From Ochromonas danica (taxonomy: Eukaryota > Sar > Chrysophyceae > Chromulinales > Chromulinaceae): a DNA stretch of 64,000 nt. The position numbers and the translations under genes are program-made. Positions 1 through 64,000 of this stretch are shown in pieces (position 1 is the stretch's first letter; the number at the start of each line of letters is the position of its first letter). The stretch covers positions 186,001 through 250,000 of the forward strand of contig VKHL01000009.1 in assembly GCA_015146655.1 (NCBI GenBank), in the 5' to 3' direction. The notes beneath the pieces are model-generated. The model was given only the letters and a program-made list of their open reading frames with translations. It was not told the DNA's origin and did not search any database.

Positions 1-62
1 AAGACATCACACAGTGAGACATTACAACACAGATAGAATAGATGGACAAGAGCCAAACTCAC

Positions 63-985
63 TTTGAGAATACTAGCAAGATATCTCCAAGAAGCGTCAG
101 TCAGCTTGCAAGCTTCAATGGCTAACACTTGAAGCGGTAACTTGCAAAGGTACGGTGTAATGGCCCGCAGCCCCAAATCACCGCCAATATCACACGAGCG
201 GAAAACTAACCAACGCATTTCAGCTTCTTCCTGGGCAGCCGTCAATGCTCTTCCCAAGGCTGTCATAAAGGCACTTCCTAACTTGACTAAATGGAAAGTA
301 ATCATTTGCAGATGATGACATTTCGCAATGAATTGTAGCAGTTCTCGAAGTAAAAGGGAATCATGAGAACGCAAAGCAGATGTCGAACGACGGCGATGGA
401 CACTTGCTCCACACGATCGATTCACTTCAATACTGCGAATCTCACGACAAGCCTGTTCGTTCATACAAAAGTCAACCAGGACCACAGGGGAGAGATCAAA
501 GTGAGAGCAAGTCTCAGCATACCAGTTTTGTCTGGAAGAATTTGATTAAGATAGGGATGTCATCGTCAGCAACTTCCAAGTCAGACAAGATCAATCTGCG
601 GCTGTCCAAGCCTTGGATCAACTGCCACGGCGGTGCACCACGATAGCTGCTGTCCTCTCTAAGAGGTGATGGTGAAGATGATCACAGTGCAAGCAAAGTT
701 GAAGTGATCGTCATGCGGTTAGCTTACTGGATGAGTTTCTTGAAGAGGTGGACAAGATCTCCTTTCATCACCACCTGGTCACCTCGGACTAAACGAAGAA
801 CAAAGTATCAACAACTGCAAGATAACGATGTAGCTTCTCTCTATAAGATCATCTCGTGACCTGGACGAGATTCGTTCAATGATAGTGAGCGTATGCGAAA
901 GATTTGACACGATTTCGTGAAAACGTGGAAACCATAAATAGTCAATTTCTTCAACGGCTTCAACTGACTGACCCTACCTTCCTCA
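63..985 (-). CDS. Leucine-rich-repeat protein, partial (3' end outside window)
   Basis: This is a spliced minus-strand gene recognised by leucine-rich, ribonuclease-inhibitor-like segments such as LPLQVLAIEACKLTDASW and LRRs around IRSIEVNRS. Exons that join in phase are 861..~985, 728..788, 523..658 and 63..452, with introns of 72, 69 and 70 nt. A GTGAGT donor at 62 opens an intron whose acceptor is not in the window, so the 3' part is missing. The 5' end is unresolved: an in-frame stop lies upstream of about 985 and no convincing ATG exon was found. LRR proteins of this type are protein-binding scaffolds, and in flagellates many are ciliary, but nothing here shows the partner. A second LRR gene lies at 40.6 kb and looks related only in fold. 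The splice phases make the coding call fairly firm; the function is unknown. Confidence 0.6.
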
Positions 986-1254
986 GCTTATAGAGTAATC
1001 AGTAAATTTTTTCTTCCACGATGATGGAGGAAGGACTGGATTTGGATTGGATTGCCTTTGACTGGCCGAGGGTATGAAATCAAGCGACAGCACCACAGCA
1101 TCAACAACAGTCACTCCAAAAAGCCAAATATTTGGACCTTTAGACGGAAGTTAACAATCTCGCCTCACCCACACAAAACAGACGTCCCGCTGTGATCATC
1201 AATATTGACTTCAAATATTAAACTCAATATCTGTTGTTCACCAATTGGATTAAA
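986..1254. other. Divergent gap between LRR gene and P-loop NTPase
   Basis: The gap lies between two divergently oriented genes and probably holds both promoters. A plus-strand ATG at 1021 opens a 17-codon frame ending at a GTATGA donor-like site, but no downstream acceptor in phase was found, so it is not called as an exon. Confidence 0.4.
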
Positions 1255-2504
1255 ATGTTCTTAAAAATTCGTACTCATCAAGTTCAAAGATGCTTCAAGT
1301 CGACTCTGATAAGAACATTCACTGCTACTGATCCTATTCATACCAAGCAAACGGTCCATTTTCGTACCAAAATTGCGATGATTCTCGGAAGTATCGTTGC
1401 GGGAACAGCTTTTTATTTTTCTCACAAAGATGATCTTGCGGTGTCGACGGCTGATTCAGTATTTTCTGCATTTTATCAAGGTCGAGGTTTTAATGTAGAC
1501 TCAGACAAGAAGGCCACCATTGTTCGTGAGGACCTTAATAAGAAACTGCTTGCATACTCAAACCCGAGGAAATCGATCTCTATGCGGTTGTGGTGGGTGA
1601 GAGAGGGTCTGGCAAGTCCACAGCGGTGCGCAAGGTCATCGCCTCCCTTGGCGAGCCAAGAGGTGTTGTCTACTTTAATACACCAGATAACCCCCGTTAT
1701 TTTTCTGTTCAACTTGCAAAGACTATAGGATTAAAAGATGAAATAGTGGGCGGAGTGCGTAGATATCTTTCCGGCCATAGCAAGGAGGAGAAAGAGTCAG
1801 ACATGAATTACGAGCCTCTCGCGACACACTCCAAGAGGCTTCGTAATGCTCTACTGGAGGCCGCGTCTGCCTTCAAGAAAAAGCATAAGAGACCATTGGT
1901 ATTGGTGATCGACTCAGCGGATCGTCTGGCTGAGAAAGAGCCGGAGTTCTTGGAAATCTTTCAAGACTTTGCCAAGGACTGTGCTTGTGAAGGCACCCTG
2001 CGCATCGTGTTCATCTTCAGGGATGGTTCTGCACTGCCACTGCTTCAAGGCTGCAGTGCAAGGTCGCGTGCTGAAGAACCATTGGAAGTAGGTGAGATAT
2101 CTGATGAAGACGCTGTCAAGTACTTGGTCAGCAAAAGCGTCCCCGAGCCGAACGCGAAAAGAGCTGTTAATGAGCTAACCGGCGGTCTGTTTATGGAATT
2201 GAATAAATATGTTCAGGTGCACAGCACGAAGACAATTGAAGCCCTTATCGAAGACAAGAATGATGTGATCGTCAAAGTGTTGAAGGAATTGCAACTACCT
2301 GTTAGCCATCCTCTCTTCGTAAAGATCAATCAAGGCAAGGTCATTCGGGCCGGCAAGGCACTTGACTATGACGTAAACAATGAGCAGATCGGTCTCTTGC
2401 TAGCTGCGAATATTTTGGCTGCACATCCAAGTACCTCTACATACACTTACACTTTCCATGACCGCCATACCGCCAATTTCTTTGCCAGGATGCTGAAGGA
2501 ATAG
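1255..2504 (+). CDS. P-loop NTPase with mitochondrial-type leader and one frame break
   Basis: The N-terminus (ATG at 1255) is rich in Arg, Lys, Ser and Thr without acidic residues, followed by a hydrophobic segment (MILGSIVAGTAFYF), as expected for an inner-membrane mitochondrial presequence. The NTPase core follows: Walker A GERGSGKST near 1593-1620 and a Walker B-like strand PLVLVIDSADR near 1895-1925. The C-terminal part is helical with no recognised domain. The overall plan resembles AAA/STAND-type ATPases found in fungi and stramenopiles. The leader frame and NTPase frame do not match: they meet near 1560-1590. Either one base is missing there (both sides read as coding), or a 47-nt intron with donor GTTCGT and acceptor CCCGAG at about 1522-1568 is removed in phase 0. 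Because the sequence on both sides resembles the usual run-up to Walker A, a single-base change is slightly favoured. Substrate unknown. Confidence 0.65.
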
Positions 2505-4183
2505 AGGAAGCAGATCTAATGTGTACTAGTAGTTGTTAATGCATTGAATGGACTGTAGTGACATTGTTAGCTAAGATAAAATTAACAACACAATTAGTTT
2601 ATATTTCACACAAGAGTCGAATACTTACAATGAACTACATCATACATTTCAATAACACCATCATAAGCCACTAAATAGCTGTATATAGATACATAAAGAT
2701 GTAACTCCTTAAGAGATTCAAATATAATAACAACAATTAGAACTTATACAATATACAATATAATAGAAATAAATATATAATCCCACAATCCCAAGTATCC
2801 CAATCGATAGTACAAGCAATCCATACAACCAAATAAGCTAAGACAAGCAAATAAGCTAATGGGTTATTCCTCGAGCGAGGAACTACATTGTGTTTATGTG
2901 TTTATCTATATTGTGTATAGTATAGTGTATATGTATATATAGCTATGTTAGTAGTACCAAGTGAAACATGAAACTTGTTTCGTGGTTGCTTGCTGTTCCG
3001 GCAGGGTGGTGGTCCAACACACCTTGAGCTATGTGGTTCACAAGTCTCCATATGTTTACAGAGTTATGTTTAGAGTTTTAATTTAAGCATATTCATTGTA
3101 TTTAGCTGCATAATATTACCTTCAATAATTGTTTTTTTGAGATAAAATTAGCCCAAAGAAATAGACGACTACTACTAAGTAGTATATAATTGACGACCAG
3201 CCGAGGAAACTGCTCTTGCGACAAAATGTTTATTGTCGATAACTTTTGATGTAATTAATATTATGCAATAATTTCAATTGAGTTTGATTCAGTATCTAAG
3301 TAGGAACATATTCATCAAAAAAAGTATTCAAAACAATAATTTTTTGCCATTGTGTTTTCACCCATTCATAAAACAAATCAAGTGTATTCAAACTCCTGTA
3401 ACTTCATCAGGATCCCTCTTTTTCATGTTAAACAAGTTAATTTGGAAGTAAGACTGAGCATTCTGTACCGTATCCAAATCGATTAGTTACATGAGGCGTA
3501 ATGATGCTGATATTCAGTTTTCAAAATCATATTAGTTTTTCTTTCCAAGTCGATTTACAGTCGTGTAACTTGCTTCCATTCGGCGGTAAAAAGATGATTG
3601 GCATCAGTTGGACATGCTACATGTTTTGGGTACCCTCAATCGTCAATGTTGGAAGTCTTTTGGCTCTTAAATGCGAAAAGGTCTTTAACTTCTAACCTTT
3701 AAAGTAGTATTAGTGCGTGGGAAATGTGTGTAATACACTAAAAGTTGTGTAATTCACTCAGCGGAACTGACATTTCCTCATCATTTGATCTTCTTCAGAC
3801 ATTTGCTCGACATTCTATGAGGCATGTCTGCAATCCTTTTTAACCAGAGATAAAACGTGACTAGCACTACGAACAGACGCAGTTTGACGATTCATTGTTG
3901 ACTGTGTCTTGCTATATCCCAGTTTTTGACGAATTTCAAAAAGCATTTTCAGATTTCAATTTTGAGGCTTCATTTGCAGATATTGCAAAGCAAACGCCGT
4001 TTCTCTGTTTTCTATAGCCATTCAAATATATGGTCAAACTTTCAGCGAATTTAATGAAGTAGCCATTGAGAATTGTTCGGAAATGGTGAAAATAAAAAAC
4101 GTCGCAACAGCAGTTTCCCCGGGTGGACCTAGAGACCGATATTGTCATAAATGGACCGATATGAAGAGCATTGTTACTACAAA
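2505..4183. other. AT-rich intergenic region, no gene seen
   Basis: About 1.7 kb between convergent genes. Only short frames are present, with no domain or splice support. A small perfect hairpin (7-bp arms TTCCTCG/CGAGGAA) sits near 2869-2884. I see no RNA gene or mobile element. Confidence 0.6.
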
Positions 4184-6009
4184 TTACTCGCAAGCGTCAC
4201 CCATTGGATTTTCTCCAGAAGCCTGCTGGAGAACATTATCCCCGAAATACACAACATTCGACAGTCGACCATTGGGATGAGCATGGTGATGCTGCAGATG
4301 CAGTCCAAAGAGGAAAGCTCGACTATTGGTGTTATCTGTGTTGGAAAACTGAACCAAAAACTCATTCTGTCCCACAACCATCGCACTGCTATTCACACGG
4401 AAAGTATGATAGCCGCCGAGTGCTTCAAGCCCTGAATAAACCTGTTTACCATTGATGTACAACACCAAAGGATCATCACGAGACACGAAGAGACTCAAGG
4501 TACTCAACTGTTCAGCCTGCTTGATAACATAATGACCTCTGGCCCAGACAAAGCAATCTCTCGGATAGGCTTTATTGGTTGCAAATGGGAAAAAATACTC
4601 TCCAACGCTGAGAAAACCAAACGTTGGAGCCAGTCGACGATAAGAAGTGTCGACATTTTGAATATGACCAATCGCTGCAGCAAACCCACTGGAAGGAAAG
4701 GTATACGATATATTCCACTCCGTCACGAAACCTGTAGGGGGCGGGACTGCGAAATCTTCACTGACAGCTTCGCCTAAGCGCTGCGCCAATGGAGGAAGTC
4801 GCTTACTGTTTGTCAGAGCTGGTCCATGTTGATACCAATACATCACTGACTGTGTGAAATCCTGCAACACGCCATATTCAAAGCTGAAGTCGGATACAAA
4901 GGGCAACTGAAACTCTTCGGTGAAAAAACGGTAAGCCGAGAAGTGGTTACTATTGTTTCCGTACATGAAACCCCAATCAGGGAAGTTATGGAACTTTTCA
5001 AAGCAGCAAGAAGTTCCGAAGAAATCTTCACCTCCTGTACCCTTTAAAACACGAGGATTTGTGGAAGGATCCAGCAAAATCACTTCACCACCATTATGAA
5101 ACCACGCATCACGCTTATCAAGAATAGTGAGACCAAAGGTGAAGCCTAGTAGATAGCCACTGCCACGAGCATGACCGACGTGATAGGATCGCTTGAACTC
5201 ATGTGGTTGACCATGCGGCTTCAACAGGCGACGGTCTTCCATTCCATAGCTTGCGTGAAAACGAAGTGGCTCTGGGAAAGGACAACGTGGATCATACATG
5301 TCATAACTGATCTGAGACCACACACGCATCCTGATATCTCTGGGTTCCTCGTTAATCAAAGTGAACTTGATTCTCTTCGCAAAAGGAAGCGGCGCCACCA
5401 AAGTGAATGCACCGTTCTCCGAGATTTTGAACAAGTTGTTGTCTGCGCCATAGCCAGAAAAGGTGTTGCCCCACGAATCATCGTGATCATGATAGATCCC
5501 AAAGAAGGCACCCAGCGGTGCTTCCACGGCAGGAGTAGGCGAGTCATCATAGTAGATGCGCAACACCATCATCATGGCATCCTTCGTGCGAACACAGCGC
5601 TTAGGACGACTCGGCGATGTACCCATGCCAGTTACCAACCAAAACAGCCTGTTAACAAACAAAACGAGAGGTAACCATCATGAGTAACGAGATAAACTAG
5701 GATGAGGACTGAGGAGCGAGAGAAGACGTACTTTATGCATCCCGGCCCTTCTATATCAGCCAACACGGTCTCCAGGGTTCTGGAAATGCATGATCGAAAT
5801 GCGATCTTATTGGGGACGCGAAGCTTAGGCAATGTCAGCATGCTATGGAAGGAGGCCACAGTTTCTGTGTTGGGACAGGTGGAGGAGTTCCTCAAGCTGT
5901 AGTGGTCTAGATTGGAATAGATAGCAAGTGGAAGAAGGGCGAGAAGAAGGCCAAATAATGCCAATCTGCTGCCGAAGGTAACGGAGAGCATCATGGCAGG
6001 TAATGACAT
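4184..6009 (-). CDS. GH172 (DUF2961) family glycoside hydrolase-like protein
   Basis: Two exons (5732..6009 and 4184..5648, intron 83 nt, GTACGT/AACAG, phase 2) encode about 580 residues. The family is recognised from the signature run GPGCIKLFWLVTGM, then LRIYYDDSPTPAVEAPLGAFFG, and the later GTGGEDFFGTSCCF, which corresponds to the GTGTEDYF block of DUF2961 proteins. Characterised GH172 enzymes act on fructofuranosides or arabinofuranosides; the substrate here is unknown. In many relatives the PLG-DFFG motif has Asp where this protein has Ala. A hydrophobic N-terminal segment (LALFGLLLALLPLAIY) after about 15 residues indicates a signal anchor or signal peptide, so the protein enters the secretory route. 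The C-terminal third has a jelly-roll-like part. ATG at 6009 is the first in frame; ATG at 5994 is an alternative. The family is mostly bacterial and fungal, so its origin in an alga deserves phylogeny. Confidence 0.85.
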
Positions 6010-6535
6010 TATTTTGAACCAAATGATTGGATTTGGTTCCGTTCATCAGAAAATTACAACAACACAAGCTTTTCACGAGTTTTTTGCTCCAAAAAAACCC
6101 GAAATTTACTTCACCACAAGAGATTCACAACAAGGATAAGCACAATAGGAACATGTAAGATGAGATTTGGATCGCAAATGTGGTGAATATCAATTGAGTG
6201 GCGCGGAAGTGGAAGCGGTATGTCTTTTGAAATAACAATACTAAAAGCTACCTTAAAAATAAGTAAAACCGGCAAAATTCCATAAAACGGACTTCGAAGC
6301 CACATAAAATGGATCGTCGTAATATGACTATCTTCTTAAGTTAACTATTACAGAGAGCGGTGTTCGCCCGCAATTTGGCTGGAATGGGATTGGGAAGATT
6401 GATTTTGGATATTAGCAGCATCGACTACTAGGTTTTCTATTTCCTACTAGTGTTAAGACTTTCTCCTCTTACATTATTGACTCTTCCCTGATTTTTTACT
6501 ATCCCATAGATCACCTAGAATATTTTTTTCTTATT
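6010..6535. other. Divergent intergenic region between GH172 and kinase genes
   Basis: About 0.5 kb between two head-to-head genes and therefore the likely site of both promoters. The sequence is AT-rich with no supported gene or repeat. Confidence 0.5.
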
Positions 6536-7924
6536 ATGTCGGAGGTAAACAAAGATCATTTTCCTGCTGTCTGAAATATTCGTTTTTTTGTCTTTGCAAT
6601 GTACTCATTGAGAGAATGAATTTCTTTCTCCCTTTCCCATGTTGATGTCTTCTGTAGTCTAATGAGGAACCTCGTGCTGCTCGTAAATCAGTCTTTCAAA
6701 AAATGACTTCCGCTCTCTTCGGTGTCTTTGGCAGCGAAGAGCCCGCGAAAACCAACTTCGAGATCTCTTCGCCTTATAATTTCAAGCACCACGCCCATGT
6801 CCAGGCTGATCCACATTCGTCTACAGGCTTCACGGTACGCCTCTTTTCTCACTTCCCCTCTACCGAACATGTTGTGATTGGCTGCGGGAACTGTTTAGGG
6901 TCTGCCTCCAGCTATGAGACAAGTCTTGAAGGCCTCTGGTATCACTAAAGAAGAGACTGATCTTAACCCACAAGCTGTCTTGGATGTGCTGACTTTTCAT
7001 ATGGAGGGACCACCACCTCGCCCACCAACGCGCTCTAGCATTGCAAAGCATATTAATAAAGATCGTTTGCTGCGTCAAGAGAGCTACAAGAACTATTATG
7101 GCGGGTTGAAGAAATTGGGCCAAGGAGCATCGGGTATTGTCTATTCTGCTACTGACCGTCGATCGGGTAGAAAGGTGGCCTTGAAGATTGCACCCATTAA
7201 TGAGTTAGCGGAGCTGGTGAATGAGATTGGATTGCAGTGTCTGTCTCGCCATCCCAATATTGTTGAATTCATTGAAGCTTTCCAAGGACCTGATGAGATT
7301 TGCATTGTGATGGAACTTATGATTGGAGGCAGTTTGACTGATTGCTGTGATGTGCGTCGCCCCATGTCCGAGCCCATGATTGCTTATGTCTGCAAGGGGA
7401 TGTTGATGGCTTTGAGCTTCATGCACAGAGAGTTCCGTCTTCATCGCGATATCAAGAGTGATAACGTGCTCATTAACTATGAAGGTGAGGTCAAGGTGGC
7501 CGATTTTGGATTTGCCATCAACCTGACAGCTGAACAAGTCAAGCGCACGTCAGTCGTGGGCACACCTTATTGGATGGCGCCTGAGTTGATTCGTGGCCTG
7601 GAATATGATTTCAAGGTTGATATCTGGAGTTTGGGTATTACCGCTATTGAGATGGCTGAGGGAGAACCTCCTTTACTCAACGAGCCTCCTCTCCGTGCCT
7701 TATTATTGATTACAACAAATAAGGCACCTTCTTTGAACAATCAAAAGTATCGTTGGTCGCAAGAATTCAATCATTTCTTGACGCAATGTTTGCAGAAAGA
7801 TGCTGATAGGCGCGCTACAGCAGATCAACTTCTCTTGCATCCTTTCATTCAGTCAGCTTGCTCTCAAGAACAGTTTGCTGAATTTGCGCGGCAGTGTTTA
7901 CAAAAGAAGACAGGAAAGAAGTAG
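6536..7924 (+). CDS. p21-activated kinase (PAK)-like Ser/Thr protein kinase
   Basis: Three exons (6536..6544, 6658..6834, 6899..7924) with introns of 113 and 64 nt give about 403 residues. The N-terminus carries a CRIB/PBD motif (ISSPYNFKHHAHV followed by STGFTGLP across the second intron), which binds Rac/Cdc42-type GTPases. The kinase domain is complete: LGQGASGIVYSA glycine loop, VALKI lysine, HRDIKSDN catalytic loop, ADFGFA, and a PAK-type activation segment VVGTPYWMAPE. All catalytic residues are present, so it should be active, probably switched on by a Rho-family GTPase and acting on the cytoskeleton. The first exon (only ATG TCG GAG) is inferred from a good donor, an acceptor at 6657 and an open frame; the conservative alternative is the ATG at 6703. 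Confidence 0.9.
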
Positions 7925-8279
7925 ATGATTGATCTATTCCACATTCTCCCTGTGCGCGTTTATTCTTTGTCGGTACATTCAATGCTCTCTTTCTCTATCC
8001 AAGCCACTACATAGAATTCTCATGCTGCTGCCGCTAATAACTTCTGAGTTGCTTGGCAGTGCATTGATAAAGTCTGGGTAGTTGTTGGTTATGTGCGTAT
8101 AGTAGATGTAGGTTGGGTAGCTGCATAGATTATGCCTGACATTCTCAAAGTGTCAATTTTACTTAAAATGCACACAAACCGCCTTACCCTTTCTTATTAT
8201 TTCCCTTCCCATACTTCACGAATTAACATATTTACATAGTATAGTGCATGTCACAGTAGCACAAACAAATCGACCATTT
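7925..8279. other. Convergent 3' gap
   Basis: About 0.35 kb between convergent stop codons, holding the two 3' UTRs. Nothing else is visible. Confidence 0.5.
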
Positions 8280-11200
8280 CTATGCGAATCGTCTGCTTTG
8301 CAAGAACTGCACGATCTCTTTGGCAGAGGCTCTACAAGTTGGATCAATCACCAAACACATGCGCAATAATTGAAGAAGCCAACTACCCCATTTCAATGGA
8401 AGTCGGTTCTTAAGAACATCCATGTTGTTTTCAAAGAAATGATTGGTTGGAAGAAGTTCCCCTTTGGTAACCCAATAGAAGACACAAACACCAAAGGCAT
8501 AGATGTCACTCCGATCTGTCACATATTCAATAACATGAGGAGATCGTGTGAATTTGTTTGCTTTGAGTTGCACACGAGTCAATTCTGGTGGGGCAGTTAA
8601 AAGATATCCCCAATCAGCTCGTCCTTGAGAACGATCACAACCTTCTTCCCGTGGATTCTCTAAGAACCAGTAATTACCTAATTTAATCATAATGACATTA
8701 AATGGATTATCACGTAAAGATATATTCTCAGTGGGAAGTTGTAGTTGTACACAATGTGGAGAGAAATTGCGATGGATAATATGATCACGATGTAGATCCT
8801 CCAAAGCCATGGCAATTTGTGTTAACATCTGACAAAAGTCTTTCTCAGTCACTTTCTCCCAATTCTCCCACAAGTAATCCATCATCGTTGGTCCATCAAC
8901 ACATTCCATGATGACAACAGCCATTCTTTCTTGTATAGCACGAAATCCATTTGAATCATAAGAAGCAATATCATGCACAGCAAAGTCAAAGATCTTTGTG
9001 TTATGACGAGATATTCTTCCAACTAATGTTAAGGCTTGATCACGCATGAAATTCTCATCTCCTTGATTTAGAATAGGTGTACAAATAACACGCACTACTT
9101 CATTGGTAGAACAGTCTTGACAACGTATTACCAAGGTATTAGGTGTTCCTTTAATAGTACTATTCTTCTTTTTATTTAAATGTGGATATTTCGGGAAAGA
9201 TATTTCCACATTATCCTCACCCATGAGAAAGCGTAAACGATTCAAAATAGTGGAAGGATGTACCACATAATCTAATAGCTTCTGAAACTCTTTAGCATAA
9301 TTCTCTTGTACTTGTAAAGCAGGTGCATAACTAAATTTCAAGGTTAACCAGGCAACTTCTCGTTGTTTCTTTTCTTCTTCACTCATTGCAAATCTTTCTC
9401 GTTCTTCTGCTAATAACATCAATCGACGTGCTTCACAGTATAACTTAGTTTCTATTGATAATAACTCTTTATATTTCAAATGTGCTCGATATTGAAGAAT
9501 TTCTTCCAGTGAAGCTTGTTGACCAAAATTAAAGACTTTGCCACTCTTCGTCACAATCTCACTCTTCTTTCCTTGCAAGGCATTTTCCATTTCTATTAAT
9601 TGATTACGAGCCATATAACCACCAAAGGCAATGTCTGATTCTTTCAATCCTCGTTGTGGTATATTACTTGAAGTCCATATTGGAGGCAATTCAAAGATTG
9701 AATTGTCTTCTTCATCTCGATGATTGTAAACGACCTCGGCCACGCGGATTTTGGTCTTAGTCTGTCCAATAATAGTCCAATCATGCAGATAGATCTTTGT
9801 CTGATGCTTCCAAGCAGGTCCCTTCCAATAGACCTCACAATATGGACTGGCTGCTTCACGATCCACAGATGGTAATTTCATCAATTTCTTTAGCTGCAGC
9901 TTCCATCTCACACTATCCTTGACATCCTGCATCGTCGTCTTACTTTGTTTATTATGGAAAGTTAGTAGAACGGCTAAATTCCCAGAGATGGGGATAGGAT
10001 CGCTTTCAATTATGGACGCGTCAGGCTTGAGGTGATAGAGACGCATGCCCTTCGGCGGCTTCTTTAGTTCCTAAACAATCATCAACACATGTTTTAATCA
10101 CTAACAAGTCTACAAGCAAGCCGATTACAAACCTTTTCTTGTATTTCCACCATACCCAAGAACTTGGATCGTTCACCAAGTTCATTTCTGTGGAAAACGC
10201 AAATCTTCAATCCTGGTGGTTCTTCTCCAAACTCTCCCATCATTGGTCGAGTGATCATATCGTTGGAAGTACTATTCTTTCTATCATTCTGATTATTAGT
10301 CATTGATGCTAGAATACGTTTAGCAGGCTTGGGAGGAAGAATGGAACGTCCATGTGCATCCACCAGACAAAAGTGATAGCGAAGAATGTATTGTGTAACT
10401 TTCCTCATGTCCTCTTCCCATTTCAATAGTTCTTCATCCGCTGCGGATAGAGAAGGTTGTTGAGAGATTTCTGATTGATTATCATCGATCAATTCGTCTT
10501 TTCCTTCCTTTTCCTCTGTCTCTTCTGTAATCATTGGTAAATTACTCTCTTTAGCCATACTCTTTCTGACAACTTCAATGGCTTTAGCTTCAAGTTCTGC
10601 TTTCATCTCGTTCTCAATCTCATGTCTATGAACTTCTTCTGCTTCACTAACAGCTTTCTCAACGAGTTTACTAAACTCTTGCTTCCACTTCACTTCTTCT
10701 TCACCCCAAACTTTTATCCAATATTCATGAGCTTTCTGCTTGCAAACAATACAAAAGGGTTGTCCTTTGAGATTCTCAATGGGTCTTAAGAATCTGTGAG
10801 GGTGAGCCATGAACCAGGCTCTGTCTCTTTCTGCTTGCTTGAGGACTTCGTCGAGATCAACTTTCTTCTCGCCGTCTTCTACAACAGGTTTGTCATCATC
10901 GTTCTTGTTGGCGTCCTGATTATCCCCTTCATCATCTCGCTTCCCTTGACTACTCTTTCCTCGCCGTCGTTGTCTACTTTTGACCCGTTTGTCTTTCTTA
11001 TGAATACCTAAGGCTAACTCAGCCTCATACTTGCTGTGATTGAGAGACTTGATCACTCCATGCAATAGAGGGAATAGCTCGACAAGCAATGCGGAAAACT
11101 AAAGTGGTGAAGAGGAGAAATGAGCTGGACAGTCAGTGAGCTGAACAGTAACATAATACCTACCTGGACTAACTCATCTCTCAAGAAGACTTGAGATTGT

Positions 11201-14200
11201 TTAGTTGGCAATTGGCGCAGACAATCAAAGAAAGGTGGATGTTCTCGCACAGCTTTCAACCATTCTATCTTGCGCAAGAAATCCCATTCTTCACGAGACA
11301 GTAAGCTGTAGTTTTCGATGGAGAAAAAGAAGAATGAATGTTGTGCTTCACTTTCATCTTCTTCTGCATCATGAGCTTTTCTATTCTCTGATTCTTCCTG
11401 TGTTGCTTCCGACTCAATGATTGTTTTCGCACTTGTTTTGCCACTTGGTGGCCTGCTACCAATAAGGGTGCTTCCTTCCACATTGTGTGGACTGTTGGTA
11501 GACTCTGGAAAAGCAGAGGATGCCCTGCTGGATGTTGGCGAGCCAAGTGGATTGTTTGATTGACGAGCGGTAGGGGATAAAGTGGTGGCTGTAGTTATCG
11601 GTCGGGAAGTAGGAGAACTTGGAGTATTTAAACCGTCAGTGCCAGCTCTGGACGAAGTGTCAATGGCTCTTAAACGACGACGAGATTTCACCTCATTTAG
11701 AGTCCTTGAACGAAATGCTACATATTGCATACTTGATTGAACGTTTTCCATTTGAAGCAGCACAGAAGAAACAAAGTCAATAAATTGGTAAACCTTCTCC
11801 TTCACAATAACACCATCCTCTTTCGGTGTTTCGCCAATTTTACTCCAGATGATATCAAGAATATCTTCCATAATTGAAGAAACTACCTGCATTGATGACA
11901 GATCAACATCCAACTGATGTTGCCCTTGAGGAGGATTGGTTCGTCTTACTTGCCATTGTCCATCTTCATCACAAGCTAATTCCAACGACTGCATGAACTC
12001 AAACAAGCGACGAGTTCTTTTCTCTTCAGAGATTTGTGTTTTCTTTCTTTCAACGACAAGATCTCGAGAACTCGTTATTGCTGCATTGTCAGACGGTCGA
12101 TCAAGTTTGGTCATTTGCATCTCAGAACTGCTCAAACCACCACGTAATCCTTCATCCAGAGCTTTCCTCAGACCATCATGTAACTCCAACGAATCATGAC
12201 TATACTCATAGTAATCATCGTATAGAAGCTGAACGGTAGGGAATGCATTCAGATCATCCACAGCTTCATCTTGGACATGCTCTGTCTTGTCATCATTTGC
12301 CTTCACTTCCTTCGGTGAAGGACGATGTGTCAGATAGTTATGAATAAACATCTCCATCAACATAGATTTGAATTCTTCACTTTGCTTTCGTAGTCTAGCT
12401 TCATACAATAGCTGTTCCTTTCGCTTGGCAGCCTTTTCTCGAAGAACTAATCGTCGATCATGATCTTCCTTGCGCACTTCTTCAACCCAGGCATCATAAG
12501 TATCCTGACTAACCGTTGTGATGACAAAGGGTACAACATGATCTTCACTTAAAATACCTTTCGATTGAAGTTCATGTCTTATATTGTGATCATAGCGCTG
12601 CTTGACAGAACGGAAGATGCGGAAAGTAGTTTGCACAGTTTTCAAAGCTTCATATTGGAAAGGATTCAATGAGTTATTAATCAGTCCGGGTAACATAGCT
12701 TCCTCATAGCGAAGTTGAAATTGCTTGTAAACTCGCCAAGCTCGCTCTACTACTTTTTCGTCGATATGATTCATATTAGGACGATAGATTTGCGGGCCTT
12801 TCTTGCGTAATTCATGGCTAAGTTCATCTGCTGTAAGATCGAGAAAGCTGAAGGACAGAGATCTGTCATCCTCTTCTCCGTTTCCTTCCATCGCATCATC
12901 TCTCATGGGATTTGTGTTCAAAGGGCGTGTAGCAAGGGCCTGGAAAGCTTGTTTGGCACGAGGGTTTAATGTATGAATAGGGTTAATAACTTTCATACCG
13001 ATAGGCAGTGCGGCGCTGGCAAGTGAAGGTGACTCTAAGCTATTCTGAGCTCCATCTTGTAGCTTGCGAGAGCGATTAACCGCGTAATGAAAGAAGGAAG
13101 GATGGAGGATATGAATCCAGTATGAGATCCACGACTCCAAAGGTGGTCGTCTTTGATACATAGTCACATATCGAATATCAACAATGGTTCCGGTTAAAGG
13201 CTGACTGTTTAGATCTGAAAGAGGATTGACAAGTTGATGAAGAAGATATTCTCCAATATCACTGGACATTAAATCATGCAAAGCAGCAACAGCCTGACGC
13301 TGTTCTGGATGAATACGAATAATGACAGAGATTTCACATCCAAATTTCCGCTGGTCAATTTTATCTTGTCTTTCTTCATCGACCACCAAACCCACTTTCT
13401 CCATCACTTGATCACAAAGTTGGTTCAACACGCTCACAATATCTGCATCATACGATGACAATATTTCCGCATGCCAGAACAGCTGATCAGCTTCAACCGG
13501 ATCACGTAACCAGATACTATCACGAAGAAGAGAGGATAACTGTACCGTAGAAGGAAGCATAGCCACAGAAAGACTTTTGGAGCTACTACTTGAAGAAACA
13601 CCATCTTCGCTTTCTTCTTCATAGTCATCATTCGCAAGCATGCGGGATGGAGAAATCACATCATTGGAATCATCTTGCAAGTTACTACTTCCTTCTCGTT
13701 GTATTCCTGATTTCTCCTCAACAATTGCAACTTTGCTTGAGATACCGTTTTCCTTGTCATCTAGCTTAGCAACTTGAGGAGTATCCTCCTTCATCCCTAC
13801 CGCTTGTCCCTCATTGTCTTCCTCTTTGTCTTCAAGCTTCTCTTCCTCTTCCTCTTCGTCATCATCTTCTTCCTCCTCTTCGTCATCATCCTCTTCTTCC
13901 TCCTCGTTTTTTTCCTGTTCCACCTCTTTGTCCTCTTTCTCTTCTTCTTCCTCCACTCTCTCTTCCTTTTCTTCTTTGTCCTCTTTCTCTTCTTTGCTCT
14001 CTTCTTTATTCTGCCCCTCTTTGGGCCTTGTAACTTCTTCTTCCTCTTCTTTCTTCTTCTCACTCTCCACTATTTTCTTTTCATTCGATTCTCCTCTCTT
14101 GCTGCTATTTTCTTGTGTTTCATCATTTGCATTCCTTTGTTCACGGTTTTGCTCAGATTCTGTTGCTTCATCCACTTGCTCTGCTTTTCCCTCTATTACT

Positions 14201-17200
14201 TTTATTTGACCGCCACTCAGCTGCTCTTTCCCACTCCCTCTCGTCGAACCCAAAGATTCTTCCTTGAGACTTTCTCTATTACTCGTCACACTTTCTACTT
14301 TTGCCCCTTTTCCATCACTTTCCAACTCTTCATCTTGACTCTTCTTGATAGATGACGCTGAAACAGATTTTGCTGATTCTGACACCTTCTTGACGGATGA
14401 TGTGGTATCTATATTTTGTTGTGCACTCTCTGTGTCTCCGATCGTGTCTCGTACCATATGGGAGACCACTGCGAGTTGTTCAGATTGATGACCACTACTA
14501 CTACTATTGTTTAACTCTATTGTTCTGATGAGATTGTCCACAATCCCCTGCATAACTCTTCGAATAGATTCCTCTCTCTGAACAACAATACCTATATCAG
14601 ATTTCACCATTTCTTTGGTAGAATCTACCTCCCCAACCAAAGGCATTAAAACAGATGGACCAACTGATTCACTCGACTTCGTTTTACTAGATTGTTGCTG
14701 TTGTTGTAGTATATACAGTTCTTTGATCATCTGATTCAAGAGCTTAGATTGAATTGAATTGAATTTGATAACTTCCTTCATGGCGGTAATAAAGAAATTT
14801 AAAATAGAGGATAGTTCAGCTTGGAATCGAGAGAAATAAGGTCTCGCTTTTTCTAAAACTTGTTTATATTGAAGAAGAAGAGGTTGAATATTGTCCATGA
14901 AGTCTTCTTTCCATTCACTAGATGCGTCTTTCATCTCTTGCCATTGCGCTTTAACGCCAACATAGACTTTACCAAATTTGACTTGCTCGTAATGACGCCT
15001 TAGCTCAGGCAAATACTTGAAGATCTTGGCCAATCTCTCTGTCCCTTGAAGCTTGCGGATATTCTGTGATTGCCAATTCTTATTGGCCTTGGAATTTCTT
15101 AGTATATTATCAGGATTCTGAAGACCACCGAGGAAAGGCAGTGGCATGACAGGAGATGATAATCCCATTTGAGACACTGCTAGAGGAGGAATAGGAGGTC
15201 TGGTAATCAACCTGTCTTCTCGTTCAACAAGAGAATGCTCATCTATTACAAGTGAAAGGTCATCTTCCGAAGCTTTCGCGTCAACCACATCATTCCCTTG
15301 TTCTTCATCAGATAGATCCAGGAAACGAACAGATTTAACTGACTTGACATTATTTTGACCCACCTTATCTTCCAAGTCAACTTCCACTTGAGCAGGCTGC
15401 TGGTCGCCATTGAGAGAAAGGACATCTTGATTAGCAAATACGAAGTTCAACTCTTCAGCTAATTGATGTTTCTTTTCGATCAGATTGACCAAATCTTGCA
15501 ATAGATCCATAACATCTTTTCGAGTATCTTCGTCCACTTCTTCTTCCTTCTGTGACTCCTTTTGCACAACCACGATGGAAGGGCTATTCCCATCTGCTTC
15601 GTTGTTTTCGATCTTCTCTATTAACTCATTTATTAGCTTCGATACAATCTTGCGGGTTCGCCTATCGCTATTGTCGAGAGAAGATTCATTTGATATGCCA
15701 ACGTCAATTCCGTCCATGAGAAGCAACCTCGCCGAAGTACTCTGAGGAAGGGCATGATTAGTCGGCTCACCAAAACCAATTCGCTTGGCTAGTGCTAGGC
15801 GATGAGCTTTAGTGTCAGTCCACAGAATTCCCTGAGTTGTTGCCTTTTTCAATAGAGCCTGTGTCGCATCTCGCAATCTCTCCACCTGTGAGACATCAAA
15901 TTCAACCTTTAGTACAATACAATCGATTATTGACCCCAAATAAGGAAACCTCTGACCTCCTTTTCTATTTGAAACTCTTCCACTTGCTTTCTTTTTCTTT
16001 CTATTGCTTCAAGCAAATGTTGGTTATCCACTTCCAATCTGCGAACCTATAGAAAACCTCCATAATTATTACACTATCCTGGAAATATTAGTTGATATGT
16101 TTTTAAACTCACTTGTTCAACAGTGAAATTATCCGATTGCAGGCATGATGCATTAGCAAGTTGCTCTATAAAGTTTGCAACGAAGCTTTGTCTCTCAGAG
16201 GAGTCGTAAACAAATGTAATTTCTTCTTCCTCTTCTTCGTCCTAATATGACAAAGTATATCTGTTAAAACCGCGTAGCCTTACTGTGTAACTTGCAGGTC
16301 TTACCTCGATCTCATAGACAAACATTTCCTCTGGTTTAATGTATCCAGTATAGGAAGGATCTCCAACAATCTTCTTGGTATTGACTCGTTCATGACTTTC
16401 TTCTTCATTGATCTCTTCGGCGGACAAAGAAGTTTGCGCAAGGGGAGCTTTCTTATTGTCACCACCACTACCACTGACACTACCATTACCACTGGCACTG
16501 GCGTTGGCACTAGTTTTCGCGAACTTGGACCAAGCCTCTTGGAGTTTTTCTTTCTTCTCTTTGATGTTTTGCATGGTTTGTCTCTTCAACTTCTTCAGCT
16601 TCTTCTTCAACGTCTTCTTTGGACGAAAAACATAGGCTGGAGGAGGATCATAATAAAGCATACATTTCAACATAATAGCATCTGGAAAAGCAACTGTAAT
16701 CGACGTATTATAGTCATGGTCTTGAAAAGATTCCATCACCTCGTCATCTAACTTTACCACATCTTGAGGGATCTTCTTCTTTGCTTCATGTTCTAACTGC
16801 TCTAAGGTGAGCTTGTTTATGCTTTTTATTGGAGGTAATCCCGCACGATCAGCATTTGTAGACGCTTCTTCCTCATCATCTATATCAACTTTAGAGTCAG
16901 CAGGGACTGGCTCCATCACTCGATCATAGGTGTCCATCATGAAATCTACGAGAGAATCCATAGCAGCTTGTGGATCTTTTGCCAAGCTTATCAAACCTTG
17001 CGAACCTTGAGCAATCACCTCAGAGCACTTAGCTCGCACGGGTCTAGAAGGAAGAACGATGGTCTTATCTACGATATCGCGCATCATTTGTCGAATCGCT
17101 CCGGATAAATCTTCCTTTGCTAGGAGCACAGCGGATCGAAGCTTCGAAGACAGTGGTTTTCGACGTTCTTCTTCTTTGGCCTGTTCAATCTTCTGTTGCA

Positions 17201-18197
17201 ATGCTTTAGCAATCCTTTTCTCTTCTTTGTGTTGTGCGATAACTTGTCCTGGGATAGTTTTTGGTAACACTAATCCTGCGGGTGTGATGATAACATCCAC
17301 AAATTCCGCATCACTGATAATCTGCGTTATCTGTCCCTTTTCATCTTCTATGGATTGAAGCGATTTTAATCTTCTGCTTTGAGTAACTGGATTCTCTAGA
17401 ATCTTCTTTCGTTGTGCTTCCAAGTGAGTCTTCTTCTTATCAGCTTCAAGATCTTCAACAACAAACTCGATGAGATCGAAAAGCACATCTTCCACTTGTT
17501 CAAGTTCACTCGGATTCTCCACTCTTCTTTGTATCTCCGCCATTAGACGTTCTTGATAGTCTCGCTGCAGACTTAATCTAAACTGTTGCTCATCATAATC
17601 CTCTCGATAATCGTATCCATCCAACTCCTCTCTTGGCGTCAGCTTCTCCAGCAAGTGAAGCTTCTCCTTCCATACCGGCTGTTCATCTTTTTCTAAAAAT
17701 GGATCCAGATAGGTGTTCACCTCTTCGTCTTGAGTAATGAGACTTTTGTCCTGGTTGTTCGAGGAAGAAGAGATAACAGGTGGTGTGGATGTGTTGACAA
17801 TCTTCTTGCGCTTTTTCTTTGAAAATGGGGAGGACGGAGTAGCACTTCCATCATTCCGTCGTGCACTACCGTGCAGATCTGCCGACATTTTTTCTTTGAT
17901 AGCTTCAAGTTTATACACACGCGGTGATCGAAGGAAAGCTTGAATGATGCTATCATAGGATTTCTTGGCTTCGGAATACAGCACATCTTCGATAGTCTTC
18001 CAATGCTGACTATCTTTGGCTGGTAAGGAAAGGGCAGTATCCGGCAAGTCCATGTCCTTGAAGAGGACCTTTTGAACGACTTTTTGTTGATGAGCCATAT
18101 CACCAAGCAACTCCATCTTAGTGAAGACATTTCTAGTCGTGGTGGAAGTCATTCGCACTGGAGATGATTCTGCACTATTACCCACACTTTGATTCAT
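8280..18197 (-). CDS. Giant coiled-coil, acidic protein with C-terminal pseudokinase
   Basis: Six exons join in phase into one ~3,196-residue protein: 16305..18197, 16113..16241, 15957..16046, 11164..15885, 10133..11098 and 8280..10070. The five introns are 62-71 nt. Long helical, charged stretches predict coiled coils. A strongly acidic Glu/Asp/Lys tract (about residues 1330-1400, DNA 13.8-14.05 kb) is coded by GAA/GAG/GAC repeats. The last ~300 residues have a protein-kinase fold: the catalytic loop reads HRNFSPHCV instead of HRD-K-N, the DFG position reads LGN, and APE is APPE, with a recognisable IYAFGVCVFYW helix. Loss of both catalytic Asp residues indicates a pseudokinase. ATG at 18197 is the first in frame (the open frame itself extends to a TTG). 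I do not recognise the family; a scaffold role, perhaps flagellar, is only a guess. Exon order and phases are well supported. Confidence 0.8.
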
Positions 18198-18581
18198 CTT
18201 ACTGACAAGATCAGACAAGCTATCAACCCATATAAAGTTTTCTTCTCATGTATATGTAGTGGGCAATACCTGCTAATCAGACCACTTTTCAATTTCCTCC
18301 TCCCAACCCCCCCAATCAACCAAAAAACACTTCCAAATGAAACCGTGCTGCAAAAACAGTTTATGTTTGGTGGGTGGCAAAAGAAGAAGATCCAGATCAT
18401 GCAGAAAATGATGCGGAGAGAGATGAAAACGCCGTGAAGTTCAGCTCGTCATGCGATCAATTGAGCTTACCATCTCTCTTGCATTGATCTACTTGTGATC
18501 TGCGTTGAGGAGATTTAGAGTAATGAGTGAAAGTGGTTGTCATACTGCTTGACGCGGGTCATGACCAATCTTGGAATTGAA
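18198..18581. other. Intergenic, upstream of the giant gene
   Basis: About 0.38 kb, AT/CT-rich, probably the promoter of the minus-strand gene. No other feature seen. Confidence 0.4.
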
Positions 18582-18910
18582 ATTTCGTTGGCCACCCTTG
18601 TCTGCTCAAACAGTCTTCTCGTTATCACATCAAATCCCAGTCAATCCTTTGCCGAATGATTCATCTCTTCTTCAAATATGACTTGTGGATAAGGATAATC
18701 TTCTCTTTTCTTGAAGTATCCCTGTTATTATTTTTTCTCCCTGTGATGATGCTTCCTTTCATTCTCATTCTGCTTTTGTTGGGAGGGTTGGTTTTCTTGC
18801 TGACCATCATTGCCATCTTCCACTGTCTTGATAGTCGTGTTTTTGATGATCGTGGCAGACTTTTACCTGGTCCTAGTAGTCATATATGGGGTAAATCCCT
18901 CTATGCCTCT
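18582..18910 (+). pseudogene. Truncated duplicate of P450 5' region
   Basis: This 329-bp block is nearly identical to 24387..24725 and covers the upstream region plus the membrane-anchor codons of the P450 gene. The main difference is a 10-bp gap (one copy of a short CTGCTGTCTT-type repeat). It carries ATG (18656) followed by the anchor sequence, whereas the complete gene has CTG at the equivalent codon. After the shared block the frame runs on for about 20 unrelated residues and stops at 18976, so no P450 catalytic core is present. It is a recent partial duplication. Confidence 0.85.
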
Positions 18911-19520
18911 TTAGGAGCTTGTTTTGGATTTGTACAATCCGCACAGAAGCTACTTACATCACCAGTGCAGACATAACATAATAACAGACGCATTGTTTCT
19001 ACTCGAAGCCGTTGTAAGCAGCTGGGTCAACTTGTTCGGCAAGTCTGCTGGTTGGTGATCCTTCATGTAGTTGTCGAAAGCATTGTGAATGTTTGCAATT
19101 GGCGCAAAATATTCAGTCAAAATGTGGAGTAATATTAATCTATGGGGGAACATCCATCTTGAAGTTGGGAGTGAAAGGGTCTGGTAGACACATTGTTGTG
19201 GGGAAGGCCGACAAAACAACATTTCGCAGCTCCGCACAATTTACAGAATGAAATGAACTTCGGAACTGCTGTTCCCAAATCTTGGGAAAGGCTTCAAAAG
19301 AACGATAGTACTTTGATCAAGTGCTGTTCTAAATCGTTAAGGCAAGCATGTTGAACCTCTTGGCATCCACAAGAAAATACTGCACAGGGCTTATTCATTC
19401 ATTCGCTCCATTAGTAGGTGCCGAATTCAAGCATGCACTTACGCAATATCAATTGACCCTAACACTAACCCTCTCCGTTCATAGTTCAGGTCCCCACGAC
19501 GGAAGAGCCTTCAGATCTTT
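18911..19520. other. Unassigned region before CEP104-like exon
   Basis: No gene can be assigned with confidence. A 92-codon minus-strand frame (18959..19237) has plausible composition but no recognised domain. The N-terminal jelly-roll exon expected for a CEP104 gene should lie in or before this stretch but was not found. A short CCCTAACACTAACCCT stretch near 19457 resembles telomere repeat units. Confidence 0.4.
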
Positions 19521-21697
19521 GTGGGGCGAGGGCCAACTTATGCTTCCGCCACTTTCAAACGTCTTGGATATTTATCTTTAGATAGTAATGAAAGGTCAAA
19601 TTATCAAGCACATGAACTCAAAACTGTTTTTGTGGATAATATGGGGAGTTTTCTCAAATTGTTAATATTTGAAAACCATGTCAATCAAATGAACACATTT
19701 AATCAAGTTGGAGTGGTAGCTCTCTCCTTGCTTGGTGCAGATGATAGAGATGATGCTAAAAGTGTCAGTCCAGCAGTTAGAGGAGATAAACCAATCTACA
19801 AGAATCCTTGCAGTGATCTCACAGTGGACATCAATCTCGACCCACAAACTGCCAACAAATTACGTCAACTAGCTGAGGCCAAAGCAAAGGCCATCGCATC
19901 TGAGGACTATATAACGGCAAAACAAATCAAAGTTGTTGAACAAGATTTGAAATCACTAGGATCGCGCCTGGCTCAATTGGATATGGCCAAATCTGAAGCT
20001 GTGGCAGCAGAGGATTACGACCTTGCAAAGGAAATCAAAGACGAGTGTGATGGCTTACGTTTGGAAATTGAAAAGAAAATTCGTGCAATTGATATACCAG
20101 GTGTCAGATTGGTTTCTGAGAAGATTGGAGCTAGAAAACCTTCTCGGATGATAGAGGAAGAAGAAGCTGTTGGCGAACCTGAAGTTAGGATCAGCTATTC
20201 TGATGCCTTGGATGATGACGCCGACAGACCTATCCGCCCCAAAGCTCAGATGACGTATGATGATAAAGACCCATCTGTAGACGATGGAGGAGATGGAGCG
20301 GGAGGGACTGGGATGCCACTAGAACGCTTCCCACCCGGAGAGCATCCTCTTGAAGGCATCCCTGGCTTCATGGATCTTCCTACTCCGGAAATGTTGACTG
20401 CACCAACTCGTGAATTCTGCGAGATCCGAGGAATAACAAAGCTGTTCGGCGAGTATCGTGCACGCTGTCTTTTCAGCAAAAATTGGGGTGTTCATGAAGC
20501 TTGCATGATCAAACTGCTGCAGCTACTTCAAACTGACATTGCAGTTGATTCCGCAACTCTTTCCTCTGCATTGCCTGCCTTGGCGGCTGTTCTAAAGGTG
20601 GGGGCGGAGGATAAGATGCAACAAGTTGTCTTCAGCTGGTTGAATCTTCTCGAAGCCGTGCTCAAGTTTGCCAAACAGTACGTACCAACTCCTTGAGTTA
20701 TTTATGCTGTCTTTATTATTGTCTCACGTAATATATTTCTTTAATCTCTAGGCTAAAGTTAGCCAAAGCTGCCATGGCACCTGCTTTTGAGGCGGTTATA
20801 GTTCAGTTTGCAGACAAGCTTGCAGATGGCAATGCTCGTTTGCGTGATGGAGCAAGAAAGGGCATTGATTTGCTCGCCGCAAGCCCTGTTGTTGGACCAT
20901 TTGCTATTGCATTTCAATTGACGAAACCTTTGGCTGCGAAGCAGAAGAGTTGGAGAGCTTTGGCGGCTCGACTCGACGAAGTGTTAGAGGATATTGTTCG
21001 TACTTATGGCATCGGTAGCTCTTCGGGACTTCAATTAGATCCTTTGTTAAATTTTCCCAAAGTTGTTCAAGCATCTGCACACAGTAACAAGGAGGTGCGA
21101 GATGCAGCCAAAGATCTCATCGTGGCGATTCAGGCTCAACAAGTGGGTACACCCCCTCCAGAATCCACATTTGCATTGTTGTTGCGAAAGAACCAACAAC
21201 GAGAAGAATATGAAGCTGCTTTTGAGGCCAATGCGAAAGGTGGAGCAGCACAAGGTAAAGCTGCACCAGCTGGCCGGCCCAATGCATCAGCGAAAGAGTT
21301 GAGAGAGAGTCCATCGGGCAAACGGACTGACATGGCTCATCAGCACGCCACCCATCACCCTGGAGGAAAAGTCTCAACCAGCTCTAACAAAGTGCAGCAA
21401 CAAAAGGAAGGCTACCCTCTTAATTCGCCTCGTAAGGCAGTTGGTGGTGACCCAGAAGATGAGGGAGGCGATCCTCAAGATTTTACTTCTTGCATGTTCT
21501 GCGGAGTGCAGAATAAGTCTTGGCAAGAGAATGACCTGGATCTTCATTATTGGAAAGACTGTCCACTGCTAATCTCTTGTCCTTCTTGCGCCCAAATTGT
21601 AGAGATAGCAGGATTACCGGAGCATTTGTTGGACGAGTGTGATGCCAACAAGGACAGCTATGTGCCGTGCGACATCACAGGCCTTGCTATCCTGTGA
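19521..21697 (+). CDS. CEP104: CEP104-like centrosomal/ciliary-tip TOG protein (5' end unresolved)
   Basis: Exons 19521..20677 and 20752..21697 (intron 74 nt, phase 2) give about 700 residues. The family is recognised in order: the end of the N-terminal jelly-roll (FKRLGYLSLDSNER, then VGVVALSLLG), a UVR-like helical pair with the repeated 'ASEDY-TAKQIK' / 'AAEDYDLAKEIK' pattern, a TOG array (from TREFCEIRGITKLFGEY to the second exon, LRDGARKGIDLLA), and a C-terminal zinc-finger region (CMFCGVQNKSW, LISCPSCAQIVE, LLDECD). CEP104/FAP256 binds tubulin at cilium tips and centrioles, so the organism very probably makes flagella. The true ATG was not found: the frame opens at 19521 without ATG and most of the jelly-roll is missing, either in an unrecognised upstream exon or lost. 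Confidence 0.85.
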
Positions 21698-22293
21698 TGT
21701 ATAAACGTCTAAATGAATCTGGTATGGCTCTAGAATGGACTTTATCCCCGCTGGATGATATTGGAGAGCTAATCTTGCCTCTGCAGACTAGTATCGTTAA
21801 TGTGCACATCATCATCGTCAACTAATGTGAGAAGAAGAAGTCGCAATGACACAGTATGTTATTATTGTTGTGCCATATATTGGTAATTACTATATATACT
21901 ATTGTTCTATTAGAAATTCACTATATGGGCTAAATATAACATTCTCTAATATCTTATTTATTAGTCATTGAACCTATTTTATATTTTTATTTAATATTAA
22001 TTACATTCTGTCAAGTTTGATTACTAATACGGGTCAATAATATGATCAGCCAAGGTGACGAGAAGTGATCGCAAAGTTCGGCACCAGATATCAACCACAA
22101 GAAGAAGCGCTCATCATCTGAGCAAGTTCTTATTAAAGAATTCCGGAATTGTGGCTGACAAGGTGGCTGTCCTTAAGAGGTGGTGGTCAGTGATAGCTAT
22201 TGTGGAGCAAAAGAAGAAGAAGATCTTATTTATTTGAAAAGAAATCAATATAAGACATTAACATAAAAATTAAATCCGTCAACATCCTTCATA
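21698..22293. other. AT-rich convergent intergenic region
   Basis: About 0.6 kb between the convergent CEP104-like and NTPase-nuclease genes. No gene, repeat or RNA recognised. Confidence 0.5.
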
Positions 22294-24144
22294 TTATTTG
22301 AAAGGTTTTCCTAGGTCCTTCGCCTGAGGAGGCCACACATCGTAAGCTTTCAGGGTCTTGTTTCCAATTAGCACGAATGACGACGGCAATGCGCCAGACT
22401 TCCCATCCAGACCTCCTTCAAACTTTGCACCATCTTCAGGGTGATAATTTCTTGTTGTAATAAGATAGTGTTTGCTGTTGTTAAGTGACAATCCGACTTT
22501 CTTGTAGGCAGCCATAGCAAGCTCCATCTTAGTCCTGAAGTTATTAGCAATGCTAGCAAAGCTATCCTTTGTTGAAGTTGAGTTCTCCTCTAGTTGCAGA
22601 GTACTGGTGCCCATCTTCAGCTGAATTCGATGGACAATACCGGACGATGATTCAATTATCACAAAATCTGCTCCCAGAGCATCCTTCTTCTTGACCTCTC
22701 CATAGCACTCCTTCAATAACATTCCCCGAGGAATATCAGGATATGATGGCTTGTCCACTGACTCGCAACTCTCAAAGTCACTACTAGGCAACAATAATCT
22801 AGGAATATCCGTCAATCCAGTAGGGTATCTGGCTATGCCGTCAGAAATGTGGAAGACGTTAGCCAACAGTGTCCGTGCATCGATAAGGATCTTGGCCATT
22901 ACAAACTCTGCTTTCTCTGCATATATATTGACTGGGTTGCGCAGAGCCATGAGGTCCGTCATGGTGAGCTTATTTTCGACTGACTGAGCCACTAACTCCA
23001 AGTAAATTCTAGAAGAATAAAAACCTACCTTTCGGATAAGGCCCTCCTCAACGAATGCTAGGTAGCCAAGGTCAGCTAGCTCAAAGAGCAGCGAGGATTG
23101 CAGATGAGGATCGATGTTGTCCACATCAATCAGCTCCACCCAAGTGAACTCCTCTGACTGAGTGTCCTCGTCGCTATGCATGGCGCTTGATGACTGCAAT
23201 TCCGCCACAGCCTTCATCACCTTCACCAAAACATCATATTTCTCAGAGTCGCTGTGCAACGAGAGACCTCTCAGTCCAATGTTGTGTTTGTCATGACTGA
23301 AAGACAAAATTCTGATGTACTTCTGAATGAGTCCAGGAAAACCACCAGTTTCGATTACTAGCGTCTGAAGATTGACAAGCTGATCCCGAGAGCATCGATT
23401 GAACTTCTTCATAAAGAAGTCGACCAGTTCATCCAGATCCCGCTGACGATTGAATGGGAGGATAGTGTGTACTTCAAACTTGCTACCATTGAGATCAATG
23501 CCGGTATAGTTTACTAACCATTTTTGACGAACTTCTTCAGCTGTGACTTTGGCACTGATTAGTCGCCTAAGAAGACTGCTGCTTCCACTTAATATGCAGT
23601 GATACTTTCCGGATATATCACCTCCAATCGCAAGAACATCCCTGATGTAATCTTCACCGCTATCTTTGAATAAATTTGTATACACAAGGTTGAACTCGTC
23701 AATAGTGAAAAACACTTTCAAACCTCTCTTGGTCAATACTTTTTCGATATATTTCCATTCAGAGGCTACATCAAGATTTAGGGATTCGCACAATTTATGC
23801 TTTGGCGATAGCTTATCCACATCACAACTAAGATTTATTATAAGAAGTTCATTCCTTCCGGTAATGTCATGGACTGCTTTTGAGAAGGTGGTCAAGAGTT
23901 GGGTTTTCCCTACACTCTTTCGGCCTATAAGAACCTTGTTGTGCCGGGTTTCATTCACGAGCATGTTGCCAATCAAATGGAAAACTGTTCGAGCATTTTC
24001 CTGGATGAATTTTCTTCGACTGTCATCCAGACACATTTCTTTCTTGCAAAGGTCCACAATTTTTTCCATGAAACATTCCTCTGATTGAATAGCCATTGGA
24101 GATCGTTCATATCTTTCACAGAAATTGGAGTACAATAGGCCCAT
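22294..24144 (-). CDS. Crinkler/RHS-like P-loop NTPase with C-terminal nuclease-fold domain
   Basis: A single-exon gene of 616 residues starting at ATG 24144. Residues ~74-81 form Walker A (GRKSVGKT) and ~144-150 Walker B (VFFTIDE), followed by a helical ATPase lid. The last ~150 residues contain a strand-turn-strand with ALGADFVII (Asp ~493) and HRIQLKMG (Gln ~508, Lys ~510), the spacing of a PD-(D/E)XK restriction-endonuclease-like core in its Q-x-K form. An NTPase followed by such a nuclease is the hallmark of the Crinkler-RHS group of eukaryotic proteins (oomycete Crinklers, trypanosome RHS), which include host-directed effectors and proteins thought to act in genomic conflict. No Crinkler header (LFLAK-type) or signal peptide is visible. 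It is divergent from the P450 gene, 416 bp away. Assignment rests on motif reading, not a search; the frame looks intact. Confidence 0.7.
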   Translation of the reverse strand: MGLLYSNFCERYERSPMAIQSEECFMEKIVDLCKKEMCLDDSRRKFIQENARTVFHLIGNMLVNETRHNKVLIGRKSVGKTQLLTTFSKAVHDITGRNELLIINLSCDVDKLSPKHKLCESLNLDVASEWKYIEKVLTKRGLKVFFTIDEFNLVYTNLFKDSGEDYIRDVLAIGGDISGKYHCILSGSSSLLRRLISAKVTAEEVRQKWLVNYTGIDLNGSKFEVHTILPFNRQRDLDELVDFFMKKFNRCSRDQLVNLQTLVIETGGFPGLIQKYIRILSFSHDKHNIGLRGLSLHSDSEKYDVLVKVMKAVAELQSSSAMHSDEDTQSEEFTWVELIDVDNIDPHLQSSLLFELADLGYLAFVEEGLIRKVGFYSSRIYLELVAQSVENKLTMTDLMALRNPVNIYAEKAEFVMAKILIDARTLLANVFHISDGIARYPTGLTDIPRLLLPSSDFESCESVDKPSYPDIPRGMLLKECYGEVKKKDALGADFVIIESSSGIVHRIQLKMGTSTLQLEENSTSTKDSFASIANNFRTKMELAMAAYKKVGLSLNNSKHYLITTRNYHPEDGAKFEGGLDGKSGALPSSFVLIGNKTLKAYDVWPPQAKDLGKPFK

Positions 24145-24560
24145 GTTCACAGACTTCAGTCAAAAAAATCTTGTTAACGAGCGGGGAGGAGAGGGGAATG
24201 GAATGGAATGGTGGCATGGAATGCAATGCAATGCAATGGTCTTCGCTTCTGCTGGTCTTCTTTTGTTACAATTACAGTAATGTTTTGGAGGGTCCCCAAG
24301 TAATAAGCATTACTCCAAACTTTGATTTTACGAGTTTTTCTAGTGGAAGAGGCTGCATCTCCGATTTCCGGATTTCCGGATTTCAGATTTCGTTGCCCAC
24401 CTTTGTCTGCTCAAACAGTCTTCTGCTGTCTTCTCGTTATCACATCAAATCCCAGTCAATCCTTTGCCGACTGATTCATCTCCTCTTCAAATATGACTTG
24501 TGGATAAGGATAATCTTCTCTTTTCTTGAAGTATCCCTGTTATTATTTTTTCTCCCTGTG
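24145..24560. promoter_or_regulatory. Shared divergent promoter region of nuclease and P450 genes
   Basis: The 416-bp gap between two divergent starts must contain both promoters. It includes a GGAATG/GCAATG-type short repeat tract near 24195-24238 and, from 24387, the block duplicated at 18.6 kb. Confidence 0.5.
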
Positions 24561-24725
24561 ATGATGCTTCCTTTCATTCTCATTCTGCTTTTGTTGGGAG
24601 GGTTGGTTTTCTTGCTGACCATCATTGCCATCTTCCACTGTCTTGATAGTCGTGTTTTTGATGATCGTGGCAGACTTTTACCTGGTCCTAGTAGTCATAT
24701 ATGGGGTAAATCCCTCTATGCCTCT
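24387..24725 (+). repeat. Duplicated P450 promoter and 5' coding block
   Basis: This is the full-length partner of the copy at 18582..18910. Here the block continues into an intact P450. It contains a 10-bp tandem repeat unit absent from the other copy. Confidence 0.85.
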
Positions 24726-26237
24726 GTCATCAATCTCTTCCAAGGGTCCAGACGGTATGCCAGAGCTGTCTGTGATTATTTCCTCATAAGAATAGGAGAT
24801 GGTGATCTGGTCGCGTTTAAGTCAATTTTTGGCTCACCTTATGTTGTCGTTGCTCATCCAGAGATGGCGAAAACGGTGCTAACAGGGCATTATATGAAGT
24901 TCCGCAAAGATCCCCGATGGGATCAGTTGTCGTTTATGCTTGGCGATGGTCTGTACACTTGTGATGATCGTGAATATACGCGATTTCGCTCGATTTTAGG
25001 CCCACTGTGTCGCTCTCAAGCGCTGAAGTGCATGGTCACTGTTTTTAATATCCATACAAGACGATTAGTCAGGCATTGGCACTATCGTCTGAAGAGAATT
25101 GAATTGGATTCTGGCACACTCGACTCTGTCAAGGTATTGCTAGATGAAGATATACACAACTTATTAACTGGTATCATGTGTGAATCTGGCTTTGGCTACG
25201 ACTTTTGTACGAAGTCTGGAAGCGAGACAGTGTCCGAGGATTTCGAGACAATTGTCAATGAAGCCTCTGAACGACTTGCCCAACCCTTTTCATGGTGGTC
25301 TTTACTGTTTCCTTCGCGAGTAAAGGCATCTAAAGCGGCAGGCGCTCGTCTAAACCAATTAGTTGATGCAACCATCGAAGATCGATTGCGCCAACAGGCC
25401 TTGGAACAGACTGATCCAGCGAGCTTCACTTGTCCCCTTCCAAGATGTGATCGAGCTCGAAGCTCGGATGCTCTATTAGAAGATTATGACAGCGACGCAA
25501 CGGCGCCTGAACAAAACGATTTATTGCATTTGATGCTGATGCTGAATGAGGGCTCTAATGAATACCAACGCTTAAGCAGTAAGCAGGTACGGGATCATAT
25601 TCTTACCTTCATGGTCGCTGGGTATGAGAACACAGCCAATACTTTGTTGTGGATAATTTATGAGCTGTGCTTGCATCCGGAGGTTCAAACAAAGTGCCAA
25701 GAGGAGGTGGACAGCATCATGAATGTTCGGGGCGTGCGTACTACCACTGTGGTATATGATGACATCTCCCGCTTCTCTCTCTTGATTCAGGTATTGAAAG
25801 AAACCATGCGCTTGCATCCATCACAGCCCATGATTGTACGCGAATGTGCTACAAAATGCAACCTCGGTCATTACAGTTTACAGCCAAAGACCACCGTGAT
25901 GGTCTCCTTGCAGGCTCTCCATCGTCATCCAGATTTCTGGTACTTACCTGACGAGTTTTTCCCTGAGCGTTTCTCCCATGACAATATATCTGAAACGATC
26001 AAACACCCTTTTCAATACCTCCCCTTTGCAGCAGGTTCAAGGAATTGTATCGGACAGAGGTTTGCACAGATGGCCCTCACTGTTATCATGGCCATTCTTC
26101 TCTCTAAGTTCTCTTTTGAACTTTTACAAGATGACTTAGCTAAAGTTGTTATTGAGAATGACTCTAGGCATTGCCCTGTTAATTTTCGTGTTCGAATTCA
26201 CTCTCGTGACCCTTTAACACCTTTAGAGAAAAGTTAA
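24561..26237 (+). CDS. Cytochrome P450 monooxygenase
   Basis: About 558 residues in one exon. P450 motifs in order: I-helix oxygen-binding AGYENT, K-helix ExxR (LKETMRLHP), the PERF region (FFPERF), and the haem-binding loop FAAGSRNCIG with its Cys ligand near residue 496. The N-terminus is a long hydrophobic anchor (LPFILILLLLGGLVFLL) followed by the proline-rich hinge LLPGPSS, so it is an endoplasmic-reticulum membrane protein. The motif set resembles the CYP4-like clan of microsomal P450s; substrate unknown. The first ATG in frame is 24561. The open frame extends upstream without ATG, and a CTG lies where the 18.6-kb copy has ATG, so the start may have shifted inward. No introns. Confidence 0.92.
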   Translation: MMLPFILILLLLGGLVFLLTIIAIFHCLDSRVFDDRGRLLPGPSSHIWGKSLYASVINLFQGSRRYARAVCDYFLIRIGDGDLVAFKSIFGSPYVVVAHPEMAKTVLTGHYMKFRKDPRWDQLSFMLGDGLYTCDDREYTRFRSILGPLCRSQALKCMVTVFNIHTRRLVRHWHYRLKRIELDSGTLDSVKVLLDEDIHNLLTGIMCESGFGYDFCTKSGSETVSEDFETIVNEASERLAQPFSWWSLLFPSRVKASKAAGARLNQLVDATIEDRLRQQALEQTDPASFTCPLPRCDRARSSDALLEDYDSDATAPEQNDLLHLMLMLNEGSNEYQRLSSKQVRDHILTFMVAGYENTANTLLWIIYELCLHPEVQTKCQEEVDSIMNVRGVRTTTVVYDDISRFSLLIQVLKETMRLHPSQPMIVRECATKCNLGHYSLQPKTTVMVSLQALHRHPDFWYLPDEFFPERFSHDNISETIKHPFQYLPFAAGSRNCIGQRFAQMALTVIMAILLSKFSFELLQDDLAKVVIENDSRHCPVNFRVRIHSRDPLTPLEKS

Positions 26238-27596
26238 TGTTGTAGTTTGTCAGCTCACCGCTTGGCGGATGAATCATGACAAGCAATATGCTTATCTTAA
26301 CTTGAGGCAGAGATGCCATATCTGCTCGAGCCGTGATGTGGTCATATTGTTATTATAGGCTAGTTTTGTTATGTTCTTTGATATGCTTCATGTGATATTG
26401 TGACTATGCATGCTTCTTGATCGATTATCTAATGGATAGTGTTCGTTAGTTGCAACGCTTCTTGTACAGTATATGTGATCTGGAATAGATCAGTGTTGTT
26501 ATTAATCGCAGTCTGTCTTTCAAGTCGGCAATGGAGGAGCTTTTTATTTTACTGAAGTAACAATACTTTGGGTTGAAATTAGTTCAGGATGGTTGTTGCA
26601 TGTTGCTGACATATGACAAACTCCACCCATAGGAGCAATTGTGGTGGAGAATGTTATGGTGATCATATGATCTGTGTGTTGTGGCTTTTAGGTGAGGATG
26701 TTCTGAAGAAGGTTGGGTAGTTGAGATTGGTCAAGTCGTTGATGATGATGTTAGCTAGCACTAATATTTGTTTTTTATTGAAAGTAATTGCTCGACTTTG
26801 CAGTTCAATCATGGTATGTCATATGTTTAGATCAATATTTGTATGATAGTGTAAAAATTCATGAAGATGATGATCATGATAGTGTTGCAAGTTTTGCAAG
26901 TAGATATATGTGATGAACTAATTACTAATCATCTGGAAGACCCATGACCCTCAACATGTTATAAGAGGTTCCAATTTGTTTATGTAAAAATAATAAAATC
27001 AACTACTATGGAATAATAATATATAACTATTAGCATCTATTTCATCTAAAGCTAGTTTACAAAACACTTGATAATAACATTAGTAACAACGCAATATTAG
27101 ACTCTATAACAACTCCAAAGAAGATGGTGCAAAAAGTAGAAGGAGGGTTAGGGTAAGGTCGGTAAAGCAGCAAACTCAAAGGGAGCAATCATTCTGTTAG
27201 TATAGTTTCTACCCGTAAGTTATTTCTAAAGACACTAATCTAATCCTAACCCCAACCATAAATCCCAACCGACCGACCATTTATGGAATGATGCGGTTAA
27301 ACCCCAAATTCTTCCGAGAAACATTTAATGAATTACACATCATTTATAAGGAATTACATATTAATTTAAGGGAATTACGCATTTGTCTATCCCGGAAGCG
27401 GGTTCCGATCGAGTGTTGTTGGCGCGCCTGCAAAGCAAAGGCTTTGGTTTTATTCTTTTGAATAGATCAAAAGAAAGAAACAGAAGAAGAACCTCTAGCT
27501 GTCCTTTTTCTTGTCTTTTCTCTTTGCTCTTTAATTACTTATTTTTCTATTCTATTCTTTCTGTTATTCTTCTGTGAGAAAGTAGTTTAAAATAGA
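26238..27596. other. Intergenic region, no gene seen
   Basis: About 1.36 kb, AT-rich, between P450 and CCT7. GGGTTAGGGTAAGG near 27146 and CTAACCCCAACC near 27245 resemble degenerate telomere units. The last ~200 bp is pyrimidine-rich and probably the CCT7 promoter and 5' UTR. Confidence 0.5.
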
Positions 27597-29400
27597 ATGG
27601 CTGCCTTTCAACCACAGATTATCTTATTAAGAGAAGGAACTGATACCAGCCAAGGAAAGGCTCAAATTGTCTCCAATATTAATGCTTGTCAAGCAGTTGC
27701 TGAAGCAGTTCGAACTACTTTGGGTCCTCGTGGTATGGATAAGTTAGTATTCGATGGTCAGCGCACAACCATTTCAAATGACGGAGCAACTATTATGAGG
27801 CTTCTGGATATTGTCCATCCTGCTGCCAAGACGCTTGTAGATATCTCCATGGCACAGGTGAGAGAATTCCTCTCCAACACCCCCATCTGACCTGTCTGAC
27901 AATAAATTGTGTTTGCTCTTGTAGGATTCCGAGGTTGGCGATGGTACTACCTCAGTTGTGCTCCTTGCTGCCGAGATTCTCAAGGAAGTTAAGGACCTGA
28001 TTGAGGATGGACTTCATCCTCGTGTCATCATTCGTGGAGTGCGTGAAGCCGCGGCCCTTGCTGTTGCAAAGGTGGAGGAGCTTTCGATCGAACAGGACGG
28101 CGATCAACTTCGCTCATTGCTTGAGAAGTGTGCTGGTACAGCTCTTAACTCCAAGCTTATTGCTCGTCAAAAGCATCTCTTCGCTCCTATGGTTGTGGAT
28201 GCAGTGACTTCCTTGGACCCTGACCTCTGCGATCTCAAGCTAATTGGCATCAAGAAAGCCACTGGTGGATCTGTTACTGATTCTCAGCTTATTGATGGTG
28301 TTGCATTCAAGAAGACATTTTCCTATGCTGGTTTTGAGCAACAACCTAAACACATCCATCAGCCTAAGATTTTGTTATTAAATGTGGAGTTGGAGTTAAA
28401 ATCTGAGAAAGAGAATGCTGAAGTGCGCATCACCGATCCTGATCAATATCAGAGCATTGTTGATGCTGAGTGGTCCATTATTTATGAGAAATTGGATAAG
28501 TGCTTGGAAAGTGGTGCTAAAATCATTCTATCTCGCTTGCCTATCGGCGATCTTGCCACTCAATACTTTGCTGATAAGCAAATTTTCGCTGCTGGTAGAG
28601 TGGCCACTGATGATATGGAGCGTGTCGCAAAGGCAACTGGAGCTGTTGTGCAAACTTCTGTCTTCGGTATCACTGAGAATGTGTTGGGCCAGTGCGAGCT
28701 CTTCGAAGAGAAAGGAATCGGTGATGAGCGATTCAACTTCTTTTCTGGATGCCCCAAGGCCAAGACTGCGACTATCTTGCTTCGTGGAGGTGGAGAGCAG
28801 TTCCTTGAAGAAACTGAGCGCTCCGTTCATGATGCTCTTATGATTGTGAAGCGCGCCTTGGCTCACCGCAAAGTTGTTGCTGGTGGTGGAGCTATCGAGA
28901 TGGAGGTGTCGAATTATCTCCGTCAACATGCCCGCACCATTCAAGGAAAGCAACAGATTGTTATCAATGCTTTCGCAAAGGCCTTGGAGGTTATTCCACG
29001 CAATGTGGCTGACAATGCTGGTATCGACAGCATTGATGTTCTCAACCGCTTACGTAAGGAACATGCTTCTGGAAAAGGCGAAGGCAAGTGGATGGGCGTT
29101 GATGTGTTACGCGAAGGCATCTGTGACACTCTGAAGGCTGGCGTTTGGGAGCCTGCTGCCAACAAGACCAATGCATTGGCTGCTGCTGCTGAAGCTGCTT
29201 GTCTCATTCTTTCAATTGACGAAACTGTGCGCAACCCACAAAGTGAGAAGCCTGGTGCTCCTTCACAAGGTGTTGGCTTGGGTGCTGGTGGTGGTGGACC
29301 TGGAAGAAAGATGGTCTCTGAGGCCATGGGCGGCAAGGGTATGTCTGGTATGATGGGTACTAAAGGTGTGAACTCCTTCAAGGGCCGAGGAGGTGGTTAA
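27597..29400 (+). CDS. CCT7: T-complex chaperonin CCT subunit eta
   Basis: Two exons (27597..27857, 27925..29400; 67-nt phase-0 intron) encode 578 residues, the normal length for a CCT subunit. The group II chaperonin ATP-binding motifs are present: [20 protein letters not shown] and GDGTTSVV (spanning the intron), plus [14 protein letters not shown] and a Gly/Met-rich tail ([10 protein letters not shown]). The eta subunit is favoured by the start [17 protein letters not shown] and the region [21 protein letters not shown] is the cytosolic eight-subunit ring that folds actin and tubulin. The sequence is fully intact and is one of the safest calls in the window. Confidence 0.95.
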
Positions 29401-29712
29401 GCAAGTAGCATTTCCCTTTTATCGCTTGCTGTTAGTTAAGGAATGTAAAGCCCCCTAAATAGGAATCGTTGAAGCGTCTCTTTGTTTTCGGTATTGTTTG
29501 TGGATTAATATTCTTATGTCAGATTGAACCTAGTCTATCATTCTATCCCAATCCCACCAATTCCATGGAATTCATCTTAACTTGAGATGCCAAGAGGGTA
29601 AGTTGAAGTCACTGAGAGTTAACTTAAGAGATTCCCGGCTGTTCTGTCTGCTTGATTTGATCAATGCAATCCGTTGATTTCACTCAATCAACCAAAGCAA
29701 TCCGCTAAAGCA
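29401..29712. other. Short intergenic region CCT7-Nudix
   Basis: About 0.3 kb. It holds the CCT7 3' UTR and the Nudix gene promoter. An ATG at 29664 opens a 14-codon out-of-frame upstream ORF. Confidence 0.4.
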
Positions 29713-30351
29713 ATGGTTTCCATGTTTGGTCAAGGATGGATTCGTAATATTCAGACTTACTGTCACCATCTACCTGGTGAACGGCTGAGAATTTCTCCCG
29801 GCTTGCCAATGAATCTTCATGAAATGGCAGTCCATAAAAAACATGCGGCTGTGCTAGTTCCTTTGTGCAATCGACACAATCAAGCTTCTGTTTTGTTTAC
29901 AGTACGTACACAACATGTGAGTACACATAAAGGTCAAGTCTCTTTCCCTGGAGGACATACAGAACCCGGTGAGACGGCCATTGAGACAGCCATACGTGAA
30001 GCAAAGGAAGAGTTAGGAGAAGGGATCGGTAATATCCGTATTTTAGGAATTGGTCAAACGATCTATGCTATCACAGGTACTTTAGTCACTCCTGTGATTG
30101 GATTTCTGGAGAAAGATGTAGGAGATTTAAGTCATTTACATCCCAGCCCGGATGAAGTCAGTGCTATTTTTACACGTAGTTTGGAAGAATTAACTGATCC
30201 AGAACAAAAGATTTATGAAACATATCAACGACAAGGTAGAGAATACCAAATGCCAGTCTTTGGTCCAAAGGAAGAACATCGTATTTGGGGGTTAACCGCG
30301 ATGATCCTTGATGCAGTATTGGACAAAGCCGTTTTTCCTCAACGAGCTTGA
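29713..30351 (+). CDS. Nudix hydrolase, CoA diphosphatase type
   Basis: About 212 residues starting at ATG 29713 (the frame opens earlier at a TTG). The Nudix box GHTEPGET...REAKEELG has the G-x5-E-x7-RE-x2-EE-x-G spacing with all metal-binding glutamates. Immediately before it, HVSTHKGQVSFPGG matches the extended motif of coenzyme A pyrophosphatases (NUDT7/NUDT8/YeaB group), which split CoA into phosphopantetheine and 3',5'-ADP in peroxisomes or mitochondria. No clear C-terminal SKL-type signal is present (it ends FPQRA), so location is open. The N-terminus could be a weak mitochondrial leader. Single exon, intact. Confidence 0.88.
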   Translation: MVSMFGQGWIRNIQTYCHHLPGERLRISPGLPMNLHEMAVHKKHAAVLVPLCNRHNQASVLFTVRTQHVSTHKGQVSFPGGHTEPGETAIETAIREAKEELGEGIGNIRILGIGQTIYAITGTLVTPVIGFLEKDVGDLSHLHPSPDEVSAIFTRSLEELTDPEQKIYETYQRQGREYQMPVFGPKEEHRIWGLTAMILDAVLDKAVFPQRA

Positions 30352-31014
30352 TAGAATCCAATAACACTCAACCCACATGAAAGAATGCATACTCCTTAAC
30401 CAGAAGTGTGTTGTAGTTGTCAGTAAATGTCATAAAGGAGATCTCTAACACAACACGAATAACAAGTAATAACCAGATGAAGAATAGTATGATACTGGTA
30501 TTATGTTCTACGTATGATATTAGGAGAATAATAGAAGATTAACATTGGATAATAAACTCTTTGATGTCGTTTGTGCTAATGCTTCTCGCTGCACACTAAA
30601 GACTCACAAACAAGAGCGTTTTAACGTGTCTTTGTTGTTGTTTCTGCTGCCACTCCCAAAAAAATCCATAGTCTAGCGTGTGCCAAAACTCCTGTTGATA
30701 GTGAATAGGAGCTCATCCCTCAATTCGGAACATACTACTTCAACTTGGACATCCCATTTACCAGTTGCAACATACAGACATATGCGACTCTTCCCAGTGT
30801 GGCAAAGCTTCTGCCGTGGATTTGAGAAAGAAGATTCGAACCTGCTGCAGCACGAGCAGCGGCACCACTTGGAGGTCAGAAGAGGAGATTCACTGCCCTT
30901 ACAATTTTTTTCGGTTTTTCAGAGTTTCGAACGCGTTTCTGGTAAGTGAAACACGTGGCCAAACAAGACCGTTTTCGAACGCGTTTCCAAAGATATCCCG
31001 GGATATCTAAAAGC
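30352..31014. other. Intergenic region upstream of methyltransferase copy 1
   Basis: About 0.66 kb. Two copies of a TTTCGAACGCGTTTC-like unit lie at about 30925 and 30972. No coding support for the short frames here. It is not related to the region upstream of the second methyltransferase copy. Confidence 0.5.
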
Positions 31015-31998
31015 ATGACCACCTTCCTCGCGACCTGCATCGCGCTGATAGCATTACTATTCACTCAAAATAGTGCTGCTTCTCATCACGGCTTCAATAC
31101 TACCCATTATGTTGAGAAACTTTATCACCGTTTTCGAAAGGATCTTGTTGGGATGCATGCTCTAATGGATGAGTGGACCAGCCTGAACAAAACGTCTTTG
31201 GTTAAAATTTGCCATGCTCATATGTCTGTCCAAGAGACGGAGCTACTCTATATGCGTGTTCGTGCCGCGAAGCCACGTCTCGTTTTCGAGCTTGGCCCTG
31301 CTTGTGGATGGTCCTCACAAGCCATTCTGTTGGCCTTGGAACACAACCAACAGGGAGAGCTGTATTCATATGACATGGAGAGAAAGGCTCCGCGTGTCAT
31401 AGGTGCATTGTCTAAAGGTGAGGTCTTATCCAAGCGCTGGGTCTTCACGAAGGGACTGGTGCAGAATACGTACCAGGCGAAGACTTGGGACTTCGTCTAT
31501 ATCGATGCTCTGCATGAGAATCACTTCTCGAGATGGTATGTGGATCATATCTTGGCTCCTCTCACTCAGAGAGCATACCCAAGAGACACTACGCCACTCA
31601 TCCCCGTACAGATTCACGACATCTACAACCCCTTCCTCATTCCTGGGGGATATATGCAGTGTGTGAAAAATGCAGCAACGATCTCAGGAATTGTGGAGGA
31701 GATCGCGTGCTTGGAAGAGATGACTCGTAAGGTCGTCTCTGAAGATGCGGGAGTGATGACGACGACGTCCACGCGCAATGTGATGTATGGAGCAGACGCA
31801 GTATCTGGAGAAGGAAGCATGGTTCTGGACTTTATTGCGTTTCATCATGATCATATCTATCATTTCTTCACGATATCTCCATTTCGAGATTTGGCATTGT
31901 TGAAGAGTGTACTTGCTATTCGCGAGTCATTGAAAATCGGAGAAGGTTTAAAGACGACACCTAATATCTATAATCCCAGTATATTCTTTCACTTGTGA
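31015..31998 (+). CDS. Secreted class I methyltransferase-like protein, copy 1
   Basis: 327 residues, one exon. A signal peptide (FLATCIALIALLFTQNSAAS) is followed by a class I SAM-methyltransferase-like (Methyltransf_24) core: motif I VFELGPACGWSSQ, an acidic end of strand two (YSYDM), WDFVYIDALHENH at motif post-II, and a late IHDIYNPFLIPGGYM. These are the features of O-methyltransferase-like domains often linked to sugar or cephalosporin-type enzymes, but the substrate is unknown. The first Gly-rich loop lacks the usual GxGxG and reads ELGPACG. The coding region is almost identical to copy 2 (32985..33968), while the upstream DNA is unrelated. Copy 3 lies at 48728..49711. Secretion is inferred from the leader. 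Confidence 0.75.
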   Translation: MTTFLATCIALIALLFTQNSAASHHGFNTTHYVEKLYHRFRKDLVGMHALMDEWTSLNKTSLVKICHAHMSVQETELLYMRVRAAKPRLVFELGPACGWSSQAILLALEHNQQGELYSYDMERKAPRVIGALSKGEVLSKRWVFTKGLVQNTYQAKTWDFVYIDALHENHFSRWYVDHILAPLTQRAYPRDTTPLIPVQIHDIYNPFLIPGGYMQCVKNAATISGIVEEIACLEEMTRKVVSEDAGVMTTTSTRNVMYGADAVSGEGSMVLDFIAFHHDHIYHFFTISPFRDLALLKSVLAIRESLKIGEGLKTTPNIYNPSIFFHL

Positions 31999-32984
31999 TG
32001 GTTTGCAGCCTTTGTTATTATTTTGGGTAATTGCTGTTCGGATATTCTATCATTGCAAATTTAGTGAAATTGGACAGCGATGGTTGTCCTCTGTAGGTTG
32101 TTTAGTGAGGTTTTGTAGTTTTTGCTCATTTAATTGTCCAGTCTACATCACCCATTTAGATTGTGATTTAGTGCTGCAAGTGATTTAGATTAGTAATTTT
32201 GTTATATTTTGGTTGTTTGTTGTGTTTTAAAATGGATTATCTCCGGAATTGGTCGTCTTCTTGCGCTGCAGCCACTTCGTCTTGTTTATAAAAGAGATTC
32301 GAATTAGCTGAAGAAAAGGCATTGTTATTGATATACGCTCAATCTACGAACCGGATCACTGTCGAGTGGAACAAAGAGTTCAATCACCCGCTACCTCGCC
32401 AGATGATCGACGACCTTCAAAGTCGGGAGTTTTACAACCTTTCGCAAGCTAACCTGCAGCACCGCCATTCACTTCAAGTAAATGTGTAGAAACATGAATA
32501 CACTAACGAGAAGCACACCCACTTTGAATGACCAGTAATCGGGTAGTGAGGTTAACTAGACCTACTGCCGTTTCCACCCCGCTTCTATTCAAATCTTGGA
32601 CGGGCGCGGATGTAAATACAAAGCATGGTCGACTTGGGTAAACTCCTTTGCAATTAGCCTGCTGGAAGCAGAAACTTTTCGTTTTCTCCTAAACAAGGGT
32701 GCTATGCCCAATTCGAAAGATTTTTCCTATCGCCTATGTTTAACATGCTTCAAGCAATTGGCTGTGAAGATCTCGGAGATGTTGATTTTCAAGAAACGGT
32801 GTCGATCTGAGAAAAACTGCTAAAAACGCGTCGCGGAGACAAGAGCTTGTGGGGGCGTGTTGATGTGCGAGGTGTGGCGATTGATGATGGGGAGTGTGGA
32901 ACTTGAAGGGTTTGGCCGCAATTCCAGGATTTGGGACCGAGAACCGAACATCTGAGGTCCAAATGCGACAGCCACAAATAGAAC
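31999..32984. other. Intergenic region between methyltransferase copies 1 and 2
   Basis: About 1 kb with only short unsupported frames. The first few hundred bases resemble, with many differences, the DNA downstream of copy 2 (for example the shared GTAATTGCTGTTCGGAT), which marks an older tandem duplication. Confidence 0.5.
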
Positions 32985-33968
32985 ATGTCAGCCTTCCTCG
33001 CGATCTGCATCGCGCTGATAGCATTACTATTCACTCAAAATAGTGCTGCTTCTCATCACGGCTTCAATACTACCCATTATGTTGAGAAACTTTATCACCG
33101 TTTTCGAAAGGATCTTGTTGGGATGCATGCTCTAATGGATGAGTGGACCAGCCTGAACAAAACGTCTTTGGTTAAAATTTGCCATGCTCATATGTCTGTC
33201 CAAGAGACGGAGCTACTCTATATGCGTGTTCGTGCCGCGAAGCCACGTCTCGTTTTCGAGCTTGGCCCTGCTTGTGGATGGTCCTCACAAGCCATTCTGT
33301 TGGCCTTGGAACACAACCAACAGGGAGAGCTGTATTCATATGACATGGAGAGAAAGGCTCCGCGTGTCATAGGTGCATTGTCTAAAGGTGAGGTCTTATC
33401 CAAGCGCTGGGTCTTCACGAAGGGACTGGTGCAGAATACGTACCAGGCGAAGACTTGGGACTTCGTCTATATCGATGCTCTGCATGAGAATCACTTCTCG
33501 AGATGGTATGTGGATCATATCTTGGCTCCTCTCACTCAGAGAGCATACCCAAGAGACACTACGCCACTCATCCCCGTACAGATTCACGACATCTACAACC
33601 CCTTCCTCATTCCTGGGGGATATATGCAGTGTGTGAAAAATGCAGCAACGATCTCAGGAATTGTGGAGGAGATCGCGTGCTTGGAAGAGATGACTCGTAA
33701 GGTCGTCTCTGAAGATGCGGGAGTGATGACGACGACGTCCACGCGCAATGTGATGTATGGAGCAGACGCAGTATCTGGAGAAGGAAGCATGGTTCTGGAC
33801 TTTATTGCGTTTCATCATGATCATATCTATCATTTCTTCACGATATCTCCATTTCGAGATTTGGCATTGTTGAAGAGTGTACTTGCTATTCGCGAGTCAT
33901 TGAAAATCGGAGAAGGTTTAAAGACGACACCTAATATCTATAATCCTAGTATTTTTTTCCATATCTAA
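32985..33968 (+). CDS. Secreted class I methyltransferase-like protein, copy 2
   Basis: 327 residues, single exon, with the same signal peptide and SAM-methyltransferase-like core as copy 1. Differences seen are confined to the first few residues (MSAFLAIC against MTTFLATC) and the last residue. The near identity starts within the start codon region and ends just before the stop, while flanks are diverged, which suggests recent homogenisation of the coding region. The first ATG (32985) is used. Substrate unknown; probably secreted or in the secretory pathway. Confidence 0.75.
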   Translation: MSAFLAICIALIALLFTQNSAASHHGFNTTHYVEKLYHRFRKDLVGMHALMDEWTSLNKTSLVKICHAHMSVQETELLYMRVRAAKPRLVFELGPACGWSSQAILLALEHNQQGELYSYDMERKAPRVIGALSKGEVLSKRWVFTKGLVQNTYQAKTWDFVYIDALHENHFSRWYVDHILAPLTQRAYPRDTTPLIPVQIHDIYNPFLIPGGYMQCVKNAATISGIVEEIACLEEMTRKVVSEDAGVMTTTSTRNVMYGADAVSGEGSMVLDFIAFHHDHIYHFFTISPFRDLALLKSVLAIRESLKIGEGLKTTPNIYNPSIFFHI

Positions 33969-34412
33969 TATTCTACGGCTATTGGTATTGTTGTGAGTAA
34001 TTGCTGTTCGGATTTTGAATAAACGCGAAAATTCCGATGGTTAGCTTCGCTTGGTTTGTTTTAATTTAGATCGCCGTGCTTACTCTTTTGCCCATTATTC
34101 AGTATTGCCAGCTAAAGTGCCGCTTGTCTTGCTTGATTTCGGTAGTTTATTGTGTTTGACAAGTGAATCTCTCCGGAGTTTGTCTTCTCTCTTCTATTGA
34201 TCGTTGTTTGAATGTCATGACGTTAACACAACAAGTAATTCATTTGATTTGCTACTGTACGACTTTTCCATTCCCTCAAGCAACAAACAGTAGTTTACAG
34301 AATTTACATATCTTACACTTCCAATTTCCATACTAACACAAAATCCCACTTACAGCACCCATGGATTTTCAAAGACATGAAACTGAGCACAAATGAACTA
34401 TCTAACAGCCAA
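33969..34412. other. Convergent intergenic region
   Basis: About 0.44 kb between copy 2 and the convergent gene at 34.4 kb. It starts with DNA distantly similar to that after copy 1. No other feature. Confidence 0.45.
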
Positions 34413-35506
34413 CTAAGACGAACTGAAGCTACCCTTCAATGGCAAGTAGTATTTCTCGGGGGTATCGATGTGTGCGAAAATATCAAAGTTCTTAATGGCA
34501 CAGTTTTCATCCAAATGAATGATGAGAAATGGCTCCCCAGAGACAAGTTGTGGCTTTGGCATGAATACTAACTTCTCACTCTCCCATAGGATGGTAAATC
34601 TTCACATTGATGGAGGACAACATCTAATTCCTCCGCTTGAGGCCCCTTCCCAACCAGAGTTCTCTTTGACTCCTTCACCACTGTGTTGCCTTGATCCAAG
34701 AGGCATTTCAACTTGCGATGAACGTCATCAGTTGGGGGTGAGCAGACAAGAGTGGCAGATACCAACACTTTGGAAATGATAACACATGATCCATTCGCAC
34801 GAACGCGGAACTCGCTTTGCAAAAGTTGAAATGTAACATCAGGTAGGAAGTTGTATAGAGATGAAATATAGTGTGTGATCTTCTCAACTCCTTCTATCAT
34901 GGTGATATAAGAGAATGAACTGTCATGGATGTCCACCTTGGGAGAGAAGTCGATCAAAGAGATCTCTGGGTGGCAATACCGCATGAAGAAGCTATGGATA
35001 GTTTCTCGGTCATAGCCATTGACTACATTCATTAACATCATAGGTATGTTCCGTCGAAGATCCTGTTTAGGCAGACGAACTTTTCGGATGACCAGTCTAC
35101 GACGAGCATTTCTACGTTCTCGAGCAGCTCCTGTGAGAGGAACATATCTACTTCTTTTGATCATTGCAGATGTTGCAGAGCTCGATTTGGTAGGGGAGAT
35201 CCTGCTATCCCGGACCAAACTTCCTTCCACAGACTGGCTCCTCTCTGCTATTGTGCATATAGTTACATCATCGTCTTCATGCACTGAGAAAAGATCATCG
35301 AACGGGTCACTTTCCACATCCCAACGAGGCAAGAAATGGTCCCAATTAGTCTCTTTCTCCATGCAACAGGCTCTTTTGTGACACAAGGTAGGCAAAACAA
35401 GAGCCAGAGGTGAATGAGAAGGGAGAGAAAGTCTGGGAGACCTCTCCAAAACCCATGAAAGACTACTTTTCTGAGTGACCACAAGGACTTCCACAAAACA
35501 GCCCAT
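34413..35506 (-). CDS. Uncharacterised protein with basic region and NTF2/SnoaL-like domain
   Basis: ATG at 35506. The N-terminal half is low-complexity with a strongly basic stretch (RERRNARRRLVIRKVR). The second half (about residues 155-290) has the alternating helix/strand pattern of an NTF2/SnoaL-like cone fold, including RETIHSFFMRY and VEKITHYISSLY. The first frame stops at 34568, but coding clearly resumes in another frame (PFLIIHLDENCAIKNFDIF) to a TAG at 34413. A 47-nt intron 34533..34579 (GTGAGA donor, GGGGAG acceptor, phase 0) joins them and gives 347 residues; a 38-nt intron starting at GTGAAG upstream is the alternative. Without transcript data a plain frame break cannot be excluded. 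I do not recognise a family; a DNA-binding role would be a guess from the basic region. Confidence 0.6.
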
Positions 35507-36207
35507 TTTATCATTTCGGCGAATGTCACGAATTGGTGGAATGAATTGTTTATTGAATGGTCATGTGGCCATGGTTACGCTTATTGAATGGTCTTGAGAC
35601 CTGCTTTTTGTGTAGCGAAGTATGTTATTTTGGAACGACGATATGAGTGAGTATAATATAATACTGTAGTCTGAATTTAGATGTAATGTAAGTTGTAACA
35701 ATCGAATCGGTATTGATATCCTTCATAAATGTCTTCGTCGTATGATGTACAGCGCTTTTGTGTGTCCAACTTGAACAAGGGCTCTGCAAAACGGTTGTTT
35801 GTTGCAATTGGATGTGCTCTCGGCGCGACTTTACCAATTCTTCTTGTTCACGATAGCAAACTATCACACACAGCAACTTCATCGATCAAGTAACTACCAC
35901 GAGGCAACAACATTCAATGCCAATCAGTCAACAATATCCACCATCATCCTCCCAAATCTTCCTAGCACTACCTTGTCCACCGAGAAATTGAAGTTGCGTG
36001 GGGAGAGATGAAGTTCAATCCTCCCCCTTGTGGGATCCTGGCCTTCGCTGTGTGGTGTGTGGACAGTTCGTGTTGTTCGGCGACGCCCTTGATTGTGTTG
36101 TCTGTGTACTGGACAAGGAACATAATCGAATCCCAGAGAAACGATTGACTTGCTTTTAGTTTGAAGTTTAGCGACGCCTTGTACTTTCTTACTTCTTCAT
36201 CTTTGAA
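35507..36207. other. Divergent intergenic region upstream of HPPD
   Basis: About 0.7 kb between divergent genes. TATTGAATGGTC occurs twice near 35550 and 35582. No gene supported. Confidence 0.5.
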
Positions 36208-37741
36208 ATGACTGAAAGAAAATTAGTTGGATGCAATAACTTTGTTCGTCACAATCCTTTGTCTGACAAGTTCGATATTCGAAGATTCCACCATGTTGAA
36301 TTTTGGTGCTTGGTGAGTTTTGAGCTTTCCATTTTCTATAGATCGAAGCCGTTCACTCATTCTTTTACCAGGATGCAACCAATGTGTCCAGACGCTTCCA
36401 GCATGCTATTGGCTTGGATCTCGTAGCGAAGTCTGACATGTCCACTGGTAAGAGAAGATTCGGTTCAGTTGAGTTGATATCCAAGCATAATACTTTTCGA
36501 TCTGTATGCAGGAAACAAGAGCTACGCCAGCTATGTAGTGAAATCCAAAGAAATCACTTTTGCTTTCACTGCTCCTTATCCCATGGGCATTGACAGAACT
36601 GGTTCAACTGAGCCTCACCCCAACTTCTCCTCTGAAGTGATGCATAGATTTATCTTGAGTAAGCATCTTATCGTGTTCTTTCTAAAACAAGATATGGTCT
36701 AATATACTGTTTGAATATAGATCATGGTGTTGCTGTGAGAGCAGTTGGCATTACTGTTGGTTGCGCTAAGCAGGCTTATGATACCTGCTTGGCCAATGGT
36801 GGTATTGGAGTCCTCCCTCCTACCGAGCTGACTGACGATGCGACTGGAAAGAAGCTCACCATTTCCGAAGTGAAGATGCATGGTGCCCAGTCTGATGTCG
36901 TGTTGCGTTGGATTAGCGGTGATTTCGCTGGACATTTCCTCCCCAATTACCAGGCCGTTGAGGTGAAGCACAGCCACAACTTCGTTGGCTTGACACGTAT
37001 TGATCATATTGTGAGCAATGTGCCCAAGTTATTTGAAGCTCTCGACTATATTATGGGAATGACTGGTTTCCACGAGTTTGGTGAGTTCACTGCAGAGGAT
37101 GTAGGAACTTTGGACTCTGGTTTGAATTCCTTGGTCCTTGCCAACAACAACGAGTATGTTATCATGCCTACTAATGAGCCAACTCATGGAACTCCTCGCA
37201 AGTCTCAAATTCAGACGTTCCTTGAGCAAAACCAAGGCTGTGGTGTACAACATATTGCTGTGAAGACAGAGGACATCTTCCACACTATGCGTGAAATGAA
37301 GAAACGTGGAGAATGTGGTGGTTTTGACTTCATGCCCGCTCCATCTCATAGTTACTACGAGCGTGTTCCGGAGCGCATTGGAAAGGATGTTCTCTCGGCT
37401 GCTCAGTTACAGGAATTGGAAGAACTCGGGTTGCTGGCGGATAAGGATGATCAGGGCGTTCTTCTCCAAGTCTTCACTCAGCCTGTGTTTGACCGCACTA
37501 CTGTGTTCTTGGAAATCATTCAGCGTATTGGTTGTGATGTGGATGTTGCTACTGGTGCCAAGAAAGAACAAGCCGCTGGCTGTGGAGGATTTGGCAAGGT
37601 AATTCTGCTTTAATGAGCACTTTTGGGCTAATCGGTTTGACTGATTAATTTATTGCACTTGCACAGGGCAACTTTTCCGAGCTTTTCAAGTCACTTGAAA
37701 ATTATGAGAAGCAACAAGAAGAGGCCGTGAAGAAGAGATAA
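36208..37741 (+). CDS. HPPD: 4-hydroxyphenylpyruvate dioxygenase
   Basis: Five exons (36208..36312, 36372..36447, 36512..36658, 36721..37598, 37667..37741) with introns of 59-68 nt join in phase to 426 residues. It opens with FVRHNPLSDKFDIRRFHHVEFWC and ends GGFGKGNFSELFKSLE, both typical of HPPD. The iron ligands are visible as His in RIDHIVSNV, His in VQHIAVKTED and Glu in VFLEIIQRIG. The enzyme converts 4-hydroxyphenylpyruvate to homogentisate, the entry point to tyrosine breakdown and, in phototrophs, to plastoquinone and tocopherol. No targeting leader is present, so cytosolic action is likely. The tocopherol-type methyltransferase of the same pathway is 12 kb downstream. Confidence 0.96.
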
Positions 37742-37926
37742 ATCATATATACAAGAACAGAGGAGCTACAGCTTCGTTAGTGCACCATTTAAAATGTAGT
37801 CGTATTGCAGCTATGTGCTCAGTGCGACGACAGTCGACTGGGTGGATAGTCTTCTCAGGAGAACAGTCCAATTTTAACATCGTCATTTTCAGGAACGGAT
37901 TTTCTTTTTGATCAAGTCTTCAGTGA

Positions 37927-38952
37927 TTATTTTGATTTCACTTCATTGATTCGGACATTAGAACATTGCATTGGAAGAGACCTTTGGATTGCTCTTCTCC
38001 TGAGGCCGCTGTATTGAGCACTATGTGACCATCGAACGAGATTGATCGCTCGAAGGAGTGGTACTGGGTGCGTATCTACCTGTTGGCTGATAACACTGAA
38101 GGCAAACCCCACAAGTGACATTCGCTCCTTCTCCAGCTGTTCAGCTTGCTTGAGGAAGGCATCAACATTAAGATCTTTGGAGAAATCGCTATTGGTGGAC
38201 CCACCACACAACTTCATTAAAACCGAAGCCACAATTCTGTAATCTCCCACTACCAACAGAGAAGCACGATCACAAGTGTACTCCGCAGCTTGTTGCCATT
38301 TTAATAGAAGAGGTTTGATGGGCAACAAGGAGCCACTGAGTGAATCCGCCACACTGGCGATGGCTGACAATAAGGTCAACCACAATCCATGCTCACATTT
38401 CAGATGACCTAACTCATGACCCAGTACAGCCAGCATTTCTTCCTCATTTAACAAATCCAATAAACCCGTGTGAATAACAATAAATGGTCGACGACCTTGA
38501 TAAGCAAAAGTGTAAGCATTGGGTAAGGGATTTTGTTTGACATAAAGATCTGGGATATCCATATCCAGAACAGCACAAGCTTTAACCAGAGATTGATGTA
38601 GAGATGCCATTTGATTTGGCCCAACACGCACAGTAGACGCCAAATTGTCCACCACAAGGATTTCTTCTAATGTGGAGAAGAGAGTTCGTGCCCAAGATTC
38701 AATCCACGGGATACTCGCAAGTTGCGATGTCACTTGAATATCTTCAGGATGAGCAAACATATGAGACCCTAGTCCTTTGAAAATCAAAATCTGATGTGGA
38801 TTGTTGTTAATGGAAGAAGATACCTCCTCTGACATCATCAGAGGAAATGATAACAGTGATCTGCTATTCCTTATCGAAGGCAACAAGCGAAAAGGATTTA
38901 CACTGTATACACAACAGAGAAAAACAACTGCTACTGAAAACTGCATCTTCAT
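37927..38952 (-). CDS. M48 family zinc metallopeptidase with organelle-type leader
   Basis: 341 residues, single exon. The zinc motif HELGH is at residues ~179-183 (preceded by EEEMLAVLG) and the third ligand lies in AAEYTCDRAS near 230. The N-terminus is a signal peptide (FSVAVVFLCCVYS) followed by VNPFRLLPS, where Phe close after the predicted cleavage site fits, less strictly, the ochrophyte plastid leader. The closest named relatives by layout are plant chloroplast M48 peptidases and OMA1-like proteases. No multi-spanning membrane region like Ste24 is apparent, though LLTLLSAIASVAD may be membrane-associated. It is convergent with HPPD (185 bp between stops). Confidence 0.82.
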   Translation of the reverse strand: MKMQFSVAVVFLCCVYSVNPFRLLPSIRNSRSLLSFPLMMSEEVSSSINNNPHQILIFKGLGSHMFAHPEDIQVTSQLASIPWIESWARTLFSTLEEILVVDNLASTVRVGPNQMASLHQSLVKACAVLDMDIPDLYVKQNPLPNAYTFAYQGRRPFIVIHTGLLDLLNEEEMLAVLGHELGHLKCEHGLWLTLLSAIASVADSLSGSLLPIKPLLLKWQQAAEYTCDRASLLVVGDYRIVASVLMKLCGGSTNSDFSKDLNVDAFLKQAEQLEKERMSLVGFAFSVISQQVDTHPVPLLRAINLVRWSHSAQYSGLRRRAIQRSLPMQCSNVRINEVKSK

Positions 38953-39175
38953 TATCGTTGAGATCTTGTTCCAGGTTATTCACTTGACGGAGGTCTCATA
39001 TAACACCAAGCCTGATGAGATGGAATTCCAGTTCTGATTGGATTGGAGTCATCTTGTTCTGGCGTTTTTTAGTCCATGGAATCACTACATTCCATGGAAT
39101 TACCCCACCACCTAAAAAGAACATGAAGACGTCTACGTTGCGGAATGATAAGAGATCACATTATTAACTTTAACT

Positions 39176-40221
39176 TTAACGGAAAACATTAATGCTAGCC
39201 AGCTCATCAGTGGGCATCTTATTATCTTCCAAGAACTCTCTTCTCTTCTCAGTATGGTGAACTCTCTCCGCATAGCGATTTCTACCACAACAAAGACACA
39301 ATTAACACACGCCATCTCACACAAGGGGAATAAATGACTACTAACCCTTTGTGCTTCTTGTTCATCGAGCGCTCGGCATTGGGAGTGATAAAAGCCTGGT
39401 TGGCGTAGAGGGTAGGGCCACCAAGAGAGCCCATGAATATGCGAATAGGAATCAAAACAAAGCGAGGACCAATCTCCACCAATTGAGTTTCCTTATCAGA
39501 TCCCGACTCTTTCTTGTCCACAATTTGATAATTTCTCACCCCTAAGATTGAAAAGACACCAACATATTCATAATGATCAAAAAGCACAACAAAATGACAA
39601 CAAGAAGTACACACACTTACAAATATTGTTTTTGATCAAAAAGAAGCTCATGACACGGTCTAAGAAAGGTTTGCTTTTAGGATGTCCCAAAGGTGTTCCA
39701 AAGGCATCAGACAGCACGGCTTTCATCAATTGATGATGAGGTGTACTCTCAAACTGAGCATCAAAGTTCAATAATGGACGCGATCCAAGCATAGCATTGC
39801 CTGTTAATCGCAGCTCATCCATGGTATGTAAGTTAACAACATGGAACTTCACAGATGGACCTTGTGGAGTTTTGCCTAAGAAGAGGTACAAGTCTTGATG
39901 TTTCCTGGCCTCGAGGTAGAGCACCTGATTACATGACTTCAAGTCAGCAATCTCATTGACTGCTTGGACATCTCCTTTATCATCTAGTTTATTATCAGTC
40001 TTATGATGTGGAAGCATCTTTTTCAAATCTTCTAAGAAATAACGATGTCTTGCGGTGATGCCACGAGAGGCAATGACAAGAATACGTTGTTTATTGGTGT
40101 ATTGATAACGATTGGAACCCGAAACACGTTCAACATCTACAGTAGGAACATACTCTTCCTCTTCGCTAGCTTCTGAGCCAGACGCACTGTCTTCAGAATC
40201 AGACCTTCCTCTTTTCACCAT
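39176..40221 (-). CDS. BRX1: Ribosome biogenesis protein BRX1 (Brix domain)
   Basis: Three exons (39621..40221, 39346..39541, 39176..39281; introns 79 and 64 nt) give 300 residues, the usual size. After an acidic N-terminus the Brix domain starts at RILVIASRGITARHRYFLEDL, continues with LLNFDAQFESTPHHQLMK and NIWVRNYQIV across the first splice, and GPRFVLIPIRIFMGS, before a basic tail. BRX1 is a nucleolar factor for assembly of the large ribosomal subunit. The start is the ATG at 40221; the frame continues upstream but without ATG. All splice phases agree and the gene looks intact. Confidence 0.94.
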
Positions 40222-40604
40222 TCGATTCGCTGTTTGATGAGCAGGACAATCAATTGGTTGCGCTAATCCAAGGCTTAACTTCACCAGAAAAACAGTTTAT
40301 TATTCTGGTGTTTCTGGAAGAACGCTGATGCAAGAATGGAATGAACGTGGAATCCACGTGGACAGTCAAAGACATGTCGACGTCCTGTGTGAGAAGATTC
40401 TCCAACTCCTTGACAATTACGACCGAGATCTCGCGAACAACCAACGCTCTTGCCGAAACTCCCGACACGGTTGGGGTTAGGGTTAGAGTTCAGGGGGTGC
40501 AGACATTAAGAAGCTCGAACAAAAACGGGTCATCGAAGGATAAACACAATATTGCTGCTATTACATGGTAAAGAATATACAACTACTGCGAGAATTCTTT
40601 CTCA
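40222..40604. other. Intergenic region with telomere-like units
   Basis: About 0.38 kb between two minus-strand genes. At 40474-40486 it has GGGTTAGGGTTAG, about two copies of TTAGGG. This is too short for a telomere and is best read as a chance or relic interstitial unit. Confidence 0.45.
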
Positions 40605-41678
40605 TCATTCGCACAGAGAAATGATTCTGTCAAATGAGGTAATTAGAGCACGTTCTTCAACATTCATAGCAACATTCGGAACTTTCAACTTCAAGGAAAC
40701 CTTGGCAAGAGCCTCCGGATCAGCACCCTGCAATAACTTGGCCACCTCTACCAGAGCACTGGCTTTGATGGCAGGATTACATGCCAAATCCAACGTCTCC
40801 AGTGTGGCATTGCAGAATACAGATGTCTTTCCGACTTTTTGTATGAGATCTGGAGGAGAGACCTCAGCCAACTCAACATAGCCAGCTTTCTTCCTTTTCT
40901 TGTTTTGATCTTTTATTGCCTTGTTCTTGTCAGCAATTATCTTAACATTGGCCTTGATAATACTATCATCAGAACTAGAGACCTCGCCAGGGAATAGCTG
41001 GGGGATCAAATGGATGAACACATTTCCTTCGATGGCGTTGTTGTTTCGCATGACAAGATGTTTGACATTTGTAGTATAGCGAAGTGCCATAAGGACCTGC
41101 TTCAATGTTTCATCCGTGAATAGATTATAGGAGAGATTTAGGCCAGTAATAAGGAAGTTTGAGGTCAGACTGGCAGCAATCGCTTGTCCCACTGTGTCCG
41201 TTAGCTCACAATTGACAACTGACAGCAAGGTGAGACCACAAGAATCAGACAGAAGAGATTTGAAAGCATCAGCTATCAGAGATTCATCTTCTTGTAAATT
41301 GAAATCTATAAACTGAAGTTTCAAAGCACGTAAAGTGTTTATTTTGTTCAAGGCAGTGGAGAGTTCGACTAGTTGTTGCGCACTGACTTTACTGTTATGG
41401 ATATAGAGTTCCACTACCTTAGAACCAATACAAGAGAGTGCTAGTAAGACTGCTCTCCATGTGGAGAGATCAACTTCACTGTTGACAATGCGCACTATCT
41501 CTTGACTAGCATCAGACGGGGAAGAATGAACAGAGACTGCAGGACAACGTGTGATTTGATAGATTTCACAAAATCCTAGAAAATCATCCCAAAACCTTCC
41601 TTTGGAAAGACTATCTTTCTCTAGAATAGTATTAAAAGGATCGATACTATTATCAGGATTACAAGTCACAGACCACAT
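40605..41678 (-). CDS. Leucine-rich-repeat protein
   Basis: 357 residues, single exon, ATG at 41678. Repeats of the ribonuclease-inhibitor type run from about residue 85 to 320: KVVELYIHNSKVSAQQL, LRALKLQFIDF, LTLLSVVNCELTDTVGQ, ITGLNLSYNLFTDETLK, VKHLVMRNNNAIEG, LETLDLACNPAIKASAL. A Lys-rich loop (DKNKAIKDQNKKRKK) interrupts the array. No signal peptide, membrane segment or enzymatic domain. It probably acts as an intracellular protein-binding scaffold; many such proteins in flagellates are ciliary, but that is not shown here. It is divergent from the giant secreted gene with only 178 bp between starts. Confidence 0.75.
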   Translation of the reverse strand: MWSVTCNPDNSIDPFNTILEKDSLSKGRFWDDFLGFCEIYQITRCPAVSVHSSPSDASQEIVRIVNSEVDLSTWRAVLLALSCIGSKVVELYIHNSKVSAQQLVELSTALNKINTLRALKLQFIDFNLQEDESLIADAFKSLLSDSCGLTLLSVVNCELTDTVGQAIAASLTSNFLITGLNLSYNLFTDETLKQVLMALRYTTNVKHLVMRNNNAIEGNVFIHLIPQLFPGEVSSSDDSIIKANVKIIADKNKAIKDQNKKRKKAGYVELAEVSPPDLIQKVGKTSVFCNATLETLDLACNPAIKASALVEVAKLLQGADPEALAKVSLKLKVPNVAMNVEERALITSFDRIISLCE

Positions 41679-41856
41679 TCTCCTTTTCGGTTTTCCTTGA
41701 TTTGATTTAATTCGGCCTGATTGAAAACCGAAACGTTTGCACTTGTCGACTTATTTATCAGTATTTGCTGATTTGGCTGAGTTAAATTGCGACTTTTTTG
41801 TCTCTCATCAGCTTTTCCTGCTTCATTTATCAATAGACGGCCAGTGCAGATTAGAA
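41679..41856. promoter_or_regulatory. Short bidirectional promoter region
   Basis: The 178 bp between divergent ATGs at 41678 and 41857 must include both promoters and 5' UTRs. No specific site could be identified. Confidence 0.45.
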
Positions 41857-44800
41857 ATGCAACCGTTCCACCTTTCTATCTTATTTCTTCTCTTGTTCTT
41901 TTGGATATCAAACGTTAGCAGTTTTCGAGTGTTGGTAGGGAATAAACGAAATGGCAGCTATCCCAAACCTTATGAGGCAGGTTTTGTGGGTATCTATGGT
42001 GACCCCACCAACTATCAACGAGAACGAATCAATGAAGGTGCATTAAGTACAGGAGATCAAGAATTACTCTATGAAGGTGTCTCACCACGTCAACCTTGTC
42101 CTGGTATGGTGGGACCTTTCTCTGATGGAATGTATTATTGCTCAGCACGTGAATTTGGATATTGTGATCGACGATCTGGTACATGTTTTTGTAATACTGG
42201 TTATCAAGGAATTGATTGTACAGAATGTCAAGATTCTCATTATAAAGTGGGCTATCATTGCTTCCCTAAGAAGTTGTGTGAAGAGGATTGTAGTGGTGCT
42301 GGAACTTGTAACTATAATAATGGTACTTGTTCCTGTCTACCTCATCGCAAAGGGACTAAGTGCGAGATTCAACTTTGTTCTCAATTTAGCTCTCTTTGCT
42401 TAACATGTACTGAAACTGAGTGTTTACAATGTACTGCTGGATATTATCTCACGGGAGATACCACAGTATGTAGTAGTTGTTATGATTTTGATCCAAGATG
42501 TGCTGGTTGTATCAAAGAAGAAGGATGTACCGTTTGTGCAGATTCAACATTGACTTCTGTTCGTCGTAGTGGTTATCGTAGCTCAGGTAAGCAAAGACCA
42601 TTCAATAACAATAACAACGTCCCACCACTTCTTGCTGTACCCTATAGATCCTAAACTACCTGCTGAGGAAGTATCTCGTGAATTTTCGATTACGTTACCT
42701 TTTGGTACCAAAAGTCCAGAAAGTTTTGCTGAAGCAGAAAGCTATTTTGTTGCTGCCACAACGACTAATCCACTTCGCAATAACTCTGTCTCTTGTAGTC
42801 AAGGCTTACGAAATGATTCATCTTGGTCATGTACTCCTTATGAAGAGAGTCATATTGTTTGTGGACATTATGGCGTGTTTAGATTTACCTATCCTAACTA
42901 TGAGATAGCTGAGTCTGCTAAGTATATTCGAATGACTGTACTCAGGTCTGGTGGAGGATATGGAAATGTTACTATCAATTATTATATCCAGCATATAACA
43001 ACCAATGATAGCGATGTCGTTGCCACTGCTCCCTATACCACAGTTCAACAACTTGACTTCAAGCAGGGTAAAGTAACTAACCTTCATCTTACTTGATAAC
43101 AACTGCCTGGTGTGTTCTCATCGCTCATTGTATGTTGTCTACTTGAATGCTGTCTACTTGAATGTTATTTTTGTTATGTAGGCGTGGTGGAGATGTCGTT
43201 TCTAATAACCATCTTAGATGATAACCTTGTAGAAGAAAATGAAGTATTTCAAGTTGTTCTAGAGACTCCCGAAGGTGGTGGATCAGTTGGAGCGCAATTC
43301 CGTGCTAATGTCACGATTATTGATGATGACTTGAACAATCTCTCACCTAAACTTACTTATTTTCTAGCCAATAGTACCACAGCACATGCAGGGAAAACAT
43401 TTTCTGTTGACTTACAGGCTAGACAAGGGAATGGTGAAATAGAGACAACAGGAGGACAATTGTTTCTAGCGTTACTAGAAAACAATATCTCAGCCTGGTC
43501 TGCAGTGAATGGTAAACGACAATCAGCTCGTTTAGAATGTAATGTAACAGAGTTAACTGGTGGGAGATATCGCATACAAACCTCCCAAGGCGTTAGGGAA
43601 CAAGGCGTTTATCAGTTACGAGCTTGGAATGCCTTCCCCAAAGCTATCCAGGGACAATACTATTATGATGCCTTTTTTGAGAATTTGGCAGTTAATAGGC
43701 TAGATCATGCAGTCAATTTTACTTGGGGAAGTGGTCGATTAATCCCTCATGGCTCTGATTATATCTCCATTCGTTGGCATGGAGCAATTCGTGCAGATTT
43801 TTCTGGTCTTTACTACTTCTCTGTCGATGCAGATGATTATGCTCGATTATGGGTAGATGGGAAGTTATTACTGGATCATTTTCATGAACGATCAGTCTAT
43901 GAAGAGGAAGCACGAACTATCTATCTACAACATGGAAAACTATATGAAATAGTACTTGAATATGTTGAAGTAAATGGTAATGCCTATGCTCATCTTCGTT
44001 GGGCTTATAATGGAGGATCTCTTCATGTTATACCACAAGAAAATTACTATTCACTTTTTGAAATTGATGGTAGTCCAGTGGAAGTCAATATTATCTCAAC
44101 TGCTACTGATGCAGGTACTACAGAATGTTATGGTGAAGGACTTTATTCTGCGACTGCCTTAACAGCTGCAACATTCACAGTCTGTCCACGGGATATTTAT
44201 GGTAATTTACGTGATGATGATGATGAGTTTTATCTTTCTTCTCAACTCTTCCAAGCTGTCTTGACTGTACAAGACAATGTCTACCAAGGACAAGGAGTAT
44301 CAACAGTAACACCTATACTAACTTATTCTAATCAATCTCATTGCTTTGAAGGATATTATATTCCACAACAAGCTGGTTTATATCAATTAAATATCACGTT
44401 TCAATCAACACCTGATAGTTTGAAGAATCATGTTCGTGGTTCACCTTTCTATGTTGAAGTCTCACCTACCAAAGCATTTGGTCCTTATTCAGAAATATTC
44501 CATCTCCCTTCTCCTCTGTATGCAGAAGCAGGATATTGTTATAACTTTACAGTTGTGTTACGAGATGCTTCTCATAATCTACTACTCCATGGAGGAGATA
44601 AGCTCTTGGTAGGTTCATTTTATATGCCATTTCCACTAGTTTTCGTGTTTATTAAGTGATGTGGTGTTGTTTGTGATTTTGTCGTGTAGGTCTATGTATA
44701 TCGAGTAGATTATTATAATCTAACAATAGGACAACAACCATATCTGGGAGCATCACCTCGTCCTTCATTAGCTCCTACTAGTGCACCAACTACTCTGTCC

Positions 44801-47800
44801 AATGCTTATCAGACTGCTTTCCCACCAAGACTCTCTGATTCAGGTCAAGAAGTGATTCGATACGGTATTGTCTCTGATCTTGGAAATGGTAATTATTCTG
44901 TGAGGATTTGTCCAGTTATTGCTGGTATTTATGAAATTCATGTTTTGCTCAATGGCCGAGGTGTTTCAAATCAACCTGTTCGTCTTCTTGATCGATTCTA
45001 TTCATTAAATCTGCTCTCTGGTAGAGGTAGTTATACTGGTCAGTATGTGGGAAGATCACCTTCTGAGGTTGTGGTCTCTCATACTGAAGCCAGTGTCATT
45101 ACTAGTACAGTGGAAGGGGAAGGTTTAGTCACTGCAACAACAGCTGTTCCAGCTTATTTCCTTCTTACTGCGAGAGACCCTTATGACAATGTCTTACGTA
45201 CAAGTTATTTAACACCAACCGTATCCCTTCGCTTAGATCTCTCTCCACATGCAAATACTTCTGTTTGGAACTATCAGAATGGTTCCTTCTTGTTGGAGTA
45301 TATACCACAAGTTGCTGGAATAAATAATATCACAGTCTTTGTTAATGGGTTCCAGATTCTTGGTAGTCCATTCTCTGTATTTGTACATGTTGGTAAGACG
45401 AAAGCTAAGTACTCTTATGCCTTTGGGGATGGTTTGGTGCAAGGCACGACTGGCGTCACTTCTTACTTCCAACTGTTTGCTTATGATGGTAATGATAATC
45501 GAGAAGTTTTCTATAATGATACCTTCCTCTTCCAGATCACTGGATCTAATACTATCAATGGAACATTACAACCTTGTCCATGGCCACGAGTTAATCCCCA
45601 TCCAGCTTGTGATCCTTCAGACCTCTTGGGTGGATATTATTTTGGTTCTTTTGTGCCTCTGGTAACAGGAACAATTGAAATTCGTGTATTTTTGAATGAT
45701 TCGGGTGTTTTAGTGGAAATCTCAAATTCACCATTTTATGCACTTATTTCACCAAGTAAAGCCAAGGCAGAAAACTCAGATGTGTCAGGTAATCATCATC
45801 TATTTCATGCGATATGTTCATAACCCGACAAGATGCTCACACAGTCTTTCCCCTCTAATGTTGTCAGGTGTGTTGTATGACAACGTCGCTGGCCAATGGG
45901 CAGATGTCTCTATTCAATTGCGGGACTACTTCGGCAACAAGTTGATCAAAAGTGGAGGTGAATTAGAGTTAGCTCTGATAGGAGTTGCTGCAGAATGGGG
46001 AACTGTTCAACCTTTCAACATTCAACAAGGACTACCCAATCAATACAATTACAAAGGTGATTGCACCCTGATATCATCCTCTGTTGTTTTGCAGTTGACT
46101 TAACTATATTGGTTATTATGCAATAGGTTTCTACTATCCAGGATACCCTATCTACTATGGCAATGTTGTCGATCATCTGGATGGGAGTTACACTCTTTCC
46201 TATCGTGCAGAACAAACAGGACAATATGTATTACGCCTAGCGTTGGCTGAGAAAGGACTTAATGTGACCTATTTCAATGATACTCATTTCGGGTTATTGG
46301 TTGATGGTAGTTTTACATCAGAGGAGTTTATTTTATCGTTAAAAGGTCGACCTGTTAACTATGGAAGCAGTTGGTCATGGACGGGAGATCTGGGTGGGCC
46401 TCCTGGTACTGATGGTAATCGAGGTTATGACACTTACTATGGCAAATACGTCTCTTTGGTCGCGGACAACATTTCTGTTGATCTTTCCTATCTTAGCCCC
46501 TATGACAGAGAGTACATCACCAATGGCATCAACCATAGTCAATATGATCATTTCCGTCAACAGTATTGGAGTGCTCGTTGGACTGGAATGATTACACCCA
46601 CTGTGGCTGAGATGCATAAGTTCTCCGTTGAACTGGATGAAAATAGTGAATTGCGAATGTGGATTGGTGGGTTAGGCTTGGAAACCAACATGTCCTATTG
46701 TGGAGATCTTGTACTCAATGTTACTGCAAGTAGACGAAATCTGATTGGATATTATAACTTCACCAATATGAAACATCGTGAAATAGTGGTTGAGTTGATT
46801 CATTATCGTGGTGATGCTCATCTTGCAATGTTTTGGGAGACTATGACAATGCAGAAAGTAGCAATTCCATCATCAGCTTTCACTCATTGGAGGAATATCT
46901 CTCATTACAACACTACTATTCACCCTGCTACCTTGTGTTCAAGTTGTTCCACTGTTTGGGGAAATGCTCTAGTGAATGCCACTGTTGGACATGATCAATC
47001 TTTCCTTCTTTATGCACGTGATATCTTTGGAAATCTTCTTCAAAAAGGAGGATCAGGTCCAAGCATGTTAGCTGTTGGGAATGATGGAGTAGTCTTCAGA
47101 GGTAAAATAGTGGATTATGGCAACTCAACGTATCTGGTGCGATATTATTCGACACGATCTGGTATCTTCCGCATGTACGTCACTGTAGGATGTTGTCCTC
47201 CATCACCTTCGATAGGTTATTTATCAGAATTGCAAGAAATGAGTCCATTGCTTGTTGAAGGATCGCCTTTCCTGCTCACTATTCAACCCGATGCCTTAGC
47301 AGTAGAACGTTGTGTTGCTACAGGGAAAGGATTGATTGGTGGACATACAGGAGAGTTATTAAACTTCACTATTTCTCATAGAGATCGATATAATAACCCT
47401 ACTACCATCGATCCCACTAGTCTGTTGGTCCAAGTGATTATCAAAGATAGTTTCAATGGTGATTTGATTCTTCCTTCTTTCTTACAGATTAATAAATCAT
47501 CTTCTTCAACAATTATTGCCTATCAAGTCACACATGCTGGGATACTTTCATTTGCTGTTCAATTCTCAACTACTGGAGAAAATGGCTTTAAATATATGAT
47601 AGGTTCTCCCTTCTCAGTCTTGATCAGTCCATTCCTGCCTGCACCAGAGATGACAATTTGTCGTGGTCTTGGTATCAAACAAGCTGCTGTCAATCGTACC
47701 ACAAACTTTGAAATAGCTTTACGTGATCAATATGGGAATGGAATTAGTGTAGGGGGAGCCAAATTATTCGTGCGCTTGATTGGCGATGCCAACTTCACAT

Positions 47801-48471
47801 CGAATAGCCTGACTGTTGTTCCTGCTTGTAGAGATAATCTGAATGGGAAATATGCGTGCTACTATATGCCAGGATATGCTAGTGGACCTCATCTTCTGAT
47901 TGTTAAGTTATTGCATCAACCACTGGGCCATCCTGGAGGAGCAGGTTTGATTGGCAAGTACTTTGACTCGCCACAAGGTGCACTCTTGGCTAAAGATGAG
48001 TTAGCACGTGCTATTCGAACAGATCCAAAGGTTCAATTTGTATGGAATCGTGATGATGGAATTATACCATTATACTCTAATACTCCTTCTTCCAGTACAG
48101 TGGAGGTGCAAAGGCAGCTCTTTCTTGGTCAATCTGTACGATGGGAAGGATATTTGAGTGCACCAAGAGATGACCTCTTCTCTATCAAAGCCAATGCAGT
48201 AAATATGAATGTTTCGATCTTTCTTGATGAGGAGTTGATGTTTGATAATTGGCGGCAGATTAGTCGATCAAGAACATTGTTAACATCATCAAGTTATACT
48301 TTGCGAATCATTGCCACTGTGGATGAAAGTATTGCCAGCGGAGAAACTATTGCAATTGATCTACGCTGGTCTACACCAACTCTACCCGAGAGGTCTATCT
48401 CTCAATTCTTTCTGTATGAAGAAGCGACAGACGTCAACCACTCTCCTTTTCCAATCACTGTCAGTGCGTAA
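41857..48471 (+). CDS. Giant secreted Cys-rich/Calx-beta/PA14/filamin-repeat protein
   Basis: Six exons (41857..42586, 42648..43067, 43182..44608, 44690..45788, 45868..46056, 46127..48471; introns 61-114 nt) join in phase to 2,069 residues. Order: signal peptide (LSILFLLLFFWISNVSS); EGF/furin-like Cys-rich region (CSGAGTCNYNNGTCSC and similar); a Calx-beta domain around the second intron (TILDDNLVEENEVFQVVLE); a PA14 domain (~43.65-44.03 kb, DADDYARLWVDGKLLLDH); filamin-type immunoglobulin repeats, each ending in an SPFYVEVSP-like strand; a PTSAPT linker; a second PA14 (~46.46-46.9 kb); more filamin repeats; and a third PA14-like domain at the C-terminus. No membrane anchor follows. Such domain mixes bind glycans and build cell-surface or extracellular matrices, so a cell-coat or adhesion role is inferred. 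Many N-x-S/T sites fit secretion. Confidence 0.88.
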
Positions 48472-48727
48472 TGCTCACCTTCATTAATTATGTCTATATA
48501 ACTGTAAATGCTATTTTTAATATAAAGGCTACCATACATGAACCCACTCGCCCATCCTTTTGATATCAACATTGATGTCTCGACGCTTAGTAGCTGCTGA
48601 TGTCTTCAATACAACAACATAAATTGAACAATCCACAACCGAGTGTTGGGGAAATTCTCGAAAAAGAGTGGTTTGTTGAGCGATCAATACGACTTTCAGT
48701 GTGTTCTGTTGAAGTCCAAAATCGATC

Positions 48728-49711
48728 ATGATGGCCTTCTTTACTGCCTATCTAACAGTAACAGCTTTACTACTCTTTGAAAGTAGTTACGCTTCTTATC
48801 ATGCCTTTAATCCTGACCATTATGTTGAGAAACTTTATCAACACTATCAAAAGGATCTTGTTGGGTTGCATGCTCTAATGGATGAGTGGACCAACTTGAA
48901 CAAAACGTCTTTGGTTAATATTTGCCATGCTCATATGGCCATCGAAGAAACAGAGCTGCTCTATATGCGTGTTCGTACTGCGAAGCCACGTCTTGTCTTC
49001 GAGCTTGGCCCTGCTTGTGGATGGTCGTCACAAGCCATTCTGTTGGCCTTGGAACACAACCAACAGGGGGAGCTGTACTCATATGACATGGAGAGAAAGG
49101 CTCCGCTTGTCATAGGCGCATTGTCTAAAGGTAAGGTCTTATCCAAGCGGTGGGTCTTCACGGAGGGACTGGTGCAGAATACGTACCAGGCGAAGACTTG
49201 GGACTTCGTCTATATCGATGCTCTGCATGAGAATCACTTCTCGAGATGGTATGTGGATCATATCTTGGTTCCTCTCACTCAGAGATCATACCCAGCACAC
49301 ACTACGCCACTCCTCCCCGTACAGATTCACGACATCTACAATCCCTTCCTCATTCCTGGGGGATATATGCAGTGTGTGAAAAATTCGGCGACGATCTCAG
49401 GAATTGTGGAGGAGATCGCGTGCTTGGAAGAGGTGACGCGTAAGGTCGTCTCTGAAGATGCGGGAGTGATGACGACGACGTCCATGCGCAATGTGATGTA
49501 TGGAGCAGACGCAGTATCTGGAGAAGGAAGCATGGTTCTGGACTTTATTGCGTTTCATCATGATCATATCAGTTATGTCTTCACCATATCTCCATTTCGT
49601 AATTTGGCTTTGTTGAAGAGTGTACTTGCTATTCGCGAGTCATTGAAAATCGGAGAAGGTCTGAAGACAGAATATAACAAGTACAATCCCAGTATATTCT
49701 TCCATATGTAA
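48728..49711 (+). CDS. Secreted class I methyltransferase-like protein, copy 3
   Basis: 327 residues, single exon, starting at ATG 48728 (a second Met follows directly). It has the same signal peptide plus SAM-methyltransferase-like layout as copies 1 and 2 about 15 kb away: FELGPACGWSSQ, WDFVYIDALHENH, IHDIYNPFLIPGGYM. The first ~75 residues differ at many positions (AYHAFNPDHYVEK-type against SHHGFNTTHYVEK), whereas the central 700 bp is very close at the DNA level. This patchwork fits partial gene conversion or selection for a varied N-terminus. Substrate unknown. Confidence 0.75.
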   Translation: MMAFFTAYLTVTALLLFESSYASYHAFNPDHYVEKLYQHYQKDLVGLHALMDEWTNLNKTSLVNICHAHMAIEETELLYMRVRTAKPRLVFELGPACGWSSQAILLALEHNQQGELYSYDMERKAPLVIGALSKGKVLSKRWVFTEGLVQNTYQAKTWDFVYIDALHENHFSRWYVDHILVPLTQRSYPAHTTPLLPVQIHDIYNPFLIPGGYMQCVKNSATISGIVEEIACLEEVTRKVVSEDAGVMTTTSMRNVMYGADAVSGEGSMVLDFIAFHHDHISYVFTISPFRNLALLKSVLAIRESLKIGEGLKTEYNKYNPSIFFHM

Positions 49712-49885
49712 TTTTCTGGTATGGTACGGGTACGGATTATTCTAATTGGTTTTACAGTCTTTACAGACAGGCTGTGCTTTACAATGGATCCATTCAGTGG
49801 TGCACTTAGATTAATCTATCGCAAACGGTGCCTGGATAATTTTGTTATTGGAAGTTGATTCGCATTAAAACGTTTTACAAATGTT

Positions 49886-51111
49886 CTACCCTTGAAATTC
49901 AGTCTTTGTGCCTGTCATCATACCATACTCCATCAAGCCTTTCTTAAAAGACTTGTGCATGCGAACAAGAGTGAGTCCATCTCTGAAAGTCTTCCACCAG
50001 ACTTTAGGTCTGCTGAAAACTGGCCAAGGATCAAACACACCCACCCAGATAGAATGCAACCAACTTGCAATGGTGGGTACCGTCCAATCATCTGTCTTGA
50101 TGCTGACCAGCTTGTTGGTGTTATCCATGATCTTACGATAAGCATCAATAGAGATGAAATAAGGATGTGTCCATTCAGAGTAGAGGAAGTTCAACATCTT
50201 CTGTTCTTCACTAGTAAAAGACTTTTGAGAATCATCTCTTTGACACCAAGTAGCAATTACAATCTTTCCCCCAGGCTTCAATACTCTCACCATTTCCTCG
50301 ACATATTTCTTCTTGTCTGGCATATGCTCACCACTTTCACAAGCCCAAACCAAATCAAACGTATTAGAAGGATATTGCATTTCAAGGGCATCCATGACCT
50401 TAAATTCAACATTTGATATTCCTTGTTGTTTTGCAAGCTGCTGGCCTCTCTGCACTTGCATGGAAGACAGTGTGATGCCAGTCACCTGAGCATCAGAACC
50501 AAACTTCTTGGCCAAAAACCTGTAAGTACGAATACCACTCAAATGAGCGAAGTACAACGAATTTCGACATATCTCAGAGATTTATTACCTAGAAGTACCA
50601 CCAATTCCGCAACCAACATCGAGCACTTTGAAAGGCTGACCAGGTTGTGGCTGGAAACCAGAAAACTTCAACATTTCATCAATGAAGTCATACTTAGCCT
50701 GAATGAAATCCTTCTTTGGAGGAAGCAAGTCATTGCCTCTCCGCTCCTTCTCTCTAACAAGTAGACAGCTAGTGAGTACAACCAGGCAAAAGGCAGTCAA
50801 CAGACTATCAGTAGTCCATCACTGCTACTAACCCATAGTATCCCAAGTGGATATGCTCTCCCCAGTAGTGCTCAAGGATTCCCTCCTAAGTCAAAACAAA
50901 CGAATGAATCAACATAATCTCCTTTCCAGGTGCATCAGAAGAGAGACGACTCACAGAAGCCCAAGCATCATATTCTCTGCCCACGGAATTCTCCTCTTTG
51001 CTGTAGGTGCGAGAAGGTGTCCATAGAACACGATTGAGAAACCTGCAGCGAACAAAGTAATGACAAGCCATGTTGATCAGAAGATGGTCATTGGAATAGG
51101 GCAGAGAGCAA

Positions 51112-51180
<69 letters not shown>

Positions 51181-51489
51181 AGATCTCACGTGTAAAGTGC
51201 TGCCAACAAGACCGCCAAACTGCCCAGAGTAGCGGCTTTGCTGCCCAAGATAGCACCTGAAAACACTTCTGAGTTAGCATTAAAGGGGAAGAAATGCAAT
51301 GTCTGATGACTTACTTTCAAACCCTTTCAGTGTGAAAGCAGTTTTTCGTTGTTGTAAGACAGAGGGCTGCTGCTGGAGAAGAGGAAGATTGGCACGAGAT
51401 GGATGTCTCGCAATAATCCTATGAGGAGCATGGAAAGCACATACTTGTCCAATGAAGAGAATAATAACTAGAAGAAGAAAGCAACGCAT
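49886..51489 (-). CDS. Gamma-tocopherol methyltransferase-like, plastid-targeted
   Basis: Six exons (51315..51489, 51190..51256, 50955..51042, 50833..50885, 50589..50753, 49886..50519) with introns of 58-147 nt give 393 residues. The N-terminus is a signal peptide (CFLLLVIILFIGQVC) followed by AFHAPHRIIARHPSR, which fits the ochrophyte two-part plastid leader (signal peptide, Phe at the cleavage site, basic transit peptide). A second hydrophobic stretch follows (LGSLAVLLAALY). The enzyme part has ILEHYWGEHIHLGYYG, SAM motif I VLDVGCGIGG, and DLVWACESGEHMPDK, typical of the gamma-TMT / MPBQ methyltransferase family. It methylates tocopherol or plastoquinone precursors with SAM at plastid membranes. 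Which of the two substrates it prefers cannot be decided here. Confidence 0.9.
51112..51179. repeat. (GA)n microsatellite inside an intron
   Basis: About 68 bp of GA dinucleotides with one GGG interruption lies in the 147-nt second intron of the methyltransferase gene. On the gene's sense strand it reads (CT)n and sits next to the donor rather than the acceptor, making this the longest intron of the gene. Confidence 0.95.
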
Positions 51490-51574
51490 TTCTTCGCTCT
51501 ATGCAATCTATAGTTTCTTCTCTATTTGTTGGGCAAAGTGCATCCTTTCGCTTCACCAGCTCAGTCGGACCAGT

Positions 51575-51627
51575 CTTATTAAGTTAACGACATGTTAACC
51601 TGGTCAACATGTCGTTAACTTAATAAG
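51575..51627. repeat. Perfect palindrome, 22-bp arms
   Basis: Arms 51575..51596 and 51606..51627 are exact reverse complements around a 9-nt spacer. The arm contains TTAAGTTAAC and GACATGTT. It lies just upstream of the methyltransferase start on the minus strand. Confidence 0.95.
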
Positions 51628-52073
51628 TTTCAAGCCTCAGGGGCAACATTTGACTCCAAGATCGGATCGGACTGGGAAGACCTTTTACCCTTATGTCGCG
51701 AGATCCGATTCCACCTGCTTGGAAGCTTTTTGATTCATTCTGAATCTGATGCCCACATCTGGAAAATTGATTCTATATGTGGGAAATGGCACCACTGTGC
51801 AAATGGGCTCTCCCACGACATTGTTGGGGAAATAAAAGAAGCACTAAACTTGAAAAAGTTCACTTTATTGTCTGACATGGTGAACATTCATTTGACGATG
51901 ATCCAGCATTGAGTGAAGCAGATGCGTCAAAGAAACAACCGCACTAGGTTAGTGGGCCTCTGGGGATAGTGTGCATTTCCATCCACAGTACCGGGCAGTA
52001 CGGGCGAGGCTGCGTCTGTCAAGGATTTTCTCCTTCACAGTGCCCAGTCAACATCCGGGGATTATATGCTGTT

Positions 52074-52198
52074 CTACGTCGCTGACAAGAAGGCCTCATA
52101 TTCTCATACAACTGAGTATCAGATCCGGAAGCTGTCCATCAGCTTCCGGATCTGATACTCAGTTGTATGAGAATATGAGGCCTTCTTGTCAGCGACGT
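52074..52198. repeat. Perfect 60-bp inverted repeat with 5-nt loop
   Basis: Left arm 52074..52133 and right arm 52139..52198 are exact reverse complements, separated only by TCCAT. A transcript across it would fold into a 60-bp hairpin. It does not lie in any recognised gene. A fold-back element, a small-RNA precursor, or an assembly/cloning artefact are all possible. Confidence 0.95.
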
Positions 52199-53327
52199 AT
52201 AAAAATTGTGTATGACACTATTGCTGATGCTGCTGGCGTCACTGCCGATGTACCCAAGAAGAGGCCCAGAGAAGCCAAGCTGCCCTATCAGCGGCAGTAT
52301 TCCCCCCTGTTTTAATTTTCGACAGTCTTCCTCTGAACAGATTTCTCATACCGAGCAAAAGAAGGAGGGTATGGATGTGAATGATGAGGACGATGATATC
52401 GAGAGGAGGGTACTGAACAGCTGGGCCCTTCAACATCAACGTCAACACTATTATCCCGCTTTCCCAGCCTTCTGAGGAGAAGAAGCTCTTCAAGACTCTC
52501 AGCGAAGCAAAGAGATTAAGCGTGGCGATGAAGCTGCTGAAGAGTCTTTGGTAGACACTGGGCGAACTACATGACCTGCACCTAGATCCCTGCACTGCTG
52601 AGGGTGAGAACAACATGCCCACTGTGACCTACTTAGGCCGACTCACACTGTCTATGCTGATCTACGACAACAAGGACGACCAGCCTGATAGAGTAAAGGC
52701 GAAGTTGATGAAGCGGAATGATGGAACTGCAGCTGCCACTAGTTCTGCTCCAGTTTATGCCAAGGCTGATGAACAAAGATTAAGTGGAGCGGGCAAAGGT
52801 GAGAGTGAGCTATGAACAGTTTGAAAGAGTTGTAGCTGCGACTATGATGATGATGATGGGGGAAAGTCTGAGAGGAGCAAAGGAGCTGTTGCAAATGATA
52901 GGGTAGTGGCTACCAGTGTAGTAGCTACAGTGTGTAGCAATGAACTTCAATGTTCTTAAGTTTTTACAGTTTACTACAACCCATTGAACGGAAAGGCGTG
53001 CGAGGACTGCACAACACTTAAATCACGCAATTATCTTACACACATACCTCTAGCCCACACTACTCCCAATTACTATCTTCTTAGTGATAATCCTCATCAG
53101 AGGATATCTGGATCCAGCTCCTAAACAGACTGCTTCCACAGCGGAGACGCTACCACAGATGGACCAACTGACCCTCCACACAGGAGTCTCGATGATGCAC
53201 AGCTGCATAGGTTCCCAAGTATCCTTCTCATTCTGTTTCCAAATGAAGAAGTTTCTGTCTTCGCTGCACCTGCCAATGTCATCAACTCCTTGATGACTGC
53301 TGCTCTGCCTAACCTCTTTCAGCGCCC

Positions 53328-53617
53328 CGAGAAAACAAACTTCAACAGAGCATCGCAGAATTTGTAGGTGTCAAGTTGGGTAGAAAAAAGTCTCTGAATC
53401 GCCTTCGACTTCAATGGAGGAAATCTATCGCGACCTGGACAATAAGACGCCCTGTAACTTCGTCCTTTCCACCGGAGCTGATCGAACTGGTATGTTGCTG
53501 CGCTTCGCCAAGAAATGTGGCTGTGACGATCGATTGCACATTATCTCTTTGGGCCAGGGTCAAGGTCCCTTCGCCAAACATCTCATCGAGAATGACATCA
53601 TAACATTGTTAAGTTAA
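53328..53617 (+). pseudogene. Dynein heavy chain fragment
   Basis: One frame reads IYRDLDNKTPCNFVLSTGAD, then MLLRFAKKCG and LHIISLGQGQGP, which is the AAA5/AAA6 (D6) region of an axonemal dynein heavy chain. Just upstream, in another frame, LQQSIAEFVGVKLGRK continues the same family. The switch of frame near 53380-53410 and the lack of any other dynein sequence show a broken fragment of about 290 bp. It implies a flagellar dynein gene elsewhere in this genome. Confidence 0.75.
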
Positions 53618-53636
53618 CAGTATTGTTAAGTTAACT
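53605..53636. repeat. Tandem pair of TTGTTAAGTTAAC units
   Basis: Two 15-bp copies (53605.. and 53622..) with two bases between. They share the TTAAGTTAAC core with the palindrome at 51.58 kb. Confidence 0.85.
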
Positions 53637-53758
53637 GTCTCCCTCTCTGATCCCTTCCATTGGCAAGAGAGAAGAAGGTGTCCTTCTTGACCAGTCAAGT
53701 CAGCAGTCAATCAGTACTTTTCCTGGTCTTGCTCAAAGAGCTCCAGTTGAGACATCCT

Positions 53759-55913
53759 ATGCATAGTGAGAAAAATACATTATTATTTTCTCTTGCTATA
53801 GTATTAATATTATATAGTATGTTTCATCATGGTGTTCATTCCTTCTTAACAATTCAATCATTTTCATTTCTTCCTCGATCGTCTACTACTAGTAGTATCA
53901 TAAAACAACTGCAACAGCGGCATCAACAACAACGAGGATCACATGGCCATTCTCGTGCCTTACGTCAAATCGTCTGTAAAGCTCATTTTACAGATGATGA
54001 TTTATTGACAGAATTGAAAGATTGGCGAAGACGAGCAGCAGATGAACTCCAACGACCTCTCTATCAGATCTTATCCAATCACTTGTTAGAAACCATTGCC
54101 ACTAAAAGACCATCCTCCATGGAACATCTTTCCTTACTACCTGGTATTGGTACGTTTAAACTCAATCGGTATGGCAAGTCGATCCTTGAAATTGTCAAGA
54201 AATATCCCGAGGTGGACTTTGGGGACATTGCTTTACAGGATCATGACCTGATTGACACCTCCACCTTCTGGCAAGATCTCAAACAAACGAGTAAAAAAGC
54301 GAAGTCTTTTTCTTCTTCTTTTTCTTCTTCTTCTTTTTCTTCTTCTTCTTCTTCTTCTACAACAAGGAGAAAAGCCAGTCAAGCAGGTGATGGATCAACT
54401 GGTACTACTGCCAGCAAGAAAACAACCAAACGATCTCTTCGGAAACGTCTGCCAACTATGAGTGATGACAACCTCTCTGAGATGGAAGATGAAGAAGAGA
54501 TCTTACTCGATGATCTCAATGAAGAACAACAAGCTGGTGCAATGAAGATATTATCAGGGCGGAATGTGTTTGTTTCAGGAAGTGCTGGAACTGGTAAGAC
54601 ATTCTTATTACGTTATGCTATACAGGAATTGGTTAAGGTTCATGGCGAAGATGCCGTGGCGGTCACAGCACCTACAGGAATTGCTGCAGTGAATGTAGGT
54701 GGTCAAACAGTTCACAGCTTTGCTGGTATTGGCCTAGGAGAAGGCAGCACCAATTTCTTGATGCGAAAAGTGCTGAAGAATAAGAGTATTATTGAACGAT
54801 GGCAAAGATGCAAAGTTCTTATTATAGATGAAATTTCTATGTTAGATAGACGACTGTTTGAACTTCTAGATGAAATTGCAAGAACAGTTCGTGATAATGA
54901 TTTACCTTTTGGTGGTATTCAACTCATTGCAGTGGGAGATTTCTTTCAATTGCCACCAGTGCAGCCAACAGGAGTTAGGAGCTTTTCTTTCGAGTCGCCT
55001 ATCTGGCAGGCTGCAGGTTTACACTTGCTTGGAGGAACAGTGTATTTAGAGAAAGTTGAAAGACAGTCGGATGAAGAATTTATTAAACAGTTGAATTGGG
55101 TACGATTGGGTGTTCTCACAAATGAGTTCCAGCGGCAGCTGGCCCAGTGCTTGGTTACCCGCAAGCCCAAGCCATCAAATGGTATTGTTCCCACTAAAAT
55201 CTATGCTATCAACAAACAAGTTGATGAAGAGAACACACTTCGTCTATCGGAGTTGCCGGGGGAGATTGTCACCATGCATGCTGATGATAAATGGAGAACT
55301 AAACCAAAGCGAGTAGCTGATGAACGACTTCTACAGGATGGCATTAATAACGTCGCACCTGATGTCATTGAATTAAAAGTGGGAGCTCAAGTGATGCTTT
55401 TGCGCAATCGCAGTCGTCGTACATTTGGTGGAGTGGTGAAACCTTTGGGCTTAAGCCTTGTAAATGGTTCTCGAGGCAAGATTGTGAGCTTCTCCGAGTC
55501 AATTCAACGTCCTGGTCTTATGATTCCCACGGTTTTGTTTGACAATGGTATGAGAACATCAATTGGACCTGTTGAATATGAGTATCATATTCCAGGCATC
55601 GAAGGGTCTATTGTGCGCTATCAAGTTCCTCTCAAATTAGCTTGGTCAGTTACTATCCAGCCTTAGACCATTCATTCTTGATGATTAACAGATGTGCCTA
55701 TTGTTTTATAGGGCCACTACGGTGCACAAAAGTCAAGGATGTACCTTGTCTTGCGCAGAGCTCATGTTAGACAAAACCTTTGACTATGGCCAAGCCTATG
55801 TGGCTTTGTCAAGAGTCAAAAACATGGACGGCCTCTGGTTATCCGCCCCGATCGAGACCAAAAATGTTAAGGCCAACCCTGAAGTTCTGGAGTTTTATGG
55901 CTATGACGAGTAG
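53759..55913 (+). CDS. PIF1: PIF1-family DNA helicase with HRDC domain, organelle-type leader
   Basis: Two exons (53759..55644, 55712..55913; 67-nt intron, phase 2) give 695 residues. ATG 53759 is the first in frame. A hydrophobic leader ([15 protein letters not shown]) is followed by [20 protein letters not shown], a Phe-led Ser/Arg-rich stretch that could be a plastid (ochrophyte-type) leader. An HRDC domain lies at about residues 88-150 ([16 protein letters not shown]), then a poly-Ser tract coded by (TTC)n, then the SF1B helicase: Walker A GSAGTGKT, Walker [20 protein letters not shown], and the C-terminal [11 protein letters not shown] and [12 protein letters not shown]1 helicases unwind G-quadruplexes and act in organellar and nuclear DNA maintenance. 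No Rep domain or transposon ends accompany it, so it is a host gene. Confidence 0.9.
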
Positions 55914-56062
55914 GCATGATTTTAATCATTTTACAAACCGATGATCTTCAAGAAATGAGGGTTTGTCTCTTCACTTGGCGCTGCACTTTACTCAAATTAT
56001 AGTACACATTAATAGAGTTTCCTCATTAAAAGTCGAATGATACTATTCCTTTCCAGAAAAGC

Positions 56063-57031
56063 TTAGTCATAGTACTCCTTGACAGAGATTTTTCTGCCAT
56101 CCAGTTCGCGCTCGTTGAGTAAAACGATCGCATTTGTGGCTGAGTTTACGTCAGCGAATTCCACCACACCACTGCCAGTACTTCTGCCTCGAGCATTCAT
56201 CTTGACCGCAGCAGTCAACACGCGTCCAGCCTGAGAGAAGAACTGGAGGAGTGAAGCATCGGTGGTGTCCCAAGACAAAGATTTGACAAACACTTTATTT
56301 GGCACCAGTACACGACCGGCTTTGGCGTCGATAGGGGATCTTTCCAATTCATCAGAAGAGTCCTCCTGGACTTTTCTATCCTCTCGACAGCTGATGGAGC
56401 GACCACCCAACTCAGTGCCATCAAACTGGGCAATAGCTCTGGCAGCCTCTGCAACATTGGAGTATTCCACCACGCCACAACCGACAGAGACAACCTTTCC
56501 ACGGCGAGTCTTCTTCAAAATGGTAGCTTTAACCACCTTGCCTGCTCGGCCAAAATAGGTGGCCAGTTCAGCATCAGTGGTGGACCAAGGCAGTCCAGAG
56601 ACATAGACAGAGCGTACAGGATTGGCGGGGTCCGCAATATAGCTACTTTTCTCATCCAAAATTCTTCCTCTAACCACAAAGATTGAATTTTTTTCGCTCG
56701 TCAAGCTCAAATGATCGTCCAACTAGAAGGAAGAAAATGAAGGAAAATAATACCTCTTGGACAGTTGCGCCACAGCGCTGTTCTTGGAGACTTCCTCCAA
56801 AACAGCTTGCAAGCGAGCAATACCCGAAGCAGGAATTAAGACAGTCTTTCTAAGAGTCCCTTTTCTTTCACTTAGCTTCAAGTAAGTTCCGCTAGCATTT
56901 CTGCGAAGGTCGACAAAAATGTCCTTGTTTTCGATCCTGTACAAAAGATGTTTAATCTCAAGATTAATTAGCTGAATCACCCTTCCATACCTTAGCATAG
57001 TGCCAAAAAGGTCCTCATCACTTGCACTCAT
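56063..57031 (-). CDS. PUR-alpha-like domain fused to two RRMs
   Basis: Three exons (56991..57031, 56754..56936, 56063..56705) with very short introns of 54 and 48 nt give 288 residues; phases agree. Residues ~13-70 form a PUR repeat (IENKDIFVDLRRNASGTYLK, then VLIPASGIARLQAVLEEV), a single-stranded nucleic-acid-binding unit. Two RNA-recognition motifs follow: SVYVSGLPWSTTDAELATYF with RGKVVSVGCGVVEY, and KVFVKSLSWDTTDASLLQFF with GSGVVEF. The gene is probably an RNA/ssDNA-binding protein. Only one PUR repeat is present, whereas PUR proteins usually carry two or three. The second intron uses a TTTGAG acceptor, which is weak but required by the frame. Confidence 0.82.
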
Positions 57032-57758
57032 CTCTTCACCCGCCCAAAAGGTCAATCAAATACAAACTACAAGGTGGAAATCACTTCAATTGGTTTGCTT
57101 TAGCCTTGGGGCGGTCGTGATGGACTGCAGGGACGCTTCCGGGAAGACCACGCCTCCCCACACACCCACTACCACAGATGTGAAGTTAAAAGAATGTGAA
57201 GTTAAAAGGACACAAAAGACTCCCCATTAAACCGTTTCTTCTCCAACAAAACAAACGCGATTTTCGAATCTTGGCAAGTTCCAGAGTTTGCACTCTGATC
57301 TGGTGGATAACAAAAACACAATCAAATCCCATCCTCTCTTCTTGTCTTCTCTCTCTTAGTTTGATATCTATTTTGTTAGGGAAGGTTATTGAGAAATAGC
57401 TAGCGGTAAATAAGAAAAAATGAAAGAATGGGATAATCAAAAATGCACAGTTTTTATCATTACAAAAATTTGCAATTCAATTTGATCTTCCCCTGACCTG
57501 GTACTACTGCTGTATCTCTTTTCCTCTTCACGTTTGTTGTGCTTGCTTTAACAAAAAATAATGATCAAAGGACAAAGAAGTGCAGTCGTAGTTGTTTTCA
57601 TCACCGCCTATGACTGCACTTCTTTGTCTTTTGATCATATTTTAAACTTTAAACTTGTCATCCTAAAGGGCTATAACGTTATTTTGCACAATAGCAATAA
57701 TAGTGTCTTGTTGTTATTTATATATAGTGAATTCAAAGCATCTTCCAAGACTTAACCT
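57032..57758. other. Intergenic region with a hairpin
   Basis: About 0.7 kb. Besides the hairpin at 57561..57638 only short unsupported frames are seen. Confidence 0.5.
57561..57638. repeat. Imperfect hairpin, 31-bp arms
   Basis: Arms 57561..57591 and 57608..57638 pair at 29 of 31 positions around a 16-nt loop. Both mismatches would form G-U pairs in one of the two transcripts. No gene overlaps it. Confidence 0.9.
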
Positions 57759-57914
57759 CAACTCAACCACTATCATTACCTCATAAGCTTTAACGTCCTC
57801 TTTCACTTCTTAGCCTTGGTTGTACTAATATAGCAGAGAACTGTGTGGCCCAAACAAGGAGGGGGAGTGAGAAGATAGTGGAAAATAGATATAAAGAAAG
57901 CACTTACCATTATT
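57759..57914 (-). repeat. Inverted repeat arm A (LSm6 3' end)
   Basis: 156 bp matching the reverse complement of 58348..58503 at all but two positions, without gaps. It contains the last codons of LSm6 exon 1, its 67-nt intron, the final exon and about 45 bp of downstream DNA. Confidence 0.95.
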
Positions 57915-58147
57915 GCCACGAATAAAACAGTCAACATGCTTGTTCTTGAGTTGGCCATCAACATATTCCTCAGTCTCTTCCATGATGGCAATGTTCATGA
58001 AGTCGTCCAGACGCAGCACGCCCTTGTAAAGTTTTAGGTCACCCTCCCGAATGCAGCTTCACCACCACAGGCTTGCCTATTACCTGCTTTAAAAACTCTA
58101 TAGGGCTCTTCTTTAGCCCTAAGCTCTTTGTTTCAGTCGTTGTCTCT
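57803..58147 (-). pseudogene. LSM6: LSm6 (U6 snRNA-associated Sm-like) gene, 5' end lost and frame broken
   Basis: The coding pieces read FLKQVIGKPVVVKLHSGG, then in another frame LKLYKGVLRLDDFMNIA, EETEEYVDGQLKNK and CFIRGNN, and across a 67-nt intron (57841..57907) VLCYISTTKAKK. This is the complete Sm1-Sm2 fold of LSm6, part of the LSm1-7 and LSm2-8 rings for mRNA decay and U6 RNA. Two problems: an in-frame TGA followed by C near 58040, where +1 shift restores the frame, and no start codon, because the 5' side runs directly into a copied piece of the NHL gene. Sequence conservation is otherwise excellent, so the damage is recent or one base is a sequencing error. An intact LSm6 should exist elsewhere. 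Confidence 0.8.
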
Positions 58148-58327
58148 TCTGTTTGTTGCTGACCATTCCGCCTATTCGCTTATCCGATATGTGAACTTCT
58201 CGAGTTCGTCTGTTGCGACTTATGCTGGATGTCGCGGCAGTATGTCGATGAATTACGACGGCGTTGTTGCAACCGCGATCGCTCTAAACGCTATTTCGCA
58301 TATATGTGGCGATGAGAAAGGGAATCT
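58148..58327 (+). pseudogene. 180-bp copy of NHL gene fragment
   Basis: This segment is identical as far as I can read to 60403..60582 inside the NHL-repeat gene downstream, in the same orientation. It has no start or stop context of its own and lies between the two arms of the LSm6 inverted repeat. Confidence 0.95.
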
Positions 58328-58347
58328 CTTCCAGGGTGACAGAAGAG

Positions 58348-58503
58348 AATAATGGTAAGTGCTTTCTTTATATCTATTTTCCACCATCTTCTCACTCCCC
58401 CTCCTTGTTTGGGCCACACAGTTCTCTGCTATATTAGTACAACCAAGGCTAAGAAGTGAAAGAGGACGTTAAAGCTGATGAGGTAATGATAGTGGTTGAG
58501 TTG
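58348..58503 (+). repeat. Inverted repeat arm B (second LSm6 3' end)
   Basis: A plus-strand copy of the LSm6 splice donor, intron, last exon (stop included) and some downstream DNA, facing arm A. The spacer of 433 bp holds LSm6 exon 1 and the NHL fragment. Confidence 0.95.
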
Positions 58504-58621
58504 GGATTGACAGCTTCGATTATTATTGTGCCGCGGTGGAAATAGTCTGAGAGGTTTGTTGTTGTCTTTGATGAAGAAGAATCGCCGGAATTCAATTCTA
58601 GAATCGCTTTGATCTCATCAA

Positions 58622-61600
58622 ATGAGGAGTACTATGCTTGTCGGTGATTATTTTTGTCTGTTTATTCTTTCTTTCATATTCTATTCCAGGAAAACATATG
58701 CTGGTGTGAATTATTCAGTTTCTACAGTTCTGGGAGTGACAGACAAGACCATCTCAGAGTTGAATGCTATAGAAAACATAAACTCTCCTGCGCTTCCAAT
58801 GGGAGTGGCCACTTTGACTTCACCTCAGGCTTACCATTTTGTGGGCACAACAGGAAGTTATTATATTGCTGATTCGCAATATATTCGCAAATATGATCAA
58901 GCGACAGGGCTGTTGTCAATCTATGCTGGTGGGGGTGGCTCCCTCTCCAACAGCGTCACCAGAATGGTTGCAAAGCTTCATGATGTACGTGGAATAACTG
59001 GGGATACGTTAGGCAATATCTACTATAGCGAGTATCAATTGTGTGTAGTTAAAATGATCTATGCGACAACTGGTCGAGTGCAGACCATTGCAGGGAGGAT
59101 GAACAATTGCACGTATGACCCAAATGCGCGAGTTACCCTGAGTTCTCCTCTGGGGATCTTTTACTCCCCGCTATTCCATAAAATATATATAGCTGAGTCT
59201 GGTGCTCATACTGTCAGAGCGCTGGACTTGACCACCGGATCGGCTTCTATCGTCCTCGGTGAAGGGGGTATTGCTGGAGCAAGTATCCAATATCCTCTCT
59301 CCACGCAGTTGTATGATGTAGTGCAAGTCTATGTTGACTCTAGGGGGCGACTCTATTCTATGGAAAAAGGCGGAAACCGCATCCTCAGGTCGACTTTGGG
59401 AAGCGATGGCTTGGCTAACTCCTCACTTACAGTCGAGCTTATGGTCGGAGGTTCGGGTCCAAGTAACGATGGCAGCCCTGCTAATCAAACTTCAATTATG
59501 GACCCTATTTGCTTTGGGGTGGATAGTCAAGATAATATCTTTCTCGTCGAAAACGGCAACTCGATTCGTCGAGTACTTTCTCACACAGGGTTGATCGAAA
59601 CCATCAGCGATAGTTCAGCTTCTTTGCTTTTATCGGGTGTTTCTCTTCGCAGTCTTGGCCTGGTATATGTCCACTCCTGCACTATTGATACTAATGGCAG
59701 CTTTGTCTTTGCTTCATCAGACAACTACAACCCATTGTTTGCTCTGTGGAGCGTAAAAAGTCCAACCACCAGCGATCCTCTGGTTTATAGTATTAATAGC
59801 TATGTTGGTGGTGTTGAACGACCCGCAAATTACTTAGAACTTAGTCGTCCACCAGACATTTGGATCGACCAACACAACAACCTTTTCGTTAGCGACGCTA
59901 TTGGCAATGTCATTCACAAAGTTGAAGTTTACAGAGGATTAACTTCAATCTATGCTGGCGCGAAGAACTCTCAGGGAGGTACATATACGGGTTCCAATTC
60001 ACTTGCCACAATGTCTCTCCTGTCGAGACCTCTCGATGTGGTTGGTGATCTACACGGAAATCTATACATCAATGATGTAGGAAACACTATCGTCCGAAAA
60101 GTTGTATCTGATACGGGCATTTTAATTGACCTGGTAGGTTCAATTGGGGTAAGTTGTGATGGAAGTTGGTCAACAGATTCTACTGGAGCCGCGGCAGTTC
60201 TCTGTCAAGTCACAGCCTTGGCCATAGATGCTGCTAGGAATATTCTTTACATTGCGGAAGGAAGCTTTGTGAGAAAGTATGACATAGGCTCAGATCTGTT
60301 GCAAACTGTTGTTGGGAATGATCAGGCAGGTGATCTGGACGGTGCCATTGCCGTCAGCACTTTCTCCAACATTGTTGATATGTGGGTGGACTCAGCCAGT
60401 AATCTGTTTGTTGCTGACCATTCCGCCTATTCGCTTATCCGATATGTGAACTTCTCGAGTTCGTCTGTTGCGACTTATGCTGGATGTCGCGGCAGTATGT
60501 CGATGAATTACGACGGCGTTGTTGCAACCGCGATCGCTCTAAACGCTATTTCGCATATATGTGGCGATGAGAAAGGGAATCTTTTCTTTGTTGATCTTTC
60601 CTTTGGAGTGAGAATGATCGATTCAATCACGAGAAATGTCTCTTCGGTGGTGGGAAACAAGACTCTTTCTGAGGGAGAGTCTGAGTTTGTACCTCCAACA
60701 AATGCCATCGGCTGGCCTGGAGCATGCAGTGTTGATTTGCATGGTAACCTTTACTTTGCTGAGAATGTCTCTTCATGGGACATTATTAGAGTGAGGGAAA
60801 AGTCGATTATCACGATGCCAACCTCTAGACCTTCTTCTACCCCAACCTCCCAACCTACTGAGATCAATTTAGGCCCTCTGACTATTATTCATACCTATGG
60901 AGGTTATACGAGCAGCTCCTTCGACAGTAGAGGTGATGGTGGACCTTCCCAATACGCGGCCATTAGCACTCCGCGAGGCATCACACAAGATAGCACAGGA
61001 GATATTTACTTTGCTGAAGGCACAAACATTCGTAAGATATTTGCCAGCAATAATACTATAATTACCCTTGCGGGAGGTGGAGAGTCTTTCAACGACCACA
61101 TATCTGGTACATTGACTGCAATTCGCACGGCATATGGCATCGCTGTGGACGGAGCTGGTGTTGTCTATTATTCGGATGCTGACGACAACAAGGTTCGCAT
61201 AATTTTGACGAATCAAACGGTAGTCACTATTGCTGGGAATGGAACTGCTGGGTTCTCGGGAGATGAGGGCCCTGCAACTTCTGCAATGTTGAATAACCCA
61301 CAGGGCATCTTTTACCATGCTTCCTCCCACTCTCTCTTCATAGCAGATAGTGGTAATTGTTTGATTCGCAAAGTAGAATTGGACCAAATGGTCATCAAAA
61401 CCTTTGCAGGCAATGGGACTTGTTCCGCTCCAACGAACAATGTTTCTGCATTGCTGGCAACCAGTATCGGTCAGCCAATTGGTATTTGGATTGATAGTCT
61501 CGGTGATTTGTATTTCACCGAGAACAGCGGTTGTGGGGTTCACAAGATTATTTCTTCTTCCAATTGGATTATTCGTATTGCAGGCAGTGGAAGTTGTATT

Positions 61601-64000
61601 TATAATGGTGTGACTGAAGGACCTATAACATCTGTTTCCATTGCAAGATGGCTCGCAATCACCGGTGATAATCACGGCAATATCTTTGCATCTGGAGGTG
61701 GTCTAAATGGCGTTCGTGTCATCAACACCACCAATAACACGATGACCCTCTTGACTGCCTCATCCACAAGCAGTTTGCTTCTTGCTAGCGATTATCCAGT
61801 CAAGTTTGTGAGATCGGGAGCAGCTTATGGCTGTCATTACGATAACCAAAGAAATACTTTGCTCGCAACAGATTCTATTAACAACATGGTATGGAAAGTT
61901 GATATGAAAACGCAACGCATTTATTCTGTTGTGGGTTTTATTAACAATGTGATTGTCTATCCAGCCACTAGCGTCTCCATGACATCTGTGATATATTTGT
62001 GGATGGACACAAATGATGCAATTTATTTGAGTGATCAAGATCGGCATCAAGTGTTGAAGCTGACCAAAACAGTCGGAGATTCACAACAAGCCTCGTTATC
62101 AATTGTAGCAGGTGCAGGACTGAGTGGATATAATGGAGATAATCAATTAGCAACCTTGGCGGCCTTGAATACGCCGAAAGGCATCTGTGGGGATAACGTG
62201 GGAAATCTATATGTTGCTGAGCAAGGTGGTTACCGTATTCGCAAACTCTATCCCAATCAAACAATAACCACAATCGCTGGAACAGGCATTGGGTGCACAG
62301 ATCCAAGTCCAACAACCTTCACCGGACCTGCAACATCTCTCCATTTATGTGGGATAAGAGCTATTACCATCGATCGCAATGGCAGCAGTCTATATTTTGT
62401 GGATCGTATGTATATGATTAGAATGGTGGACTTGTTTGATGGCAGCACCATAACTATAGCAGGCAGCAGTGCGGCGGGTTTGATGGTCAACGTCCCCCCT
62501 ATAGAAGCTGTCTATGGCGAAATAAATGATGTTTGGATGGACAATATGAATCGATTATTTGTTTCTGACGCATCAAATTCTGTGGTTCATTTGATTGATT
62601 TTGAGGCCAACAAATCCTCCATCTTTGTTGGAGTGCCAGGACAAAGTAACTACAATGGAGAAGGCTGGCCATCAACATTGGCGCATCTTAGCAATCCTGG
62701 CGGATTATGTGGAGATTCTATCGGCAACATCTTCGTCCCTAATTTGGTGAATGGCGGAGGTTTGATGGTAGTTGGGCACCACACCAATCGCCTCTACACT
62801 TTCTCTGGAAACCATCTTGCTGGATTAGGAGGTGAATTTGTATCCGCCACCTCGGCTTCTACAGGTTATGTGTACAAATGTGTCGCAGATAGAAATGGAG
62901 GTATCTATTACACAGAGGGTAGTACAACTATAGGAAATCGTGTGCGATATGTGAATGTTGTATATCCTACATCGGCACCCTCCAGTCCTCCTGCACCAAT
63001 TTTCACCAGAAAGGTAAAGACTGTGGGTGGTTTTACTCGGACGTTCTATAATGTCAACAGAGGTGATGGTGGTCCTTTGAGTGAAGCTATTCTGTATAAT
63101 CCAATTGGAGTATATATTGATACTTCTAATAATATGTATATTGCCGAATTTAACTACCTACGAGTGGTCAATGGTACAACCAACATCATAAGCACTCTAG
63201 CTGGTGGCGGAAGCTCTTCAGCTAGTGGTATTTCTGGCCAGAATGTTATCATCTTGTCTGCCTATGGGGTAGCAGGTGACGAAAACGGAAACATCTTCTT
63301 CAGTGATCGTGGCCGTAATCAAATACTCGCCTACCGGCCTTCTACTCAACTTGTCTATGCTATCGCCGGTGAGTATGGAGTGAGTGGTTATAATGGCGAT
63401 TCTGACCTTGCCATTTATGCTCACCTTAATACACCTTGCGGTCTCTTTTATCACCCTAAGAAAGGGTATCTGTACTTTGTCGATCGAGTCAATGCTGTCA
63501 TTCGATATATTGATGTGCGGAACACATCAAAGATCTATACATTGAACCTTGTCTTCCCCGCGCAGATTGCTCCAGCTTCTCTTAGTGGACCGCTCGACAT
63601 TTGGGTGGATGTTTCCAAAGATTTGCTATTTGTTACGGATACAGCTTTTCCTCGAATCTTGAGAGTTGATCTCCTCACATCTAATGTTACCACATTCGCT
63701 GGAACTGGCAGTAACACCGTGTCAGCTCTAATTGAGGGAGTGATGGCAAATCAGACTGCTATCACTTTTGCGAAGGCCATTTGCGGAGACGCCCAGGGAA
63801 ATATCTACTTTGGTCAACAGAGTAATAGTGGGTATTACGGCGTTGATCCGAATGGGAAGCTCTTCAGAGCGGCTGGAATGAGGTTGAATATCCTTCTAGC
63901 ATCAAATATCTCTGCAAGAGAAGTCTTCATCGGTAGCAACAGTGGCGGCTGTAAAGTGGACCAAATTGGTAACTTGATTATTACTGATGCAACGAGCAGT
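58622..64000 (+). CDS. Giant secreted NHL-repeat protein (3' end outside window)
   Basis: A single open frame of at least 1,793 codons runs from ATG 58622 (or 58634) to the window edge. A signal peptide (YFCLFILSFIFYS) is followed by many NHL/YWTD-like blades: each repeats IYIADSGN-IRKV-type strands with AGNGTAGFSGD-like loops, as in KIYIAESGAHTVRALDLTTG, LFIADSGNCLIRKVELD and LYVAEQGGYRIRKLYPN. These fold as beta-propellers that bind proteins or sugars. PTSRPSSTPTSQPT and YPTSAPSSPPAP linkers split the array into at least three propeller blocks, a style common in diatom and chrysophyte secreted proteins. Numerous N-x-S/T sites fit secretion. There is no intron in the part seen. A possible splice at 58689 is unnecessary, since the frame is open through it. 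Function unknown; cell-surface or matrix role inferred. Confidence 0.85.
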   Translation, partial: MRSTMLVGDYFCLFILSFIFYSRKTYAGVNYSVSTVLGVTDKTISELNAIENINSPALPMGVATLTSPQAYHFVGTTGSYYIADSQYIRKYDQATGLLSIYAGGGGSLSNSVTRMVAKLHDVRGITGDTLGNIYYSEYQLCVVKMIYATTGRVQTIAGRMNNCTYDPNARVTLSSPLGIFYSPLFHKIYIAESGAHTVRALDLTTGSASIVLGEGGIAGASIQYPLSTQLYDVVQVYVDSRGRLYSMEKGGNRILRSTLGSDGLANSSLTVELMVGGSGPSNDGSPANQTSIMDPICFGVDSQDNIFLVENGNSIRRVLSHTGLIETISDSSASLLLSGVSLRSLGLVYVHSCTIDTNGSFVFASSDNYNPLFALWSVKSPTTSDPLVYSINSYVGGVERPANYLELSRPPDIWIDQHNNLFVSDAIGNVIHKVEVYRGLTSIYAGAKNSQGGTYTGSNSLATMSLLSRPLDVVGDLHGNLYINDVGNTIVRKVVSDTGILIDLVGSIGVSCDGSWSTDSTGAAAVLCQVTALAIDAARNILYIAEGSFVRKYDIGSDLLQTVVGNDQAGDLDGAIAVSTFSNIVDMWVDSASNLFVADHSAYSLIRYVNFSSSSVATYAGCRGSMSMNYDGVVATAIALNAISHICGDEKGNLFFVDLSFGVRMIDSITRNVSSVVGNKTLSEGESEFVPPTNAIGWPGACSVDLHGNLYFAENVSSWDIIRVREKSIITMPTSRPSSTPTSQPTEINLGPLTIIHTYGGYTSSSFDSRGDGGPSQYAAISTPRGITQDSTGDIYFAEGTNIRKIFASNNTIITLAGGGESFNDHISGTLTAIRTAYGIAVDGAGVVYYSDADDNKVRIILTNQTVVTIAGNGTAGFSGDEGPATSAMLNNPQGIFYHASSHSLFIADSGNCLIRKVELDQMVIKTFAGNGTCSAPTNNVSALLATSIGQPIGIWIDSLGDLYFTENSGCGVHKIISSSNWIIRIAGSGSCIYNGVTEGPITSVSIARWLAITGDNHGNIFASGGGLNGVRVINTTNNTMTLLTASSTSSLLLASDYPVKFVRSGAAYGCHYDNQRNTLLATDSINNMVWKVDMKTQRIYSVVGFINNVIVYPATSVSMTSVIYLWMDTNDAIYLSDQDRHQVLKLTKTVGDSQQASLSIVAGAGLSGYNGDNQLATLAALNTPKGICGDNVGNLYVAEQGGYRIRKLYPNQTITTIAGTGIGCTDPSPTTFTGPATSLHLCGIRAITIDRNGSSLYFVDRMYMIRMVDLFDGSTITIAGSSAAGLMVNVPPIEAVYGEINDVWMDNMNRLFVSDASNSVVHLIDFEANKSSIFVGVPGQSNYNGEGWPSTLAHLSNPGGLCGDSIGNIFVPNLVNGGGLMVVGHHTNRLYTFSGNHLAGLGGEFVSATSASTGYVYKCVADRNGGIYYTEGSTTIGNRVRYVNVVYPTSAPSSPPAPIFTRKVKTVGGFTRTFYNVNRGDGGPLSEAILYNPIGVYIDTSNNMYIAEFNYLRVVNGTTNIISTLAGGGSSSASGISGQNVIILSAYGVAGDENGNIFFSDRGRNQILAYRPSTQLVYAIAGEYGVSGYNGDSDLAIYAHLNTPCGLFYHPKKGYLYFVDRVNAVIRYIDVRNTSKIYTLNLVFPAQIAPASLSGPLDIWVDVSKDLLFVTDTAFPRILRVDLLTSNVTTFAGTGSNTVSALIEGVMANQTAITFAKAICGDAQGNIYFGQQSNSGYYGVDPNGKLFRAAGMRLNILLASNISAREVFIGSNSGGCKVDQIGNLIITDATSS

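What the first reader, a model, noticed from the sequence alone, without database searches (positions are those of the whole stretch)
57759..58503. Inverted duplication of LSm6 3' end enclosing a captured piece of the neighbouring NHL gene
Two 156-bp arms (2 mismatches) face each other across 433 bp. Between them lie LSm6 exon 1 and a 180-bp block identical to 60403..60582 of the downstream NHL gene. The same event appears to have removed the LSm6 start. The near identity of arms and fragment says it is recent. It looks like template switching with fold-back, or a non-autonomous fold-back element that picked up local exons, and shows how chimeric loci arise here.
Basis: seen in the sequence. 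Interest (0 to 1): 0.75.

Follow-up and report, generated by a model that had tools for sequence, protein, structure and literature searches.

The report
Scrambled repair scar in LSm6 pseudogene
A dead second copy of the LSm6 splicing gene had its start replaced by a patchwork copied from nearby DNA, part of it in reverse, which is a well-preserved scar of error-prone DNA copying rather than a working element.

Summary
In detail: arms 57754-57914 and 58348-58508 are 98% complementary, and 58148-58327 is identical to 60403-60582 of the NHL gene. An intact LSm6 on another contig (C50) gives the missing reference: window 57348-57461, 57645-58149 and 58507-58544 align to it in order. Against it the window lost about 47 bp, start codon included, and gained about 357 bp: 180 bp of NHL, a 20-bp linker and an inverted copy of LSm6's own 3' end. 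The linker is covered completely by three 8-10-nt pieces of LSm6 (2 of 20,000 random linkers do as well). The private substitutions lie in the right arm, so that arm is the copy. Best explanation: serial microhomology template switching with snap-back, during break repair or replication, in a gene copy that is now a pseudogene. A transposable element is contradicted (no further copy found); an assembly error is unlikely. Three further fold-backs lie at 51.6-57.6 kb; for one, and less surely a second, paralogues show a single arm. New member of a known kind; the polymerase is not identified.

The parts
57754..57914 (-). Left arm: original LSm6 sequence (last 7 nt of exon 1, intron 57841-57907, exon 2 57803-57840, 3' flank)
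   Evidence: 161-nt inverted repeat with 58348-58508, 4 mismatches; of 17 substitution differences from C50 in the arm region none is private to this arm
57908..58149 (-). Broken exon 1 of the LSm6 copy: no ATG, 10 extra bp that make a frameshift and an in-frame TGA; 8 synonymous and 8 non-synonymous codon changes against C50
   Evidence: alignment to L007 4323-4554
58148..58149 (.). Junction 1: LSm6 codon 2 / NHL block, 2-bp microhomology (TC)
   Evidence: junction print
58148..58327 (+). Copy of 180 bp of the neighbouring NHL gene, direct orientation
   Evidence: 180/180 identical to 60403-60582; only these two places found in the assembly
58328..58347 (+). 20-bp linker, covered by LSm6 pieces: 58325-58333 = 57974-57982 (+), 58333-58340 = 58038-58045 (-), 58339-58348 = 58143-58152 (-)
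   Evidence: full cover by exact matches of 8 nt or more; 2 of 20,000 random genomic linkers and 2 of 20,000 shuffles reach it (with 7-nt matches 67 and 19 of 20,000)
58348..58508 (+). Right arm: inverted copy of the LSm6 3' end; the derived copy
   Evidence: 4 private substitutions from C50, 2 of them in the outermost 5 bases
58507..58544 (-). Original 5' flank of LSm6, where the locus resumes after the insert
   Evidence: 90% match to L007 4236-4275
60403..60582 (+). Source of the NHL block
58622..64000 (+). NHL/teneurin-type beta-propeller gene, open to the window end; the first ATG of the frame lies about 115 bp from the insert
   Evidence: open frame of 1793 aa; TEN_NHL 3e-37
57556..57643 (.). 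Second fold-back, in the 3' flank of the same pseudogene (36-nt arms, 16-nt loop)
   Evidence: found once in the assembly; C50 seems to have one arm only, in a gappy alignment
52075..52199 (.). Third fold-back: 60/60-nt perfect arms, 5-nt loop, in a shortened member of a multi-copy gene family
   Evidence: paralogues L042-L044 have a single arm there; in L042 and L043 the downstream sequence resumes about 520 and 430 bp later
51575..51627 (.). Fourth fold-back, 26-nt arms as scanned
   Evidence: no paralogue to compare

Best explanation
A duplicated LSm6 copy suffered a break or stalled fork at its start codon. The end at LSm6 codon 2 was extended by serial template switching. By a 2-bp match it copied 180 bp of the NHL gene 2.25 kb away, then 9 nt of LSm6 exon 1. 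It then snapped back and copied, in reverse, 8 nt, 10 nt and 161 nt of LSm6, and was joined to the other end about 47 bp from where it began. The result is a templated insertion-deletion that left an inverted repeat. Shown: the parts, their order, the lost segment as judged by the paralogue, the microhomologies, which arm is the copy, and the pseudogene state. Inferred: one event, the direction of synthesis, and the repair pathway. Direction rests on the 10-nt linker piece, which matches 3 nt across junction 1, so that junction 1 would already have existed. The polymerase is not identified: 1-3-nt priming and reiterated short pieces resemble polymerase theta, while the 180- and 161-nt tracts are longer than its usual inserts and fit delta-type or break-induced synthesis (the last is my inference).
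For: C50 is collinear with both flanks of the insert. C50 LSm6 is complete (89 aa) and best matches PDB LSm6 chains. NHL copy 180/180. Linker fully covered by LSm6 pieces, equalled by 2 of 20,000 random linkers. Overlaps at the internal switches: 3, 1, 2 and 1 nt (coordinates), and 2 nt at junction 1. Private substitutions only in the right arm. No further copy found in the assembly. Another fold-back nearby with single-arm paralogues, a second less surely. A polymerase-theta-like gene is present: DNA_pol_A and a weak POLQ_helical match in one 2551-aa open frame on C65, polymerase theta the best solved relative of the part read. PMC11724301 (abstract, section 19): yeast complex insertions of two inverted fragments from one locus, 0-4 bp microhomology at break ends. 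PMC5068794 (abstract, sections 11-12): reiterated, error-prone templated inserts by POLQ.
Against: No reads, no second individual and no pre-insertion C9 allele: the earlier state is taken from a paralogue of 82-83% BLAST identity. The linker test was devised after the matches were seen, uses short matches, and counts junction-1 sequence as template; with 7-nt matches the controls reach it more often (67 and 19 of 20,000). The 10-nt piece could instead derive from the lost start region with a 3-nt gap. The last junction (58504-58508) carries bases that match neither parent cleanly. Overlaps of 1 nt are weak and were not compared with chance. The long tracts exceed typical POLQ inserts (PMC5068794). 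More than one event cannot be excluded.
Confidence: 0.85

Rival explanations
1. Assembly or amplification chimera: the inverted arm and the NHL block were joined in the library or by the assembler.
For: No read data at hand; inverted chimeras are a known artefact of whole-genome amplification (recalled, no call).
Against: Both flanks of the insert are adjacent and in order in C50, so an artefact would have had to resume at the right place with only about 47 bp lost. The arms differ at 2 of 156 inner sites and the private bases are all in one arm. The linker needs several further jumps.
Confidence: 0.06
2. A non-autonomous fold-back (Foldback/MITE-like) transposable element that captured local exons.
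For: Inverted arms around a spacer; captured gene pieces; a second small hairpin in the same pseudogene.
Against: Arms, block and the small hairpin were found only here, apart from their source copies and the paralogue (counts are lower bounds by the tool's own note). The arms are LSm6's own exon, intron and 3' flank, and only the right one is new. DNA was lost at the site, and no target-site duplication is seen by eye.
Confidence: 0.02
3. An incipient hairpin RNA locus: transcripts across the arms fold back and are diced, as in the inverted-duplication model of plant microRNA origin (PMC3237417, abstract).
For: A minus-strand transcript would fold at -410.9 kcal/mol, z -31 against 20 shuffles. 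The genome has 2 Piwi-domain loci, one with 2 stops in the match, and 4 loci with two RNase III matches each. Both arms share 25 nt with the intact LSm6.
Against: A 161-nt inverted repeat folds well whatever its role. The shared 25 nt straddle the 3' splice site of the C50 intron, so spliced LSm6 mRNA would mostly escape. No small-RNA data; no sign of selection.
Confidence: 0.04
4. Two or more separate events: an NHL insertion first, a fold-back later.
For: Parts could be added one after another; the 10-nt linker piece may have been copied across junction 1.
Against: All parts abut within one 47-bp loss, and neither the NHL block (0 of 180) nor the inner arms (2 of 156) show much divergence.
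Confidence: 0.12

Closest known systems
Templated and inverted insertions at DNA breaks in yeast (PMC11724301; abstract and section 19 read)
   Same: Inserts copied from elsewhere, inverted fragments from one locus, 0-4 bp microhomology at the ends, fold-back step.
   Different: There mostly 5-34 bp for the local fold-backs, or two inverted fragments from one distant locus; here 180 bp from a nearby gene plus 161 bp inverted from the broken locus itself, standing in a genome assembly.
Polymerase theta-mediated end-joining delins (PMC5068794; abstract, sections 11-12 read)
   Same: Deletion plus insert built of several short pieces, priming on very short matches, copy errors in the insert.
   Different: POLQ inserts there are mostly under 25 bp; the two long tracts here are far longer, and one comes from 2.25 kb away.
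Short-range template switches in great apes (PMC7954356; abstract read)
   Same: Switch to a nearby template that leaves an apparent cluster of changes.
   Different: Here a larger event with a second donor 2.25 kb away.
Small inverted triplications (PMC13334657; abstract and section 2.4 read)
   Same: Inverted fragment of about 160 bp (their median), short spacers, microhomology.
   Different: No flanking direct duplication of the arm is seen here; it is an inverted duplication with loss of DNA.

Membership tests
Templated insertion by serial template switching (MMBIR/TMEJ class) | Insert sequence derives from identifiable templates | tested here: met
   NHL 180/180; arm 154/156 inner; linker 20/20 covered by local matches of 8 nt or more
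Templated insertion by serial template switching (MMBIR/TMEJ class) | Microhomology at the switches | tested here: inconclusive
   1-3 nt at the five switches that can be read exactly; the last junction is blurred. Not compared with a chance expectation, and 1-nt overlaps are weak evidence.
Templated insertion by serial template switching (MMBIR/TMEJ class) | Insert lies between two flanks that are adjacent in the ancestral order, with local loss | tested here: met
   C50 paralogue: 47 bp between the two flank matches
Polymerase theta end joining in particular | Dependence on POLQ | not testable with these tools
   A POLQ-like gene is present, which does not show that it acted
Fold-back / MITE transposable element | Multiple dispersed copies with common ends | tested here: not met
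   Searches find no dispersed copy of the arms-plus-spacer unit or of the small hairpin (lower bounds by the tool's note)
Fold-back / MITE transposable element | Target-site duplication | tested here: not met
   Junction print read by eye and paralogue: loss of DNA, no duplicated target
Pseudogene of LSm6 | Relative of an intact LSm6 with disabled coding sequence | tested here: met
   No ATG, frameshift, stop; exon 1 identity 92.6% against 94.0% in the intron, gaps excluded
Processed (retro)pseudogene | Intron absent | tested here: not met
   67-nt intron kept, flanks shared with C50
Hairpin small-RNA locus | Diced small RNAs from the arms | not testable with these tools
   No RNA data; folding only

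The most novel reading that the evidence does not exclude
The stretch 51.5-58.5 kb is a hotspot of fold-back synthesis: four inverted duplications in 7 kb, at least one besides the finding with single-arm paralogues, in a genome where such scars can even stay in frame (a 201-bp near-palindrome, L042 693-893, inside an open frame of at least 525 aa). Here snap-back copying would be a regular source of new hairpin loci and, with Argonaute and Dicer-like genes present, of small-RNA precursors.
Probability: 0.12. Interest if true: 0.6.

Novelty: new member of a known kind. Interest (0 to 1): 0.36.

Why it matters
It is an unusually legible fossil of template switching in a eukaryotic genome: an intact paralogue gives the earlier order, the polarity of the arms can be read, and even the linker can be traced to likely templates. 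With the neighbouring fold-backs it makes the question whether this genome is prone to snap-back synthesis testable by a simple genome-wide scan. As a gene it is a dead copy and changes little.

Tried and rejected
Transposable element: rejected by copy number and lack of a visible target-site duplication. Retrocopy: rejected, intron kept. Loss of the only LSm6: rejected, C50 intact. Allelic haplotype rather than paralogue: 82-83% BLAST identity and different neighbours (cupin/JmjC, Tse2-like and pyridoxamine oxidase frames on C50, RRM and NHL genes on C9) speak against it. Known structured RNA: Rfam at gathering thresholds gives 0 matches in the window.

Rate of fold-backs: I wanted a larger sample than I could fetch. 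The estimate rests on 20 x 10 kb from C1-C8 and C10-C21 plus L007. The cluster P values are post hoc, use a rate from 2 events, and count the three neighbours without the finding itself. With the other scan (BLAST, arms of 40 bp or more, up to 10 kb apart) 2 of the 20 sampled stretches hold inverted repeats (L024, with arms up to 1.9 kb, and L031), so the rate depends on the definition. Literature: five searches gave the parallels cited; I make no claim that this kind of event is unpublished in protists. The organism was not identified.

Full report
Observation. The inverted repeat and the NHL copy are present as described. The arms are 161 nt (57754-57914 and 58348-58508) with 4 mismatches, of which 2 lie in the inner 156 nt; 433 nt lie between them. 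58148-58327 equals 60403-60582 at 180 of 180 positions, in the same orientation.

The key comparison. The window lies in a 31.2-Mb, 337-contig assembly (C9:186001-250000). A search of that assembly with 57759-58503 finds, besides the window itself, one more place: C50:73322-73705, 85% identical over the LSm6 part (the tool notes that its counts are lower bounds). That copy encodes a complete 89-aa LSm6 with one 76-nt intron, a Pfam LSM domain and PDB LSm6 chains as its best matches (E 3.3e-38). A protein search finds no other close match; the next hits, on C147 (41%) and C69 (30%), look like other Sm/LSm proteins (that is my reading, not tested).

Empty-site reading. C50 matches the window at 57348-57461, 57645-58149 and 58507-58544, all in one order and orientation. 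Between the last two, C50 has 47 bp (L007 4276-4322) including the ATG, whereas the window has about 357 bp. So only about 58150-58506 is new. LSm6 exon 1 and the left arm are the original gene. The right arm is the copy: of 17 substitution differences from C50 in the arm region, 13 are shared by both arms, 4 are private to the right arm (2 of these in its outermost 5 bases, where the junction blurs) and 0 to the left arm; 19 gap columns were set aside. The insertion is therefore much younger than the LSm6 duplication.

The linker. The 20 bp between the NHL block and the right arm (58328-58347) does not look like random filler. It is wholly covered by three exact matches to LSm6 57754-58152: 9 nt in direct orientation (57974-57982), then 8 nt (58038-58045) and 10 nt (58143-58152) in reverse. 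With the same surrounding letters, 2 of 20,000 linkers drawn at random from the 20 sampled stretches, and 2 of 20,000 shuffles, are covered as well; if 7-nt matches are allowed, 67 and 19 of 20,000. The test was set up after the matches were seen. Neighbouring pieces overlap by 3, 1, 2 and 1 nt (coordinates); junction 1 has 2 nt. I did not compute how often such short overlaps arise by chance. The last three pieces, all in reverse, read the same template strand, as expected of a strand that has snapped back. The 10-nt piece runs 3 nt across junction 1, which suggests that junction 1 came first. A match with a 3-nt gap to the lost start region (as judged from C50) is an alternative source for it.

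The gene is dead. Besides the missing ATG, exon 1 of the window copy has 10 extra bp that shift the frame into a TGA. Substitution identity to C50, gaps excluded, is 92.6% in exon 1, 94.0% in the intron, 94.3% in exon 2 and 86.1% in the 3' flank, with 8 synonymous and 8 non-synonymous codon changes counted in exon 1, codons with gaps left out. Exon 1 is thus no better conserved than the intron. Whether the frameshift preceded the insertion cannot be told, since that part of exon 1 is not in the arms. The intron and flanks are kept, so the duplicate arose at DNA level.

Not an element. No other copy of the unit was found, nor of the small hairpin in its 3' flank, and DNA was lost rather than duplicated at the target.

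Neighbouring fold-backs. A scan for inverted repeats (arms 20 nt or more, 88% or more, within 1.5 kb) finds 4 in the 64-kb window, all between 51.5 and 58.6 kb; 2 in the 20 sampled 10-kb stretches (L031, L037), 0 in L007, and 0 in one Markov resample of each of the 22 sequences. At 52075-52199 the arms are 60/60 identical with a 5-nt loop. Three paralogues (C233, C122, C113) have one arm only there. In two of them (L042, L043) the downstream sequence can be seen to resume about 520 and 430 bp further on, so this too looks like a fold-back with loss. The 57556-57643 hairpin seems to have one arm in C50, but the alignment is gappy there. L042 (C233) holds a near-palindrome at 693-893 (89%) within an open frame of at least 525 aa. 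Using the sampled rate, three further events in 7 kb have P about 5e-5, and three in 64 kb P about 0.02; both figures are post hoc and rest on a rate from two events. A BLAST scan with other limits finds inverted repeats in 2 of the 20 sampled stretches, L024 and L031.

Machinery. One 2551-aa open frame on C65 holds both a POLQ_helical match (27.4 bits, just over the 27.0 cut-off) and DNA_pol_A; the strongest POLQ_helical match is in another frame, on C234 (51.5 bits). The 849 aa of the C65 frame that I could read best match polymerase theta chains, with polymerase nu level with them (163.2 and 163.1 bits). Two Piwi loci, one with two stop codons inside the match, and four loci with paired RNase III matches make RNA silencing plausible. 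The minus strand of the whole unit folds at -410.9 kcal/mol (z -31; 20 shuffles), as any such inverted repeat would.

Comparison with print. PMC11724301 (abstract and section 19 read) describes templated inserts at yeast breaks, including two inverted fragments from one locus and 0-4 bp microhomology at break ends. PMC5068794 (abstract, sections 11 and 12 read) describes POLQ inserts built by reiterated priming, mostly under 25 bp and error-prone. PMC13334657 (abstract and section 2.4 read) describes small inverted triplications, which differ by their flanking direct duplication. PMC7954356 and PMC3237417 were seen as abstracts and outlines. Other papers were seen only in search listings. The scar found here is of this known kind, longer and more complex than the typical POLQ insert. 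The polymerase cannot be named from the sequence.

Noticed in passing
window 52075-52199: Perfect 60-nt fold-back with a 5-nt loop in a shortened member of a multi-copy gene family without a Pfam match over cut-off; paralogues L042-L044 have a single arm.
   Followed up: partly
window 51575-51627: 26-nt-arm palindrome, found once in the assembly.
   Followed up: partly
L042 693-893 (C233): Near-palindrome (89%) inside an open frame of at least 525 aa: an inverted duplication that kept the frame open.
   Followed up: partly
L024 5-6813 (C7:40005-46813): Large inverted repeat, arms of 1.9 and 0.6 kb at 98% identity.
   Followed up: no
L031 4953-8462 (C15): Cluster of 239-bp inverted and 450-bp direct repeats at 95-97%.
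   Followed up: no
window 31014-32046 and 32984-34016: Pair of near-identical genes (97.7%) of about 330-350 aa; a third, diverged relative (by eye) is at 48728-49711.
   Followed up: no
window 18573-18910 and 24378-24725: 348-bp direct repeat at 95%, 5.5 kb apart.
   Followed up: no
L007 5101-5697: Frame next to the intact LSm6 matches Pfam ADPRTs_Tse2 (2.2e-24), a domain named after a bacterial toxin, in a genome with introns.
   Followed up: no
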